Shown here: positions 1 to 64,000 of the stretch, piece by piece
Layout of the letters: every line of letters begins with the position of its first letter
Numbering within the stretch: the stretch's first letter is position 1
Assembly (NCBI GenBank): GCA_021732785.1
Contig: JAKFUG010000023.1
Coordinates: 1-64,000 of the forward strand
Direction of reading: 5' to 3'
From: Planctomycetaceae bacterium
Lineage (GTDB): Bacteria > Planctomycetota > Planctomycetia > Planctomycetales > Planctomycetaceae
Length of the DNA stretch: 64,000 nucleotides
The notes under the pieces: generated by a model
The model's database searches: none
What the model was told of the DNA's origin: nothing
What the model saw: only the letters and a program-made list of their open reading frames with translations
Program-made: the position numbers and the translations under genes

Positions 1-1
1 C

Positions 2-1180
2 GTCCACAAGCGGGACTTGGCAGCCCACTTCCGCGCGACGACTACCGCCAGAGAAAAATTCCCGCAGTTGGACGAGATCGCGAAACTCCGGGCCGAAGAA
101 CCGCAGTTCGTCAACACGATGGTCGTGGCGGAAGAGCCAAAACCGCGCGAGACGTTTGTCATGATCCGGGGCGATTTTCTCCGCACGGGAGCCGTGGTGA
201 AACCGGATGTCCCTGCGGTTCTGCCACCATTGAAGACGGAGAACGACCACGCCAGCCGCATGGATTTCGCGCGGTGGCTGGTGTCGCGCGACAACCCCCT
301 CACCGCGCGGGTTTTTGTGAACCGGGTCTGGCAGCGCTACTTCGGCCACGGGTTGGTCGAAACCGAAAACGACTTCGGCAAGCAGGGGGACCGGCCCACG
401 CATCCCGAGTTGCTCGACTGGCTCGCCGACGAGTTCATGCGGACCGGCTGGGACACGAAGCAATTGCATCGACTGATTATCACATCGGAGACGTATCGTC
501 AGGCGTCGGTTCATCGCGATGACCTTGATGAAGTCGACCCGCTGAACAAGCTGCTCGGGCGACAGAACCGATTGCGGATCGATGCGGAATCGATCCGCGA
601 TGCGGCTCTGGAAGTGAGCGGGCTCCTCGCGGACGAACTCGGTGGTGCCCCCGTCACCCCGCCGCAACCCGACGGCGTGTTCGACTTCACACAGGACAAA
701 AAGCCGTGGAAAGACGCCGAGGGAGCAAGCCGGTACCGCCGGGCGCTCTACACGCAACTGCTCCGCAGCAGCCTCTATCCCGGCCTGACGGTGTTCGACT
801 TCCCCGACCCGAACGTAAGCTGCACTCGCCGGAATCGATCGAACACACCGCTGCAGGCGCTGACGCTCGCCAACGATAAAACCTTCACCGAGTTCGCGCG
901 GGGTTTGGGAGAGCGGTTGCTCACGACCGCCGAAAGTGACGCTGAACGCATCACGAACGCCGTGCAGACGTGCCTGTCACGTTCACCAAGTTCTATCGAA
1001 CGCGAACGCTTGCTCGCGTTCCTGCAACAACAACGCTATGCCTACGCTGCCGATGAATCCGCCGCGCAGGAATTGCTGGGCCGCAAGGATCTGAGCGGCC
1101 CAACATTAACCGAATCCGCCGCATGGACGGCGCTGGCCCGGGCGCTGTTGAATCTCGATGAGTTCATCACGCGGGAATAA
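2..1180 (+). CDS. DUF1553 (PSD1) protein, C-terminal part; 5' end outside the window
   Basis: The frame is open from base 2 and ends at TAA 1178-1180, so only the C-terminal part (about 392 residues) is present. It contains a canonical DUF1553 domain: RWLVSRDNPLTARVFVNRVW, then HPELLDWLADEFMRTGW and SETYRQAS. Full-length planctomycete relatives normally carry an N-terminal CxxCH cytochrome domain and DUF1549, which would lie upstream. These exported proteins are typically encoded beside DUF1501 genes; here the DUF1501 partner follows at 1902 with an Uma2 gene between. The biochemical role of the family is not established. The family call is secure; function is unknown. Confidence 0.9.
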   Translation, partial: VHKRDLAAHFRATTTAREKFPQLDEIAKLRAEEPQFVNTMVVAEEPKPRETFVMIRGDFLRTGAVVKPDVPAVLPPLKTENDHASRMDFARWLVSRDNPLTARVFVNRVWQRYFGHGLVETENDFGKQGDRPTHPELLDWLADEFMRTGWDTKQLHRLIITSETYRQASVHRDDLDEVDPLNKLLGRQNRLRIDAESIRDAALEVSGLLADELGGAPVTPPQPDGVFDFTQDKKPWKDAEGASRYRRALYTQLLRSSLYPGLTVFDFPDPNVSCTRRNRSNTPLQALTLANDKTFTEFARGLGERLLTTAESDAERITNAVQTCLSRSPSSIERERLLAFLQQQRYAYAADESAAQELLGRKDLSGPTLTESAAWTALARALLNLDEFITRE

Positions 1181-1242
1181 TAGCCGGAAAGATTACAATC
1201 ACCCCTTGGGTTTAGCGGAATCCCCAGCAGGCCTACTTGATT

Positions 1243-1905
1243 ATGTCAACCGTCCCTCATCCGCTGCTGATCGAAGTGGTTCCCGAGAGGATTCCCTTCC
1301 CGCGCTACGTCGGACCCGCCGACAACGGCCAGTTAATGACGCCGGAAGAGTTTGACGCGATCGAGGAGTACGACGAACTTTATCTGTACGAATTGATCGA
1401 AGGCGTGTTGATTGTCAGCGAGCTGACAGAACCGTCCGAAGCAGACCCGAACGATGAATTGGGTTACTTGTTGCGGTCCTTCGCCGAGACGCATCCGGGC
1501 ATCTTCGACAGAACACTTTATGGGCAATACATCCGCATAACGCGTAGTCGTCGCCGGGCAGATCGCGTGGTTTGGATTGGGTTGGGCCGGGTTCCGAGGT
1601 TAAAGTGTGACGTGCCGGCCATCGCCGTCGATTTCGTCTCTGCCCGCAAACAAAGCTGGCAGCGCGATTACGCCCACAAGCGCGAAGAGTACCTTGCCGC
1701 CGGGGTGAAAGAGTATTGGCTGTTCGACCGGTTCCAACGACAACTCTCGGTATTTCAATCCACCGATGCGGGGATCACCACCACCGTCATCCCCTCCGGT
1801 GGAACCTACACCTCGCCGCTGCTGCCGGGGTTTGAGTTGCCGATCGATCGCCTGCTGAAGTGCGCGGATGACTGGATCGCAATGGAATCGGAGGATGGGC
1901 CGTGA
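1243..1905 (+). CDS. Uma2 family (DUF820) putative endonuclease
   Basis: A 220-residue protein from ATG 1243; an in-frame TTG at 1237 is less likely. The C-terminal half shows the Uma2 pattern: AIAVDFVS, then HKREEYLAAGVKEYWLFD and a beta-rich end. Uma2 proteins have a PD-(D/E)XK nuclease-like fold and are numerous in cyanobacteria and planctomycetes, but their substrates are unknown. The usual VEVLS acidic strand reads VDFVS here, a conservative Glu-to-Asp change at a likely catalytic position, while the Lys of HKREEY is kept. It sits between a DUF1553 gene and its DUF1501 partner, splitting a normally adjacent pair. Its stop overlaps the next start, so the two are probably co-translated. 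Confidence 0.85.
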   Translation: MSTVPHPLLIEVVPERIPFPRYVGPADNGQLMTPEEFDAIEEYDELYLYELIEGVLIVSELTEPSEADPNDELGYLLRSFAETHPGIFDRTLYGQYIRITRSRRRADRVVWIGLGRVPRLKCDVPAIAVDFVSARKQSWQRDYAHKREEYLAAGVKEYWLFDRFQRQLSVFQSTDAGITTTVIPSGGTYTSPLLPGFELPIDRLLKCADDWIAMESEDGP

Positions 1906-3407
1906 TGAGTCTTCCAAGGTCCTTGTACGGGAACCAGCACCCCGGCTGCTCCGAAGCAGCCGGGGTGCTTCCCTCGTCGACAAACACGTTCTTGCGCGAC
2001 ATCACCCGGCGGCATTTCTTTCAGGATTGCCGCGTTGGTGTCGGGGCGATGGCGCTCGCGTCGCTGATGCAACCGTCGGTGAAGGCAAACGAAGCACCGG
2101 GGTTTGTGACGGACAGTCGCGGGCTGCATCATGCGCCGAAGGCGAAGGCTGTCATTTTCATGTTCATGGCGGGGGGGCCGAGTCCGCTCGAACTGTTCGA
2201 TGACAAGCCGAAGCTCCGCGAACTGCACGGGCAGGTGATCCCCGAGTCCTACGTGGCGGGCAAGCGGTTTGCGTTCATCAAGCGCGATGCCAAGCTCCTG
2301 GGGTCGGTCCGCAAGTTCGCGAAGCACGGGCAATGCGGGGCGGAAGTCAGCGAACTACTGCCGCATTTCTCGCAGATTGTCGATGATGTCTGCATCGTGA
2401 AATCGATGGCGACCGATGTCTTCAACCACGGCCCGGCGAAGCTCTTCGTCAACACCGGGTCGCCGCAATTCATGGGGCGGCCGTCGATGGGGGCATGGGT
2501 CACTTACGGCATCGGCACCGAAGCGGACGATCTACCCGGCTTCGTCGTCCTGCAATCGGGTCCCCGGGGTCCACGCGGCGGCGCTCCACTATGGGCGAGC
2601 GGCTTTCTGCCGACGAATTACCAGGGGGTGCCGTTGCGGTCGGGGAAGGAACCGATCCTCAATCTGTCGAATCCGCCGGGGATCAATGCCGACCGGCAGC
2701 GTGAGTTCATCGGCGCGGTGAACGATCTCAATGCGTTGCATCTCGGCGAACAGCACGACCCGGAAATCGCCACGCGGATTGCCCAGTACGAAATGGCGTA
2801 CCGCATGCAGACCAGTGCCCCGGAACTGATGGACCTCTCCGGCGAAACGCAGGCCACGCTCGATCTGTACGGGGCGACGCCCGGCAAACCGTCGTTCGCG
2901 AACAACTGCCTGCTCGCCCGGCGGCTCGTCGAACGGGGCTCCCGCTTCGTGCAGCTCTATCACACCGACTGGGACCATCACGGCAACCCCGGCACCGAAC
3001 TGGGCAAGTCGCTCGATGACCGCTGCAAGGAAGTCGACCAGGCCAGCGCGGCGCTCGTCGCGGACCTCAAACAGCGCGGCATGCTGGATGAAACCATCGT
3101 CGTCTGGGGCGGCGAATTCGGCCGCACGCCGCAGGGCGAACCGCGCGATCTGATGGGCCGCGATCATCACATTGAAGCCTACACCATGTGGATGGCCGGC
3201 GGCGGTTTCAAAGCCGGAGCCACCATCGGCGAGACCGACGAGATCGGTTATTACACGGTGAAGGACAAGGTTCACGTCCACGATCTACAAGCGACGATTC
3301 TGCACCAACTCGGCATCGACCATCTGCAACTCGTCTACAAGTTCCAGGGCCGCAATTACCGTTTGACCGACGTGCATGGAGAAGTCGCAACGAAGTTACT
3401 CGCCTGA
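1902..3407 (+). CDS. DUF1501 domain protein (twin-arginine exported)
   Basis: About 500 residues. It has a twin-arginine signal (ITRRHFFQDC followed by a hydrophobic stretch), the MFMAGGPSPLELFD opening of DUF1501, and the C-terminal GEFGRTPQGEPRD and GRDHH motifs of this alkaline-phosphatase/sulfatase-fold family. Start choice is uncertain. GTG 1902 has GGAGG at 1890-1894 with 7-base spacing and overlaps the Uma2 stop, so coupled translation is plausible. That start puts about 35 residues, including a perfect hairpin (1937-1968), before the RR motif. A TTG at 1992 would give a normal Tat leader. It forms a set with the DUF1553 gene at the window start. Catalytic activity is unproven. Confidence 0.9.
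   Translation: MMSLPRSLYGNQHPGCSEAAGVLPSSTNTFLRDITRRHFFQDCRVGVGAMALASLMQPSVKANEAPGFVTDSRGLHHAPKAKAVIFMFMAGGPSPLELFDDKPKLRELHGQVIPESYVAGKRFAFIKRDAKLLGSVRKFAKHGQCGAEVSELLPHFSQIVDDVCIVKSMATDVFNHGPAKLFVNTGSPQFMGRPSMGAWVTYGIGTEADDLPGFVVLQSGPRGPRGGAPLWASGFLPTNYQGVPLRSGKEPILNLSNPPGINADRQREFIGAVNDLNALHLGEQHDPEIATRIAQYEMAYRMQTSAPELMDLSGETQATLDLYGATPGKPSFANNCLLARRLVERGSRFVQLYHTDWDHHGNPGTELGKSLDDRCKEVDQASAALVADLKQRGMLDETIVVWGGEFGRTPQGEPRDLMGRDHHIEAYTMWMAGGGFKAGATIGETDEIGYYTVKDKVHVHDLQATILHQLGIDHLQLVYKFQGRNYRLTDVHGEVATKLLA
1937..1968. repeat. Perfect 13-bp hairpin near the 5' end of the DUF1501 gene
   Basis: GCACCCCGGCTGC (1937-1949) pairs exactly with GCAGCCGGGGTGC (1956-1968) around a TCCGAA loop. It resembles the intergenic hairpins elsewhere in the window, so it may be a mobile palindromic element or a transcription hairpin captured in the reading frame. 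If the GTG at 1902 is used it is translated as part of an extended leader. Confidence 0.8.
3363..3407 (+). repeat. First copy of a 45-bp duplicated DUF1501 3' end
   Basis: The last 15 codons (including stop) of the DUF1501 gene, encoding LTDVHGEVATKLLA. The core GACGTGCATGGAGAAGTC recurs at 4219-4236 after the HNH gene, giving a direct repeat 850 bp apart. Confidence 0.85.
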
Positions 3408-3554
3408 CGCTTGCGCTTCGCAGGATACCAGAGGTTGCGCCGCAGGGTTTGTGTCGAGCCGCCAAAACTGTAGTCTTCTGCTACCGTTCAACCGCACTTC
3501 GGTAGTCGAATGCCTGTTCTGCCAAGGAACAGCGTCAGACTCCACGAGCACAAC

Positions 3555-4151
3555 ATGCCAGCCCCAAAGCCTTCCCTCTCAGACATCGAGCGCGGGATTT
3601 CACGCTATGAGCGAGGAGATAGGCCATGGAGGCAGACATTGAATCGAGTAGATTGGTTCATTGTCCATAATGAGCAGCTTTACCCTCTAAAGTACACATT
3701 CGCCTTGGCCACGGATGTTCCGGTTGCGGACTACACAACCGACCAGATGAAGGCGGCGATGAGCCACTTGAATCTGACTTACCATAGCCTGAAGGCACAT
3801 CTCGATAACATTCAGGACTTTGACGCACAGGTTAAGCGGTCTTTGGCCGACGATGCTGGCAGAGCGAGTAGGCTTGCCACGGCTAGCACTATTCCAAAAC
3901 TGACATATACCTTTCATCTCACTTTTCAACGGAACCCAGACGTTGTTGCGGAAGTCCTTCTGCGGGCCAATGGGCATTGTGAGTGCTGCAAGGCCCGATC
4001 ACCATTTCTCAGGGACTCTGATGGCTCCCCTTACCTCGAAGTTCACCATGTGATATTCCTAGCCGAGGGAGGGAATGACACCGTCGCTAACGCAGAAGCA
4101 CTTTGCCCCAACTGTCACAGGCGCAAGCATCATGGACGCAACTCGCAGTAA
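3555..4151 (+). CDS. HNH endonuclease domain protein
   Basis: 198 residues from ATG 3555; an in-frame ATG at 3510 would add 15 residues of no recognisable character. The C-terminal third is an HNH module: CECC, then LEVHHVIFLAEGGNDT with the catalytic His pair, NAEALCPNCHRRKHHG with the second Cys pair and final histidines. The N-terminal two thirds is not recognised. Such stand-alone HNH proteins often belong to defence or mobile DNA, but nothing here shows a partner. Base composition is visibly richer in A+T than the neighbours, and the gene is bracketed by the duplicated DUF1501 tail (3363-3407 and 4213-4257), suggesting later insertion. Confidence 0.85.
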   Translation: MPAPKPSLSDIERGISRYERGDRPWRQTLNRVDWFIVHNEQLYPLKYTFALATDVPVADYTTDQMKAAMSHLNLTYHSLKAHLDNIQDFDAQVKRSLADDAGRASRLATASTIPKLTYTFHLTFQRNPDVVAEVLLRANGHCECCKARSPFLRDSDGSPYLEVHHVIFLAEGGNDTVANAEALCPNCHRRKHHGRNSQ

Positions 4152-4212
4152 CAAGCCTCCCGGGTGCCCCGGATTGAACTCAGATACCACCGAATGACTG
4201 AGCCACCCGCGG

Positions 4213-4257
4213 CTGACGGACGTGCATGGAGAAGTCACAATCAAGTTGTTGACGTAG
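4213..4257 (+). repeat. Second copy of the DUF1501 3' end (gene remnant)
   Basis: Fifteen codons reading LTDVHGEVTIKLLT plus TAG, matching the DUF1501 C-terminus at 3363-3407 in length and frame, with 18 identical bases in the core. There is no upstream reading frame or start attached. It is a scar of a duplication or of a lost second DUF1501 gene, lying just outside the HNH gene. Confidence 0.8.
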
Positions 4258-4351
4258 CCGGTCCCGCAGCAGCGGAGTAGACTGAAGCGTTCCCAATGCC
4301 TCTGATCGACTTGACTTTCACGACGCACTCCTTCGGCCGAACGGAACAGAG

Positions 4352-6577
4352 ATGGCGCGATTCTCCTGTTTCCTCGTTCTCTGTTTCTGCCCCGTCACCA
4401 TGTGGTCGGCGGAAGTCGATTTTGAACGGGAAGTGGTCCCCCTCTTCATTCGCCGGTGTCTGGAATGCCACGACGAAGCCAATGCGTCCGGCGGGTTCGT
4501 CCTTTCCTCGGCGGAACACATCCTCAAAGGGGGGGAAAGCGGAGCCGCCATTCACGCCGGGAAACCGACGGAAAGTTTGCTGTTGACCCGTGTCCTTGCC
4601 GGAGAAATGCCGCCGCCGCGACAGGGCATCGCCCGCCCGTTACCGGCCGATGAAGTGGACGTGCTGAAACGCTGGATTGAGCAGGGCGCGAAATGGCCCG
4701 CCGATCGCAAGCTCGATCTGTACGAAATGACGACGGACGTCCGCGCCGGGCGCAACTGGTGGTCATTACAGCCGGTCAAACGCCCCCCGGTGCCGACGGT
4801 GGCGCGGGCCGATTGGCAGACGAATCCCATCGATGCGTTTGTCCTGGCCAAACTCAACGAACAGGGACTGACCCCCGCACCGGAGGCCGATCGCCGCACG
4901 CTCATCCGCCGGGTGTATGAGGACGTCATCGGTTTACCGCCGACGCGTGAAGAGATCGATGCGTTCGTCGCCGACGAATCACCGCAGGCGTGGGAGACCG
5001 TCGTCAATCGCCTGCTGGCATCGCGGCACTTCGGCGAGCGGTGGGCCCGCTACTGGCTGGATGTCGTCCGGTTTGCGGAGACGAGTGGTTACGAGCGAGA
5101 TCAAACCAAACCCTTCGCCTGGAAATATCGCGACTGGGTTGTCAACGCGATCAACGACGACATGCCGCACGATCGGTTCATTGTCGAACAACTCGCGGGT
5201 GATGAAATTCCCGAACGTTCTGTGAACTCGGTCATCGCGACCGGATTTCTGCGGTTTGGCACCTGGAACGATGAACCGAATGACCCCGCGGATTATCAGT
5301 ACGACCGCCTCGAAGATCTGGTCCATACGACATCGACTGCGTTTCTAGGACTCACCGTGAAATGTGCGCGGTGTCACGATCATAAGTTCGATCCGATTCC
5401 GCAGATCGATTACTATCGGATGGGGTCGGCGTTCTGGGCCGGTCCGATTGGTGCCCGCGACCGGGCCTTGCTGGGCGGTCCTTCGGCGGACGAATTGGGC
5501 GTCCCCGATGTGCTCGGCTGGACTGATCTCGGCAAGAACTCCGCGCCGTTGCACCTGCTGAAGAAAGGGGACCGTCATCGTCCGCAGCAAGTCATCGAAC
5601 CGGCGGCCCTGACCATTGTTCCCGAGAAATTCCGCACATTTGCAACTCCGCCGGAAAGTGCCAAAACCACCGGTCGCCGGTTGCAACTCGCGGAATGGAT
5701 TGCCAGCCGCGATAACCCTGTGGTGAGCCGGGTCGCGGTGAATCGCCTGTGGCAACATCATTTCGGTGCCGGGCTGAGCCGGTCTCCGGACAACTTCGGT
5801 TTCCATGCCGACCCGCCTTCGCATCCCGAACTGCTGGAATGGCTCGCCGATGAATTCATGAAGAACGGCTGGCGTTCAAAACCGTTGCATTGGCTGGTGC
5901 TGACGTCGCGGACTTATCGCCAATCTTCACTACATCCTCTGCAAGAGACTTATAACGTCAAGGACTCTGCGAATCGGGTCCTTTGGCACGCCAATCGTCG
6001 CCGGCTGGATGCGGAAGGCTTGCGGGATGCGTTGCTCGCCGTGTCCGGTGAACTCGATCTGCGGGCGGGTGGACCGAGCTTTCTGCCATCCATCACGCCG
6101 GAAGCATTGGAAGGTCTCTCCCGCAAGGCGGCGGCGTGGCAAGCGTCGCCATGGGAAGAGCAACGTCGTCGCAGTCTGTATATGTTTTCGCAGCGGAGTT
6201 TGCTGTCGCCCTTCATGACCGTGTTCGATTTCGGTGACACCAATCTCCCGTGTGGTCAGCGGGATGTGACGATCGTGGCTCCGCAAGCCCTGGCGTTGTT
6301 GAACGATGAATTCGCTCACGGCCGGAGCGCGGCATTGGCGGATCGCGTGGTGAAAACCGCAGGCGACGACCGGGATCGCCAGATCCAAACCGCGTGGAGT
6401 TTCGCCTACGGCCGTGATCCGGATGCCGCCGAAATGACCGCGGCCCGGCAGCATCTGAAGCATCAGCGCGAGCGTTTCGCCGCAGCCCCGTCTGCGGGAA
6501 GTACGCCGGAGTTGCTCGCCTTGGCTTCGCTGTGTCATGTGCTGTTGAATGCGAACGAATTTTTGTACGTCGATTAA
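4352..6577 (+). CDS. PSCyt1-DUF1549-DUF1553 multidomain protein
   Basis: 741 residues. A hydrophobic leader (1-20) is followed by a planctomycete cytochrome c domain with CLECH at 36-40, DUF1549 at about 155-350 containing GLPPTREEI, HFGERWARYWLD and a second haem-type motif CARCH at 338-342, then DUF1553 at about 455-715 (EWIASRDNPVVSRVAVNRLW). The linker between the two DUFs is short for the family. Exported, probably periplasmic and covalently haem-bearing. The downstream DUF1501 gene (6748) is its usual partner. Members have been proposed to act in polymer or sulfated-glycan breakdown because of the sulfatase-like partner, but this is unproven. Confidence 0.95.
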   Translation: MARFSCFLVLCFCPVTMWSAEVDFEREVVPLFIRRCLECHDEANASGGFVLSSAEHILKGGESGAAIHAGKPTESLLLTRVLAGEMPPPRQGIARPLPADEVDVLKRWIEQGAKWPADRKLDLYEMTTDVRAGRNWWSLQPVKRPPVPTVARADWQTNPIDAFVLAKLNEQGLTPAPEADRRTLIRRVYEDVIGLPPTREEIDAFVADESPQAWETVVNRLLASRHFGERWARYWLDVVRFAETSGYERDQTKPFAWKYRDWVVNAINDDMPHDRFIVEQLAGDEIPERSVNSVIATGFLRFGTWNDEPNDPADYQYDRLEDLVHTTSTAFLGLTVKCARCHDHKFDPIPQIDYYRMGSAFWAGPIGARDRALLGGPSADELGVPDVLGWTDLGKNSAPLHLLKKGDRHRPQQVIEPAALTIVPEKFRTFATPPESAKTTGRRLQLAEWIASRDNPVVSRVAVNRLWQHHFGAGLSRSPDNFGFHADPPSHPELLEWLADEFMKNGWRSKPLHWLVLTSRTYRQSSLHPLQETYNVKDSANRVLWHANRRRLDAEGLRDALLAVSGELDLRAGGPSFLPSITPEALEGLSRKAAAWQASPWEEQRRRSLYMFSQRSLLSPFMTVFDFGDTNLPCGQRDVTIVAPQALALLNDEFAHGRSAALADRVVKTAGDDRDRQIQTAWSFAYGRDPDAAEMTAARQHLKHQRERFAAAPSAGSTPELLALASLCHVLLNANEFLYVD

Positions 6578-6581
6578 CGAG

Positions 6582-6728
6582 AAGTTCCAATCTCCGAATT
6601 CCAAGCTCCAAACAAGGGCCAAATTCCAAGTTTCAAACGCAGAGAAAGAGGACTGCTGTTCCGTTTTCGTTTGGAATGTGCCTGCTGGAACTTGTTTGGA
6701 ATTTAGTCTTTGGAATTTGGAATTTCCT
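6582..6728. repeat. Imperfect inverted-repeat element, TTCCAA/TTGGAA type
   Basis: The left arm (6582-6638) is a run of TTCCAA/CTCCAAAC phrases and the right arm (6693-6728) is rich in TTTGGAATTT, its approximate reverse complement. It fills the gap between the DUF1553 and DUF1501 genes. It could form a long imperfect hairpin in the message. Confidence 0.7.
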
Positions 6729-6747
6729 GCCCCACGAGACCACACTC

Positions 6748-8208
6748 ATGACCAACCAGCACTCTATCTATCCTTGCGGAACGACGCGGCGCGAATGCCT
6801 GTGGGACATGGGGGCCGGGTTTGCCGGACTTGCGCTCACGGCGCTGTTGGAGCGGGATGGGTTTTTCTCGCGACATGTCGATGCGGCATCAACTCTTCGA
6901 TCGCCGCTGGCGGCACGGGCTCCCGAGTCCGCAGTGAAAGCCAAGTCGTGCATTTTCCTGATGATGAACGGTGCTCCGAGTCAGGTGGATACGTTCGATT
7001 ACAAACCCGAGTTGGAGAAATATGCCGGGAAACCGCTGCCGGAAGGGAAGAGTTACATCAACTCCGGCGGGCGGAAAGTCGGCTTCCTCACCCCGTCGTG
7101 GCGGCCGTTTCGTCCGGGCGGCGAGAGCGGGTTGATGATCTCCGATTACTTTCCGAATGTACGCAAACATGCGGATAAGCTCGCGGTCATTAATTCCTGT
7201 CACACCGACAGCCACGCCCACGGCTCGGCACTCGTCGCCATGAACACCGGCAAGACGTTCATTGGCCGGCCGTCGCTGGGAGCATGGTGCGTTTACGGGT
7301 TAGGGACCGAGAATCAGAACCTTCCGGGCTATGTGGTCATTCTCGACAAGCGCGGCGGACCGATCAGCGGGCAGCCGAACTGGTCGGCGGGGTTCATGCC
7401 GGGCAGCTATCAGGGGACGTTGTTCCGCCCGGTAGGCGATCCGATCCTGAATCTCCGCGGGCCGGGTCATGTCAGTCCGTCGGTCCAGCGCGAACAACTC
7501 GATCTGCTCGCACAGCTCAATGCGAAACATTTGGCATCCCGTCCCGGGGGCGAAGAATTGGCATCGCGCGCGGAGTCTTATGAACTCGCGTTTCGCATGC
7601 AGTCGGAAACGCCCGATGCGGTGAACTTATCGCAGGAAACGGCGCTGACACAAGCCGCGTATGGAATCGGACAGAATCCCACCGATGAGTTCGGCCGCAA
7701 CTGTTTAGTCGCCCGACGATTGGTGGAGCGGGGCGTCCGCTTTGTGCAGTTGTACTCCGGCGGCGGGCATCTCGAAGAGACGTGGGACGCGCACGAGAGC
7801 ATCGAGAAGAACCATGGGCGACACGGTGCGGAAGTCGATCAACCGATCGCGGCGCTTCTTGCCGATCTCGAACAGCGCGGATTGCTCGATTCCACACTGG
7901 TGGTATGGGGCGGCGAGTTCGGCCGCATGCCGTTCAGCGAAGGGCCCGGTGCGCCAGGGCGGAATCACAATCCGTACGGGTTTTCGATGTGGTTCGCGGG
8001 CGGCGGAGTCAAAGGGGGCTTGCGTTACGGTGCCACCGACGACTTCGGTTTTGAAGCGGTGAGCAATCGTGTGCATCTGCATGACTTGCACGCCACGATT
8101 CTGCACCTGATGGGCCTCGATCACGAACGGCTGACGTATTTTCACCAAGGACGCGATGAAAGCCTGACGGACGTCGGCGGGCAGATCGTGACGGACATCA
8201 TTGCATGA
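6748..8208 (+). CDS. DUF1501 domain protein (Tat exported), partner of the gene at 4352
   Basis: 486 residues from ATG 6748; the open frame extends 72 codons upstream but only through the inverted-repeat element. The leader contains TTRRECLWDMGAGFAGLAL, a twin-arginine signal. DUF1501 hallmarks follow: FLMMNGAPSQVDTFDYKP, GRPSLGAWCVYGLGTEN, VVWGGEFGRMP and GRNHNPYG near the C-terminus. The fold is alkaline-phosphatase/sulfatase-like by family. It ends 37 bp from the convergent cheR gene, with a bidirectional hairpin between. It probably acts with the haem-bearing DUF1549/1553 protein encoded just upstream. Confidence 0.93.
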   Translation: MTNQHSIYPCGTTRRECLWDMGAGFAGLALTALLERDGFFSRHVDAASTLRSPLAARAPESAVKAKSCIFLMMNGAPSQVDTFDYKPELEKYAGKPLPEGKSYINSGGRKVGFLTPSWRPFRPGGESGLMISDYFPNVRKHADKLAVINSCHTDSHAHGSALVAMNTGKTFIGRPSLGAWCVYGLGTENQNLPGYVVILDKRGGPISGQPNWSAGFMPGSYQGTLFRPVGDPILNLRGPGHVSPSVQREQLDLLAQLNAKHLASRPGGEELASRAESYELAFRMQSETPDAVNLSQETALTQAAYGIGQNPTDEFGRNCLVARRLVERGVRFVQLYSGGGHLEETWDAHESIEKNHGRHGAEVDQPIAALLADLEQRGLLDSTLVVWGGEFGRMPFSEGPGAPGRNHNPYGFSMWFAGGGVKGGLRYGATDDFGFEAVSNRVHLHDLHATILHLMGLDHERLTYFHQGRDESLTDVGGQIVTDIIA

Positions 8209-8210
8209 GG

Positions 8211-8243
8211 AAGAGACCCAGGGATCGGAATCCCTGGGCTTCT
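8211..8243. terminator. Bidirectional terminator-like hairpin, CCCAGG family copy 1
   Basis: CCCAGGGAT (8217-8225) pairs with ATCCCTGGG (8230-8238) around CGGA. It lies between the convergent DUF1501 and cheR genes. On the minus strand it reads AGAAGCCCAGGGATTCCGAT followed by the second arm, nearly identical to the copy at 18496. Confidence 0.75.
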
Positions 8244-8244
8244 G

Positions 8245-9288
8245 TTAGCGTTTGATGGTGCTCACGGGTGACGCCGCCGGGCGTGGCACCGTGGCGACGG
8301 GTTTCGCAGGGGCGAACCGATTGACTGCCGCCGGAGCCACCGGTGGCATGACGGGCTTCCTGGGCAGGGCGGTGTTCGTCACCGGTCGAACGGTGGAAAG
8401 GGGCGTTGACGGTCTGACTGTCGATGTGGCCGCAACACTGGCGACCGGACCCAGGTTCTCGCGGTTCGGCTGGTAAAAGATGCCGCGGCAGTGATGCAGT
8501 GGTTTCCAACGCTCGCCGAACGCAATCAGCGATTCTGACGAACCGACAAACAAGGCTCCGTTTTGTGTGAGCACGCCGGCAAGCCGGTTGAACAGATCCT
8601 TCTTCACCGGCACGTCGAAATAGATCGCCACGTTGCGACAGAAAATGACATCGAACGGGCCGATGTTCGTAAACGGCTGCAATAAATTCCGTTCGGAGAA
8701 TGAAACCATCGAGCGGACTTCGTCGCAAATCTTCCAACCCCCTTCGACTTTGCGAAAGTATTTGTCTCTGCGGCGGGGATCGATGCCGCGCGACATTTCA
8801 AAGTCGGAGTAAACGCCTTTGCTTGCCGAAGCGAGGGCGGCTTTGGAAAGATCGGTGGCCAGAATCTGCACGTCCCAGTCGTCGATGTCGTCGATCAACT
8901 CGCGCAGCACGATCCCGAGGCTGTAAGGTTCTTGCCCGCTGCTGCACGCCGCCGACCAGAAGCGCAGCCGTCGTGCCCAGGTCGACTTCGATTTGGCATC
9001 GATGATTTCTGGCAGGGCTTTATGCCGCAGGGCTTCAAACGGGGATTCGTCGCGAAAAAACAGCGTTTCGCGGGTGGTGATCGCATCGACGAAGTCGGCC
9101 CGAATCTGCGGATTGAGATTCGCGCGGACTTTCGAAACGAGATCGGTCAGGTCGTTGCACTTGTGATCGCGCAGCAGCGAGGGCAACCGACTTTCAATCA
9201 AATAAGTTTTGCTCGCATCCCATTGGATGCCGGCGAGTTCATCGACCAGGCGGCAGACGCGGGCAATTTCGTCTTCGGTGAGTTTCAT
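8245..9288 (-). CDS. cheR: CheR chemoreceptor glutamate methyltransferase
   Basis: 347 residues from ATG 9288. It has an N-terminal CheR-N helix bundle, then the SAM-dependent methyltransferase core: TRETLFFRD, FWSAACSSGQEPYSL (the SAM-binding loop), LATDLSKAAL, FDVIFCRNVAIYFD. The last 75 residues are Pro/Thr/Val-rich and low complexity, an extra tail beyond the catalytic domain. It would methylate glutamates of the receptor encoded at 10686-13658 and set its sensitivity. Its start overlaps the cheB stop by one base (TGATG), so the two opposing adaptation enzymes are translationally coupled. Last gene of the chemosensory cluster. Confidence 0.95.
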   Translation of the reverse strand: MKLTEDEIARVCRLVDELAGIQWDASKTYLIESRLPSLLRDHKCNDLTDLVSKVRANLNPQIRADFVDAITTRETLFFRDESPFEALRHKALPEIIDAKSKSTWARRLRFWSAACSSGQEPYSLGIVLRELIDDIDDWDVQILATDLSKAALASASKGVYSDFEMSRGIDPRRRDKYFRKVEGGWKICDEVRSMVSFSERNLLQPFTNIGPFDVIFCRNVAIYFDVPVKKDLFNRLAGVLTQNGALFVGSSESLIAFGERWKPLHHCRGIFYQPNRENLGPVASVAATSTVRPSTPLSTVRPVTNTALPRKPVMPPVAPAAVNRFAPAKPVATVPRPAASPVSTIKR

Positions 9289-10418
9289 CAGCGCGTCACC
9301 CTTCCGGTATAGCGGGTGATTTCCGCAGCGATCGAATTCAGCGGGGCGACGACGTCGGCAATGTTTTCTTCCACCAGCTTGCGCGGCATCCCGAAGACCA
9401 CGCACGAGGCTTCGTTCTGCGCGATGACGGGCGCGCCGAGGTGATGCAGACGCCGACAACCCTCCACGCCGTCGTAACCCATGCCCGTCATGATGACCGA
9501 CAGCGTTTGATTGCCGAACGATTCCGCCAGCGAGTGCAGCATGTAATCGACGGAGGGCCGGCAGCTTTGCACGGGCGCGTCATCGGTGAGTTTCACCTGG
9601 GCGTGCCCCGCGGCGGTTTTGTAGATCCGCATCTGTTTGCCACCGGGAGCGATGGCGACTTCGCCCGGCTTGATCAACTGCCCGTCAACGGCTTCACTGA
9701 CCCGGAGTTTACAGACCCGGCTGAGGCTGTCGGCCAGCGATTTCGTAAAGACCGGCGGCATGTGCTGCACAATGGCGATCGGAACCGGTAGATTCTCCGG
9801 AAGCTGCGGCAACATGGTGCGCAGGGCATCGGGTCCCCCCGTCGAGACCCCAATCGCGACAATTCCCACGCGGTGTTTGCCGGCTTCCGGACGATTCAAA
9901 ACGGCCGGAACACGGGAAACGACCGAAGCGACCGGCACGGGATTGCGGCGGGGACGCTTCCCGGCGAGCAGCATCTCAATGACATCGACTTGATGTAACA
10001 ACGCGGCTTCGAGGTCGTGCTGGTTCTGGCGGGCGTTGCTTCCCGATGGCTTGACGACGAAATCGAACGCCCCTTCCTGCAAGGCCTGCAGCGTGGCTTC
10101 CCCCCCTTCGATGGTGAGGGCGCTGAGCATCACGGCTTTCGTCGGCCGTTTCGATTGTCGCAGCCATTTCAGCACCCCGAGGCCATCGAGTTCCGGCATC
10201 TCGAAGTCGAGCGTGATCATGTCGGGTGAAAACTGTTCGATTTTTTCGATCGCCATGCGACCGTTGGCAGCGGAACCGACAACTTCCACCTGGGGAAATG
10301 CCGCCAAGACGTCGCGGACCACTTTGCGGTAGATCAGAGAGTCGTCCACGACCAGGACGCGAACTTTTTCCGTACCAAACGCAGCGGCAGGAGTCGTCGG
10401 GGCAGTGAGAGTCGACAC
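9288..10418 (-). CDS. cheB: CheB chemotaxis response regulator / protein-glutamate methylesterase
   Basis: 376 residues from GTG 10418, chosen because GGAG lies five bases upstream and the receiver begins soon after; the open frame continues upstream to 10565 without domain content. Receiver domain 18-140: VRVLVVDDS, phospho-acceptor Asp71 in TLDFEMPELDG. The CheB methylesterase domain (about 180-370) has the expected Ser192 (GVSTGG), His219 (VQHMPP) and Asp316 (GMGYDGVEG). It removes methyl groups from, or deamidates, the receptor when phosphorylated by CheA. It is separated from the receptor gene by about 270 bp and a strong hairpin, so its expression may be partly uncoupled. Confidence 0.95.
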   Translation of the reverse strand: MSTLTAPTTPAAAFGTEKVRVLVVDDSLIYRKVVRDVLAAFPQVEVVGSAANGRMAIEKIEQFSPDMITLDFEMPELDGLGVLKWLRQSKRPTKAVMLSALTIEGGEATLQALQEGAFDFVVKPSGSNARQNQHDLEAALLHQVDVIEMLLAGKRPRRNPVPVASVVSRVPAVLNRPEAGKHRVGIVAIGVSTGGPDALRTMLPQLPENLPVPIAIVQHMPPVFTKSLADSLSRVCKLRVSEAVDGQLIKPGEVAIAPGGKQMRIYKTAAGHAQVKLTDDAPVQSCRPSVDYMLHSLAESFGNQTLSVIMTGMGYDGVEGCRRLHHLGAPVIAQNEASCVVFGMPRKLVEENIADVVAPLNSIAAEITRYTGRVTR

Positions 10419-10630
10419 AATGGCTCCAAACAGATCATCCGGGCTGATTGCCAAGCCGGACGTCTTGCCTACAACAAAGTGGGTGAGGCGGAAGCGATCT
10501 TCGCCGTACCTCGGGGACCACTCTCCATCCGGACGATTCTCAGGGAATCGTCGCGAATACAGCATTCGTCAGGTTGAGGTGGCTCAATCACTCCACCATT
10601 CATCTGGAACTTAGCTCGCCCTTCAGACGC

Positions 10631-10665
10631 CGGGAGCCCTGAAACCGAACGTTTCAGGGCTCCCG
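10631..10665. terminator. Perfect 15-bp hairpin between receptor and cheB
   Basis: CGGGAGCCCTGAAAC (10631-10645) and GTTTCAGGGCTCCCG (10651-10665) pair perfectly around a CGAAC loop. Read on the minus strand it lies just after the receptor stop and before cheB, so it could terminate or attenuate transcription inside the cluster. No T-run is obvious. Confidence 0.7.
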
Positions 10666-10685
10666 CATGGTCCGAAGGGATCACG

Positions 10686-13658
10686 TTACTTGGTAACGAC
10701 TTCCTCGCGATTCAACTGCTTCACCAGCCCTTGCAGATCGTTGGCCAGGGCAAGCAGTTCTTCACCGGCATCCTTGGCGGAGGAAGCCCCCAGCGAAGTT
10801 TGACGCGAAGCCTGATCGACCTTGGTCATGTTCTGCGTAATCTCGCGGCTGGCCGTTGCCGATTCGGCGATTGACCGCGACACGGTATCCACGGCTTGCG
10901 TGGTTTCCGCGACGTTTCGCGAGATTTCGGTGGTGGTGATGCGTTGCTCTTCGACGGCCGAGGCAATCGTCCGCGAGACGTCGTTGACGTTGCGGATCAC
11001 GGTTTCGATCTCGCCCATCGCCTGCACCGCCTCATTGGTCGCCGCCTGGATGGCTTCGATGCGGCGGCGGATGTCGTCGGTCGCCGTGGCGGTCTGTTTG
11101 GCGAGTTCCTTGACTTCCGTTGCCACCACGGCGAAGCCCTTACCGGCGTCACCGGCACGAGCGGCTTCAATCGTCGCATTCAGGGCCAGCAGATTGGTCT
11201 GCTCGGCAATGTCCTGAATCACTTCGATTACCTTGCCGATTTCCGTCGCAGCCAAACCGAGTTGCCCGATCTTGGCGCTGCTCGTTTCTGTAAGCAGCGA
11301 GGCTTCCTGAGCCACACCGGCGGCTCGTTCGGCGTTCTGGGCGACTTCGGCGATGCTGGCGGTCATCTCTTCGATGGCAGCCGCCACGCTGCGGACGTTC
11401 GCCGTCACTTGTTCGGTCGAGGCACTCACGCCGCTCATGTTCGCCGACATTTGTTCCGCCGCGGCCGAAACCGAGGTCGAGAGATTGGTCGCCTGGTCCG
11501 CCCCGTTCGTGAGCTGTTCGGCCGTGCTGGACAGCCCTTGCGCGGAGTTGTTCAGGTTGCCGACAGCAGCGGAAAGGTTTTTGGTCATTTGTGCGCGGAA
11601 TGTAACGTCAGCAGTCGTATCAGATGCGTATTTGACGACTTTAAACGGTTTCCCATTCAAGTCGAGAATCGGATTGTAAGAGGCCTGGATCCAGATCTCT
11701 TTGCCACTCTTGCCGATCCGTTTGTATTCGCCGGCATCGTATTCGCCGCGATTGAGTTTCGCCCAGAAGTCTTTGTATTCGGCACTGTTGCGGTAGGCGG
11801 GCTCGGCGAACATCCCGTGATGTTTGCCTTTGATTTCTTCCAGCGAGTAACCCACGGCATTGAGGAAGTTCTCATTCGCGTGGACGATCGTGCCGTCCAT
11901 CTTGAACTCGATCACCGCCTGCGACTTGCTGATGGCATCGATTTGGCCCGCACGGTCGGCAGCCTGCAGTTTGGCTGCGGTAATGTCGGTGGCATATTTC
12001 ACCACTTTGAACGGCTTGCCGTTCAGATCGTGAATTGGGTTGTAGGACGCTTGAAGCCAGATTTCTTTGCCGCCTTTGCCGATCCGTTTATATTCGCCGG
12101 CATCGTAGTCACCACGATTGAGTTTCGCCCAGAACTCTTTGTAGGCGGCGCCGTTTCGGTAGGCTTCATCACAGAACATGCTGTGGTGTTTGCCGCGAAT
12201 TTCCTCCAGCGTGTAGCCCACCGTATCCAGGAAATTCTTATTCGCTGTGATGATCGTGCCATCGAGGTTGAACTCGATGACGGCTTGCGCTTTGTCGATG
12301 GCGGCAATGCGACCAGCGTCATCGATGGCTTTCGTTTCCATCTTTCCGAAGCGAGTACCGGTTACCCAAGTCGTGAAGCCGACGAGGAGCGATGCGATCG
12401 AACCGACGCCAAGCGTCCACCACCTCAGGCTGCTGCCGGCGGACATCGACGCGGCTTGCATCGTTTTCAGAGCGGCAAGGGCTTCCTCCGTGTCCTGCTT
12501 CGAGATCAGCGCCCATTCCAGACCCAGCAGTTTGAGCGGCGCGAACGCGGCGATCACGGGATGTTCGAGATAGTCGGCATCGAGCAGCGCGACTTCGGTC
12601 TGCCCTTTCTCCAGGGCTTGGATAGTTCCCTCATCTTTAATCATTGCAGCTTCGGGATGCAGGTAGGAAGCTTTTACGGACCGATGTTCCGCATCGCGGA
12701 AAGAATCGACGCGCGGGAGATAATCTTTCCCGACCAGAAGCGTCTCGCCCGTTTCCCCAAGCCCCGACCGATCGGCAACGATTTGGTTCAGACCATCGAG
12801 CGGGACCTGGAAGACGACCACGCCGGCCAGTTTCTCTTCACGATAGACGGGAGCCCCGATGAAACACGCCGGAGCTTCGTACGAGGGACCATAGGCTTTG
12901 ATGTCGGAGAGTGCCACCGTCTGAGCGCCGCCATCGCGCACGCGGCGATAGACTTCACTCAAGCCCGATTGCGACAACGGACCATTTTTCAATGACGCAC
13001 CGAAGTCGGTTTCTTTGAAAACAGAATAAATCACATTGCCGGTTTCGGCATCGACCAGAAACAGGTCATACAGCCCATAGGTTTCAACGACATTCCGCAA
13101 GGCGGGATGGGCAACCTGGTGCGCGGTGTGATAGGCCGAGTCCCCTTCCACGAGTTCCAGCCGGTGTTTTTGTCCCAGCGGATTCGGGTTGTTCGCAATG
13201 TAGTCCAACTGCAACAGCACGGCGGTATCGCTCAACCCCGAGACATACGCCGCGGTATCGAAGGATTTGCCGGCGTTCTGCTTGCGGTATTCGTTGGCGA
13301 AGTCGCCGTTGTAGTAGGTGAGGAGTTCGCGACGGGCTTGAATGAGGCTGCCTTGCGGCTTGGCGTCGTTGTGCAGGGCCGCATTCATTTCCTGATAGGC
13401 CTGCGAAGTAATTGGCCGGGTCGAAATATCCAGGACGAGTTTGCGGAGGTTGTCGATGTAACCTTCCAGTTGCCGCTTCTTCAAATCGCGCACGGCGACC
13501 ATGTGTTCCTTCGCCGCATCGACCAATCCCGTCTGGGCGTTGGACTCCATTTTGCCCATCCCGCTACGAGCGGTATAGGTGCTCACTACTCCCAGCACGG
13601 CGAGTGGCAATAAGCCGCACGCCAGAAACGAAATCACCAGTCTTGAACGCTGACTCAT
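10686..13658 (-). CDS. Methyl-accepting chemotaxis receptor with two tandem PAS domains
   Basis: 990 residues from ATG 13658, with GGGAGAG upstream. Membrane segment at 8-29; a large extracytoplasmic sensor (about 31-410) with a Cache-like region around [18 protein letters not shown]; second membrane segment 413-433; two near-identical PAS domains (451-562 and 573-684, period 122 residues); then the coiled-coil signalling domain with the invariant hairpin tip [18 protein letters not shown]. The PAS pair resembles those of Aer-type receptors that can bind flavin or haem, but the ligand is not evident. The receptor thus can sense both outside and inside the cell. It is flanked by cheW upstream and cheB downstream. 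Confidence 0.95.
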
Positions 13659-13708
13659 CGAAAACTCTCCCAGAGATGCAGGCGAAAGGGGCCCGGAGGC
13701 GATTGGTA

Positions 13709-14188
13709 TTAGTTGTCGGCGACGGCCAACGCGGCCGTAACATCGAGCGTCACCAGCAGGTCGGCTCCGACGCGATAGACTTGAGCGAAGTAGCGGCTGG
13801 CAGGCCCGCTGAGATTGGCGGGTAACGGTTCGGCATCGTTCGTGGAGACCGTGACCACATCCGCGACACGATCCACGAGCAGACCGATGGATTCCGCGCC
13901 CGATTGCACGATCAACAGCCGGGTCTTCGACGTCATCGCGGGCTGGTCGAGTCCGAGGATGGTACGGAGATCGACGACCGTGACCACGTCTCCGCGCAGA
14001 TTCACGACGCCCGCCACCATGGGTGGCGCTTCCGGCACCAGCGTCAACGTCCCCACGCGGTTGATGCCGCGGATGCACCGGATATCGATTCCGAGCAGCA
14101 ACTCTCCCAGCCAGAACGTGGCCAGTTGCAGTTCGCTGGACGCCCCTGCAGGATGCACTGGGGGCGCGAGATCGGCGGTCGCAGACAT
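13709..14188 (-). CDS. cheW: CheW coupling protein
   Basis: 159 residues from ATG 14188 (TTG at 14191 also in frame). A single CheW domain from about residue 20: [60 protein letters not shown]. It bridges the receptor to the CheA kinase in the signalling array. It lies 50 bp upstream of the receptor gene and 219 bp after cheA, same strand, so is presumably co-transcribed. Confidence 0.95.
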
Positions 14189-14407
14189 CAATCAGTTTCC
14201 CAACACAGGCACGACGGGATGCATGAAGTCTTCACGAATCGGGGGGTCGTTCCATGACCGGGAAGCGGTTTGAAAGTGGTTTTCAGGAAAGGATGGCGAG
14301 ACCTGCGCCGACCCGTGTGCGTTTCAACTTACGGCGACAATTTGCGGTTCGGCGGAAGGTTTTGCCCGTTCCAGGACGGAGACTTCTTTGCTTTGGAAAA
14401 CAGTCCT

Positions 14408-17400
14408 TTAGACCGAGGCAAACGCCACGCCCAGATGGCGGGCCACCGCGGTCAAAAGTTGTTCGCGATCGAGCTTGACCATGTATTCATTGACTCCGAC
14501 TTTCAGGCCGTGGGCCCGATCCTCTTCACCGGCCAGGGAAGTGACGGCAATCACGGGCAGCCCGCGCCAGCGATGATCCTGGCGGACTTTCTGGCAGAGA
14601 TCGAATCCGCTCATTCGCGGCATTTCGATATCCGTCAGCAGCAGATCCACCTGAGTCGCCGGCGCTTGTAATTTCTCCCACGCTTCCTGGCCGTCCTCAC
14701 AGGCGATCACGTCCCAGCCTTCTTGCTCCAGGAACCTCTTTACTTTCGTGCGAAAGAAGCCCGAATCTTCGGCCAAGAGGATCGATTTCCGATTCTTCTC
14801 GCGAGAATCGGCAGTCGTTGCTGCTGGGTAATTTGTGACAGGGGCCGTTGCGTTCGCCGTCTGACCGATGGCATGGCGCGTATTGCCGAAATCGAAGACG
14901 TCGAGAATGCGGATCGTTTGCTTATCAACGACGATGGAACCCAGAACACCCTTCTCGTGGAAGGTGGACGCATCCATGGCGGTGGGGATGTTACGAATGT
15001 CCTGAACCTCGGGAGCAATCAGACCGATCTCGCGGCCGCCGTGGCGGAACACGACGACATACAACCGCGTCTGTTCTGTCCGCGGACGGGCGTTGATCGT
15101 GCTCTCCAAACTGATCAGCAAAAGATTTCCACCCCGATAAGGCAGTACCATCTGATCGGCGACGGTTTGTACTTCGTCCGTCTGAATCCGTTCGATCCGG
15201 GCCACCACCGACATCGGAATGCCGAACATTTCCTGCGGATGATTCGTGAAAATCAATGTGGGAATCGTCTCCGCATCACCCACAGGTCCGTCACTCGAAC
15301 CGTTCCGATGCGACTGCTCCGATTGCGACAACTTCATCCGGCTGGCAATCCCCGAGGCATCGAGAATCATGGCGATTTGACCGTCACCCAGCACGGTCGC
15401 CCCGGCGAGGAAATGGATCCCCTTCAGATGGCGACCGAGCGGCTTCACCACGATTTCTTCCGAATCGTGTAAGCGATCAACGATCAATCCGTAGCGCAAC
15501 CGCCCCGATTCCACCACAATGATGTTCGTAACTTCATTGCGAGATTGATCCGCGAGTTGTGTGATGGTTCCAGCTTTAACGGTCAATGTCCGCAGATCCA
15601 CCAGCGGCAGCAATGTCCCCCGCAGCCGCAGCACGGCCGATTGATTGACGACGCTGATCTTCTCCGCCCGTTCGTTCTTGCCGACGCGGACCAGTTCGCT
15701 GATATTGGCCTGCGGGACGGCAAACCGCTGCCCCGCACAACTGGTGATCAGCGACGGAATAATCGCCAGAGTCAACGGCAGTCGCACGGTGATGGTCGTT
15801 CCCTGTCCCACCACCGTTTCAATTTCGACCGAGCCGCCGAGGCGTTCAAAGTTGGTTTTCACGACATCCATGCCCACCCCGCGGCCACTGACCGCGGTCA
15901 CCTGTTCCGCGGTGGAAAAGCCCGGCGCGAAGATCAACTGCACAGCATCGCGTTCCGACATTGTCGACGCGGCTTCCGCCGTAATCAGCCCCTTCTCCAC
16001 GGCTTTGCGACGAATTCTCGCGGCATCGATCCCGGCACCATCGTCGCTGATGGCGAGCAGCACTTTGCCTTCCTGATGCGACGCCGCCAGCCGCACGGTG
16101 CCGACGGGATTCTTGCCGTTTTTCGTACGCACATCCGGGGTTTCGAGCCCGTGATCCATCGCGTTTCGAACGAGGTGCGTGAGGGGATCGCCGATCGATT
16201 CGATAATGGTCTTGTCGAGTTCGACGTCCTTGCCTTCGAGTTCCAGTTGGCATTGTTTGCCGAGCGTCTTGCTGAGATCGCGGACAACGCGGGTGAATTT
16301 GCCGAAGACGTTGCCGATCGGCTGCATCCGGGTCTGCATGATCGTTTCTTGCAGTTCGGTCGTCACCTGGTCGATGCGGTTGGCGACGGAATCCATTCCC
16401 CGCGCATCGCCCGATTCCAGCGTTTGCAGCAGTTGATTGCGGCTGAGCACCAGCTCACCGGCCAGGTTCATGAGCCGATCGAGAACGGTGACGGCGACGC
16501 GGATGTTCGCTTCCGCCGTGCTGGTTCGCTTGTCATCGTGTGCTTCGTCAGCATGTTCGGCTGCACGTTCCATTGGAGCGGCCGTGTGCTGCCCCGGAGT
16601 CGTGGGGGCCAGCGTCGCTGCCGGAACCGATGCCGCAACCGGACGAGTCGGCTTCTCAGTTTCAACGGCCGTTACTTCCTGAGCGGGTACGAAAGCCTGG
16701 CAGGCATCGTCGCGATTCGGGTTGCACGAAAGCTGGTCCACGTCCATCGTGGTGACACGGTCGTGTGGCAAGCGGAAGAACGAGGCGATGGTACCGGCGT
16801 CGAGCAGGGACGAGTGCAGCACGGAAAACGGCATCGAGGCCAGTTCCCCCTTGGCACACTCGTCGCCCGTATCGAGATGGCTGTCGAGAATGGTTCCGGT
16901 GTCGCGGAGCCGTTGAATCAGCCCCATCGGGTCTTGGCCCTCGCGGTCGGTGAGCAGGTCGAATCGCAGAACGTTCAGGTTCTGCCCCTCGGTACCGGCT
17001 CGTTCAATTTCTTCCGCCGATGTTTCGAACAGCGGAACATGACCATTCCAGCCGCTCTCGGCCGGGCTCGCTTCCATCGCGGTCTCATGGCGCGCGCCTA
17101 CCGCACCAACGGCGACCAGTTCTGTTTCAACCGGGGCGGATTCCCCCTCAGCAATGGCCACCAACGCCGTCACGAATGCCGACACGTCGGTGTTGTTCGA
17201 CGCTTCGATGTTCTCGATCATCCGTCGGAGCAAGTCCGCGGATTTGAGCAGGCAATCCACAATGTAGGGCGTCGGGACAATCGACCGGCTGCGGACCAGG
17301 CTCAGCACGTGTTCCATGCTGTGTGACAACGCGCCGATCGGTTCGAGGGCCAGAAAACCGGCGGCCCCTTTAATTGAGTGGATCGCCCGGAAGACCTTGT

Positions 17401-17527
17401 TCACGAGATCGACGTCGATGTCGGCCCCGCGTTCTTCAATGGCGAGCAGATCCGCTTCGATTTCCGCCAGTCCTTCGTTCGCTTCGACGACAAAGTCAGC
17501 CAGGAGACCAGCATCTTCTTCGAACAT
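14408..17527 (-). CDS. cheA: Hybrid CheA histidine kinase with second CheW-like domain and receiver
   Basis: 1039 residues from ATG 17527. HPt domain 1-110 with phospho-His50 (AIHSIKGAAGF); an intermediate, partly low-complexity region 170-340; dimerisation domain about 345-405; HATPase domain 440-585 with N box (LVRNAMDHG), DDGAGID and GRGVGMDVVK; a first CheW-like domain 588-730; a second CheW-like domain about 753-885; and a C-terminal receiver 915-1035 with Asp966 (LLTDIEMP) and Lys1018. The attached receiver makes it a hybrid kinase like FrzE/PixL types rather than the E. coli form. No separate cheY or flagellar gene is in the window, so output may run to pili, gliding or a non-motility function. 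Confidence 0.95.
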   Translation of the reverse strand: MFEEDAGLLADFVVEANEGLAEIEADLLAIEERGADIDVDLVNKVFRAIHSIKGAAGFLALEPIGALSHSMEHVLSLVRSRSIVPTPYIVDCLLKSADLLRRMIENIEASNNTDVSAFVTALVAIAEGESAPVETELVAVGAVGARHETAMEASPAESGWNGHVPLFETSAEEIERAGTEGQNLNVLRFDLLTDREGQDPMGLIQRLRDTGTILDSHLDTGDECAKGELASMPFSVLHSSLLDAGTIASFFRLPHDRVTTMDVDQLSCNPNRDDACQAFVPAQEVTAVETEKPTRPVAASVPAATLAPTTPGQHTAAPMERAAEHADEAHDDKRTSTAEANIRVAVTVLDRLMNLAGELVLSRNQLLQTLESGDARGMDSVANRIDQVTTELQETIMQTRMQPIGNVFGKFTRVVRDLSKTLGKQCQLELEGKDVELDKTIIESIGDPLTHLVRNAMDHGLETPDVRTKNGKNPVGTVRLAASHQEGKVLLAISDDGAGIDAARIRRKAVEKGLITAEAASTMSERDAVQLIFAPGFSTAEQVTAVSGRGVGMDVVKTNFERLGGSVEIETVVGQGTTITVRLPLTLAIIPSLITSCAGQRFAVPQANISELVRVGKNERAEKISVVNQSAVLRLRGTLLPLVDLRTLTVKAGTITQLADQSRNEVTNIIVVESGRLRYGLIVDRLHDSEEIVVKPLGRHLKGIHFLAGATVLGDGQIAMILDASGIASRMKLSQSEQSHRNGSSDGPVGDAETIPTLIFTNHPQEMFGIPMSVVARIERIQTDEVQTVADQMVLPYRGGNLLLISLESTINARPRTEQTRLYVVVFRHGGREIGLIAPEVQDIRNIPTAMDASTFHEKGVLGSIVVDKQTIRILDVFDFGNTRHAIGQTANATAPVTNYPAATTADSREKNRKSILLAEDSGFFRTKVKRFLEQEGWDVIACEDGQEAWEKLQAPATQVDLLLTDIEMPRMSGFDLCQKVRQDHRWRGLPVIAVTSLAGEEDRAHGLKVGVNEYMVKLDREQLLTAVARHLGVAFASV

Positions 17528-18179
17528 GTCCCGCTCCCGCGCAGTCGGAATTCTAAATCGAGGGGCCCGAGCGCCTCCGGCGCAGCCAGTGGGATAAACA
17601 AGGTGTTCGCACCGGCACAATCGCCGCGGCTAAATGGAATGCCGCCATCGGCGCACTTTGCGCCAAGTATTCATTTGCCGCAAACTACGGAACCCTACCC
17701 GCGCCCGGCGTGTTGTCAAATTGCAACATGTGTTTCTTTTTCGAAACATCTTCTGCAAACTTCGAAAGCAGATTATTTGGTCTTCTTATCGCATTCGTTC
17801 AGCACAACCAATCTTTTACAATCGTTACAGGTTGCCGATGAGGCATTCAAAACCGAAAAAACGGCGTCACTTCGCATCATCGGCTTCAGTTCGGACGCTG
17901 TGATTTCAAAACGGATGGCGTAGGTCGATTGCGCGACCGTCGTCTCGGAATCCATTGCCTTTCAATGCTTTACAAGATGCGTATGAACACCCATCCTCGT
18001 GAAGAACGGGCCGCAAATTCCTTGCAATTCCTACAATCCGCTTGCGTTCTCTCCATTGGTGAGTTATGAAGTGGCCGTGCGAGGGATCGCCGTTTGGAAC
18101 AAAACCGGGGGCAGGACGCCCGCCGATTGTCTCCCGTCGTCGGTGACAACCTCGCGCTCCAAGCCCGAGGAGCTCAAGG
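17528..18179. other. Divergent promoter region between cheA and a zinc-ribbon gene
   Basis: About 650 bp without a convincing gene. The part from about 17640 to 18060 is visibly A+T-richer than the genes either side, as expected for two divergent promoters (cheA leftward, the 18180 gene rightward). Short open frames here have no family character. No specific promoter motif could be assigned. Confidence 0.5.
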
Positions 18180-18485
18180 ATGAGCCACTTCCGCGTTGTC
18201 TGGCCCGATGAAGAATGTCAGACCGAAGTCGAGGACGGCGGGGTCATCACCGCTGTGGTCCCCTTCTCTCTTTCCGAAGGGCGGCGATCGTTCCCCCGCA
18301 TGAATATGGTGACCCGCGCCCAAACGCTCTTCGCCAACCGCGCGTGTCCCCACTGCCAATACCCCGTGGTGGAACCGCTGGAACTGAACGATGCGGCCAT
18401 CAACCGCGCCGGATTGCCCATCCCGGGCACATCGACGCTCGTCGGCTTCCGTTGCACCGGTTGCGAAGCCGAGTGGGGCGTATAA
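18180..18485 (+). CDS. Small zinc-ribbon protein, unknown function
   Basis: 101 residues from ATG 18180, preceded by GGAG and AAGG. Two CxxC knuckles, CPHC near residue 57 and CTGC near residue 93, are spaced as in a zinc ribbon. The N-terminal half is beta-rich with no known motif. It is transcribed away from cheA and closed by a hairpin at 18496. I do not recognise a named family; the paired cysteines and good ribosome site make it a real gene. DNA, RNA or protein binding are all possible. Confidence 0.75.
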   Translation: MSHFRVVWPDEECQTEVEDGGVITAVVPFSLSEGRRSFPRMNMVTRAQTLFANRACPHCQYPVVEPLELNDAAINRAGLPIPGTSTLVGFRCTGCEAEWGV

Positions 18486-18495
18486 ACGAGATCCA

Positions 18496-18528
18496 GAAGC
18501 CCAGGCATTCCGATGCCTGGGTCTCTCT
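18496..18528. terminator. Bidirectional terminator-like hairpin, CCCAGG family copy 2
   Basis: CCCAGGCAT (18500-18508) pairs with ATGCCTGGG (18513-18521) around TCCG, between two convergent genes. Flanks AGAAG and TCTCT match copy 1 (reverse complement of 8211-8243). The stem differs by one compensated base pair (C-G in place of G-C). Confidence 0.8.
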
Positions 18529-18539
18529 CGCGCTCTGTT

Positions 18540-20312
18540 TTAACGTGAAACGGCACCGGTCCGCGGGTCCACGGTCAGGTTCAATTGTTCGTGTTCATCC
18601 ACAAAGAACACGTAACCATTGAACATCTCGTCGTACGTTTGCTCACCGTAGGGCACCGTTCGCCTGGAATCCGGGTTATACGGATTGAATGCCGAATTGT
18701 CATAATGAGCAACGGCTTCAATCCGCGTTCCTTTCGGCAGGCTTTTGGTTCCCGGTGCTAACTCATACGCCAATTGCCATTCAAAATTATAATTCGGAAT
18801 CTGCAATAAAGTCTCTCGCGGCTGGCCGGGAACATGCGCAAAGAAGGTCATATCCTTCCCACGCAGATGCATGTGTGAAAACATGCCGAGCAGCGAGATA
18901 TCCCGATCGAGCGTTTTCTCGGCGGTAATCGGGAAGGCTCCATGCTCCGGGGCGATGCGAATGCGGCGGGGGTCCAGCAACACGTGCCGGAGCTGCTTCT
19001 GTACCGACTGACGGGGATACTTCAACCCCACGGAGATCCGGCAGCGCTCGGGTTTGCCCGTGGTCGTGTAATGCACCTGCAATCCCAATCCCGCAAACTT
19101 GGGGATACGGAAGGCGAGCCCGTTATCGAAATGGGAAAGGTCCATTGGCTGACCGCCGGGGACATATCCCGTGATGAACGTTTCCTCGCCCGCCCCTTTG
19201 GTCGTAACGTAGGCCATGTTGCAATGATGGACCACGGCGGGGTTATCGGGGCGGATTTCCACCGCTTCGAGCCACGTCTCATTCAAGAAGACATAAGGGA
19301 GCGCGAGGTGCCGATAGTCCACGAAACCCGTTGCGGGAATCGTGTGCTCATCGAGCATTTTGATCACCAGATCGGGCTTGCCGATCCGCCAGCCGGACGG
19401 CTCCCCTTCCGGTGAGGAAGAGTTCCCGGCCGCGGTCCCCTCCGGACGTCCCGCACGGACCCAATGCACGATGGTCTCGCGCTCTTTTCGCGTGAGCGAC
19501 GGATCATTCTGGAACTGGCCCACTTTGGCATGGGCATACCACGGCGGCATCCGCTCGTCGGTCACCACTTCCGCAATCATTTCCGCGTGTGCGGCGACCG
19601 TCGTGTAGTCGGTGAGCGGGAACGGCGCACCGCCATTCTCGCGATGACAGCGCACGCAGCGAGCCTGCAAAATCGGTGCTATCTCTGCATGAAAGGACGG
19701 TGTCGGGCCTTCAAAAGTCGTCACCGGCGCTGTGATCAGGCAACCATCGACCGGTGTTTCGGCGACTTCGATGCCTCGCCCTGCGAGAAGATCGCTGAGT
19801 GCGCGAGCCAGGTCCGCCCGCGTGGCTTCCGGGCGGTCCCCTCCCAGCCGCAGTTGATCGTCCACATGGCCGCGATACACGATGCGCCGTTGATCATCGA
19901 GAACAACAACGGCGGGGGTGCGATCCACGCCGAGGGCGCGCACACACGAATGGTCCGCATCCTTCACAAACGGAAAGACCGCATCCAGATCGATCGCCTG
20001 GGCCGCCATCGCGCGAATGGTGTCTTGCGGGCCGACATTGATGGCGGCGAATTGCACGCCGCGCGGAGTCCATTCGCGTTCCAGTGCCGATAACTTCGGG
20101 ATCGTTTTTCTGACCAGCGGACATTGCGTGGTGGTGAAAACAAAGACATACGCGCGCGGCTTACCGAAGTCATCGAGTGAACGCACCAGCCCCCGAATAT
20201 CCTTGAAGTGCAATTCCGCGATCGACGTTCCCAGTGGAACGCGCGGGGCCTCCACCGCGGGCAACGAACCGCTGCCGTAGAGCACCAGGAGCAGGCACAG
20301 AACAGATCGCAT
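18540..20312 (-). CDS. Redoxin - cytochrome c - copper monooxygenase-like fusion
   Basis: 590 residues from ATG 20312, with an N-terminal signal peptide (1-20). Residues 25-180 form a thioredoxin/AhpC-type redoxin with a single Cys64 (TTTQCPLVRK) in place of CxxC. A haem motif CVRCH lies at 219-223 in a cytochrome-like segment. The C-terminal half (about 310-590) resembles copper type II ascorbate-dependent monooxygenases: VHH at 361-363, LQVHYTTTG, and the HMHLRGKDM signature at 480-488 carrying the HxH copper pair. Exported by inference. The three modules suggest electron transfer to a copper site, but the substrate is unknown. A membrane-protein gene lies 34 bp upstream. Confidence 0.88.
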   Translation of the reverse strand: MRSVLCLLLVLYGSGSLPAVEAPRVPLGTSIAELHFKDIRGLVRSLDDFGKPRAYVFVFTTTQCPLVRKTIPKLSALEREWTPRGVQFAAINVGPQDTIRAMAAQAIDLDAVFPFVKDADHSCVRALGVDRTPAVVVLDDQRRIVYRGHVDDQLRLGGDRPEATRADLARALSDLLAGRGIEVAETPVDGCLITAPVTTFEGPTPSFHAEIAPILQARCVRCHRENGGAPFPLTDYTTVAAHAEMIAEVVTDERMPPWYAHAKVGQFQNDPSLTRKERETIVHWVRAGRPEGTAAGNSSSPEGEPSGWRIGKPDLVIKMLDEHTIPATGFVDYRHLALPYVFLNETWLEAVEIRPDNPAVVHHCNMAYVTTKGAGEETFITGYVPGGQPMDLSHFDNGLAFRIPKFAGLGLQVHYTTTGKPERCRISVGLKYPRQSVQKQLRHVLLDPRRIRIAPEHGAFPITAEKTLDRDISLLGMFSHMHLRGKDMTFFAHVPGQPRETLLQIPNYNFEWQLAYELAPGTKSLPKGTRIEAVAHYDNSAFNPYNPDSRRTVPYGEQTYDEMFNGYVFFVDEHEQLNLTVDPRTGAVSR

Positions 20313-20346
20313 CGCCTGAATCCCTGCTGATTCCAAATCGTTCGAT

Positions 20347-21078
20347 TTATTCCGTGGCCGCGGCTTCCGTGCGCACTTGCACCTGCAACGCACCCAGGGT
20401 TCGGGTGATGCGGGCTTCTTTCGACGAGATGAACGGCACGTTGTCGAGCACGAACGCGCGCTGCACGTTGGTCGGTTGAATCACCAGCCTGCCGCTTCCC
20501 AGCAGCATATATTCGAAGACATCATCGACTTCTTTGGTGATCCGCAAGTTCGACGCCGGGTAGCGTTCGAGACTACTCAAAAAACCATGATGATGGAGCA
20601 GCTCGTTGGAGCGGAGTTCCCAATAATCAAAGCGAATCAACACAAACACGAAGATATAAATAATCCCGAAGATCCCGGCGAACATGAAGTAGAACGTCGG
20701 GTTCGCTCTCGGCTCCATCTTTTGCAGAATGGCGTAGACGGCAGGCATCAGTGCGGGATTGTAAATCGAAAGCAGCGTCACCCCGAAGCCCGCGGCCATC
20801 ACCAGGAAGAAGAGCGTTAACGAGGTCGTCCGTGGAAAGTCGAAGGCGAGGACGACGATATTGAGTGCGAAGACCCACATGAAGGTCCACCCCACGAAAA
20901 CCGTGGCACTACTCTCTTCCCCGTACATCTTGCCGATGATTCCCGCGATGAGCGCCAGGAAAAACGTGGGGTAGAGCAGAATGATCTTGGGATACGAGAT
21001 CAGGTAGATCGGCTTCTCGAGTTCGTTCGGCGATTCGGGCTTCTTGGCGCTTTTCGAAGCTGATGCAATATCCGCCAC
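20347..21078 (-). CDS. Membrane protein of unknown function
   Basis: 243 residues from GTG 21078, chosen because GGAGA sits seven bases upstream and no upstream start fits. Four hydrophobic segments are visible: IILLYPTFFLALIAGIIG, VFVGWTFMWVFALNIVVLAF, SLTLFFLVMAAGFGVTLL and FYFMFAGIFGIIYIFVFVLI. The soluble C-terminal part (about 150-243) contains HHHGFLSSLERYP and ends in a Lys/Arg-containing beta-rich stretch. No enzyme motif was found. It is probably co-transcribed with the redoxin fusion downstream. Confidence 0.8.
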   Translation of the reverse strand: MADIASASKSAKKPESPNELEKPIYLISYPKIILLYPTFFLALIAGIIGKMYGEESSATVFVGWTFMWVFALNIVVLAFDFPRTTSLTLFFLVMAAGFGVTLLSIYNPALMPAVYAILQKMEPRANPTFYFMFAGIFGIIYIFVFVLIRFDYWELRSNELLHHHGFLSSLERYPASNLRITKEVDDVFEYMLLGSGRLVIQPTNVQRAFVLDNVPFISSKEARITRTLGALQVQVRTEAAATE

Positions 21079-21237
21079 GGTGATTCTCCGTAATGTCGTA
21101 CAGCGAAACGGGAACGGCGCAGAAATCATTTCGCGGCCGCGGGCGCACTGTAACCACCGGAGCCCGTTCTCGCCAGCGTAACCGGCCGCAGTCGCTTCTC
21201 ATCGAATGAGCGGAAACGCACCGATCGGTCGCGCGGA

Positions 21238-22191
21238 TCACGAAGCCGCCGTCACGAGCAAATTCTCCGGCGTGCGGCCTTCCAATGCCGCCTTGCAGCG
21301 ACGGGCCAAAGGGAAGTCGTTGTTGACGCCCATGCCCATCTCGGCGTGTTCGCGATCCACCTGCTCGACCAGTTCGCCCAGTCGAAACGCTGGCCATTTC
21401 GTCTGCAACAGCATCAACTGTTCGAGACCGTTGTATTGCTGTCGCAGTTGATCGGGCAGCAACGCCGACAGCGCCACCGCGGCGACAGCCGTCCGTCCGA
21501 GTTGTTTATCGGCCAGCGCATGCAGTCCGCGGTGATGGAACAGGAGGCAGCAGACCAGATCGTCGGGCAGTTTCCACCGATGGGCCAGCAACGCCGCGGC
21601 GGTGGCATGATCCCAGCCGAAATGCGGGCGTTCGAAGTCGCACAGCGATTCGGCTTCCGTCGACCGGTTTTCCACGAAACCCGCGTACTGCTCGTAAAGA
21701 TCGTTCGTCAGTACCGGCAGGAGATAATCCTGCAGCAACGCCCCGGCGAACGCGATGTCGGCGTCGGCCTTCAACATCTTCGCCACAATCCGGGCGAAAA
21801 TCGCTTTCTGCAAACACGCATTCCAGAAGCACGCCTGATTGATCAGTTTGGATTTGCGCGAACGGACCGCGGCCTGCGTTCCGGTCGTAATCAACAGCAT
21901 CTTGCTTTGACGAATGCCGAGCAGGGACAGCGCCTGTTGCACCGTCCGGGCTTTTTCACGCAGGCCGACGAAAGACGAATTCACGTGCTTCAGCAATTCA
22001 ATCGTCAGCCCGGCATCGGTTTCCACGATGGCCGCAAGCTGCTTCAGTGAGGCCGATTCATCTTTGGAGCGTTCGATAAACTGCGTGACGGCATGCGGAA
22101 ATGCCGGGAGTGCAATCGATGGAGGCAACGCCGCCAGGGTGAACGAGCTCAGGGACTCATCGCGGAGAGCGGACCAATCGATGTCGTGCAT
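21238..22191 (-). CDS. HDOD domain signalling protein, copy B
   Basis: 317 residues. The HDOD domain spans most of the protein: [11 protein letters not shown], the helix [31 protein letters not shown], and [11 protein letters not shown] near the HD-like end. HDOD domains are HD-related but usually lack phosphohydrolase metal ligands, and act as signal-output or scaffold modules in motility and stress networks. It is the downstream member of a tandem pair with the gene at 22201, only 9 bp apart. Physical closeness to the chemosensory cluster fits a shared signalling role, by inference. Confidence 0.9.
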
Positions 22192-22200
22192 GACCGATCC

Positions 22201-23136
22201 TTACTGAGCAACCATTGCGGCCTGGGCCAACTGGGCTTTTTCGAGACGGCGGGCCAATGAAAAATGTCCGCCGGCCTGGGCGGAGGCCGCTTCCAATTGT
22301 GTCTGCACTTTCCCGGCCAATTCGGTCAAATTGAATTGCGGCCAGACCTGTTGGAGTTTGAACAATTCCGCCAGACCATCGCCGGGTTGACGGAGGACGT
22401 CGGGCATCAAGCCCGCGACCGCCACTGCTGCGGCGGCGCTGCGGCCGACTTCCGGGTCACTGAGGATGGACAACCCGCCATGGTGCAGCATGACGCAGCA
22501 AATGAGATCGTCCGGAAAGCTCCAATCGATCATCACCTGCGCCGCCGCCAGCGCGTGATCCCAACCGAAAGCTTCTCGTTCGTAGTCTGCCAACGGGCGG
22601 CGGACATTTTCCGGAGTCTGGGCAAAAGCGAAATACTGGTCGAATAATTCGTTGCACAGCAGGGGCAGCAGGAAGTCGTGCAACATGCTGGCCGAATAAG
22701 CGAGTTCGGCATTCGCACGCAGCAACCCGGCGATTTCCCGCGAAAACAGCGCGCGTTCGAGATTCGTCGTCCAGAACGATTGAATGTTGATCAACCGCGA
22801 TTTGGAGGCCTTCATGGCCTGCTGCACCCCGGTGGACATCAGGAACAGCTTTGCGGGGCGAATCCCCAGCAACGAAATGGCTTGCGGGGCCGTGGACACT
22901 TTATTCCGCAGACCGAACATCGAAGAATTCACATACCGCAGCAACTCGCAGGTCAGTCCGCTGTCGGATTGAATGATTTTGCCGAGATCGTTGACGCCCG
23001 CATTCGGATCTTCCGCCCGGCGGTTGAATTCAATCAGCGCCTGGGGAAGAATCGGGAGTTTGATGGAGGGGGGAATGACTGAGGCCGTGCGGTCGCCGAT
23101 CAGTTGTTTCCGCAGGTTCGTCCAATTGATCGCCAT
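22201..23136 (-). CDS. HDOD domain signalling protein, copy A
   Basis: 311 residues from ATG 23136. Same architecture as its neighbour: LPILPQALIEFNRR, VNSSMFGLRNKV, ISLLGIRPAKLFLMSTG, GWDHALAAAQVM, VMLHHGGLSIL. Alignable along the whole length with the downstream copy, though clearly diverged, so this is an old tandem duplication. Regulation and targets are unknown. Confidence 0.9.
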   Translation of the reverse strand: MAINWTNLRKQLIGDRTASVIPPSIKLPILPQALIEFNRRAEDPNAGVNDLGKIIQSDSGLTCELLRYVNSSMFGLRNKVSTAPQAISLLGIRPAKLFLMSTGVQQAMKASKSRLINIQSFWTTNLERALFSREIAGLLRANAELAYSASMLHDFLLPLLCNELFDQYFAFAQTPENVRRPLADYEREAFGWDHALAAAQVMIDWSFPDDLICCVMLHHGGLSILSDPEVGRSAAAAVAVAGLMPDVLRQPGDGLAELFKLQQVWPQFNLTELAGKVQTQLEAASAQAGGHFSLARRLEKAQLAQAAMVAQ

Positions 23137-23378
23137 CTTGCGTGATGCTCGGAAAACAGGGAGTGAACGGGGAAGTTCCTCTACGGAATCTAGTTCACAT
23201 CCGCGACGGTCAGCACAATTCCTTTCGGAGAGCCGCTCAGGTAAACCACTCATAGTCCTATTGAACCGGTTGTAACAACGGTGGCTGGAAAGCCGAATGG
23301 CGGAGCGATACGCTCTGGTTCATAGGCGGGAGACGATTTCCCGTCGGTTCCTCTAGTTTGCTGAAAAGAGATGACTTC

Positions 23379-23894
23379 ATGTCTCGAAGGTATGCTCTGC
23401 AATTCGGTTTCGCGGCGACCCTCGCCGCGATAATAGCCGTTGGCTGCGAAGCCCCGCCGACGCCGGGGTCCAAGATCAAGGACGCTCCGATTCCCACCGC
23501 TCCAGGAATGACTGATATGGGTGCTAAACCGGGTTCGGTCGATGCTGATGCGCCAGAAGAATTCACCACCACAGCTTCGGGTTTGAAATACCGCATCCGT
23601 CGCAAATCGGACGGCAAGAAGCCGACGGCAACCAGTTCCGTGGTGGCCCATTACCGCGGCTGGACGGATGACGGGAAAGAGTTCGACAGTTCCTACAAAC
23701 GCGGCGAACCCACGCCATTCCCGTTGAACGGCGTGATCGGCGGCTGGACGGAAGGTCTGCAACTGATCGGCGAAGGGGGCATGATCGAACTGGAGATTCC
23801 CTCCAAGCTGGGTTACGGCGATCGCGGCTTCCCGCCAGACATCCCGCCCGCTGCCACGCTGCACTTCATTGTCGAATTGGTCAAGGTGCAGTAA
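23379..23894 (+). CDS. FKBP-type peptidyl-prolyl isomerase lipoprotein
   Basis: 171 residues from ATG 23379. A lipoprotein signal with lipobox AVGC near residue 23 is followed by a Pro/Ala-rich linker. The C-terminal 110 residues are an FKBP domain: VVAHYRGWTDDGKEFDSSY, PFPLNGVIGGWTEGLQLIGEG, GYGDRGFPPDIPP, LHFIVELVKV. It would catalyse proline isomerisation in periplasmic or outer-membrane proteins. The single-domain, anchored form is like Mip/FkpA-type foldases. No operon partner. Confidence 0.93.
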   Translation: MSRRYALQFGFAATLAAIIAVGCEAPPTPGSKIKDAPIPTAPGMTDMGAKPGSVDADAPEEFTTTASGLKYRIRRKSDGKKPTATSSVVAHYRGWTDDGKEFDSSYKRGEPTPFPLNGVIGGWTEGLQLIGEGGMIELEIPSKLGYGDRGFPPDIPPAATLHFIVELVKVQ

Positions 23895-24134
23895 CGCTCG
23901 CCACCAATCGGCGGGTTACGGCGCGAGTCGTTGGAATACCGGAAAAACGGCCGTTACCCTTGCCAGACCCGCCGCTGACGTGAGACGATACCGAATCTAC
24001 AACGTAGAACGTTGCGCGGCAGGGGCCGGCCGGGTAACGATAGGCGGGGGCGGCAATTGCTCGGCCAATCTCGCGGGGCCGGTTCGACAGGATGACCGAA
24101 GCCGCCGACACCGCGTCGGTTCTTCCCCCCAGTC

Positions 24135-25349
24135 ATGACGACATCGCTCATTACCGATCAGTCTGCGTTCGACGAACTGTGCGATCACATCGTGCAATCG
24201 GGTGCGGTCGCGTTCGACACGGAGTTCGTCTCCGAGTTCACCTACCGCCCGGAACTCTGTCTGGTGCAGTTGGCCACGCGCGAACGCTGCGTGGCGGTCG
24301 ACCCGTACGAAGTCGCCGATCTTTCCCGCTGGTGGGAGATCATGGCGGATGACAAAACGTCGATCATCGTGCATGGCGGTCGCGAAGAAGTCCGGTATTG
24401 CCTCGCCTTTGCCGCCGCTCCCCCCGGCAAACTCTGGGACGTGCAGGTTGCCGAAGGGCTTCGCAGCCGCAGTTTTCCGCTCGGTTATGAAGCGCTGGTG
24501 AAGCGCGTGCTCGGACGGACCGCGCATGGCCGCGAAACCCGCACCGACTGGCGGCGACGCCCGCTCACCGAACCGCAAATTGCGTATGCCCTCGATGATG
24601 TTCAGCACGTCCTCGAAATCTGGGACAAGCAGCGCCGGTCGTTGCAGTCGCAGAAGCGGTTGCACTGGGTCGAAGCCGAGTTTCAACGGATGATCGACGA
24701 AGTCGCCGCCGAGCGTGGACCGAATGCCTGGCAACGCCTGCCCGGTTTGCAGCGGCTGTCATCCAAAGAACTGGCGGTCGTCAAAGCCATTTATGAATGG
24801 CGGGATGCGGAAGGAGCCGCACGGAATCGACCAGTCCGCAAGATTCTCCGCGATGATCTCGTGGTCGAGTTGGCCCGTCGTCGCCCCACGACCGAGGCCG
24901 ATCTGCTCGCCTGCCGCGATCTCAACCGCCCCGAATACAAAAAGGCGGCCCCGGCGATGTTGGAAGCCATTACCGGCGGGATGGCGACCCCCACGTCAGC
25001 CTGCCCGACGTTGCCGAAGTCGCTCGACGATGACAAATCGCACGATGAGCAAGTCGTCGGACAATTGCTCGGGCTCGCGCTCGCCAATCGCTGTGCCGAA
25101 TTGAACGTCTCGATGGCGCTCGTCGGAAAGGTCGCCGATCTGCGACACCTCGTGCGCTGGCATGTTTATGGCGAGCAGGAGGGTGAACCGCCGCGGCTCA
25201 CCGAAGGCTGGCGGGCGGAAGTCTGCGGCGACCTGCTCACTGATGTGCTGGATGGTCGCATTTCTCTCCGCGTCGCCGATCCGCAATCCGATCATCCGCT
25301 GGTGTTCGAACGCCGGACGAGCAGCGATGCGAGCCCGGAATCCGAGTGA
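24135..25349 (+). CDS. rnd: Ribonuclease D family 3'-5' exonuclease
   Basis: 404 residues. DEDDy exonuclease domain: AFDTEF gives Asp28 and Glu30; Y151 and D155 lie in YALDDVQHV. These match the E. coli RNase D numbering. The second carboxylate, Asp85 in E. coli, is Glu85 here (HGGREEV), a conservative but unusual change. HRDC-like helices follow at about 215-290, and the C-terminal portion fits RNase D length. The family matures tRNA and other small RNA 3' ends. Single gene, no partner. Confidence 0.92.
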   Translation: MTTSLITDQSAFDELCDHIVQSGAVAFDTEFVSEFTYRPELCLVQLATRERCVAVDPYEVADLSRWWEIMADDKTSIIVHGGREEVRYCLAFAAAPPGKLWDVQVAEGLRSRSFPLGYEALVKRVLGRTAHGRETRTDWRRRPLTEPQIAYALDDVQHVLEIWDKQRRSLQSQKRLHWVEAEFQRMIDEVAAERGPNAWQRLPGLQRLSSKELAVVKAIYEWRDAEGAARNRPVRKILRDDLVVELARRRPTTEADLLACRDLNRPEYKKAAPAMLEAITGGMATPTSACPTLPKSLDDDKSHDEQVVGQLLGLALANRCAELNVSMALVGKVADLRHLVRWHVYGEQEGEPPRLTEGWRAEVCGDLLTDVLDGRISLRVADPQSDHPLVFERRTSSDASPESE

Positions 25350-25361
25350 ATTGCTCGCCGT

Positions 25362-26456
25362 TTAGACCCACACCAGCACCGCGACGTGTTCAGCAGGACC
25401 CGGCGTCGTGACGAGCGTGTGTGGTGATTGTGGCAACGGCCATGCCGCGAGATGCTCGCCGGTTTCGAACGCGGCTTTCGGTCCGTGCCACCAATACCCG
25501 CAACTCGCGTTGGGAGAGCGTTCCCGCCAATGCCAGGCGAGACGGCCCATCGACCAGCGGGCATTGATGTCCTGCAATGGACGGACACCGGTGCTGCCGT
25601 CGGGCAAGCGATAGTGCATGGCATCAATCCCCAGCGGACCCACATAACCGCGGGCTTGAAGTTCCCGTGCGGCATTGGTCGCAATGGGAACGGCTTCGGT
25701 CCACCACAGCTCGTTTCCCGATGGCAGAACAAACCAACTGCCGCGGTAATGACCACCGGGGGCGATGAGCATCGGTGCGACGCCAACGAGTACCGGTTCG
25801 CCTTCCGCCGGGACATCGAACAGAATGCCGACTTCATCGAGCCGTTCGACCCACGGTTCGAAGAAGACGACGCCATCCGCAGACAGGCGGCGCGTAATCC
25901 AATTGGCGGCGGCCGTGGTGAGCGGACCGTGCCCCAGTTGGCGTTCGCGTCCGGACATGCCGAACTCAGCTTTCACCACCCAGCGTTGCGGTTCCGGCAG
26001 CGCGGCAATGGCCGCGGCCACATCGTTCATTGTCTGACACGTTCGCGATTCTGCCAGACCCACGCCCCACGTGGCTTCGAATATCGATGATGTCCGCCGT
26101 GAGTTCGCCCACTTCACTACGGCTGGATCAACCGCAGGGTGTTGCCATTTTTTGACGCGTGCGGCCAGTAATAATTCGTCCGTCCAACCCCACGGAACGG
26201 GTTCGACAATCGATTCCACATCGCGCCAGTCGGTCACCATCCTGATGCTTGCGCATTGCAGAATCCCAGACTCCGCGATTGTTTCTGCATCCGCCGCTCG
26301 CGGCGTCCAAAGGATGTCACCATTCTTTGCGAGTGCCAACCACGACCACGCGAGATCGGCGTTCAACTCTTCAATGCGTCGGGGCAACACGCGCTGCGGG
26401 TCGGCGAGGCGATGTTCGAAATCGAAGTTGCCGATGAAGAGGCGGGGGAAGGGCAT
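25362..26456 (-). CDS. ATP-grasp-like uncharacterised protein
   Basis: 364 residues from ATG 26456; a TTG ten codons upstream is possible. The middle region has an ATP-grasp-like order: RWVVKAEFGMSGRERQLGHG (a Lys and glycine-rich loop), FFEPWVERLDEVGILFDV, then GPLGIDAMHYRLPDG and LQDINARWSMGRLAW, the last matching the E-x-N/D-x-N metal-site region of carboxylate-amine ligases. Substrate and pathway unknown. It ends 12 bp from the convergent rnd gene. A ligase role is inferred from motif order only. Confidence 0.7.
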   Translation of the reverse strand: MPFPRLFIGNFDFEHRLADPQRVLPRRIEELNADLAWSWLALAKNGDILWTPRAADAETIAESGILQCASIRMVTDWRDVESIVEPVPWGWTDELLLAARVKKWQHPAVDPAVVKWANSRRTSSIFEATWGVGLAESRTCQTMNDVAAAIAALPEPQRWVVKAEFGMSGRERQLGHGPLTTAAANWITRRLSADGVVFFEPWVERLDEVGILFDVPAEGEPVLVGVAPMLIAPGGHYRGSWFVLPSGNELWWTEAVPIATNAARELQARGYVGPLGIDAMHYRLPDGSTGVRPLQDINARWSMGRLAWHWRERSPNASCGYWWHGPKAAFETGEHLAAWPLPQSPHTLVTTPGPAEHVAVLVWV

Positions 26457-26507
26457 GGGATGGGCGCGAGTCCTGGGATTCGGCAAAGCGCAAGCGAGGG
26501 ATGGATA

Positions 26508-27134
26508 TCAATGTCCTGCATGTTTCAGGAACTGGATTCCCGCCTGCATTGTGGATGCCACCTGGATCGTTTCCAGCAGCGCTTCGTCCGAGACGCCGAG
26601 TTCACGCGATTTGGCAACGTGGCCCTCGGTGCAGGGCTTGCAACTGTTGATGTCGCTGATCGCCACGTTGATCAATTCGACAGTCTTCTCATCGAGCGAC
26701 GTGCCCGTAAACGTGTGCGCCCGCAGTCCGACCGCCATGCCGCCGAAGAGTGCGCTGCCGCTGAGTTCGCGGAATTTGAAAAACGCGTTGTACATCGAAC
26801 ACGCCGACGCCACGGCCGCGACTTCAGCAACGGTCTGGTCATTGCCGCCCAGCGTTTTCAGCCGCGTGGCGAAGAAATCGGCCCACACATCGCACCCGGC
26901 ATTGCCCGCAGTGGCGAGAGCAATGATCGCCTTCATCTTCTGGTCGAGCTTGCCGTCGGTCATGCAGAACTTCTTGAAGTTCATGTAGAAGTCTTGCAGA
27001 AACGCCGGAACGCGGCCGTAGAGCAGAAACGGTTCGGGCAACGGGGCCTCGCCGAAAAGTTCCTGCAGGCGTTCGTATGTCTGCGCGGTCTTGTCGGTCG
27101 CGGCGGCAACGGGGACAGGGGTGATGCGCAGCAT
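26508..27134 (-). CDS. Carboxymuconolactone decarboxylase/AhpD-like protein
   Basis: 208 residues. It has the CMD/AhpD pattern: ATAGNAGCDVWADFFATR in the middle, and the redox-active site CKPCTEGH (CxxC plus His) around residue 165. AhpD relatives recycle peroxiredoxins with their CxxC. The gene lies just downstream of a 2-Cys peroxiredoxin on the same strand, which supports such a role, although a hairpin (27161-27190) separates them. The protein is longer than the compact AhpD unit, with two repeated helical halves. Confidence 0.85.
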   Translation of the reverse strand: MLRITPVPVAAATDKTAQTYERLQELFGEAPLPEPFLLYGRVPAFLQDFYMNFKKFCMTDGKLDQKMKAIIALATAGNAGCDVWADFFATRLKTLGGNDQTVAEVAAVASACSMYNAFFKFRELSGSALFGGMAVGLRAHTFTGTSLDEKTVELINVAISDINSCKPCTEGHVAKSRELGVSDEALLETIQVASTMQAGIQFLKHAGH

Positions 27135-27160
27135 GGTGATTCACTTCAGACAGGCAGCAA

Positions 27161-27190
27161 GAAACCCAGGGATCAGAATCCCTGGGTTTC
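27161..27190. terminator. Terminator-like hairpin, CCCAGG family copy 3
   Basis: GAAACCCAGGGAT (27161-27173) pairs with ATCCCTGGGTTTC (27178-27190) around CAGA, a perfect 13-bp stem. It sits just beyond the peroxiredoxin stop on the minus strand. The stem core is shared with 8217 and 18500; the loop differs by one base (TTCTGAT in place of TTCCGAT on the minus strand). Confidence 0.75.
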
Positions 27191-27211
27191 CCTGTGATGA
27201 TACAAATCGCG

Positions 27212-27754
27212 TTAGTTCAGCGTTTTTTCGCCCTTGTTCCAGTTGCACGGACAGAGTTTGTCCGTCTGGAGGGCGTCGAGCACGCGGAGCACTTCTTCGA
27301 CGTTGCGACCGACGGAGAGATCGTTCACCGAGATGAAGCGAACAATGCCGTTCGGATCAATCAGGAACGTGCCGCGGTAAGCGATCCCCTGATCTTCCTT
27401 CAGCACGCCGAAGCCTTCGGACAGCGCATGCGTCGTGTCGGCGAGCATCAGGTGCTTCATCGCTTTCAGATCGGCATGGCTGTCGCACCAGCCTTTGTGC
27501 GAGAACGCACTGTCGGTGCTCGCGGTGAGGACCACACATTCACGGTCGGCGAAATCGCCCACGGCGTTGTTGAACGAGACGATTTCCGTCGGGCAGACGA
27601 ACGTGAAATCGAGCGGGTAGAAGTACAGGCAGACCCATTTGCCTTTGTAGTCGGCGAGCTTCACTTCCTTGAATTGATGATCGGTGCCGTCCTTGGTGCG
27701 ATCGTATGCCTGAACAGAAAATGCGGGAGCTTGTTGACCGACGCGAACGGACAT
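27212..27754 (-). CDS. 2-Cys peroxiredoxin (AhpC/Prx1 type)
   Basis: 180 residues, preceded by AGAGGA. The peroxidatic site is Cys54 in FTFVCPTEI and the resolving cysteine is in LCPCNW (168/170) close to the C-terminus. The catalytic Pro/Thr environment and the length match Prx1/AhpC enzymes that reduce hydrogen peroxide and organic peroxides. The AhpD-like gene downstream is a likely reductant. A divergent ECF sigma factor begins 280 bp upstream, so peroxide-responsive control is possible but not shown. Confidence 0.95.
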   Translation of the reverse strand: MSVRVGQQAPAFSVQAYDRTKDGTDHQFKEVKLADYKGKWVCLYFYPLDFTFVCPTEIVSFNNAVGDFADRECVVLTASTDSAFSHKGWCDSHADLKAMKHLMLADTTHALSEGFGVLKEDQGIAYRGTFLIDPNGIVRFISVNDLSVGRNVEEVLRVLDALQTDKLCPCNWNKGEKTLN

Positions 27755-28035
27755 AGAAAGCAGTTCCTCTCAAGATTAATGCGGGGGGGGGAAATCGGGG
27801 GACGAGAGGCGGCGCGCCTCAATCCAGGAGCCATTTCGTTCTTCGAAGTATAGCCGTGCATACCGCTGCGGCAAGCCATCGCCAGAGAGGGCTGCTGCGT
27901 CTCCCGCGCCGAAAGTCGGCACGATTGTGGTATAGTCGAACCCAAGATTCTGGTCTTTCTTCCTGAAGGAACTCGGCGGCGGGGAATATCCGGCCGCATG
28001 GCGCGTCCCCCTTTGCGGAGAGAGGTTTTCTGCCG

Positions 28036-28581
28036 ATGACCGACGGTGTCCCCGCCGCGACAGTCGCCGATCTGCTGCACGCGCATTATGCGTTTGTGTA
28101 TCGGGTGGCGTATCGACTGTCGGGGAACGCCGCCGATGCGGACGATTTGACGCAGCAAACATATCTCCAGGCCCAGACGCATCTTGCGCAGTTGCGCGAT
28201 GCTGCCCGCTCGCGGCCGTGGCTGGCTTCGATCGTGCGGAATCTCTTTCTGCGCCGGAAACGTCACGAAGCCAAAGTGGTGGCCTGGAATCCGGAATGGG
28301 ACCCGGCTGCCGAAATCGATCCGCCGGAAACGATGGATCCGCAAGCCTTGCAAACCGCGCTCGCCGAATTGCCCGACGAATTCCGCGTCCCGGTGGTGCT
28401 CTTTTACTTTCAGGAATTCAGCTACAAGGACATTGCCGCGGAGTTGGGAATTCCGCTGGGAACCGTCATGAGTCGGCTCGCGCGGGCGAAATCCCATCTG
28501 CGCGAACGCCTCGGTGAAGCCGAAGCGGATGACATTCCCATTCACCGTTCACCACGACGCCCGCACAAGACACCGGTTTGA
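28036..28581 (+). CDS. ECF-type RNA polymerase sigma factor
   Basis: 181 residues, start ATG 28036 with GGAGAGAGG upstream. Sigma region 2: YRVAYRLSGNAADADDLTQQTYLQA; region 4: ALAELPDEFRVPVVLFYF then the helix-turn-helix YKDIAAELGIPLGTVMSRLARA. A typical group 4 (extracytoplasmic function) sigma factor. The gene immediately downstream encodes a zinc-type anti-sigma factor, with the stop and next start nearly overlapping, so this is a sigma/anti-sigma switch. Confidence 0.93.
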   Translation: MTDGVPAATVADLLHAHYAFVYRVAYRLSGNAADADDLTQQTYLQAQTHLAQLRDAARSRPWLASIVRNLFLRRKRHEAKVVAWNPEWDPAAEIDPPETMDPQALQTALAELPDEFRVPVVLFYFQEFSYKDIAAELGIPLGTVMSRLARAKSHLRERLGEAEADDIPIHRSPRRPHKTPV

Positions 28582-28592
28582 CGAAGCACATC

Positions 28593-29387
28593 ATGGAATG
28601 TTGGGAAGCCCAGGAACTGCTGGAAGGGATCGACTTCGGGGCGATCAGCGCCGACGATGCGCTCGCGGTCGAAGCCCAACGTCACCAAGGCGAGTGCTCG
28701 ACCTGTCGGAGCGCCCTGTCCCAGCGACTGGTGTGGAATGCCAGATTAGCAGACGCGATGACCGATGTTTCCATTCCCGACGGGTTGGAGTCACGGCTGC
28801 TCGAACAACTCGCTCCGATCATTCCGGCAGCGGTGGCTGTCCCCCTGTCGCGCTCCTCGCGCCGCCGCTGGATCGTCGCCTTGGCGACCATCGCCTCGCT
28901 GATGCTCATCGCCGCTCTGTGGCAACCCTGGAATCCGCCCGCTTCGGTTGTCAGTCTGGCGATCGTCGACACCCACATTGCCAGTGATTTGACCGACCTG
29001 ACCCCGTACGATCAGCCTGCGTGGAAGCCGGAATTGCCGCGGGTCTGGCGGTCGTTTTTCCAGTTGCAACCGGACCTCGTGCATCACTTCCCGGCGGGAA
29101 CCCCCAGCGTCTTGTCCGTCGCTGCGATGGTTCCGTTTGAGTTCCGGGCGTCCGCGGCCGCGACACCCATCCGCGGGCGACTCGTGATGATTCCCGCATC
29201 GCACTTTCGCGAGCCGCCCGAGGACGGGGACTTTTCCGCCGTGACCGAGGTCGAGTACATCCCCGGTTTCAACCGGTGCGTCTGGCGGGAAGGGAACTGG
29301 GTCTACATCTGCTATGTCCGTTCCGTCGGCGGTGCCGAGCTGCACGAACTGATGCAGTTGATGCGCGGATCCCGCAACTTCACCTGA
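28593..29387 (+). CDS. Anti-sigma factor with ZAS-like domain and one membrane span
   Basis: 264 residues from ATG 28593; a TTG at 28578 overlapping the sigma stop is an alternative. The N-terminal domain has H-x3-C-x2-C (HQGECSTC), the zinc anti-sigma motif. A membrane segment, WIVALATIASLMLIAALW, lies near residue 95, followed by a 160-residue extracytoplasmic domain of unknown type. It would hold the upstream sigma factor inactive at the membrane and release it on an envelope signal. Confidence 0.85.
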   Translation: MECWEAQELLEGIDFGAISADDALAVEAQRHQGECSTCRSALSQRLVWNARLADAMTDVSIPDGLESRLLEQLAPIIPAAVAVPLSRSSRRRWIVALATIASLMLIAALWQPWNPPASVVSLAIVDTHIASDLTDLTPYDQPAWKPELPRVWRSFFQLQPDLVHHFPAGTPSVLSVAAMVPFEFRASAAATPIRGRLVMIPASHFREPPEDGDFSAVTEVEYIPGFNRCVWREGNWVYICYVRSVGGAELHELMQLMRGSRNFT

Positions 29388-29496
29388 TGCCAATCGGGTT
29401 TGCCTCACGGACTCGGCAAACCCTACGCTGTCTCAGTCTGGCCTGCGCTCCGGCGATGTGGTACGCTCTCACATGAATTGATGTGGATGCGTCTTC

Positions 29497-29519
29497 CCCG
29501 CCGATATCGAATCGGCGGG
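29497..29519. repeat. 9-bp hairpin upstream of DUF1501 gene
   Basis: CCCGCCGAT (29497-29505) pairs with ATCGGCGGG (29511-29519) around ATCGA. It lies 110 bp after the anti-sigma stop and 53 bp before the next start. It may end the sigma operon or affect the next leader. Confidence 0.55.
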
Positions 29520-29572
29520 AGTGCATTTGGCAATCCCCCTCGGGATGGACGATTTCGGCGTAAGGTCTTGGC

Positions 29573-30916
29573 ATGCTGAATCTTTTGAATCAGAATATCC
29601 CGCTCTGCTCGGGCATGACGCGGCGGGAAGCGATCCGCATCGGAGCCCTCGGCCTCGGCGGATTGACGCTGCCGCAACTCTTGAGAGCCGAACAGACGGC
29701 CGGGATTCGCGCGTCGAAAAAAGCCGTCATTATGATCTACATGTGTGGTGCCCCGGGGCATCAGGACATGTACGACCTGAAAATGGACGCTCCCAGCGAA
29801 ATCCGGGGCGAGTTCCGACCGATCGCCACCAGCGTCCCCGGCATCGAAATCTGCGAGCACATGCCCCGGCTCGCCAAGCTCATGCACCACGTCATTCCGT
29901 TGCGGTCCGTCGTTGGTTCCCCCGATGGCGACCACGATTCATACATCTGTTACACCGGCCATTCCAAGCGTAATCCGCCGCCGGGCGGCTGGCCGTCGTT
30001 CGGTGCGGTGACGGGAAAATTGCTCGGCGCGAAAAACAAAGCCGTGCCCCCGTTCATTGGCTTGTCACCGGATACGGGGCATCCACCGTATGGTTCGCCC
30101 GGCTTGCCGGGCTTTCTCGGCATTGCCAATGCGGCGTTCCGACCGTCGGGACCGAGTCGCGATGATATGCTGATGAAGGGGCTCGACACTCAACGTCTTG
30201 GTGACCGCCGCAATTTGCTGACGGCGTTCGATCATTTCCGTCGCGATGTCGATGCCAGCGGCATGATGGGCGGCATGGACTCCCTCACCGAACAAGCCTT
30301 CAACATTCTCACGTCGAGTGCGCTCGCCGAAGCGCTCGATCTCTCAAAAGAGCCCGCGGAAGTCCGCGAGCGGTACGGCAAGGGCGATGCGAAAAACTTC
30401 GGCGACGGTGCTCCGCGGAACCTCGAGCACTTCCTGATGGCCCGACGGTTGGTCGAAGCCGGTTGCCGTGTCGTCACGTTGAACTTCGGCCGCTGGGACT
30501 TTCACAGCGACAACTTCAACGGCATGAAGAATACGCACCTGCCGCAGTTCGATCAGGGACTTTCCGCGCTCATCGAAGACCTGGCGTATCGCGGGATGCT
30601 CGATGATGTGTCGGTCGTCGCATGGGGAGAATTCGGCCGAACGCCACGCATCAATCCGGAAGCGGGCCGCGATCATTGGCCGCAAGTCGGCGGCGGTCTC
30701 ATCGCCGGCGGTGGTATGCGCGGCGGTCAGGTGATTGGGTCCACCGATCGCCTCGGAGCCGAAGTCGCCAGCCGTCCGGTCCACTTCGCCGAAGTCTTCG
30801 CGACGCTGTACCGCAACCTCGGCATCGACATTCACAGCGTCAAAATGCCCGACCTGTCCGGCCGCCCGCAATACGTCACCGACAGCACGTACCAACCGCT
30901 GCCGGAAGTGGTGTAG
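29573..30916 (+). CDS. DUF1501 domain protein, solitary (Tat exported)
   Basis: 447 residues. Twin-arginine leader MTRREAIRIGALGLGGLTL begins at residue 15. DUF1501 signatures: VIMIYMCGAPGHQDMYDLK, HMPRLAKLMHHVIPLRS, VVAWGEFGRTPRINPEAGRD. Shorter than the other two DUF1501 proteins here and of a different subgroup (the GAPGHQDMYDLK form). No DUF1549/1553 partner is adjacent. Its enzymatic role is unproven; family fold is sulfatase/phosphatase-like. Confidence 0.93.
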   Translation: MLNLLNQNIPLCSGMTRREAIRIGALGLGGLTLPQLLRAEQTAGIRASKKAVIMIYMCGAPGHQDMYDLKMDAPSEIRGEFRPIATSVPGIEICEHMPRLAKLMHHVIPLRSVVGSPDGDHDSYICYTGHSKRNPPPGGWPSFGAVTGKLLGAKNKAVPPFIGLSPDTGHPPYGSPGLPGFLGIANAAFRPSGPSRDDMLMKGLDTQRLGDRRNLLTAFDHFRRDVDASGMMGGMDSLTEQAFNILTSSALAEALDLSKEPAEVRERYGKGDAKNFGDGAPRNLEHFLMARRLVEAGCRVVTLNFGRWDFHSDNFNGMKNTHLPQFDQGLSALIEDLAYRGMLDDVSVVAWGEFGRTPRINPEAGRDHWPQVGGGLIAGGGMRGGQVIGSTDRLGAEVASRPVHFAEVFATLYRNLGIDIHSVKMPDLSGRPQYVTDSTYQPLPEVV

Positions 30917-31088
30917 AACGTGCATAATTTCTCCGGGCGAAGGTGTGTGCTTCGCGAGCGCCAAGGGGCCTGCGCCGGAATCGTTGGCCTGGCTTGCGGG
31001 AAACTGTCTCACAGCGGGATACGACTCACCGGCGGCTAGCGCCGGGCCGCTCATGAAATGCAGTCCCCTCGCTTGCTGTGACAACGAA

Positions 31089-31159
31089 AATGCCCCGGAC
31101 ATGTCGCCATGTCCGGGGCATTCGATTTTGCTGTCGTGGCCCCCGGTCATTGACCGGGG
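31089..31159. terminator. Two stacked hairpins between convergent genes
   Basis: AATGCCCCGGACATG (31089-31103) pairs perfectly with CATGTCCGGGGCATT (31108-31122), loop TCGC. A second hairpin, CCCCGGTC (31141-31148) with GACCGGGG (31152-31159), follows. They separate the DUF1501 gene from the leftward DUF1559 gene and can serve as bidirectional terminators. Confidence 0.8.
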
Positions 31160-31177
31160 TTAAGACGGAGACGCGGC

Positions 31178-32227
31178 TTAGAAGTCGCCGGTCTGTTCGC
31201 CATCGGCCCGGCTCATCAGGCGGCGGATGGTGTTGAAGTCGGTGTTTTCGCTGATGAAGCGGACCGTGCCGTCGCCCATCAGAGCATGCAGGCCCCCGAC
31301 GTGCATCGAAAACGGTTCATCGTTCGGGCCGCAATTGTTGGTCGTCCACGGGCAGGTGCCCGGGCCGCCGGTCGGCGTTTTGTTGTTGTTGAAGATAGCG
31401 CCGCGGTTCGCCGGCGGACCCGAGACACCCGAGCCACTGTCCGGATCGGCCCAGCGGCCGGGAGCCGAACTGCCCGTGCCGTTGGCACCTTGCGCGACAT
31501 CGACACCGTTCATGACCGGAGCGGTAGCCGACCATCCCCCGGTAGTGGTGGTCAACGGCCCAAAAACCAGGCCCAGCGTGTACGAGCCCACAACCTGAGT
31601 CACCTTGCCGTTCGATTCCACGATGGCAATCGTATTGCTCGTGCCGTCGGTGCAGGCCGCAATGGCGTTGTGGAAGCCGAGGAGCGAGTCGCGATCCCAG
31701 GTCGTATCGAGTTTCTGACGAGCGTTGTTGCTGTCGATGTCGGTGTACGCGATCGGCATGTAGTCGGTCAGACCATAACCGAGGGAATCGGCCGCGCCAC
31801 CGGGGTTGCTGGGGCAAAGAATGGCCGTGACCTTGGTCTTGGCAGCCGCGGCATTCGTCGAGTTCAACGAATTCGTGTAGTGGAAGCTGGGGTTAAACTG
31901 GTTGTAGAGCGGTGCCTGATCGAAGTACGGCAGCATCTGGAAGAACGTCGATGTCGGAGTGAACCGACGATCATAGGGGCTCGTACGGCGGTCCGTGAAT
32001 TCCCCTGCGGACGGGAACTTCGTGTAGGTCGATTCGTAATTGAAGAGCGCCAGGCCCATCTGCTTCATGTTGTTTTTGCACTGCGTGCGACGGGCGGCTT
32101 CACGGGCCTGTTGCACGGCGGGCAAAAGCAGGGCGATGAGGATGGCGATGATCGCAATCACCACCAAAAGCTCGATCAGCGTGAAGCCACGCCGCGAACT
32201 ACGGGACGGAGAAGAAACGAAAGACAT
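31178..32227 (-). CDS. DUF1559 prepilin-like protein, copy 2
   Basis: 349 residues from ATG 32227 (GGAG upstream). The N-terminus has the type IV pilin/pseudopilin methylation site [19 protein letters not shown], followed by the DUF1559 domain and the C-terminal H-x9-DG motif ([12 protein letters not shown]). Processed by a prepilin peptidase and probably exposed at the surface. It is a close tandem paralogue of the gene at 32623. The family is greatly expanded in planctomycetes; no molecular function is known. Confidence 0.95.
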
Positions 32228-32531
32228 GGACAAAACTCCAGAAGCCGGCACAGTTGCCGCACGAAAAAAGGAACCGCTAACAGTCGTTGTCAGGACGCTC
32301 CGACACGACGAGTCCCTTGAAGGCATGAAGGATAGCCAGCAATTGTGAATAAATTATGAACGACGCCTGGAAGTTGCGTAATGAGGGCTTTGCCCCACGT
32401 CTACGTTTTCATCGGACGGTTTCGCGGGAAAGAGACGCGGCCTATGCCGCCGCGCCGCTCATTCTTTCTTAGAAAACCAACATTTTCCGACAATTGGGAT
32501 TGCAAGTGACTCGCGGCTGTCCAAATGAAAA

Positions 32532-32562
32532 GACCCCGGCCACCTTACAGGCGACCGGGGTC
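32532..32562. terminator. Terminator-like hairpin after DUF1559 copy 1
   Basis: GACCCCGG (32532-32539) pairs with CCGGGGTC (32555-32562), with further C-G pairing inside the loop. It lies about 60 bp past the stop of the leftward gene at 32623. Confidence 0.65.
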
Positions 32563-32622
32563 CGGCGATTTGAGGGGCTTCGTGTCCCACGAGCGGGACA
32601 CGATCTCGAATTTCCCTGCGGC

Positions 32623-33669
32623 TTAGAAGTCGCCGGTCTGCTCCCCTTCCGCACGGCCCATGAGGCGGCGGAGCGTGTTGAAGTCGGTGTTTTCCGAGAT
32701 GAAGCGGACGGTGCCATCGCCCATGAGGGCGTGAACGCCACCGACGTGCAACGAGAACGGTTCATCGTTCGGGCCGCAGTTGTTGGTCGTCCACGGGCAG
32801 GTGCCCGGGCCGCCGGTCGGAGTCTTGTTGTTGTTGATGATCGGTCCGCGATTGGCCGGAGGACCGGACACGCCCGAGCCGCTATCCGGATCGGCCCAAC
32901 GGCCCGGAGCCGAACTACTGGTTCCATTGGCACCCTGAGCCGTATCGGCACCGTCCATCAACGGAGCCGTTGCCGACCAACCCGCCTGGGTTGGATTTAA
33001 CGGTCCAAAGACCAGGCCGAGCGTATAGGACCCGGTGACGGTGGTCTGCTTGCCCGCGTCTTCGATGATGGCGATGGTATTGCTGGTCCCGTCGGTGCAG
33101 GCCGAAATGGCATTGTGGAAACCGAGGAGCGAATCGCGATCCCAGGTGGTGCTCAGTTTCTGACGGTTGTTGGTGTCGTCGATGTCGGTGTAGGCAATCG
33201 GCATGTAGTCGGTGAGGCCGTAGCCCTGGGGATCAGCCGGAGTGTTGGCGTTGCTCGGGCAGAGGAACGCGGTGATCTTCGTCCGGGCGGCCGCCGCATT
33301 CGTCGAGTTCAGCGAGTTCGTGTAATGGTAGGTGAGGGTGAAGCTGTTGTAGAGCGGTGCCTGATCGATGAACGGCAGGCATTGGGTGAAGGTCGACGTC
33401 GGGGTGAACCGACGGTCGTAGGTGCCAGCGCGACGATCAGTGAATTCCCCGGCCGACGGGAACTTGGTGAAGGTCGACTCGTAGTTGTGGAGCGCCAAGC
33501 CCAACTGCTTCATGTTGTTTTTGCACTGGGTGCGGCGGGCGGCTTCACGGGCTTGCTGCACCGCGGGCAAAAGCAGCGCGATGAGGATGGCGATGATCGC
33601 AATCACCACCAGGAGTTCGATCAACGTGAAACCACGTCGCGAACCACGGACTGGGGAAGGAGATACCAT
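32623..33669 (-). CDS. DUF1559 prepilin-like protein, copy 1
   Basis: 348 residues from ATG 33669. Same plan as its neighbour: [19 protein letters not shown] at the N-terminus, [32 protein letters not shown] near the end. Most positions are identical with the downstream copy, including the last 90 residues, so this is a recent tandem duplication or one maintained by gene conversion. Each copy has its own 3' hairpin and leader, so they may be separately expressed. Confidence 0.95.
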
Positions 33670-33902
33670 GAATACAAACTCCGAGGACGAAGATCGCACG
33701 CCTCTTGCGGGAACCGTTTGTAACGACTGCGAGACACACCTCGACGGTCGCAGTTCCTGTGGGTCGTACGGTATCGCCGAGTTGTGAAGAAACGACGAAG
33801 GCTTCTGCAACTTTGCATGAAGACGGCGAAGTCAGAACGGCACGATTTCGCGGAGAATTTCGTGCGCACGCTTCCATCCCGTCGCCCCGACCGACGACGA
33901 TT

Positions 33903-34151
33903 TCAGGATGAATACTCGGCCAGACCGGGAGGGACTTCGCGACGAAGAATCACGTTGGCCGGCTGGTCATTATTTCGGACGGCCGTACGAACAGCCTCCA
34001 GAACCGCTTCCTCATCGTCCGCCGGTGTCGGACCGACGTAGACCTGAATCGCATTCTGCGACGCTTTCACGCCCAGTCCATGAATGCCGCCCTTGCCGAG
34101 GAACACCATTCGCAGCTGCTCTTTGAGAGTCCGCAAGTCGTCCAACGGCAT
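33903..34151 (-). CDS. Small protein, possible stand-alone relative of the protease N-domain
   Basis: 82 residues from ATG 34151, with AGGA upstream, 13 bp after the serine protease stop on the same strand. It reads GIHGLGVKASQNAIQVYVGP, then an acidic helix and VILRREVPPG. The protease N-terminal region has a similar order (VHAVGVGRKFV, VRLYVRQKL, GIPTDVVEAP). I infer that the small protein may have the same fold and could act as a propeptide-like partner or inhibitor. No named family is recognised. Confidence 0.7.
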   Translation of the reverse strand: MPLDDLRTLKEQLRMVFLGKGGIHGLGVKASQNAIQVYVGPTPADDEEAVLEAVRTAVRNNDQPANVILRREVPPGLAEYSS

Positions 34152-34164
34152 GATTTGATTCCTT

Positions 34165-35286
34165 TCACAACAGTTCGACCTCTAACAATTGTAGCACGTC
34201 GCTGAGGCGGCTGGCGATTCCGTAACTGCCATCGGGCGGACAGGCGAAAAAGAGTCCGATCGCCTGTTGCGAATCTCGTTCGACGACGAGCGCGCCACTA
34301 TCGCCTGGCAGGGCAAAGGCCGGATGCGACGAAGTCCGGGCAATGCGGATCTGATTCGTGAACAACGCCCACTGAGACGGATCGTTATGATCCATCTGAA
34401 TGGTGACATCGAACGAAATGTCGTCGATTTGCCCCTCCGTATAACCCGTCGTGCGCCCATGTTTTCTCACAAACAGGTCGTCTTGCGGATCGGCGACGCC
34501 GCTCACAGCCCCGATGGAACAGATCTCGGTCGTGAAATTTCCCTCGTTGCTCACGGCCGCGATCGCGGCATCAACCGCGTTGGCGGGGCCGCCCAATTGA
34601 ATCGGATGGAATCGGGAAAGCTCGGCGACTTTATCAGCAGCGGTCCCTCCATCCAATCGCCCCGGCTGATCAAGTTCATCCCCCTCCACGCCGCGGTTGG
34701 TATCCGCAAAAACGTGATTGTTGCTGAGAAGATACGTCGTCTCGGGATCGTCTCCGTCACGTGTCGACCGGCAGAAATATCCCAGCGTGCCCGCGGTGAT
34801 GTTAAAGTGTCCTATACTGATTCCCGCCACGAAGGGACGCTGTCGTTGTTGCCGTTGTGACGTGCAGGCCGGCACCGCCTGCGCAAGGGAAGCCACCGCA
34901 GCGGCAACCTTGGACGCCGGGCTGGCCACGGCACCCGCCACTCGTGACTTCGTCCCCTTCTTTTTTGCCGCAAAATAGGCCCGCGGCGCTTCCACCACGT
35001 CGGTCGGGATTCCGTCAATCGCTTTCGGCAAGCGGTCAATGGGAGCCAGCATCGTCTCGGCTAATTTTTGCCGGACGTAAAGACGCACACAGAAATCGCC
35101 CACCGGCTTCCCTTCCACAAACTTACGGCCCACACCTACCGCATGCACATTGCGATCGGCGTGGGTAATCGCCTCCCGCACCGAGAGGGTCGCTTCCAGA
35201 CCCGCGGCAGCCACCAGCAGCGATGGTCGCAGGAACTGAGCACTCATCAATCGCTTGACGGCCATTAAGTCATTCAGGTTTGACAT
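34165..35286 (-). CDS. Trypsin-like serine protease, Nal1-type
   Basis: 373 residues. N-terminal domain (about 25-105), Ala/Lys-rich linker (105-150), then a chymotrypsin-fold protease. His191 in LLSNNHVFAD, Asp239 in NAVDAAIAA and Ser330 in LPGDSGALV form the expected triad. No signal peptide, so likely cytoplasmic. It resembles bacterial relatives of the plant NAL1 protease, with the typical HGRTTGYTEG segment. The small gene 13 bp downstream is probably co-expressed. The protein substrate is unknown. Confidence 0.87.
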   Translation of the reverse strand: MSNLNDLMAVKRLMSAQFLRPSLLVAAAGLEATLSVREAITHADRNVHAVGVGRKFVEGKPVGDFCVRLYVRQKLAETMLAPIDRLPKAIDGIPTDVVEAPRAYFAAKKKGTKSRVAGAVASPASKVAAAVASLAQAVPACTSQRQQRQRPFVAGISIGHFNITAGTLGYFCRSTRDGDDPETTYLLSNNHVFADTNRGVEGDELDQPGRLDGGTAADKVAELSRFHPIQLGGPANAVDAAIAAVSNEGNFTTEICSIGAVSGVADPQDDLFVRKHGRTTGYTEGQIDDISFDVTIQMDHNDPSQWALFTNQIRIARTSSHPAFALPGDSGALVVERDSQQAIGLFFACPPDGSYGIASRLSDVLQLLEVELL

Positions 35287-35519
35287 GGGGGGCTTTCCAT
35301 GAGGACTTCAGAAACATTACAGTGTTCAAAATTCCACCACAGTTACTTTGGGTTTGGCAAGCCCCTTTCGTGTGATTCCGGGAAGTCGGTTTTTTCCCCT
35401 GTCGCCGCTCAATGGACTCCACACCACGATCTCGTCAGCATTCCTTGATGGTTTGGTGGCTGAGTTGCACAATCACCAGCATGTCCGTCAGAAGAACAGA
35501 CGAAAGAAGGATTGCGGCG

Positions 35520-38500
35520 ATGTTCCACAACATGGTGACGGTCTTCGTACTCTCGGCCACGCTGGTCTCTGCGGCAGAAGGCCCGCAAGTGCCGACGGGC
35601 TTCACTGTCGAAATCGTCGCGAACTTCCCGCAGATTCAGCGGCCGATCTTTGCCCACTTCGATGATGTCGGCCGGCTGTACGTCGGTGAGTCGTCCGGCG
35701 AGAATCTCAACCGCGTCCAGATGCTGGAGAAAAAACCGCACTGGATCACCTGTCTCGAAGACACGAACAACGATGGCGTCTTCGATAAGTCCACGCGGTT
35801 CGTCGATGACATCACGCTGCCGCAGGGGATGCTGTGGTACCGCGGCAGCGTTTACTGCGCGTGTCCGCCGAGCATCTGGAAGTTCACCGATACCGACGGC
35901 GACGGAAAAGCCGATCAGCGGGAAGAGATCCTCACCGGCTTCGGTTTCAGCGGCAATGCGTGCGATACTCACGGCCCGTTTCTTTCCCCCACCGGGCGGC
36001 TGTACATCGCGCAGGGTCGGCATGGCCACGAGTTCAAGGACAAAGAGGGGAAGACGTATTCCAAAGGGAAAGCGGCCCGGATTTATTCCTGCCGGTTGGA
36101 TGGCAGCGATGTCCGCGTCCATTGCGGCGGCGGCTTCGATAACCCCGTCGAGATCGAGTTCACCGAAGAAGGGGAACTGCTCGGCACCGTCAACATTCTC
36201 TATCCGAACCGGGGCGATTGCCTGATGCACTGGGTCGAAGGGGGCGTCTATCCCAGAGAAGATCAGCAGGACTGCATCAGCGAGTTCAAGTGGACCGGCG
36301 GATTGCTCGGCCCCATCGTCGACATGGGCCACGTCGCCGTCTCCGGCCTGATGCGGTACCGCGGCACCCACTTCGGCCCGGAGTTCAAAGACCATCTCTT
36401 CATCACCGAGTTCAACACGCACAAGGTGAAGCGCGTCGCCTTGAAACGAAGCGGCTCGACTTTCGCCGCCGAGCCGATGGAATTCCTGACGTGCCCCGAT
36501 GGTGATTTTCACCCCACCGACGTGCTGGAAGACGCCGACGGTTCGGTGTTGGTGGTCGACACCGGCGCGTGGTTCCTGAACGGCTGCCCGACTAGCCGCG
36601 TCGCCAAGCCCGAAGTCACGGGCGCGATTTATCGCATTCGTAAAACCGACGGCGAAAAAATCGACGACCCGCGCGGCCTCCGCTTGCGCTTAGCCGACGC
36701 CGCGCCCGCGGAACTCATCAAACATCTAGGCGATAAACGCCCTGCTGTCCGAGAAAATGTCATCAAACTACTCTTGAATAAACTGTCGTCAAAGTGGACC
36801 GCGTGGAAAACCTTTAACGAGTTGAACCGCGTTGTATTTTTCCCTAAGCAATTTAATATCGATCAGCGGATCAATACTGTCTCCGTATTCGCGCGGCAGG
36901 CGCAAATGATTCCGCAGAATGAACTGGACCCTTTGTTACCGATTGCGATGCTTCTCGATGACACTGATGAACGAGTTCGGCAGTTTGCCATTCATGCTGC
37001 CGGAGATGTGATTGCTGAATCCGGTTTCTCGAAATTGAAGCGCATCGTAAATGAGGACGTGATCCAAAATCGCCGAGCGGCATCGGAGTCCATCGCCAAG
37101 ATTGCCAAGCAATGGCGTCAACACGACCAGTCATTACCCGAACTCAATCAGCGATCGCAGGCGATGGAGATTCTTTTTGCGAGCCAGGAACTCGTTCAAT
37201 TTTGGGCGAAGGCTCCCGAGAAAGATCGTACATTTGAAGCCTGTCTCACATTCGCGCTGTCTCAATTAGGTGAGACGCGAATCGTCGAACGATTAGATTT
37301 GCACGGCGACGATGGTGAAATGTCAGGACTTCGCGTCGCCCTCATCGCGCTCGATCAGATGGACAACTCTCCGTTGAGGGCGGCGATGGTGACGCCGTTG
37401 TTAGCGACGGACGATCCGACGTTGCAGAAGACGGTGCTGGAGGTGCTCGCGCGGCATCCGGGGTGGGCGAAGGAAGCGCTCGGGACCATCCGCGAATGGC
37501 TGGGCGAAAAGGATCTCGCCGACGACAAGGCAAACGCGATCCGCACGCTGCTGGTGGCGCAGGCGGGTGAGGTGGAGGTGCAACAGTTGATCGCCGAGAT
37601 CGTGTCGGTCGGCAAAGCGGCCAGCGGAGTCGATGCTCTTCTGTGGGAAGTGCTGCAACGGGCCGATGTCGCAACATGGCCAGCCGTCTGGTCACCGTTG
37701 TTGCAGCACGCGCTGGTGAAGGGCGACCCGCAGCATCAACTCGTCGCGCTGCGGATCATCCAACGCCGTGAGCTGCCGGACTTCGATGCCGCGATCGCAC
37801 CGATCGCCGATCGCACGGAAACCGCACCGTTGTTGCGCTCGGAGGCGCTGACGGCAATCGGTCCGCGGTTGAAGGTGGTTGATGAGAAACAGTTTGCGTT
37901 TCTGTTGACGCAACTGGAGAAGGATCGGGATTCCGCGTTGAAGATGGCGGGGGCGAGAGCGCTTGCCGGTTGTCTGCTAAGCGGCAAGCAATTGGAGGAA
38001 ATCGCGAACCATTTTGATGCGGCGGGGCCGTTGGTGATTTCGACGTTGTTGAAGGCGTTCGAGCGCTCGAACGATGATCATGTCGGCGCGGCGCTGGTGA
38101 GTGGATTACGGCAATCGTCGGTCGCGGAATCGTTGTCCGGCGATGAAGTTTCGGCATTGGTACGACGGTATTCGCCGATGGTGCATCAGCTCGCGCTGCC
38201 GCTGATCAAGCAACTCGGCGTCGATGTCGAAGCCCAGCAAGCGCGGCTGACGCAACTCGCGCCGCTCATCACCGACGGCGATGCGAAAGCGGGCGAGCGC
38301 GTCTTCTTCGGCAAGAAAGCCAATTGCAGCGCGTGTCACGCCGTCGCGGGGAAAGGGGCGCGGATTGGTCCCGATCTGTCGCGCATCGGCCAGAGTCGCA
38401 CGGGGAAAGATCTGCTGGAAGCGATTGTCTACCCCAGCGCGAGTTTCGTGAACGGTTACCGACCGCATGTCGCGCAACTCGACAACGGCAAGACCGTACA

Positions 38501-38691
38501 GGGGATCATCGCCGCGGAATCAAACGACGCCATCACCATCCGTACCGCCGATTTGCAAGAAGTCCGCGTGCTGCGAAAGGAGATCGAAGAACTGAAAGAG
38601 TCGTCGACCTCCATCATGCCGAAGGGGCTCGACACGCAACTCACCCCGGACGAGCTGCGGCATCTGCTGGCGTTCTTGCAATCACGGAAAT

Positions 38692-38693
<2 letters not shown>
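35520..38693 (+). CDS. PVC-type haem-binding CxxCH protein with beta-propeller and HEAT-like repeats
   Basis: 1057 residues from ATG 35520 (GAAGG upstream), with a signal peptide (1-17). An N-terminal membrane-bound-dehydrogenase-type propeller (about 20-385) reads FAHFDDVGRLYVGES, EDTNNDGVFDKSTRFVDD, ITEFNTHKVKRV. A helical HEAT-like section spans about 420-920, and a C-terminal cytochrome domain carries the haem motif CSACH (GKKANCSACHAVAGKG), GPDLSRIGQ and a Leu-rich end. The family is exported and presumed to oxidise sugars or similar. The stretch 36770-37330 is clearly lower in GC than the rest of the gene. Confidence 0.92.
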
Positions 38694-38931
<238 letters not shown>

Positions 38932-38940
38932 AAAACGCCA

Positions 38941-38971
38941 CACCCCGGTGACGGCGAGAGCCACCGGGGTG
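38941..38971. terminator. Terminator-like hairpin after the surface-protein gene
   Basis: CACCCCGGTG (38941-38950) pairs with CACCGGGGTG (38962-38971). It lies about 32 bp beyond the stop of the leftward gene at 39003. Confidence 0.7.
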
Positions 38972-39002
38972 CGGTGCGTTTCAGGCCCTTGTCAGGCGTG
39001 GT

Positions 39003-42000
39003 TTAGGGAATGAGTCCCCAGCCGAACGGTTGTTCGCCCGCGGCACCAATTCCGATGAGGAACTGGCCGTTCTCGTCGTTGGTCGTATTGACTGGCGACG
39101 GGAAGTCGACGTTGAAGCCCTGGACGAAGTAACCGTTCAACACGTTGGAGGGATCGGTGAGCGTGTCGCCGCTGATCCGCCAGGTGCTGTCACCCATGCC
39201 GGGATAGAGGTACTGGATGCCAATGATCGATCCGGGAGCGTCGAAGAACGGGATGCGGGCTGCTTGCCGCGTGGCATTGCGGGCCCGGCTGGCGTTGTTG
39301 AACGGACCATCCTGATCGCCCGTCGCTGCTGGCGGTGAGGCGTGGCTCCCGTCGCGCGATTTGAACTCGGGGTCATTATTGTTGTAGAACGCCACCAGTT
39401 GGGGATTACGAGTGAAGAAGCCGCCGAGGCTGACCCCGACATCATCAAACGAGCCCGGATCGATGGTGTTGTTGCGGAAGTAGAGGTCGAACCGTGACAA
39501 CGGATCGCTCTGGTACCCATTGGTGTTGAAGGCCGCTGCTGCCGGATCGGTGTTCCAGTCCACGCCCGTGCCCGGAGTGCCCGTCGAGACGAAGGAGTGG
39601 AACAGGACGTCGTTCCCGGCGTTCCCACCGAAGGAGTTGTTATCCACGGTCATCGTCACACCACCAAGGAATGACGATTGACCGAACGGATTGCCGCCGA
39701 TTGCGATCGCACCGCCGTTGCTGGCGAAGCCGCCGTCGAAGGTGACCCCGAAGCCACCGTCACTCGTACCGACGCGAACCACCAGGCCGGTGCCGGACAG
39801 GTTGCTGCCGAAACCGTTCCCGACGACGCTGTTGTCACTGAATTGAACTTCGAGAATCGGTCCAGAAGCCGTAACAGAACCGTTGAACAGCAACGGAGCC
39901 GTCGAATCATTAAACTGGTTTTGCGTCAGACTGGCGGTGTTGACGATGTACACCCCTTCCAGCAGGTTCTCGCCCACGGTGTTGTTGGTGATTTGAGCCT
40001 GCAGAAAGTTGCTCCCATGATTCAGGATGTCGATCCCGCGACCGGTGTTGCGGAGAATATCGTTTTGATCGATCACGACCGTGTCAATGAAGCCGCTGAA
40101 GTTCGGCACGCCGTGCTGAATCCCGTCACCCAGGTTGTCCTGAATCAGGTTGCCCCGAATCGTAATATCGCTGGCTGGTCGTACCTGCATATTGATGCCT
40201 GCGGTTTCGGCCGCCGTTCCCAGAGTTCCCGCCGTGCCGTTCGCCACGATGGCGTTGAACCCGATCGTGAGATCTCCCGGACCGGTGACAAGAATCCCGT
40301 TGTCGGCGTTGCCGCGGATGAGGTTCCCCTGCGTCGGATTGGCCGTGCTGCCGATGACGAGGGCTTGCATCGCGGCATCGAGATCGATGCCGTCGCCGCC
40401 GTTGTTGACGATGGTGTTCAGCGACCACGTTCCGCGGATGCTGCGGCTATCCACCGCGGCGTTGACTTGCTCGCGGGTCTGGATCCCGTCGCCCACGTTG
40501 CCGTCGTTCGGATCGTGCAACGGTTGACCCTGGAATGGATCGCGATCGAACACGCTGCCACCAATCACGTTGCGGAAGATGTCCGCCTGAAGGTCGGCGT
40601 CAAACCGCACTTCCAACAGAATCCCCGCGTTGCCGGTGAGCAAGTTCGGATTGTTGGGATCACCGTTGCGTCGGATCAGGTTGTCGGTGATGAGGTAGGT
40701 GTCGACCCGATCGACGTTGGCCGCCGTCAGGTGAATGCCGTTGTTGAGGTTGTCCTGGATCAGGTTACCCAGAATCTGGAAGTTATTAACCTGGCCGCTG
40801 CCGGATCGCAGGACTTCGATGCCGTCACCCCCGTTACCCTGGAACGTGTTGGTAACCGGATTGCCGAGGTTCCCCACGATGTAGTTGTTGAGGGCGGCGA
40901 ACTGCGTGAGGCTGTTGCCGGTGACATTAAACCGCAAGCCGTCGGAGGCATTGTTGCTGAATGTCGAGCGTTGAATCTGGCCGGTGAGGGTGGAGGTGTC
41001 GTTCAACCGGAGGTGGACCCCTTCCCCCTGGAATGTTCCATTCAGGGTCTGGGCCCCCTGGAACGTGCCGTTGTCGATGTTGATCAGGTTGGTGCTGCCG
41101 CCGAAGAACGACAGACCGATGTGTGCCCCGCGGTTATTGGTGAACGTGTTCGACAGGGCGGGATCAGGCGTCCCGATCTGCAGATACACCCCGCCATCGG
41201 TCACGGTGCCCCCGATGCCGAATTCGGTGTTGGCCGAGCCGCCCGCGAAGGAGTTCAGCGTGATCAGGGTGGGAGCCAGCGCATTGGTTCCCGCGAGGGT
41301 GACGTTGTTGGTCTCGAACAGGATCCCCGTGGTTCCCGAGGAGGTGCGGTCGAAGTTGTTGCCCGTGATGGTGGTAATCAGGTCGAACGAGGGAACCGCC
41401 GGGAGATTGCCGCCGAAGAACAAACCGGCGCGGCCGTTGTTCGAGAAGTCGTTATTGGCAATGGCGGGCACCGTGAACAGGCCGCCGTTGCCGTTGATGA
41501 TCTGGGCCCCGTCGACGACGTTTCCGGTCGTGATGTTATTCTCGAAGCTGGCCATCGAGATGAAGCCCGAGTTCACGTTAAACACGAAGCCGCTGGCATT
41601 CCCCACCGCGGTGTTGCTGTTCAGGCCCGTATTCACCGCACCGCCGTTGAGGGTGTCGACTTCTAGCCCGTTACCAATGTTGTTGAAGAAGCTGTTGGTG
41701 GCCGCCGTCGTGCCCTGCAAACCGAAGATGGCATTGATCGTGCCGCCATCGGCGATGAGCGTGGCCCCGTTGCCGCCGTTGCTCTGGAACAGGTTGTCGG
41801 TAATCAGATTATTGTCCGTTCCATCGCCCACGATGATGAAGCCGCCGGCTTCCGACACCATCCGCAAGCCGTCGCCGGTGTTCCCGCTGAAGGTGGTGGT
41901 CAGGATGTCTTCCATGAAGACCGTACCGTTGTTGGCATGCACGAACAGTCCGTTGCCGCCGTTGCCGGTGAAGGTGTTCGCGTTGAACGAACCTGCGGTG

Positions 42001-44183
42001 GTGAAGTCGAAATCGCCCACGGCGATGATGCCCGTGTTCTGCGCGACGAGTTGCAGACCATCGCCCGCATTGTTGTTCGTCTGGTTGTCAGCGTACTGAA
42101 TCAGGTTGATGAACGAGGCATCGGAAAGCACCCGGATGCCGAAGGCTGTTGGGTCGGTATTGTTGTTCGCCAGGTTGTCCGTCACCACGGCGTTGAAGAC
42201 CGCACCGCCGGTGGCCACGAGGTTGAGCCCGGCACCGTTCCCGCTCACGTTGTTGCCGAAAATTCCCGTCGGAATGTTCGGGTCGGTGGGATTGTTAGCG
42301 TTGATGACCGCGGTCGGTCCCGCCGCCACAACGGTGATGCCGTAGCCGGGATTCAGGATGCCGTCGTTGTTGGCGTCTTCCGCCAGATCGAGCACGCCGT
42401 TGCCGTTCGTGTCTTCACCCGGATCGAGCACGCCGTTGTTGTTAGCGTCTTCGGTGGGATCGAGCATGCCGTTGTTGTTGACGTCTTCGCCCAGTACGTT
42501 CGACACGTTATTGCCCGCGATCCGCAGATCGAGCGTGCCATCGACATTGATAACAGTGATGCCACCCACCGAGCGGTTGCCCGCACCGGTAATGTCGTTG
42601 TTCTCGATGATCCCTTCGGCGGAACCGGTGCTGACGATGTGAATCGCCTCCACCGTGTTCTGAATCCCTTGCACCGTGTTCAGCAAGGTGTTGCGGTTGA
42701 TGTTAAACCCGTTGATCCCGCCCGGCTGGCTGACGATCCCCGCGTTATAGAACCGCGTGGCGGCCGTCGCGGGGGTCGTTCCATCGATCTGGAAGCCCGA
42801 CACTTCGTTCCAGTTGGCGAGCGTGACCACCGCTTGCCCCGGCGTGATGTTCGTCAGCAGCGGTTTCGCAGCCATCGTGTTCAAACCGGGCAGGTCGAAG
42901 GTTTGCCCTTGCGACATGAACGTATGGGCAATCGAGTTGCCGAGCAAGCGCTGCTCATCGCGGAGTTGCACGCCCGTATCGAGGTTGGTGCTGGTGCCGT
43001 CGCTGCGACCGGTCACATAGATGATGTCGACCTGGCCCTTTGGTCCCGCGGCGAGGTTGTTGAACTGGGAAATCAGGTTGTACGGATTTTCCACCGTACC
43101 ATTGCCCGAGGCGACATTGGTGGCCCCGTTCGGATCGATATGCACCACGAAGTAGGGATTGCCGTCCTTCGGATTGATCGCCGCGATATCCGTCGAAATG
43201 ATTTCCCGGTCCACCGTCACGCGATTGTTACGGAAGACGTTCTGCATCAACCGGTCACGCACACGCGGTTGACGCAACCAGCGGCTGGAGCCACCGTCCG
43301 GCAACGTCAGGGCCACCTGAATCGACGTGTTGGTCCCGAAGACATGATCGTCGGTCACCTGGAAGCCGACATTGGCGTCCTCGTTCACCTGCCATGCCAG
43401 CCGTCCGCTCACCCCGGTGAGGTCGGTGTGGTTGCTGTGCGAGGTGAAGTAGTAGAAACCGGCATAGCCCGACAGACCGTATTTCCCGAGTAACGGCATC
43501 GGTCCGCCGAGCTCGGTATCGAAACCGGTCATGGCCGTTTCGGTGTCGGCGAGGCTGTTCAAGCGAATCTGATTGGCCACGAAGCGAGCCGGGCCGGCCA
43601 AGGTCGTCGAGAGGACGTTCGTGTCCTGACCGATGGGGATGTAGCCGTTGACCCGCCAGTCGAGATAGCGGCCGAGCGATTCAAAGCTCAAGCCGATCTG
43701 GTTGTAGGATTTGGCATGACCAGCGTCGAAGTCGTACCATGCGGACAGGCCGACGATGCGGTCGATGTCCTGCATGTAGTACCGCCAGCCAGCACCGAGG
43801 TTGGCACCGCCGCGGCCGTTGTAAGTCACCAGCCCGCCGGCACTTCCGAAGAGAATCGCGTTCTCGTCGATGAAGTACGGCGCGAAGGCATTCACCGTCG
43901 AATAGCCGGAGTCATAGCCGTAAAGCTTGTTCGACCGGTTATCCACGGTAATCCGCGGATTGAAGATGGTGTCGACCGGGGTCGCTTCATAGAGCTCTCC
44001 CGGTGGCCCGCTGGAACGCGGATCGAATGCCCCACCTGAATAAACCGGTGCGGTCGCCGGCGGCAACCGAGTGGGCTCGTCACTGACTCGGGCGGTACCG
44101 CCTTCGTTTTGCGCCCGGGCACTGCTTGCCAGAAGCGCGCAAACTACCAAGCTGTACCAACACCGTTTCGCCTTGCGTTTCAT
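39003..44183 (-). CDS. Inverse-autotransporter-like barrel with giant beta-helix passenger
   Basis: 1726 residues from ATG 44183. Signal peptide 1-24. Residues about 60-320 form an inverse-autotransporter/intimin-type beta-barrel region (GGLVTYNGRGGANLGAGWRY, LDWRVNGYIPIGQDTN). A very long right-handed parallel beta-helix follows, rich in NGGNGL/NNTVxGN repeats of the NosD/DUF1565 type. One segment has four 12-residue EDxNNNGxLDP repeats, typical of calcium-binding loops. The C-terminal 100 residues are not helix-like. Exported to the outer surface by inference; an adhesin or cell-contact role fits the architecture. Confidence 0.9.
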   Translation of the reverse strand: MKRKAKRCWYSLVVCALLASSARAQNEGGTARVSDEPTRLPPATAPVYSGGAFDPRSSGPPGELYEATPVDTIFNPRITVDNRSNKLYGYDSGYSTVNAFAPYFIDENAILFGSAGGLVTYNGRGGANLGAGWRYYMQDIDRIVGLSAWYDFDAGHAKSYNQIGLSFESLGRYLDWRVNGYIPIGQDTNVLSTTLAGPARFVANQIRLNSLADTETAMTGFDTELGGPMPLLGKYGLSGYAGFYYFTSHSNHTDLTGVSGRLAWQVNEDANVGFQVTDDHVFGTNTSIQVALTLPDGGSSRWLRQPRVRDRLMQNVFRNNRVTVDREIISTDIAAINPKDGNPYFVVHIDPNGATNVASGNGTVENPYNLISQFNNLAAGPKGQVDIIYVTGRSDGTSTNLDTGVQLRDEQRLLGNSIAHTFMSQGQTFDLPGLNTMAAKPLLTNITPGQAVVTLANWNEVSGFQIDGTTPATAATRFYNAGIVSQPGGINGFNINRNTLLNTVQGIQNTVEAIHIVSTGSAEGIIENNDITGAGNRSVGGITVINVDGTLDLRIAGNNVSNVLGEDVNNNGMLDPTEDANNNGVLDPGEDTNGNGVLDLAEDANNDGILNPGYGITVVAAGPTAVINANNPTDPNIPTGIFGNNVSGNGAGLNLVATGGAVFNAVVTDNLANNNTDPTAFGIRVLSDASFINLIQYADNQTNNNAGDGLQLVAQNTGIIAVGDFDFTTAGSFNANTFTGNGGNGLFVHANNGTVFMEDILTTTFSGNTGDGLRMVSEAGGFIIVGDGTDNNLITDNLFQSNGGNGATLIADGGTINAIFGLQGTTAATNSFFNNIGNGLEVDTLNGGAVNTGLNSNTAVGNASGFVFNVNSGFISMASFENNITTGNVVDGAQIINGNGGLFTVPAIANNDFSNNGRAGLFFGGNLPAVPSFDLITTITGNNFDRTSSGTTGILFETNNVTLAGTNALAPTLITLNSFAGGSANTEFGIGGTVTDGGVYLQIGTPDPALSNTFTNNRGAHIGLSFFGGSTNLINIDNGTFQGAQTLNGTFQGEGVHLRLNDTSTLTGQIQRSTFSNNASDGLRFNVTGNSLTQFAALNNYIVGNLGNPVTNTFQGNGGDGIEVLRSGSGQVNNFQILGNLIQDNLNNGIHLTAANVDRVDTYLITDNLIRRNGDPNNPNLLTGNAGILLEVRFDADLQADIFRNVIGGSVFDRDPFQGQPLHDPNDGNVGDGIQTREQVNAAVDSRSIRGTWSLNTIVNNGGDGIDLDAAMQALVIGSTANPTQGNLIRGNADNGILVTGPGDLTIGFNAIVANGTAGTLGTAAETAGINMQVRPASDITIRGNLIQDNLGDGIQHGVPNFSGFIDTVVIDQNDILRNTGRGIDILNHGSNFLQAQITNNTVGENLLEGVYIVNTASLTQNQFNDSTAPLLFNGSVTASGPILEVQFSDNSVVGNGFGSNLSGTGLVVRVGTSDGGFGVTFDGGFASNGGAIAIGGNPFGQSSFLGGVTMTVDNNSFGGNAGNDVLFHSFVSTGTPGTGVDWNTDPAAAAFNTNGYQSDPLSRFDLYFRNNTIDPGSFDDVGVSLGGFFTRNPQLVAFYNNNDPEFKSRDGSHASPPAATGDQDGPFNNASRARNATRQAARIPFFDAPGSIIGIQYLYPGMGDSTWRISGDTLTDPSNVLNGYFVQGFNVDFPSPVNTTNDENGQFLIGIGAAGEQPFGWGLIP
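42350..42495 (-). repeat. Four tandem calcium-loop-type repeats inside the surface protein
   Basis: Each unit reads EDxNNNGxLDP-like (36 bp), four in a row on the minus strand. Asp/Asn positions match EF-hand/thrombospondin-3 calcium loops by pattern. Confidence 0.8.
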
Positions 44184-44809
44184 TCGGATGCTCCAGCGTC
44201 CTGCTGACTGAACCTTCCAGGCGATGCACACATTGCTGTGGGGTTCCGTCGCGAACGGGTCACCATGCGCGACGACCGACAAGGCAGACCCTAGCGGTCC
44301 TTCCGCCTTGGACGGTTATCCTGTTTCTTCGGATTGTGACGGTGCAGGAGTTGAGTGTTTCAGCCCGCAAAAGTGTTACGCCCGGCAGAATCGTCAGAGT
44401 CCAACACGACGTCTGCTTCAGCAACCCCCGCCACATCGACAAGATGGGATGAATGGTGATTTTGAGATTTTCAGAGAATTTGCGGGAGGGAGTGCCGTTG
44501 ACTCCGAATTCATCGAGAGTCCTAGAGCCCGGTTGCGTCTGGCATTCGGGTTGTGTGCCACTGGCTCTGCCAGTGCGTTGATCAGTTGTGCGTTCCAACA
44601 AAGAAAGACACTGGCAGAGCCAGTGGCACACGAAAATCAATCTGTGACAATGTACCAGGCCTGTTTTCACTGCTAAGAATGTCTGGGCGGCGCGGCCACT
44701 TCCGCGCTGGCCATTGCTGGGGGACTGTGGCAGAATGAATCGGGTCCGCAATTCGCTCGCGGCGTGACGTTCCCCCGCTTCGGCTTCTTCACGTTCAAGG
44801 TCTTCGCGC
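44184..44809. other. Divergent intergenic region with one inverted-repeat element
   Basis: About 625 bp between the leftward surface-protein gene and the rightward PQQ gene. Its only recognised content is the 23-bp inverted repeat at 44553-44631. No gene was supported; promoters for both genes should lie here. Confidence 0.6.
44553..44631. repeat. GTGCCACTGGC inverted-repeat element, copy 1
   Basis: A perfect 23-bp inverted repeat: GTGTGCCACTGG begins the left arm (44553-44575) and the right arm (44609-44631) ends CCAGTGGCACAC. The spacer is 33 bases. A second copy lies at 49192-49264, on the other side of the PQQ gene. Confidence 0.9.
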
Positions 44810-47800
44810 ATGCGGATTGCCCCCGCCCTGTTCTGCGCGATCGCGTTTGGGGGAGCCTGTTCGTTTTGTGTCGCCCAGGCGGCTGACACTCCGGGCGACG
44901 AATCGGGAGTCGGCGGTTTGCGGTTGCGCAGCCTGCGCTCCGCCGAAGAACTGCGGCTCGATCTTCACCGCGCCGGTCACACTCCCGACGCCATTCTCCG
45001 ACTCGAGCCCTTGCAACAGCACGCCCGCGATCAATTTCTCATCGCGGACGGCGTGAGTTCCACCGGCGGTGAAATTGTCGAACAGTGGTTGAAGTCTGCT
45101 CCGACGGAATTGTGGCAGCGATGGAACGAATCGATCCGGCCGAACGCCGAACGCGACTGGCAACAGTGGAAGTCGACCCGGAAGGAAACCGGCTTACGAG
45201 AATTCCTGAAGTCGTACGGATCGTCATCGCTCGGTGTCACGGCGTGGAAAGCGCAGGCCCGTCGCGAAATGGACGAAGCCCGCTGGGATCACGCCGCGGT
45301 CTCGCTGCAGCGTTTGCTCAGCCATCGCGCGGCCACGCCCAGCGATCGCGCGCAGGCCGTATTGGAATTGATCACCGTTCGCGTTCGGCAACAGCGCCCC
45401 GGTGAAGCGCGACGGCTTGCCCAACAACACGCGCCGTTGTTGATCGGCCAGACCGTCCGGTGGAGCGGGATGGCTCAACCGGCTGCCGAAGTGCTCCACA
45501 ATCTCTTGCCGCCGGCGGACGATGCGGCACCGCCGATTTCGTCACGTCCTTCCTTGGATGCGTTTTGGACGAACCCGCTGATTTTGCCGAAAGAGTTACA
45601 AACCTATTGGCCCGATTGGCGACAAAGTTATCGGGCCGAAGGGGCCTGGCTGAATCCGGTCGCCGAACCATTGATCGTCGGCAACAAGGTGATCGTGCCC
45701 ACGATGACCGGAATGATTGCCCACGATGCAGCTTCGTCGAAGCTGAATTGGCAAATCCAGCACGAGGACTGGCAGCGCGTGCTTCCCAAGCTTGAAAAGG
45801 GGGACTCTTTCGAGAATCGCGATTGGCGCAGCCACATTCTCGATCAGCTTGTCCGGCGGGAATCGGCCGATTCGATTCTGGGGCGAATTTCCAGCGATGG
45901 CAAACGCATTTTCGCGGTCAGCAGCGCGGTCGGATCGGAAATGGACCGCCTGGTCCCGCGGACGGGGACCAATGCCGCCCCGCGCGACGACGGGACACTC
46001 ATTCCCGTGGAGAATCGGCTTTCGGCCTATGACGTCCAGACGGGCGATCCCCTGTGGCGCATCGGCGGCGCATCAGCCGGGCCAACCTACAAGTTCGCGC
46101 AGATGTTCTTCTGCGGGCCTCCCTGCGTGGCGGATGAGACGCTTTACATTGTCGGTCAGCAGGAAACGGAATTGCGGCTCATCGCGATTGACGCCGCACG
46201 GGGCGAAGAGTCGTGGTCCACAGTTCTGGGGGATGTTCCGCGTTCGCTATCCGCCGACCCGATGCGGCAACGCACCGCGTGCCCTGTTATCTGGAATGAG
46301 GGGACGCTGGTCGTCACCACGGCGAATGGGGCGGTGATCGCCGTCGACGCCACGACACATGCGCCGCGGTGGGCCTACCGTTATCCCACCGCGCTGCGTG
46401 AAAGTATTGCTCGTCCGCGGGGGGAGAACACGACCTTCCTGCCCGATCCGTGGTGGGACACCTGGCGCGACGCGCGGGTCTTTGTGACAAATGCGGCGAT
46501 CCTGTTCGTGTCGCCCGAATCGCAACGACTGCACGCCATCGATCGGACCACCGGTGTGCCTCTTTGGACCGTTCCGCGTGAGGAGGCGTTGTGGTTCACC
46601 GGCGTGACCGAGCAGACGGCGATTGTCGCCAGTGCGAATTTCATCGCCGCGTACGATCTCGCGACCGGTCAACCATCGTGGCGAACCCCGTTTTCGGAAA
46701 GCGGCGGGCGACCGTGCCTCACGGGATCGGAAATCATTCAACCGTTGTCGAACGGAGACATTGCCCGGATCCATGCCACGGACGGCAAACTCACTCTGCA
46801 ACGGGGTGTGAAAAACCTCGTGGCGGGGAATTTCATCACCGATGGCAAGGCCTGGTACAGCGTCAATGCAGACAGTATCGCCCGTTGGCGCGACCCCGAT
46901 GAAGCTGCCGCCGCGTTGAAATCGCTGTTGCAGCAGGATCCCGCTTCGGTCGCGCTGAAAACGCTCGATGCACAACTGCGGTTGGAAGCGGGTGACCGCA
47001 AAGGAGCCCGCGAGCGTTTACCGATGGTTCCGAACCCCACGGAAGCGCTGAGCGAAACCGCGCGGCAGATCACCCTGGCCGATCTCGCTGAGGACCCGTC
47101 CTCGTGGCGGGCAGCCGTCGAGAAATTCCCTCCCGGCCCCTTCACCGATGAGCGTTTTGAAGTCGCGGAAGCCATCATCGCAGCAGCCAGAAAGGCGGGC
47201 GATCTCGTTGACGCCGGGCGGTTGATTCTCCAGTGGTTCCCGGAAGCGACGCAGAATGAAACGGTGACCGCTGCAGGAACGCGTCGCCGCGTTCGCGTGG
47301 ATCTCGCCTGTCTTGGACTTTGGGACGATATTTGGCAGCCGGCGGACGCTTCGCAAAAAGCCGCACTGGCCCGGTTGCTGGAAGAAAAATGGCAACAAGC
47401 CGCGCAGGGAACCGATCCGTTCGCCGTCGCGTGGTTACTCGAAGCGTGGCAACCGTTGCCGATCGCGCGGCAGAAAGCGATGGACGCAGACGATCAACAT
47501 TTCCTCGGTCGTTCGCTGGCTGCGAGCGAGTTGCAACTTCTCGCGCTGGCAGAAACCGCCCCCGCATCGGAAGCGAGTCGACTCTGGCAGCGCTTGGCCG
47601 ACGTGCTGTCCGATGCCGGCTTCACCAGGATCGCCGCCGCCTATCAAGCGCATGCGCTGATGACGGATCCCGCGGACCAAACTGCGATTGGTCCCGGACG
47701 CGATTACGCCGATGCGAGCCGTCCCCGTTGGCCAACCAATTCACCACAGATCGACAGCCAGAAAGAACGGAACACCGACGTCTATCAAATCATGGTGCCC

Positions 47801-49147
47801 TTGGACCTGGATGCCTCCCCTTGGTTTGAGGGCCTCGACGTCTCCATCGATCGGCAATACCGCCGTTTAGTCTTCACCAGCGCCGAACATCGGGGCACCT
47901 GGGAATTGCGCTTGCCGAATTCCAATGGTCCCATGCGGATGTTTCCGAACGCATTGATGGGCTGGGGGCGCGGCCGGTTGTTGATCCTGCGCGTGGGTTC
48001 CGAACTGTTTGCCATCACACCTTTCGATGACCGGGGGGAACCGGTCGCCCGCATTTTGTGGATGATGGACACGCTGGTTGGTCCGCTGGTCCTCGCCGAA
48101 CACGGTCGGCTCGATCCGGTGTCGATGGTTCCGGGCGTTCGGGAAGAAGACGCGCGCGCCGTGAATGCGTTCGGCCGGCCCCTGGGGCAAGTCGGACCGA
48201 TTTGTGCCGGGTACGTGTGCTATCAGGAAGGGGGCAAACTCGTCTCGCTCGACACGTTGACCGGCCGCAAACGGTGGGAACGATTCGACCTTCCGTTCGA
48301 TGCCCGGTGTTTCGGCGATGAAGAACGGGTGCTGGTCTGGAGTCCGCGCAGTCGGCAGGTCGAAGTGCTGCGCGCGATGGACGGTCAACAACTGGAGCAA
48401 CGCGAATGGACCGCCCATCCGGATCGCGTCATTCTGCTGCACGGCACGTGGGCCTATCGCATCGTACCGCAGGCCAATGGCTGGCAACTCCTCTGCGAAG
48501 ATGTGGCCCGTGGTCGTGAAGTCTGGACGCACCAAGCCCCTGCCGGTTCCTCGCCGGTGGTCCTCGATTGCGACACGATGGGATTGGTCGATCCCGCGGG
48601 CAAGTTGCACATGTTGAATCTGCGAACCGGCGCTGCGGTGGCGGCACCGATCAGCTTTCCACCGATGCCGCAATTCGAACGGGCGATCGTTACACGTGAC
48701 GCCGAGACGTGGTTTGTCGTGCTGAGCAACCGTGTGAGCCGCCAGGCGGCGTTACAGTCGCCGAATCAACGGAACAGTCATCGTGCTCCGCCGGTGGATG
48801 GTCCGATGATCGCCATCGATCGCCGCACTTATCAATCCCGCTGGCGGTCGCCGCTCGCACGAATCCCGTGGCCGCTGGATCAATCGCGGTCGGCTCCGTT
48901 GCTCGTCTATTCCTACAAGCTGGGAACGCCGGACCAGATTGCTAATGGAGCCACCAGCGGCACATTGCGCATTCTCGACAAACGAACCGGTGCCGATGTC
49001 GTCGTGCGCGAAGGGCAAAGCACTCTGGGCTATGCCACATTGCAGAGCGACCCGAACCGCGGATTGATCGAAGTCCGCCTGGAAAATGAAACGTTGCGGC
49101 TCCGTTACCACCCGCATCCCCCGGCACCGTCGTCTCCGGAACCGTAA
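44810..49147 (+). CDS. Very large PQQ-type beta-propeller repeat protein
   Basis: 1445 residues, start ATG 44810 preceded by AAGG. Signal peptide 1-23. An alpha-helical, TPR-like N-terminal part (about 40-240) is followed by PQQ/WD-like propeller blades with AYDVQTGDPLWRIGG, AIDAARGEESW, AVDATTHAPRWAYRY, AIDRTTGVPLWTVP and AYDLATGQPSWRTP. A helical linker (about 700-960) leads to a second propeller-like set of blades including SLDTLTGRKRWERF and ILDKRTGADVVV. Exported, probably periplasmic or outer-membrane facing. Such repeats may bind PQQ or act as BamB-like scaffolds; no dehydrogenase active site was seen. Confidence 0.9.
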   Translation: MRIAPALFCAIAFGGACSFCVAQAADTPGDESGVGGLRLRSLRSAEELRLDLHRAGHTPDAILRLEPLQQHARDQFLIADGVSSTGGEIVEQWLKSAPTELWQRWNESIRPNAERDWQQWKSTRKETGLREFLKSYGSSSLGVTAWKAQARREMDEARWDHAAVSLQRLLSHRAATPSDRAQAVLELITVRVRQQRPGEARRLAQQHAPLLIGQTVRWSGMAQPAAEVLHNLLPPADDAAPPISSRPSLDAFWTNPLILPKELQTYWPDWRQSYRAEGAWLNPVAEPLIVGNKVIVPTMTGMIAHDAASSKLNWQIQHEDWQRVLPKLEKGDSFENRDWRSHILDQLVRRESADSILGRISSDGKRIFAVSSAVGSEMDRLVPRTGTNAAPRDDGTLIPVENRLSAYDVQTGDPLWRIGGASAGPTYKFAQMFFCGPPCVADETLYIVGQQETELRLIAIDAARGEESWSTVLGDVPRSLSADPMRQRTACPVIWNEGTLVVTTANGAVIAVDATTHAPRWAYRYPTALRESIARPRGENTTFLPDPWWDTWRDARVFVTNAAILFVSPESQRLHAIDRTTGVPLWTVPREEALWFTGVTEQTAIVASANFIAAYDLATGQPSWRTPFSESGGRPCLTGSEIIQPLSNGDIARIHATDGKLTLQRGVKNLVAGNFITDGKAWYSVNADSIARWRDPDEAAAALKSLLQQDPASVALKTLDAQLRLEAGDRKGARERLPMVPNPTEALSETARQITLADLAEDPSSWRAAVEKFPPGPFTDERFEVAEAIIAAARKAGDLVDAGRLILQWFPEATQNETVTAAGTRRRVRVDLACLGLWDDIWQPADASQKAALARLLEEKWQQAAQGTDPFAVAWLLEAWQPLPIARQKAMDADDQHFLGRSLAASELQLLALAETAPASEASRLWQRLADVLSDAGFTRIAAAYQAHALMTDPADQTAIGPGRDYADASRPRWPTNSPQIDSQKERNTDVYQIMVPLDLDASPWFEGLDVSIDRQYRRLVFTSAEHRGTWELRLPNSNGPMRMFPNALMGWGRGRLLILRVGSELFAITPFDDRGEPVARILWMMDTLVGPLVLAEHGRLDPVSMVPGVREEDARAVNAFGRPLGQVGPICAGYVCYQEGGKLVSLDTLTGRKRWERFDLPFDARCFGDEERVLVWSPRSRQVEVLRAMDGQQLEQREWTAHPDRVILLHGTWAYRIVPQANGWQLLCEDVARGREVWTHQAPAGSSPVVLDCDTMGLVDPAGKLHMLNLRTGAAVAAPISFPPMPQFERAIVTRDAETWFVVLSNRVSRQAALQSPNQRNSHRAPPVDGPMIAIDRRTYQSRWRSPLARIPWPLDQSRSAPLLVYSYKLGTPDQIANGATSGTLRILDKRTGADVVVREGQSTLGYATLQSDPNRGLIEVRLENETLRLRYHPHPPAPSSPEP

Positions 49148-49191
49148 AGAACGGCCTTCATCAGCCGGAACTCGCTAACGTCCGATTCGCC

Positions 49192-49264
49192 GTGTGCCAC
49201 TGGCTCCGCCAGTGTTCTTCCGATAAAAGAAGAAAAGACTGCACTGGCAGAGCCAGTGGCACAC
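49192..49264. repeat. GTGCCACTGGC inverted-repeat element, copy 2
   Basis: Arms of 23 bp (49192-49214 and 49242-49264) with one non-Watson-Crick position; the spacer is 27 bases and unrelated to that of copy 1. Outer 12 bases are the same as in 44553-44631. It lies between the PQQ gene and the convergent YaiI-family gene. Confidence 0.88.
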
Positions 49265-49269
49265 TAAAA

Positions 49270-49722
49270 TCAACTCCGCGCCGCTTTTGCGAGCCAGCGG
49301 TCGAGTTGATTGGCGAAGGCCTGGCGTTGATTCTTGCCATAACCCGATGGTCCGCCGGTGATCATTCCTTCGCCGCGGAGATTATCCATGAGATTCCGTG
49401 CGGCAAGCCGTTCACCGACGGTCTCCTTCGTGTAGAGCATGCCGCGGGGATCGAGTGCCATCGCTCCTTTTGCCACGACATCGGCTGCCAGCGGAACATC
49501 CGCGGTGATCACCAAATCACCCGGTTGCGTCAACTCGACAATCTTGCGATCGGCAACGTTCATCCCCTGGGGCACCAGCACGCTCGAAATGTAGTCCGAC
49601 TTCGGCGGCGTCATGACCGCATTCGCGACCAGCACGACGGGCACACGACACCGCTCGGCCGCTTTGAACAGCAGCGTTTTCACATCGCCCGGACAAGCGT
49701 CCGCATCCACCCAAATCGTCAT
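49270..49722 (-). CDS. YaiI/YqxD family (DUF188, UPF0178) protein
   Basis: 150 residues from ATG 49722. The family pattern is complete: MTIWVDADACPGDVK at the start, PLAADVVAKGAMALDPRG, GPSGYGKNQRQAFANQLDR at the end. Conserved acidic residues resemble PIN/NYN-type nucleases, but function is unestablished. Widespread in bacteria. No operon partner; a divergent GntR operon lies to its right. Confidence 0.95.
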   Translation of the reverse strand: MTIWVDADACPGDVKTLLFKAAERCRVPVVLVANAVMTPPKSDYISSVLVPQGMNVADRKIVELTQPGDLVITADVPLAADVVAKGAMALDPRGMLYTKETVGERLAARNLMDNLRGEGMITGGPSGYGKNQRQAFANQLDRWLAKAARS

Positions 49723-49829
49723 GATCGAGGATGGTAGCAAATCCCGATACGGCCTTCGACTCCGACAGGGGTCACAGACGGTAGCCGGATGCACCCGGTA
49801 ACTGGTGGTCGCGAAAAAGTTGGTCTTCA

Positions 49830-50114
49830 GCCCCGAAGGGGGCGCGATTCGATAGCCCAGCGGCGAAGCGTCTTCGCGCAGCCCTGGGTCAACGGATCGG
49901 AGGACATCGCCAAGCCCCACCGGGGCGCAACGTTTTATGCTGAATGAGTCACGCCCCTGCGGGGCTGCGTGTGCCGTGCGATCACGAACCCAGCCCTTCG
50001 GAAGACCTCGGACTGGGCGATCGAATCACGCCCCGTTGGGGCTCCGGAGTTCGGTATTGCTCACGAATGTTCCCCCTCCAACCTCCGGCGACCCTCTGCG
50101 ATCCCTTCGGGATC
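49830..50114. repeat. Cluster of short G+C-rich hairpins
   Basis: In 285 bp there are at least five small hairpins: GCCCC-GAAG-GGGGC (49830-49843), GCCCC-ACC-GGGGC, GCCCC-TGC-GGGGC, GCCCC-GTT-GGGGC and GATCCC-TTC-GGGATC (50100-50114), with imperfect CCCAG/CTGGG pairs between. It resembles dispersed multi-hairpin repeats of planctomycetes. No gene is supported here; the whole 49723-50269 interval is otherwise non-coding. Confidence 0.75.
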
Positions 50115-50205
50115 AATACCCGGCAACGAATTGAGAAGAGCAGGTCAATCTGCTTGCCTGCGGGTTGAGGAATCGGCGCTGCTAAGATTTTTCACGAATC
50201 AACCG

Positions 50206-50244
50206 TTGACTTCGCACGGGCTAGTGTATTACAGTCGTAATGCA
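50206..50244 (+). promoter_or_regulatory. Candidate promoter with overlapping GntR operator
   Basis: TTGACT (50206-50211) could be a -35 box, with TATTAC at 50227-50232 as a -10-like box (spacing 15, somewhat short). The -10 box lies in an 8-bp inverted repeat, TGTATTAC (50225-50232) and GTAATGCA (50237-50244), one mismatch. Binding there would block transcription, a plausible autoregulatory site for the GntR repressor encoded immediately downstream. Proposed from sequence only. Confidence 0.55.
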
Positions 50245-50269
50245 CAGTGACGCTTGTGTCGAGATGGCA

Positions 50270-50659
50270 ATGACTTCCCCGGCGATGCAGTTCGAGATTC
50301 ATCCTTCCTCGGGAGTGCCGATTTATCGGCAGCTCATGGACCAACTGCGGGCGCTCATCGCCAGCGGGCGGTTGCAGCCGGGGGATCTCGTGCCGAGCGT
50401 GAGGCAACTCGGGGAATCGCTCGCCGTCAACATGATGACCGTCTCGAAGGCCTACGCAAAACTCGAAGCCGAGGGCGTGCTGGAGCGCGACCGCGGCGTG
50501 GGCATGCGTGTGAAGGCGATGTCATCGACGGGAACCGTCGCCGCTCGGCAGAAGGAACTCGCGCCCTTCGCGGAACAACTCGTCACGCGCGGCTGGCAAT
50601 TGCAGCTCACCAACGAACAAGTCCTCGCGGTCGTTCAGAACGCCTTGAAGAAAAGATGA
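50270..50659 (+). CDS. Short GntR family (YtrA-type) regulator
   Basis: 129 residues from ATG 50270; starts at 50240 and 50264 are in frame but the former lies within the operator. Winged-helix motif: PIYRQLMDQLRALIASGRL, PSVRQLGESLAVNMMTVSKAY, LEAEGVLERDRGVGM. The short C-terminal part lacks a ligand-binding domain, which is the YtrA subfamily form. It is followed by an ABC transporter ATPase and permease, the standard YtrA arrangement. It probably represses its own operon. Confidence 0.9.
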   Translation: MTSPAMQFEIHPSSGVPIYRQLMDQLRALIASGRLQPGDLVPSVRQLGESLAVNMMTVSKAYAKLEAEGVLERDRGVGMRVKAMSSTGTVAARQKELAPFAEQLVTRGWQLQLTNEQVLAVVQNALKKR

Positions 50660-50741
50660 TGGGGGGCAGGTGGCGGGTGATGGGCAGAGCCAATCCTGTC
50701 TGTTCTTCCTGCCACCGACCACCCATCCCCTGCCACCCAGG
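50660..50741. repeat. Imperfect inverted repeat within the GntR/ABC operon
   Basis: GGGGGCAGGTGGCGGGTGAT (50661-50680) is roughly the reverse complement of the GACCACCCATCCCCTGCCACC stretch near 50717-50738 (within about 20 bases, several mismatches). It lies between the regulator and the ATPase gene and may modulate expression of the latter. Confidence 0.5.
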
Positions 50742-50748
50742 AATTCCC

Positions 50749-51633
50749 ATGCCCACCATCATCGATGCCACCGATGTCCGCAAGCGGTTTGGTCGCCACG
50801 AAGTGCTCCGCGGCGCGACCTTGTCGATTCCGCGCGGTGCCATCGTGGGGCTGGTCGGTACCAACGGCGCGGGCAAGTCGACGCTCATCAAATGCCTGCT
50901 CGGCTTGCTCCGTCCCGACACCGGCCGCGTGCAACTGTTCGGCGAAGATTCATGGACGCTGAGTGCCGAAAGCAAAGGCCGACTGGGCTACGTCCCGCAA
51001 ACCGTGCAGCTTTATCCGTGGATGAAGATCGATCAAGTCGTGCGGTATGTGGCCGCATTCTATCCGCATTGGGACGGAGCCTGGTCGAATGAATTGCTCG
51101 ACCGCTGGCAACTGCCGCGCGATCATCGTGTCGGCCCGTTGTCGCCCGGGCAGATGCAGAAACTCGGCTTGGTCCTCGCGCTGGGACATCGACCCGAACT
51201 TTTGATTCTTGATGAGCCAGTCGCTGCGCTCGATCCGTTGGCCCGTCGCGAATTCCTGCGGGCGATGATGGAAGTGACGAACGACACGCAGCATACCGTG
51301 CTGTTTTCGACGCACATTACGTCGGATCTCGAACGGGTGGCGTCGCATGTGGCCTTGCTGCAGGATGGACGGATCGCGCTGTTCGACGAACTCGATGCCG
51401 TCAAAGACCGCGTAAAACGGCTGCGGATTCGGGCCGCGGAAGCGTTGCCGGCGAACTTCACCGTTCGCGGTGCCTTGCGGGTCAAAGTGGAAGGGGCGAA
51501 CGCGCTGGCGGCCGTTGCCGATCTCGATGACCGACTCGTCCACGAGTTGACCGAGACCTGGCATGCGGACGTTTCCATCGAAGACCTCAACCTCGAAGAC
51601 ATCTTCCTGGAGCTGCATCATGTCGAGCAGTGA
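50749..51633 (+). CDS. ABC transporter ATP-binding protein
   Basis: 294 residues from ATG 50749 (GGA upstream). Walker A GTNGAGKS, Q-loop region VPQTVQLYP, signature LSPGQMQKLGL, Walker B LLILDEPVAALD and H-loop STHITSD are all present. The signature is LSPGQ rather than LSGGQ. It couples ATP hydrolysis to the permease encoded by the overlapping next gene. Together with the short GntR protein this matches a YtrA-type operon, often tied to envelope stress or antibiotic response. Confidence 0.95.
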   Translation: MPTIIDATDVRKRFGRHEVLRGATLSIPRGAIVGLVGTNGAGKSTLIKCLLGLLRPDTGRVQLFGEDSWTLSAESKGRLGYVPQTVQLYPWMKIDQVVRYVAAFYPHWDGAWSNELLDRWQLPRDHRVGPLSPGQMQKLGLVLALGHRPELLILDEPVAALDPLARREFLRAMMEVTNDTQHTVLFSTHITSDLERVASHVALLQDGRIALFDELDAVKDRVKRLRIRAAEALPANFTVRGALRVKVEGANALAAVADLDDRLVHELTETWHADVSIEDLNLEDIFLELHHVEQ

Positions 51634-53926
51634 AGCGATTTCGACACCCGTGGCGACACCGTTTCGTCGACGACTCGCAGCCGTGTGGTTGACATACCGG
51701 ACGCGGCCGTTGGCGTGGGTGACGCTGCTGGCTTACATCGCCGCCGTGGTGGGAATCACCGTGGCGCTGCGCGAGTCGCGGCCGCCGTTTGAAACCTGGA
51801 TCGAGATGGCGGGCAAGCAGGACACGTCGCAGCTCCGCGCGCAGCGTTCATCCTGGGACATGCAGCATCGGCTGTCCGCAACGCCGAAGAGCCACATGCC
51901 TTCACCGCAGATGCAATTCGCGTCGCCGGAGTTGCAGCGGGCGTTTTATCAGCAGAAGCCCGTCTTGCCGAAAGATGCGCGAACGATTGTCATCTACAGC
52001 GAAGCCGATATTCCCGAGGAGTTTTGGGATCGCACAAAGTACCCGCGTGTCGAAACCGTGATCATGTTTGGTGAGCCACTCTCCAGTGCGGCCTTGGAGA
52101 AACTCATCACCACGCATCGACTGAAGGCGCTCACCCTCAATCGTTGCGAGAAGATCACCGCGGCTGATCTGCAAACGCTGTCCACTTCCGAGAGCCTGCA
52201 GTTTTTGTCGCTGGATTACTGCCCGGCACTGACGAAACCCGACGCCATTCCCTGGCCCAGGCACCTGCGACAACTCACCATCTCGACATTTCTGCGCTTG
52301 CCGGTCGAGCGCTATCGGGAATGGCGAACGTTAGAGCAACTCAACGCGCTGGTTCTGAACCTTGCCGCGAACGACCAACCGACCTTGTATGAACCGGAGA
52401 TTGTCGCCGAGCTAGACCACTTTCCCCGGCGGCCGACGTTGTTTCTTGATATCCTCGAAGGCAGCGCCGGGGAATGGGCGGTCGCGGCTCAACCGCATTT
52501 TCATCGACTCCCCGTGCGACCGAAATCCGTGCCGAAGTCGCGAATCATGGCGGCGTTGTATGCGTTATTCGCGCTGATACTGCCGATGGGATTCGGAACG
52601 GTGCAGCTTGCGGGACAGGGATTACAGACGCTCGTGGCGTTGGCCCCCGGGGCGGTGCGGCCGCATCGGACATTCGCCGCCGCCGTGTGGATTTTCGGTG
52701 GAGTGATGACCGCGGGGCTGGCCGGGGTTCATGGCGTGGAGGAATTGGCCGCGGTCGCGCTCGGTGCCAGCGGGGCGATCATCTATGCGCTGCTGGGACA
52801 GTTCATCCGCCAGGGACCGGGCATGGGCGAAGTCAGTTGGGTGAATCCGTTCATGGCCTTTTTCCCGATCATCTTTATTCCCGCGACGTCAATCTTCGTG
52901 ATGTTGCTGTTCAATGTATTTCCGCCAGTCGCGGGTGAAGTCGATTGGTTTCTGCGCGGGCAATATCCGTGGCTGGCTGGTGCCGCGATTGTCGGCGGAG
53001 TTCTGTGCGGCTGGCGATTGTTGCTGCAGATGTCGTCGATCCGCCGTGTGGCAGAAGAGGCGGGCCTCACGCAGGTGCCGTTATCCGCGCTGGATGTTGC
53101 CGGTTGGAATCGGGCGGCGATCCCGCTGGCGACGCGAAATCTCGATCGCAAGGTTCGCACGAATCCGATCCTGCGCCGCCGGGAACAACGCATCGAAACC
53201 GTGCTGAATCGGGGCCCGGCGTTGACGCGCCGCCAACGGATCGCCGTGTGGATGTGCGGTTTGCCCCTTCATCCGCTCGATTTCACCCGCGTCTTTGCCG
53301 TTGTCGCGCTCGTGCAGTTGGGTGTGTTTTTCCTCGTCGGTAAATTCGGTTTCGAAGTGCCGATCAATCGCAGCATCGTCTGTGCGGTCTCGGTACAGGT
53401 GATTGCGATGTTCCTGTTCATTCCGTTCGGCGTGCTGTATTCGCGCCGCCGCTGGATGGAACACGAACTTCTGTTTCCGCTGTCGCGGCAGGACTGGATT
53501 GGCGATTGGTTTGGCGCGCAGCTGTGGATGTTTGCGCCGATGTTTCTGGTTTTGGCGATGATCGTCGCGATTGATACCGCTTTGGGGGGTGTGGTTCGTC
53601 CCACCTGGCAGGAAGCATCCATTGCGTCGGCCGTGCTGATTTATCTCGTCGTGGCTGCCTGGGCCTTGAGCCTGCGGGTGGCGACATGGACGGGGTGGCA
53701 GTCGATGCTGTTCGCGATCGCCATGGTGGGTGGGATATTCGGTCTGGCGTTCTTCTTCCTGATGCTGGCATGGATGTTTGGCGATGACACGGCCGCCGCG
53801 GATGCCATGCTGAAATCTCCCTGGACCGCCGTTTCGGGCATCGTGATTGCCATCGTGGCCTTGGCAGTCCTCATTTTCAGCACGTACCGCCGCTGGCAAA
53901 CGTGGGAAGTCGGTCGCCTGAACTGA
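51620..53926 (+). CDS. ABC permease-like protein with leucine-rich-repeat-like insert
   Basis: 768 residues, overlapping the ATPase stop by 14 bases. A first membrane segment (about 33-50) is followed by a soluble region (about 55-305) containing LRR-like units at about 145-250 (LKALTLNRCEKITAADLQTL, LQFLSLDYCPAL). Many membrane segments follow (about 311-765) including FIPATSIFVMLLFNV and FVFFLVGKFGFEV-like regions. The arrangement is unusual for a permease of this class. Likely the transport partner of the upstream ATPase; the substrate is unknown. Confidence 0.82.
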   Translation: MSSSEAISTPVATPFRRRLAAVWLTYRTRPLAWVTLLAYIAAVVGITVALRESRPPFETWIEMAGKQDTSQLRAQRSSWDMQHRLSATPKSHMPSPQMQFASPELQRAFYQQKPVLPKDARTIVIYSEADIPEEFWDRTKYPRVETVIMFGEPLSSAALEKLITTHRLKALTLNRCEKITAADLQTLSTSESLQFLSLDYCPALTKPDAIPWPRHLRQLTISTFLRLPVERYREWRTLEQLNALVLNLAANDQPTLYEPEIVAELDHFPRRPTLFLDILEGSAGEWAVAAQPHFHRLPVRPKSVPKSRIMAALYALFALILPMGFGTVQLAGQGLQTLVALAPGAVRPHRTFAAAVWIFGGVMTAGLAGVHGVEELAAVALGASGAIIYALLGQFIRQGPGMGEVSWVNPFMAFFPIIFIPATSIFVMLLFNVFPPVAGEVDWFLRGQYPWLAGAAIVGGVLCGWRLLLQMSSIRRVAEEAGLTQVPLSALDVAGWNRAAIPLATRNLDRKVRTNPILRRREQRIETVLNRGPALTRRQRIAVWMCGLPLHPLDFTRVFAVVALVQLGVFFLVGKFGFEVPINRSIVCAVSVQVIAMFLFIPFGVLYSRRRWMEHELLFPLSRQDWIGDWFGAQLWMFAPMFLVLAMIVAIDTALGGVVRPTWQEASIASAVLIYLVVAAWALSLRVATWTGWQSMLFAIAMVGGIFGLAFFFLMLAWMFGDDTAAADAMLKSPWTAVSGIVIAIVALAVLIFSTYRRWQTWEVGRLN

Positions 53927-54165
53927 GGGCGAAAAACCCGCCGCGATTCATCCAGACTTCCGGCGTTTCGTCTTCCGCAGGATCGGTCAACTCGAACGCG
54001 GATTTCCCTCCATCCTTGCCCCGCTGTCCGAAGCCCCGCGAATTCACGTGCTAGAGTTGCTCAGGAGGTTGACCGCAGGCTTGCCCCTGCGTGTCGGCCG
54101 GGTCGGTTGGTACCGATTCTGACGTGAGTAACGCTCGAAGCCTCGAATTCTAAAGGGCCCAGCCG

Positions 54166-54849
54166 ATGGGGTTCCTCAAGAAATTTTTCAAGAATACCTA
54201 CCGCGACGGCGATGCCAAGCGCGGGAGCAGCAGCTTCGACAACATCCCCGAGGATGCCCTCGAAGCCCACCTGAAAATCGCGCGGTACGGCAGCTTCACG
54301 CTGACCGACGCGATCCGTCCTTCTTATGATTTACAGGTCGTCCCCCGGTCCGGATACCGACATGATCATTATCAGGATCGCGAATCGGGCATCAAAATTC
54401 CGGTCCTGATGGCGGCGGCGAGTCGCGAGAAAGTCCTCGACCTCTTTTTCGATCTGCTCGACCCGCTAGGAGAAGTGGTCGATGTCGTGCTGGAAACCAG
54501 TCACGAGCGGCAGGGGGGACATGAGGATTTGTATCGCGAAGAGATCGACCTCCCGATTTTGAAGAGCATTCTGTACGACTTTGAGGACGTGTTGCTGAAT
54601 GACGGTTGTACCGGGTTAGCCGTTCTCAACCCGAACATCCCGCGGGAAGTGCAACTTGACGAACACAAACTGCTGATCCTCTACGGCCACGAACTCGTTG
54701 ATTTTGAAGATGTGCTGGACGATTACGGTTTGGCGTGTCAGGAAGAATTGAAGTTCATCACCGAAGCGGAACACGTCCACTCTTCCAGCGAAGAGTTTTC
54801 CCGCCGGTTCGAACAACTGCGTTACGCCCTGGGTATCGACGAAGACTGA
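54166..54849 (+). CDS. Conserved hypothetical protein
   Basis: 227 residues. The N-terminus is basic (MGFLKKFFKNTYRDGDAKRG), the remainder acidic and predicted alpha/beta: LMAAASREKVLDLFFDLLDPL, HEDLYREEIDLPILKSILYD, LLILYGHELVDFEDVLDDYG. No signal peptide, membrane span or catalytic motif. I do not recognise a family; conservation cannot be judged here. The length, codon use and internal structure support a real gene. A repeat element follows at 54857. Confidence 0.7.
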   Translation: MGFLKKFFKNTYRDGDAKRGSSSFDNIPEDALEAHLKIARYGSFTLTDAIRPSYDLQVVPRSGYRHDHYQDRESGIKIPVLMAAASREKVLDLFFDLLDPLGEVVDVVLETSHERQGGHEDLYREEIDLPILKSILYDFEDVLLNDGCTGLAVLNPNIPREVQLDEHKLLILYGHELVDFEDVLDDYGLACQEELKFITEAEHVHSSSEEFSRRFEQLRYALGIDED

Positions 54850-54856
54850 AAAACAC

Positions 54857-54943
54857 GCACGAGCCCGCAGCGTCAGCGCCGGGTTTCCGCCGCCGACGTG
54901 ACTCCGCATGAAAGACCCGTGGCTCACGCTTCGGGCTGGTGAT
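54857..54943. repeat. GAGCCCG-AGCG repeat element, copy 1
   Basis: The left part reads CACGAGCCCGCAGCGTCAGC (54857-54876) and continues CGCCGGGTTT; the right arm near 54925-54940 reads CACGCTTCGGGCTGGT. A related copy at 56905-56984 shares AGCGCCGGGTTTT and CGCTTCGGGCTCGT. Confidence 0.7.
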
Positions 54944-54965
54944 CGAAACTGAGAAGGACTGTCCG

Positions 54966-56180
54966 ATGCGAGTCATGGGCTTGTTGCTCGCCGCGGCTTG
55001 TGGTGCGGGCGGTGCCATTTATGCGTTGCAGTCGGGATTGCCGACGATTCCGCTGACGTGGGCGGAAATGGACCCCGGCACTTCCGCGACGGAGAACAAC
55101 GGTCCCTCGGAAATCGCCGGTTGGGACGGTGGACCGCAGTCGCTGCCCGTCGATGATGGCCGCGAACAGCGTCCCATCACCATGCCCGGCTTGTCCCAGC
55201 GAACCGCTCCTGCACCGGGCATGTGGAACGCGCTGACGACCTGGAATCTCGCGGGAAATCACGAAGCATCACACGGTGATGTGGCGGCGCAAACGATTTC
55301 CAACCGGACGGCCAAAAGCGCTTCCACCACGCAAGCGAACCGAGCCTGGATCGCAATCGGTCAAAGCGCGCAAGGTCAATCGCTCCACATTCGCCGCATG
55401 GGCGTGGGCGAAAAATGCACGCTGATTGTCGCCGGAATCGATGGTGAAGACCGCATCGCCGTCAACTGGATCGACGGCCTGGCCAAACGTCTCGATGAAG
55501 AACCGGACACGTTCCGCGATCATCAGTTGGTCCTGCTTCGCGCGGTGAACCCCGATGGCCTCATCGCCAGACACGTGGACAACGCGCGCGGCGTGGCGAT
55601 CAATCGCAACTTTCCCACCGGCAGTTACCGTCCGGGGGGACAACCGCCGGCCGGTAAGGGCCCCGCCAGTGAGCCGGAAACGCGCGTGGTGATGCAACTG
55701 CTGTACGATCTGCGACCGCAGCGTGTGGTGCATGTCGTTTCCACGCCGAGACGGTCTATGGCCGAATGCAACGGCGTGGCCACGGAAGCGTCGTCTTCGT
55801 TGTCCACGATCCGCAGCCTGACGGTGCGCGATCTCGATGCGAAAGAACAGCCGGGTTCGCTGGAGGATTTCGTCACCAGCGTGCTCGGTTCGGAAATGGT
55901 CACACTGCGGTTGGCCATCAATGACGATTGGCGGGCCGCGGCGGTGACGCACTTCCCGACGTTGGTCGCGGCCAGTGTCCCGCAAGTTTATCGCGGCGGA
56001 CTGACGGCAACGACGGACGAAGACGCCACCGACCCGACACCGTTCCGTGTCGAACCGCAAGACGGTCCGCGGCTGGAGTTCGACGCCGACAGCGCGTCGA
56101 TGGAGTCGAAAAAACTCGGCAACATTCTCAAGCGGCCGAAGCGGACCGGCTTCGAAGAACTCCCGCCCCCCCGCAAGTGA
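54966..56180 (+). CDS. M14-like carboxypeptidase homologue, probably catalytically degenerate
   Basis: 404 residues from ATG 54966. A hydrophobic leader (1-20), then a low-complexity linker (25-120) and an M14-type fold: LIVAGIDGEDRIAVNWIDGL, LRAVNPDGLIARHVDNARG, VAINRNFPTGS. The usual first zinc motif H-x-x-E is replaced by AGIDGED, so a key His is missing, though the Arg/Asn substrate-binding block is kept. A later His (VVHVVS) is present. Exported by inference. It may bind peptides or glycopeptides without cleaving, or use a shifted metal site. Confidence 0.7.
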   Translation: MRVMGLLLAAACGAGGAIYALQSGLPTIPLTWAEMDPGTSATENNGPSEIAGWDGGPQSLPVDDGREQRPITMPGLSQRTAPAPGMWNALTTWNLAGNHEASHGDVAAQTISNRTAKSASTTQANRAWIAIGQSAQGQSLHIRRMGVGEKCTLIVAGIDGEDRIAVNWIDGLAKRLDEEPDTFRDHQLVLLRAVNPDGLIARHVDNARGVAINRNFPTGSYRPGGQPPAGKGPASEPETRVVMQLLYDLRPQRVVHVVSTPRRSMAECNGVATEASSSLSTIRSLTVRDLDAKEQPGSLEDFVTSVLGSEMVTLRLAINDDWRAAAVTHFPTLVAASVPQVYRGGLTATTDEDATDPTPFRVEPQDGPRLEFDADSASMESKKLGNILKRPKRTGFEELPPPRK

Positions 56181-56219
56181 TGGCTCGCCGCTTTGCAGGA
56201 TCCCCACGCACGCCGATGC

Positions 56220-56879
56220 TCACGCATCCGCATTCCACTCGGCGAAGAATTGCTGCAGGTACACTTCGAGAAACCGATGCCGTTCTTCGGCGAGCTTGCG
56301 GCCCGCCGGTGTCTGCATGCGATCCTTCAATAGCAGCAACTTCTCGTAGAAATGGTTGATGGACGGCCCGCCTTTCGATTTGTACGCGGCGAACGATTCG
56401 TGCATCTCCGGCGGATGTTCGGGATCATAGATCGCGCGGCCGAAGTGCCCGCCGAACGCGAATGCCCGGGCGATGCCAATGGCCCCGATGGCGTCGAGGC
56501 GATCCCCATCCTGGACGCACCGGCCTTCAAGTGTTGGCATGTCCGTTTTGACGCCCGCTCCTTTGTACGATAACCCGGCAATGATCGCGCAGACGTGATC
56601 GATCACCGGTTCGGTAACCGCATGCTGTTCGAGCCAGGTGCGGGCGGCGCGCGGTCCGGCGGTGTCGTCGCCGCCGTGAAATTTCCAATCGGCGATGTCG
56701 TGCAGCAGCGCCGCCAGTTCGGTGACAAAAACATCCGCTCCTTCGGTCTGCGCGATGCGACACGCATTCCGGCGGACGCGGTCAATGTGCCACCAGTCAT
56801 GCCCGGAACTGTCACCGGCCAGCGTCTGCCGGACATACGCCTCGGTCGCGGCAAGTAACGATTCGCAATGGATTGTCAT
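56220..56879 (-). CDS. HD domain phosphohydrolase
   Basis: 219 residues from ATG 56879. HD superfamily motif: GHDWWHIDRVRRNA, LAALLHDIADWKFHGGDD (the HD pair), IAGLSYKGAG, VQDGDRLDAIGAIGIARAF. The order and spacing match the YedJ-like HD hydrolases, which act on nucleotide or phosphate substrates. Substrate unknown. The gene ends 40 bp from the convergent M14-like gene. Confidence 0.92.
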   Translation of the reverse strand: MTIHCESLLAATEAYVRQTLAGDSSGHDWWHIDRVRRNACRIAQTEGADVFVTELAALLHDIADWKFHGGDDTAGPRAARTWLEQHAVTEPVIDHVCAIIAGLSYKGAGVKTDMPTLEGRCVQDGDRLDAIGAIGIARAFAFGGHFGRAIYDPEHPPEMHESFAAYKSKGGPSINHFYEKLLLLKDRMQTPAGRKLAEERHRFLEVYLQQFFAEWNADA

Positions 56880-56904
56880 GGCGTCCGATTCACGATGCTT
56901 TTCT

Positions 56905-56984
56905 ACGAGCCCGAAGCGCCAGCGCCGGGTTTTCTTCGACGGTGTCACATCCCTAGGCACCCGTCGCTCGCGCTTCGGGCTCGT
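56905..56984. repeat. GAGCCCGAAGCGC repeat element, copy 2
   Basis: ACGAGCCCGAAGCGC (56905-56919) and GCGCTTCGGGCTCGT (56970-56984) form a perfect 15-bp inverted repeat with a 50-bp spacer. It lies between the HD gene and the BshC-like gene. It resembles copy 1 at 54857. Confidence 0.85.
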
Positions 56985-56992
56985 TTGCGGAT

Positions 56993-58678
56993 TTATAAGA
57001 TGGGGAAGAGTTTGTCGATCATCGCCCGCAGTTCGGCTTCGGGATAAAGGACCCAACTGAACTCGCGGCGTTGCAGAATCCGATTCGCGGCCAACCGGCC
57101 GACGGCGGCGTCATACTCATCCCGCAACCGTTCCAAAACCGGCGCGGCGAGTTGACCGAGTTGGCGACGAATCTCGCGCAACCGTTGATCGCGGCGGTGA
57201 TTTTCCGCCCGGCGTTGCCGCGTGGTGAGCGTCGCGGTCTCCGAGTTCGCGGTCGCCAGCCAGCGTTGCTTCTCGGCCACCAGCGAGAGCACGGCATCGG
57301 GCCAGGCGCCGTCCCAGTGCCGTTCGGGATTGTGGAGGGCATCACTTAAAGCATGTCGACGCGCACCGACCGTCTTGGTGGTTTCCGCGAACGGTTCCCC
57401 CAGTGGCAAGTGGATTGTCGCGGAAACGGTCGCGAATTCCGGCGGACGACAGCCCCAGAAGCGGCCGATCAATGCGTCGGTCATTTCGTCGTACTTCGCG
57501 CCGCCCAGACCGTGGATGAAAACATCCGCCAGCAACATGCGCGCGGCCCACGTTGTCGTCAACGCACGCGTCCGCAACCGCCAGCCTTGTTGCGACAACT
57601 GTTGTAACACAACAACCGCGTCCGCCGCCGAACGCTGCGCATCGAGTGGCAATGTCCCGACCGTACGGCGACTGTCACGCAGTTCAAGCTGGGTTCCGGC
57701 TTGCCGCACGAACAAGCGGTCACGGCGGGGATCACCGGCTTGCCAGATCCAGAACGGGGCTTCGAACCAATCATCCTGCCGGGCAAGATCGGGGACCGGA
57801 TGGGCTCGGCTGCGGACCCGGTTGGCGACACGGTACTCGCGGACGACGGTGTTGTACTGGTCGGCCAGGCGACGGTGTTGTGCCAGCAGGTGCGCGGTGA
57901 ACCATAAAGATGCGGGTTGCGTCCACCAGCGCGACATCGGCAATTCCAACGTGCCGGCTCCCCAACGCCGTTCCGTGGCGGCACGAACGGCGGTCAGCGC
58001 GTCGACCAGTTTCCCGGTGCGCTGCGACTGCTGCACGGCCGTTGGCCAAACGTCGCCGATCATCGAGCGATAACCCCACGGTGCGAGCGCGTTGGACACC
58101 CGTCGGGCGGTGCTCTCGAACAGCGTGGCATCCACAATCGGGGCTTCTTCCCACGGCGAACGGGAATGCGGACCATCGAAATCCACACCGGCCAATGCCG
58201 GGCAACCATGCGCTCCGGCGGGAATTTTCAGCGCTGTCGAATTCAGCGTGTCTTGATCGACGATCAATTGCAAAGGGACGCCGCCCACTTGTTTTGCGAG
58301 CCGCGCGACCGCAAAGTTCTTCGCCCAGACGCCGGTGTGAAACAACTCCGGTTGGTGCCCGCCAACAATCAGCGGCCCGTTCATGCACATCATGCACGCG
58401 ACCGACGACGGTAACTGCAAGACATCGCTGGTGTATTCCCATGCGGTGTGGAGCGCTTCGCCACGGGCTTGTCGCCGCAATTCAGCCAGAGACTTGCCCT
58501 GCACATCGACATTGTCGGCGGCAGTGAATCGCTGCGCATTCTCGGGGATCAGTGCCGGAAGTTCCGCCCAGCTTGGCGCAATGAGAGCCGTCCCATTCTC
58601 GCGCGGCACGCGCCACGTCCGACGGACTAACATCCCCGGTGGGACTTCGGTGGAGGGAGATGACACCTTGGTCGTCAT
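56993..58678 (-). CDS. BshC-like protein of unknown function
   Basis: 561 residues from ATG 58678. The N-terminal half has GGHQPELFHTGVWAKNFAVA, resembling the BshC (bacillithiol ligase) motif TGQQPGLF, and VPLQLIVDQDT where BshC has its acidic strand. Later regions: GLGGAKYDEMTDALIGRFW, and a long C-terminal helical segment. The other bacillithiol genes (bshA, bshB) are not in this window. Cysteine ligase activity is therefore only a possibility. Its start overlaps the stop of the upstream glycosyltransferase (TGATG), so the two are coupled. Confidence 0.6.
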   Translation of the reverse strand: MTTKVSSPSTEVPPGMLVRRTWRVPRENGTALIAPSWAELPALIPENAQRFTAADNVDVQGKSLAELRRQARGEALHTAWEYTSDVLQLPSSVACMMCMNGPLIVGGHQPELFHTGVWAKNFAVARLAKQVGGVPLQLIVDQDTLNSTALKIPAGAHGCPALAGVDFDGPHSRSPWEEAPIVDATLFESTARRVSNALAPWGYRSMIGDVWPTAVQQSQRTGKLVDALTAVRAATERRWGAGTLELPMSRWWTQPASLWFTAHLLAQHRRLADQYNTVVREYRVANRVRSRAHPVPDLARQDDWFEAPFWIWQAGDPRRDRLFVRQAGTQLELRDSRRTVGTLPLDAQRSAADAVVVLQQLSQQGWRLRTRALTTTWAARMLLADVFIHGLGGAKYDEMTDALIGRFWGCRPPEFATVSATIHLPLGEPFAETTKTVGARRHALSDALHNPERHWDGAWPDAVLSLVAEKQRWLATANSETATLTTRQRRAENHRRDQRLREIRRQLGQLAAPVLERLRDEYDAAVGRLAANRILQRREFSWVLYPEAELRAMIDKLFPIL

Positions 58679-59436
58679 CAGGTGGCCACGGGGGCAGCCG
58701 CGTCGGCCACGTCACAGGGGAAGTGCATCGCCGCAATTTCTTTGTGGAGGACGTCGTAGTAATGCAGCAACCGTCGCTGCGCATTGTCCAGCGAGCCGCC
58801 GAACGAACGCTCCTCGTCAAGATACACCAGCGGGACCGGAAATTCCTTGATCCGCCACTGCCAGCGGGCGGCCTGCACCCACAATTGCAACGGCATCGCG
58901 TAGCCGAGATCGGTAATCTTCAACTGCGACAACGCCGGCACGCGGTACGCCTTGAACCCACAAAACGCGTCCGTCAGCCCCCAGGCAAACCGCCGGTTCA
59001 ACCATTGCGTGATTTCGTGGTTGATCTTTCGGCGCTGCTCGGGTGGGGCGCTGTCGCCTTCAAATGTCTTCAAATACCGACTGCCCGAGATCATGTCGAA
59101 CGGTTCATCGTCCTTGGGGAAAAGGGCGGCGGCGAGTTCCGGAATGAGTTTCGGTTCGTGCTGGCCATCGCAATCGATCGTCACAAGCACGTCGTATTCG
59201 TTTTCGAGGGCGTAGTCGAACGCCGTCCGCAAGGCCGCGCCGTAACCTTGATTCACCTCGTGGGTCAACGTCCGGACATCCATCCGCCGGGAGAGTAATT
59301 CCGGCGTGCGATCGGAAGAACCATCATCGACAACGATGACATCCTGACTGTACCGCCGCACGACATCCAGCACCGTACCGACGTGCCGCTCTTCATTGAA
59401 GACGGGCAGGGCCGTCAGAATTCGGCGAGGGCTCAT
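58678..59436 (-). CDS. GT2 family glycosyltransferase
   Basis: 252 residues from ATG 59436. GT-A fold: ILTALPVFNEERHVGTVLD, VIVVDDGSSDRTPELL, HEVNQGYGAALRTAFDYA, TIDCDGQHEP (the metal-binding DxD-like block), ISGSRYL, GFKAYRV. It resembles polyprenyl-phosphate sugar transferases (DPM1/GtrB type) but lacks the C-terminal membrane spans. Substrate unknown. Overlaps the BshC-like gene, suggesting joint function in a small-thiol or glycoconjugate pathway, by inference. Confidence 0.9.
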   Translation of the reverse strand: MSPRRILTALPVFNEERHVGTVLDVVRRYSQDVIVVDDGSSDRTPELLSRRMDVRTLTHEVNQGYGAALRTAFDYALENEYDVLVTIDCDGQHEPKLIPELAAALFPKDDEPFDMISGSRYLKTFEGDSAPPEQRRKINHEITQWLNRRFAWGLTDAFCGFKAYRVPALSQLKITDLGYAMPLQLWVQAARWQWRIKEFPVPLVYLDEERSFGGSLDNAQRRLLHYYDVLHKEIAAMHFPCDVADAAAPVAT

Positions 59437-59585
59437 GGGGCATTCCAGCAGGGACGCAGGCGAAATCCGGCGCGACTTGTCCGTTCCCGCCGGACAAAGT
59501 CGGCACCCCATTCTAGACAGCCGCCCCGCACCGTCAATTGGGGCGGAGATTCGCCCAGGGTCATCGCCTTTCTGAAGGTGGGGGG

Positions 59586-59615
59586 GCCGGGGCTGGACCG
59601 AAGGGAAGCCCCGGC
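59586..59615. terminator. 9-bp hairpin after the small membrane-protein gene
   Basis: GCCGGGGCT (59586-59594) and AGCCCCGGC (59607-59615) pair perfectly. They lie about 70 bp past the leftward gene at 59683 and before the glycosyltransferase gene. Confidence 0.6.
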
Positions 59616-59682
59616 AGGCTGGCAACACGCCGCTTTCCTGGGGTTTCGCGAGTCCGCTCCAACCCCGGCCACCCGCCGAATG

Positions 59683-60102
59683 TCATTTTTTACGTTGTGG
59701 CCGGTCCGGGACATTGCCGCTGGGGACCCACAGGACGTTGGCACTCTGTTCCGAAAGCTCGCGGATGGATTCTACGGTGGGCGGCTTCTGCGGAGCCGGT
59801 TTTCGCTTCGCTAACTGATACTGCGGGACATATTCTTCACCGCTTTCCTTGCCGCCGCGCCGCCATTGCCAGAGCCATCCCCACGCGAGATGCTCTTTGT
59901 CGGACTTGTTCCGGAGAGCGAACAGGAAGGCAATCACGCCGAAAATCAGGGCGGACCACACCGTCCAGTCGATCCACGTGGCCCGCTCGGCGGTCGCGAG
60001 GACGATGAACGCCGTGGCGACCGCACCGCTGAAGACCACCAACGCGGTCGCCAGCAGGGCGACCGCCGTCCGTCCGGGATCGGAATTTCGTCGTATCACC
60101 AT
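59683..60102 (-). CDS. Small membrane protein of unknown function
   Basis: 139 residues. Two hydrophobic segments, VALLATALVVFSGAVATAFIV and WTVWSALIFGVIAFLFAL, with a basic hinge, then a soluble Lys/Pro-rich tail (RRGGKESGEEYVPQYQLAKR) ending in RKK. No family recognised. Small and of unknown function, but the membrane plan and length make it a plausible gene. Confidence 0.6.
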   Translation of the reverse strand: MVIRRNSDPGRTAVALLATALVVFSGAVATAFIVLATAERATWIDWTVWSALIFGVIAFLFALRNKSDKEHLAWGWLWQWRRGGKESGEEYVPQYQLAKRKPAPQKPPTVESIRELSEQSANVLWVPSGNVPDRPQRKK

Positions 60103-60304
60103 CGCCGCGACTCCTCAGTTTCCACAACCAGCATAATCGAATTCTGCAGTCCGTCCAGATCCGGCGGCGAAGTTGCGTCTGTAGGGGAGCAAGATCTTCA
60201 ATCTTTGTTCGACTCATGAGCTTGTGTCGATTGCGGTCTCGCATTTGCGCGAAGTTCCCGTAAAATGCGGTGCTGCCTCACGGGGTCTCTGCGAGTTGCG
60301 GGTC

Positions 60305-60922
60305 ATGAGCGATTCGTTCGATCAATCGATCACCTTCTGGATCCATCGCCTGAAAGAGGGTGATTCGGCCGCGGCGCGACCGTTGTGGGAGCACTTTTTC
60401 CAGCAACTCGTCGGCGTAGCCCGGCGGCGACTGGGAAGCACTTCGCGGCGCGTTTCCGACGAAGAAGACGTGGCCGCGACGGCGTTCCAGAGTCTTTGTG
60501 TCGGCGTGGCCCAGGGGCGGTTTGAGCGGCTCGACAGTCGCGACGACTTGTGGCAGGTGCTTGTCGCGCTGGCCAGTCGCAAGGCCATCGACCAGATCCG
60601 CAAGCAGATGACGAACAAACGCGGAGGGGGCCAAGTCCGCGGCGACTCCGTCTTTTTCAGCGACGGAGAGTCGCCGGGGGATTTCGATCAGTTTCTTTCG
60701 CAGGCCCCCACGCCGGACCTGATTGCCACCATGGACGAAGAATGCACGAACCTGCTCGCATTACTCCCCGATGACACCATGCGGCACATTGCCACGCTGC
60801 GGCTGGAAGGTTACGGCAACGAAGAAATCGCCGAAACGTTAATCATCTCGCCGCGCACGGTGGAGCGCAAACTCGCCGCCATCCGCGATTGCTGGTCGCA
60901 ATCGCTGCCGACGAAAGTGTGA
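60305..60922 (+). CDS. ECF-family sigma factor (planctomycete type)
   Basis: 205 residues from ATG 60305. ECF sigma pattern: FWIHRLKEGDSAAARPLWEH, RVSDEEDVAATAFQSLCVG, region 4 MRHIATLRLEGYGNEEIAET and ISPRTVERKLAAIR. The insert MTNKRGGGQVRGDSVFF is typical of the PF07638-type group abundant in planctomycetes. No anti-sigma gene is adjacent. It is convergent with the S51 gene that follows. Confidence 0.9.
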   Translation: MSDSFDQSITFWIHRLKEGDSAAARPLWEHFFQQLVGVARRRLGSTSRRVSDEEDVAATAFQSLCVGVAQGRFERLDSRDDLWQVLVALASRKAIDQIRKQMTNKRGGGQVRGDSVFFSDGESPGDFDQFLSQAPTPDLIATMDEECTNLLALLPDDTMRHIATLRLEGYGNEEIAETLIISPRTVERKLAAIRDCWSQSLPTKV

Positions 60923-60938
60923 TCGCGACTCCCGGCAC

Positions 60939-62642
60939 TTACCGCGTCGTCGAATCAACGACAGTTTCAACCACGCGGCGGGCGAGAAAATCGTACGTTT
61001 GACCGGCAGGGATCTTCTGATCGGTTTGCGGCGAATCGCCCCCACGCATGTTGTCGTAGACGGAGACCGATTCGCTGCCGACCACGTGCATGGTGTGACC
61101 GCGAACGATGACGGCCGCGGATTCTTTCAAGCCCAGGCCGATGCAGTTCGGGAAACGATCCCGGAGCACGGTGGCCATGTTGTCCGTGGTTTCTTCGCCC
61201 AGCGCGCATTGATCGATGATGACCCCCGTCAGCAACCCCAGTCCCGAATCATGCGAATTCTCGGGAACGGTGGTCGGCAGCGTGCTCGCCTTGCGACGAA
61301 CAATGCCATCACCATGAATGCGAGCCCCAGCAGAAGAGCCGCCGATGGCACCACCGCGGGCGAGGACGTCCCCCACGACTTTCTGCAGTGAGGAACGGAC
61401 GACGAGATCGAGCAGCCGTTCTTCTTCCGCACCGACAAACCACACGCCTTGGGCCTGGGCGAACGTCTCCCGCGTTTTCGGGTCGCTCATCGCATCTTCA
61501 TCGGTTGCCGAGCAGACCATCAAATTGGCTGCGCCCATTTCGGCAAAGTATTCCCGCAGACGGTTTTCGCTCTCCGCGGTTTCTTTGGTTTCGGAGACCA
61601 GAATGAGGTGGGCGTTCTTGCCACCCGCGGCGGTCATGAACTCCTGCACGGCTTCCTTCGGCGGTCGCGGCCCGGCAATCACCACGGCCCCATTTTTCAG
61701 ATTCGGAATCGGCCGCGCCGCGGCGATGGTGTAGGTCGCGTGCCGGGCACGCCCGGTCGCTGCGACAGTCCAGGGGCGCAGGTCGAATTTCTGCCCCGTC
61801 GGAATTTCTTCGGTGATTTCTTTGCGATTCGGTGTCGCTCCCAGGCACAACAGCACGCTGGAGTTCCCAATCACTTCGTAACCTTCCGGCCGACAGACGA
61901 GCGCGGTGTCTTCATCGATCCCGACGCCGACGAGGTCGGGATGCAGCTTCAACGCGGCATGCAACCGATCTTTGCGATTCCGTTTAAGGAAGTGTTGATC
62001 GACGATGGTATTCGGAAGAAATCCCAACCCGGTCGCCATCATGGGGGTGGCGCGCCCCCCGGCGATCATCACGCGGGACATGATTGCCGCACCGGCGGAG
62101 GTTCCCCCGATGACGCCGCCACGAGCCAGCACTTGCTGAAGCGCGGGCTCGACGGGTGTCCCCAAGTAACGTTCCGCAATCAGATTCTGATCGCCGCCGA
62201 TAAACCAGACCGCCGTCGCGGCCTCCAGCGGTCTGCTGAAATCGACTTCGCACGACTTTTCACGCGTTTCGGCGTGCAGGATCGTAATCGGACCTTGATG
62301 AAGTTGCCGCCAGATGGGTAAACGTGCGAGCAGATCAGGGCTGTCGGCGATCATGCTCGCCGTCGGCACAATCACCAGATTCGCGTTGGCACCGCCGCCG
62401 AGTTCCAGAAAGCGCTCGTAGATCACGTTCGGCAGGATCCCGCCACCGGCGATCACCAGCGAGCCGCGGAGTGCCTCCGGCACTTTGGAAAGTGGCGCTG
62501 AGGGCTGGTCAGTCGAGACCGCCGTCAGAACGACCGGTGCTTCACCGAAGGCCCGGTGATCGCCGATCGGGTAGACGAACCAGCCCGCCAATCCCGTGGC
62601 GAGCAGTAACGTGGCGATCGAGAACAGCGTCGAATTGCCCAT
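60939..62642 (-). CDS. Double S51 (cyanophycinase-type) peptidase, second domain degenerate
   Basis: 567 residues from ATG 62642, chosen because AGGAGG lies nine bases upstream; in-frame ATGs exist farther upstream. Signal-anchor segment (6-25). Two S51-like domains in tandem. The first has the nucleophile Ser182 in GGTSAGAA, His217 in DQHF and Glu244 in GIDED, the expected triad. The second keeps Ser437 (GGSSAGAR) and Glu507, but the His position is Cys479 (DQCA), so it is probably inactive. Substrate is not evident; cyanophycin or other aspartyl peptides are possible. Confidence 0.85.
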   Translation of the reverse strand: MGNSTLFSIATLLLATGLAGWFVYPIGDHRAFGEAPVVLTAVSTDQPSAPLSKVPEALRGSLVIAGGGILPNVIYERFLELGGGANANLVIVPTASMIADSPDLLARLPIWRQLHQGPITILHAETREKSCEVDFSRPLEAATAVWFIGGDQNLIAERYLGTPVEPALQQVLARGGVIGGTSAGAAIMSRVMIAGGRATPMMATGLGFLPNTIVDQHFLKRNRKDRLHAALKLHPDLVGVGIDEDTALVCRPEGYEVIGNSSVLLCLGATPNRKEITEEIPTGQKFDLRPWTVAATGRARHATYTIAAARPIPNLKNGAVVIAGPRPPKEAVQEFMTAAGGKNAHLILVSETKETAESENRLREYFAEMGAANLMVCSATDEDAMSDPKTRETFAQAQGVWFVGAEEERLLDLVVRSSLQKVVGDVLARGGAIGGSSAGARIHGDGIVRRKASTLPTTVPENSHDSGLGLLTGVIIDQCALGEETTDNMATVLRDRFPNCIGLGLKESAAVIVRGHTMHVVGSESVSVYDNMRGGDSPQTDQKIPAGQTYDFLARRVVETVVDSTTR

Positions 62643-63070
62643 CGTCTTCAGCCTCCTCATGACCGATGGTGCCAACCTCGCAAATCGCGGGGCGGACATC
62701 ATGGACACATCAAAATAGGTGACTGTATCGTGTCGCTGCAATAGGAATCGTATGCGGCCCCCCTGGTACCCGCTGTCAAAATCGTGCTTGCTGATGGGTT
62801 TTTCAGCGAGAAAAATCGATTTCCTCGGCATTCTCCCGCAAACCACCCCGCCGATTGTCATTTTTTCAATTCGAAACAGGGTTGGAATCGATCGGTATGC
62901 CATCTGCGCGATCCGCGGGCAAGTCTTGCTGAAATCGCTGGCACGAGGGGAAACCCTTCTGCCAGATTGGCCCTCCGATGAAACTCCGCTCGTCAACTTT
63001 GACTCCGCTTCCAACGGGAACTTGGGGTCCAGACAACCGGAACTTGCCCAACGGACTTGAAGGAACCGCG
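62643..63070. other. Divergent intergenic region
   Basis: About 430 bp between the leftward S51 gene and the rightward secreted repeat protein. A+T-rich compared with its flanks, in keeping with divergent promoters. No additional gene or repeat recognised. Confidence 0.5.
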
Positions 63071-64000
63071 ATGGAAAAACCGATCAAGAGGGCATTCACG
63101 CTGGTGAATTTGAGTGGAATGCGTGACTTGCGGACCACGGGGGCAATGATGAAGCAACTTTCGAACTGGGCCTTGTTCGCGGCGACCCTGGGTGTGATTG
63201 CCCCGGCATCAGTCCTCGCGCAAGTTTTCCCCCTTCACCGTCCGGGTTGCTGCGAAACCTGCACCCAACCGATGGCGGCTTGCCAATGCGCTCGCACCCG
63301 CGCGGTTGTCCAGACTCAACTCCGCCCGCAGTCCGTCACCGTGTTGCAACCGGTGACGGAAACGCATGTCCGGCAAGAGGTTTACACCGAGCGGGTCCCC
63401 GTCACGACCACAAAAACCGTGACGGTCGACGAAGGGGGCTATCAGATGGTCTGGGTTCCCAAGCCGGTGACGAAACAGATCGCGCAGACGACCTGTGTCA
63501 CGCAGCAGAAAACGCGGGCGGTTCCATATCAAGTGACGCGCGTCGTGCCCCAAACCGTGACGCGAATGGTGCCCGTCCAAACGGTCCAGCATGTGACGGA
63601 ACTTGTTCCCACGGCAATGGTTGCGGCTCCGGCTCCGGTCATGGGCTGCAATACCTGCGCGACGGGGCACGCCCTGGCACCGCACTTCCACGGAATGGCG
63701 ATGGTTCCGACCTTGCCCATTTCCTCCACCGCGTTGACGCCGATTCCGTCCGCTCCGCAGACCGCTCAGGGGCCGAGTGCCGGAACGCTGGGGGATTGGC
63801 AATCGGTTCCCGGCCGGTCCGCCGCCCCGACGCCGCGATCATCGTCAGCCCCGGTCCCGATGCCGACGGATGAGCCGCCACAGTTGCCGACGCCGAAGAC
63901 GTCCGGCCGATTCAAATCGGCCCCATCCGCGGCGGTCGTCTGGTCCGCCGTCGGCAACGGCCCTCGCCGGCCGGTGATCGCCGCGCAAGATGTCGCCGTG
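63071..64000 (+). CDS. Secreted Val-Pro-Val repeat protein, 3' end outside the window
   Basis: Open from ATG 63071 (GAAGGA upstream) for 310 codons to the window edge without a stop. A hydrophobic signal segment (NWALFAATLGVIAPASVLAQ) follows a 26-residue leader; a second in-frame ATG pair at 63146 is possible. Then come a Cys-rich patch (CCETCTQPMAACQC), and repeats with alternating V/T/P such as TERVPVTTTKTVTV, VTRVVPQTVTRMVPVQTV, and Pro/Ser-rich sequence. Such VPV-type repeat proteins are common in planctomycetes. Probably a cell-surface or envelope structural protein; function unknown. Confidence 0.85.
   Translation, partial: MEKPIKRAFTLVNLSGMRDLRTTGAMMKQLSNWALFAATLGVIAPASVLAQVFPLHRPGCCETCTQPMAACQCARTRAVVQTQLRPQSVTVLQPVTETHVRQEVYTERVPVTTTKTVTVDEGGYQMVWVPKPVTKQIAQTTCVTQQKTRAVPYQVTRVVPQTVTRMVPVQTVQHVTELVPTAMVAAPAPVMGCNTCATGHALAPHFHGMAMVPTLPISSTALTPIPSAPQTAQGPSAGTLGDWQSVPGRSAAPTPRSSSAPVPMPTDEPPQLPTPKTSGRFKSAPSAAVVWSAVGNGPRRPVIAAQDVAV

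Follow-up and report, generated by a model that had tools for sequence, protein, structure and literature searches.

The locus examined here raises the question of what a gene for a protein of only 82 residues does directly behind the gene of a serine protease, and whether that protein is kin to the protease's own N-terminal domain. Both genes lie on the minus strand of the window, the whole 64,000-nucleotide stretch of DNA that was analysed, which belongs to a planctomycete genome of 6.69 Mb. The protease P0001 (373 residues, 34165–35286) and the small protein P0002 (33903–34151) are separated by a gap of 13 bp (34152–34164), an arrangement that the initial annotation had read correctly from the open reading frames. 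The gap holds the sequence AAGGA (34160–34164) directly after the TGA of the protease and eight bases before the ATG of P0002; it is a plausible candidate ribosome site, and translational coupling of the two genes is plausible from the same gap sequence. P0001 is divided into an N-terminal domain (residues ~1–104, 34975–35286), delimited by AF2 secondary structure and by a profile match of the small-protein family, a linker that is mostly of low confidence (residues ~105–150, 34837–34974; pLDDT 44–72 in blocks of residues 101–140), and a catalytic domain (residues ~151–373, 34168–34836), identified by its catalytic triad and by its likeness to streptogrisin B (3sgb_E). The second-best match of P0001 in its own genome has an E value of 0.36.

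P0001 had been described from its sequence as a Nal1-like protease with the triad His191, Asp239 and Ser330, and this description holds. The three residues (codons at 34714–34716, 34570–34572 and 34297–34299, respectively) do not vary across the 51 aligned protease sequences (A7), and the triad is intact. The AF2 model of P0001 (pLDDT 89.5, pTM 0.89) superposes on rice NAL1 (8pmi_B) with Z 29.7 and rmsd 3.1 over 302 residues at 20% identity; the match covers the whole chain, model residues 1–373 corresponding to 90–444 of 8pmi_B, with N-domain and catalytic domain in the NAL1 arrangement. The catalytic domain by itself matches streptogrisin B with Z 20.7 and rmsd 1.6 over 181 residues. When the profile of the 51 proteases is compared with the PDB, the rice NAL1 structures are reached at a best E of 1.2e-18 and streptogrisin B at 1.1e-8. 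P0001 is called NAL1-type here because of these profile matches and the structure matches to NAL1, over the whole chain, and to streptogrisin B. Plant NAL1 (PDB 7y77, 8pmi, 8has and others; Pfam NAL1_N and Nal1_C) has the same two-domain layout along the whole chain, but P0001 stays under the gathering scores of both Pfam families (14.8 versus 27 bits for NAL1_N, 14.0 versus 26.1 bits for Nal1_C), and its matches to Trypsin_2 and Peptidase_S64 are likewise weak and under cut-off. Among the 51 members of A7, 20 match NAL1_N and 30 match Nal1_C at E≤0.001. The model and the profiles thus support P0001 as NAL1-type by predicted structure and by profile, not as a member of the Pfam NAL1_N and Nal1_C families. 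Its N-domain is modelled with a helix at residues 4–28 and strands at 47–57, 60–71 and 93–99.

The AF2 model of P0002 (pLDDT 88.4, pTM 0.76) places most of the 82 residues in one compact, high-confidence domain, with helices at residues 3–17 and 47–59 and strands at 23–29, 34–39 and 66–71. The resulting order is helix-strand-strand-helix-strand, that of the P0001 N-domain helix-short helix-strand-strand-short turns-strand, and the likeness of the two models is limited to this agreeing order of elements. A Foldseek search with the P0002 model returns no match at E≤0.001; rice NAL1 is not among the 50 structure rows listed for the model, which excludes nothing. P0002 has no Pfam family at E≤10, and nothing is found for it in NCBIfam or PADLOC. 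That P0002 mirrors the N-domain of the adjacent protease had been claimed in the initial annotation, and on the sequence of the window alone the claim is weak: a BLASTP comparison of P0001 with P0002 leaves the resemblance invisible (E 2.7). As a kinship between families it nevertheless stands when profiles are compared. A profile of 47 small proteins (A6), which includes P0002 and contains no protease row, finds exactly two matches in the window genome at E≤0.001, P0002 itself and the N-domain of P0001 (E 4.7e-6). With hhalign, the 47 small proteins align to the N-domain of the 51 proteases at E 9.6e-17, and the three closest small proteins alone match the proteases at E 1.3e-4 by profile comparison.

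A leave-clade-out comparison points the same way. With the window's clade of eight removed, a model built from the 60 other small proteins recovers the whole clade at E≤0.05 (range 8e-7 to 0.043; P0002 at 0.019). The eight small proteins of the clade match the N-domains of proteases outside it at E 3.3e-7, while the best of 100 column-shuffled N-domain profiles gives E 0.0047. These profile comparisons support P0002 as a homologue of the N-domain family. A few stand-alone partners are visible to Pfam directly: those of L042 (34.4 bits) and L091 (31.2 bits) exceed the NAL1_N cut-off of 27. Of the 47 proteins in A6, two match NAL1_N at E≤0.1 and the remaining Pfam matches are of single members; in NCBIfam, the matches are of single members to ten unrelated families, none better than E 0.006. 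This small family of ~75 residues is nearly invisible to Pfam and NCBIfam and has no name there. The three-row small-protein model A3 matches eight of 392 genomes of the phylum at E≤0.01, the window's own and seven at 0.002–0.01. A match of P0002 in genome G015 (E 0.0045) was taken as chance, there being no protease relative among the ORFs of at least 150 residues in that locus.

The further idea of a separate copy of the protease's own N-domain did not survive the comparison. The small proteins of the clade match the clade's own N-domains at E 0.028 only, and an N-domain model built without the clade finds P0002 at E 3 only; these two values rule out a recent copy of the P0001 N-domain, and because of them P0002 is read, from sequence comparison, as an old, separately evolving paralogue of the N-domain family. 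When each small protein is compared with all N-domains, its own N-domain has a median rank of 15 of 64 and comes first in five of 64 cases, so recent duplication is not the rule. A joint tree of small proteins and N-domains, resting on 76 columns, needs 10 label changes versus 43 in shuffles and keeps the small proteins mostly apart from the N-domains; on these 76 columns a tree in which the small proteins form one clade is not rejected (p-AU 0.095). In the same tree the small protein of L091 is nearest its own N-domain, and copying or conversion may have occurred in single lineages such as this one.

A search for the pair in other genomes had been proposed in the initial annotation, and it finds the linkage conserved. 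A scan of the genome_contigs collection (one genome per species, 84,980 species) for two peptide patterns taken from the three closest proteases yielded 156 protease relatives; the best 80 of these 156, together with 29 further loci (best matches, same-gene duplicates dropped), give 110 proteases in 109 loci, the near-duplicates L047/L048 and L050/L053 being kept. Among them is the locus of Planctomycetes bacterium Pan216 (G063, L035), of the same class as the window genome; a protease match at E≤1e-4 was obtained in 64 of 397 genomes drawn from that class. The N-domain is present in 109 of the 110 protease relatives, with or without a partner, the exception being the C-terminal fragment in L041. 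Across the 109 loci, 71 of 5372 non-protease ORFs of at least 40 residues match the N-domain or small-protein models at E≤0.01, and 65 of the 71 share the strand of a protease and have their end no more than 700 bp downstream of its stop. Three of the other six are further downstream (a second protease in L021, and genes ~1 kb away in L043 and L076), one is convergent, and two apparently upstream matches are pieces of the frame-broken L041 protease. Because the loci were chosen by protease similarity, the weight rests on the comparison of the downstream position with the rest of the same loci. Where the sequence extends 400 bp or more beyond the protease gene (101 proteases), a partner is present at E≤0.01 in 64 cases and more weakly in three others; a looser count gives 68 of 110. 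The median gap is 21 bp, with 11 overlaps, in the 52 of 68 pairs whose domain starts within 25 residues of the ORF start. The order of protease followed by small gene is conserved across phyla.

The arrangement has exceptions and variants. Of the 97 proteases scored, 32 have no adjacent same-strand partner; the small protein is therefore no constant companion of the protease. In L018 the small gene (2228–2503, minus strand) is convergent with the protease gene and does not follow it on the same strand. In L021 (genome G170, with seven matches) a protease, the small gene and another related ORF follow one another in tandem, with the small gene in the middle. A protease closely related to that of the window, from a Cytophagaceae bin (L041, 3956–5043), is split into two frames, which may be an assembly error, and its small partner is intact. 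An orphan N-domain-like protein is encoded in genome G003 (L177, 1414–1725, plus strand; E 0.001); no protease relative was found among the ORFs of this 3.2-kb locus, and none at E≤1e-4 among the matches listed for the genome. Clustering of ORFs of at least 80 residues in L035–L114 gave no widely shared third gene beside the pairs: the largest cluster (seven loci) is made up of minus-strand frames that overlap the protease and small genes, and the remaining clusters cover at most five loci, several of them among close relatives (five in L051, L057, L063, L074 and L091; four in L036, L038, L070 and L075). C-terminal extensions of at least 40 residues occur in four of 65 proteases with a partner and in 13 of 32 without (Fisher 7e-5, kinship ignored); such extended proteases, mostly lacking the small partner, include L071, L085, L093, L096, L101, L110, L111 and L114.

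A tree of the catalytic domain was built from 107 rows (L041, L048 and L053 dropped), of which 65 have a partner, 32 have none, two have a distant partner and eight lie at contig ends and are unscored. The partner label needs 19 changes on this tree, against a shuffled mean of 28 to 29. Partners occur in 13 labelled phyla, archaea included, as well as in candidate division KSB1: Planctomycetota, Pseudomonadota, Myxococcota, Bacteroidota, Chloroflexota, Actinomycetota, Spirochaetota, Ignavibacteriota, Gemmatimonadota, Nitrospirota, Fibrobacterota, Bathyarchaeota and Methanobacteriota (many of the rows come from metagenome bins, and single phylum labels may be wrong). The partner is absent from all five Bacillota rows and from the four scored Cellulomonas rows. 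The window's clade (eight rows, SH-aLRT 99) has the pair in seven of its eight rows even though its hosts belong to Planctomycetota, Pseudomonadota and Myxococcota, which suggests that protease and small gene travel together between hosts.

The divergence of the protease and that of the small gene are correlated. For 64 of the 68 pairs (L041, L048, L053 and L094 dropped), pairwise distances correlate at r 0.74 between small protein and catalytic domain, 0.64 between small protein and N-domain, and 0.69 between N-domain and catalytic domain, against maxima of 0.12, 0.15 and 0.16, respectively, in 1000 label shuffles, a null that contains no species tree. Given the catalytic domain, the partial correlation of small protein with N-domain is 0.25. 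That the window's clade crosses phyla argues against host phylogeny alone as the source of the correlation. In the joint alignment of the 64 pairs, inspected by eye, several clades show one partner in which the motif IP....G.P ahead of the last strand is absent or degraded: on the protease side in L008, L010–L015, L019, L050, L067, L016, L017 and L079, and on the small side in the window pair, L007, L035–L039, L047 and L030. No pair was seen with loss of the whole motif in both partners, and single residues vary, as in L010; the pattern was noticed post hoc and concerns a handful of clades.

For export signals a crude hydropathy rule was applied, its cut-off chosen after the values were seen. 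Under this rule an export-like start is found in 19 of the 64 proteases, and an export-like small protein occurs in five of these 19 pairs (L077, L083, L086, L097 and L098) versus none of the other 45 (Fisher p 0.0015, kinship ignored). An export-like small protein beside a protease that is not export-like does not occur among the 64 pairs, in keeping with a partner that meets the protease. Of the 19 export-like proteases, 14 have a small protein without an export signal; a seemingly cytoplasmic location of these small proteins fits a pre-export guard or a folding helper rather than an extracellular inhibitor. By the same rule, neither P0001 nor P0002 has an export-like start.

The statement in the initial annotation that no such pair had been described is right for NAL1-type proteases in the literature searched, and too broad as a general statement, since the general kind, a protease with a free-standing relative of its N-terminal domain encoded next to it, is already known for cysteine proteases and subtilases. 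According to one report, the gene of the C10 cysteine protease SpeB adjoins that of its specific inhibitor Spi, an analogue of the propeptide (PMC2873492). The likeness to the present pair lies in a protease beside a gene for a relative of its own N-terminal region, and the difference in the protease, which is a cysteine protease. The SpeB propeptide is removed on maturation, and the folds differ from those of P0001 and P0002. In Plasmodium, the stand-alone propeptide-like protein SUB1-ProM is encoded in a locus of subtilisin-like genes and is a potent inhibitor of SUB1 (PMC6993865). It resembles P0002 as a stand-alone pro-domain-like protein encoded beside its protease class, but SUB1 is an S8 subtilase of a single eukaryotic genus, whereas P0001 is S1-type with relatives in many prokaryotic phyla. 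P0002 shares with Spi and SUB1-ProM the trait of being a free-standing protein, encoded adjacent to a protease and related to the N-terminal domain of that protease.

Other neighbours of proteases are less alike. Staphostatins and Bfi proteins are encoded by small inhibitor genes that lie beside protease genes and are co-transcribed with them, inhibition by Bfi being predicted (PMC2873492). Staphostatins, unlike P0002, are lipocalin-like and unrelated to any protease domain; they act on cysteine proteases. Trypco1 and Trypco2 are described in PMC7159879 as trypsin-co-occurring domains of conflict systems, encoded beside trypsin-like peptidases. They belong to multi-gene systems, whereas pairs of the P0001 type have no widely shared third gene. 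In Pfam, which we take to contain models of both domains, neither is matched by any of the 47 members of A6. The word NAL1 is absent from PMC8195603 and from PMC7159879. Within the literature searched, largely without subscription papers, no description of a small partner of a bacterial NAL1-like protease and no paper on the regulation of prokaryotic NAL1 relatives was found. Homology to the alpha-lytic pro-region (PF02983) was considered; it is tempting by fold, by position and by the streptogrisin-like catalytic domain, but profiles give no support, hhalign E values being 0.035 for the small family, 0.097 for A3, 0.68 for the N-domain and 0.12 for the window's clade. The P0002 model matches the alpha-lytic pro-region 3pro_C with Z 6.3 and rmsd 3.0 over 67 residues, tied with many rows, and this apparent match of fold is treated as a lead. 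A foldase role would have gained support from such homology, for which the best E is 0.035.

The recurring two-gene arrangement suggests that the small protein controls the protease. The initial annotation had ventured that it could be a chaperone, a substrate mimic or an inhibitor, and these roles stay hypothetical. We propose, with a confidence that falls a little short of even, that the two genes form a module in which a NAL1-type protease with an intact triad is served by P0002 as a trans-acting, pro-domain-like regulator, an inhibitor and/or a folding helper. P0002 would bind its own protease at the site of the N-domain, either on the catalytic domain or by exchange with the N-domain of another protomer, and would help the catalytic domain to fold and/or keep it inactive until assembly, export or activation. 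Where the protease is exported and the small protein is not, the cytoplasm would be protected. The mode of action would resemble that of SpeB-Spi or SUB1-ProM without membership of those families, and inhibition by the small protein is plausible because of these precedents in other protease classes. A wider version, in which an ancient bacterial and archaeal module moves between phyla as a unit and its stand-alone N-domain, co-diverged with the catalytic domain, controls a NAL1-family protease as a pro-domain in trans, is put forward tentatively, with somewhat more doubt than assent.

Several findings limit the regulator reading and give room to others. The N-domain is part of the solved NAL1 chains (the match to residues 90–444), which speaks against a pro-peptide that is simply removed and favours a structural role. 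This gives real weight to the main rival, in which N-domains oligomerise and P0002, as an additional N-domain, completes, caps or tunes the oligomer and leaves the active site unblocked. The near-universal N-domain of the 110 relatives, retained whether or not a partner is present, also looks structural; but a subunit does not explain why the partner is missing for 32 of 97 proteases, and it predicts a fixed interface and stoichiometry. We regard this rival as unlikely, though a serious contender. The proteases without a partner count against a regulator as well, as does the orphan small gene in G003. It is distinctly improbable that P0002 is a substrate, adaptor or decoy, cut by the protease or bringing substrates to it. 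The small gene is adjacent and co-oriented, and pro-domains are natural ligands of their proteases, as such a role would have it, but a mere substrate need not belong to the N-domain family, and the 82 residues of P0002 show no extra binding module in the model.

A fortuitous neighbour, unrelated to the protease and resembling its N-domain by chance in a short beta-hairpin motif, might be read from the BLASTP E of 2.7, the lack of a Pfam or NCBIfam family, the empty Foldseek search at E≤0.001 and the E of 0.028 against the clade's own N-domains. Against it stand the position of 65 of the 71 matches, which follow the protease directly on its strand, the own-genome search that returned P0002 and the adjacent N-domain only, and the leave-clade-out match measured against 100 shuffled controls. 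Chance likeness is refuted as far as sequence can refute it, and we give it almost no credence.

If the regulator reading is right, the principle of the propeptide mimic represented by Spi and SUB1-ProM extends to S1-type serine proteases, and a family of ~75 residues gains a testable role. In rice, NAL1 is described as a gene of key importance for photosynthesis and plant architecture (PMC11647526). A small partner that is conserved and adjacent offers a direct handle on the regulation of NAL1-type proteases, a single short gene that can be deleted or co-expressed, and if the reading is true it may be asked whether a partner of this sort once belonged, or still belongs, to plant NAL1. Just downstream of the P0001 and P0002 pair in the window, two adjoining minus-strand genes (31178–32326 and 32623–33810) encode proteins that are similar to each other and that presumably have a prepilin-like start.
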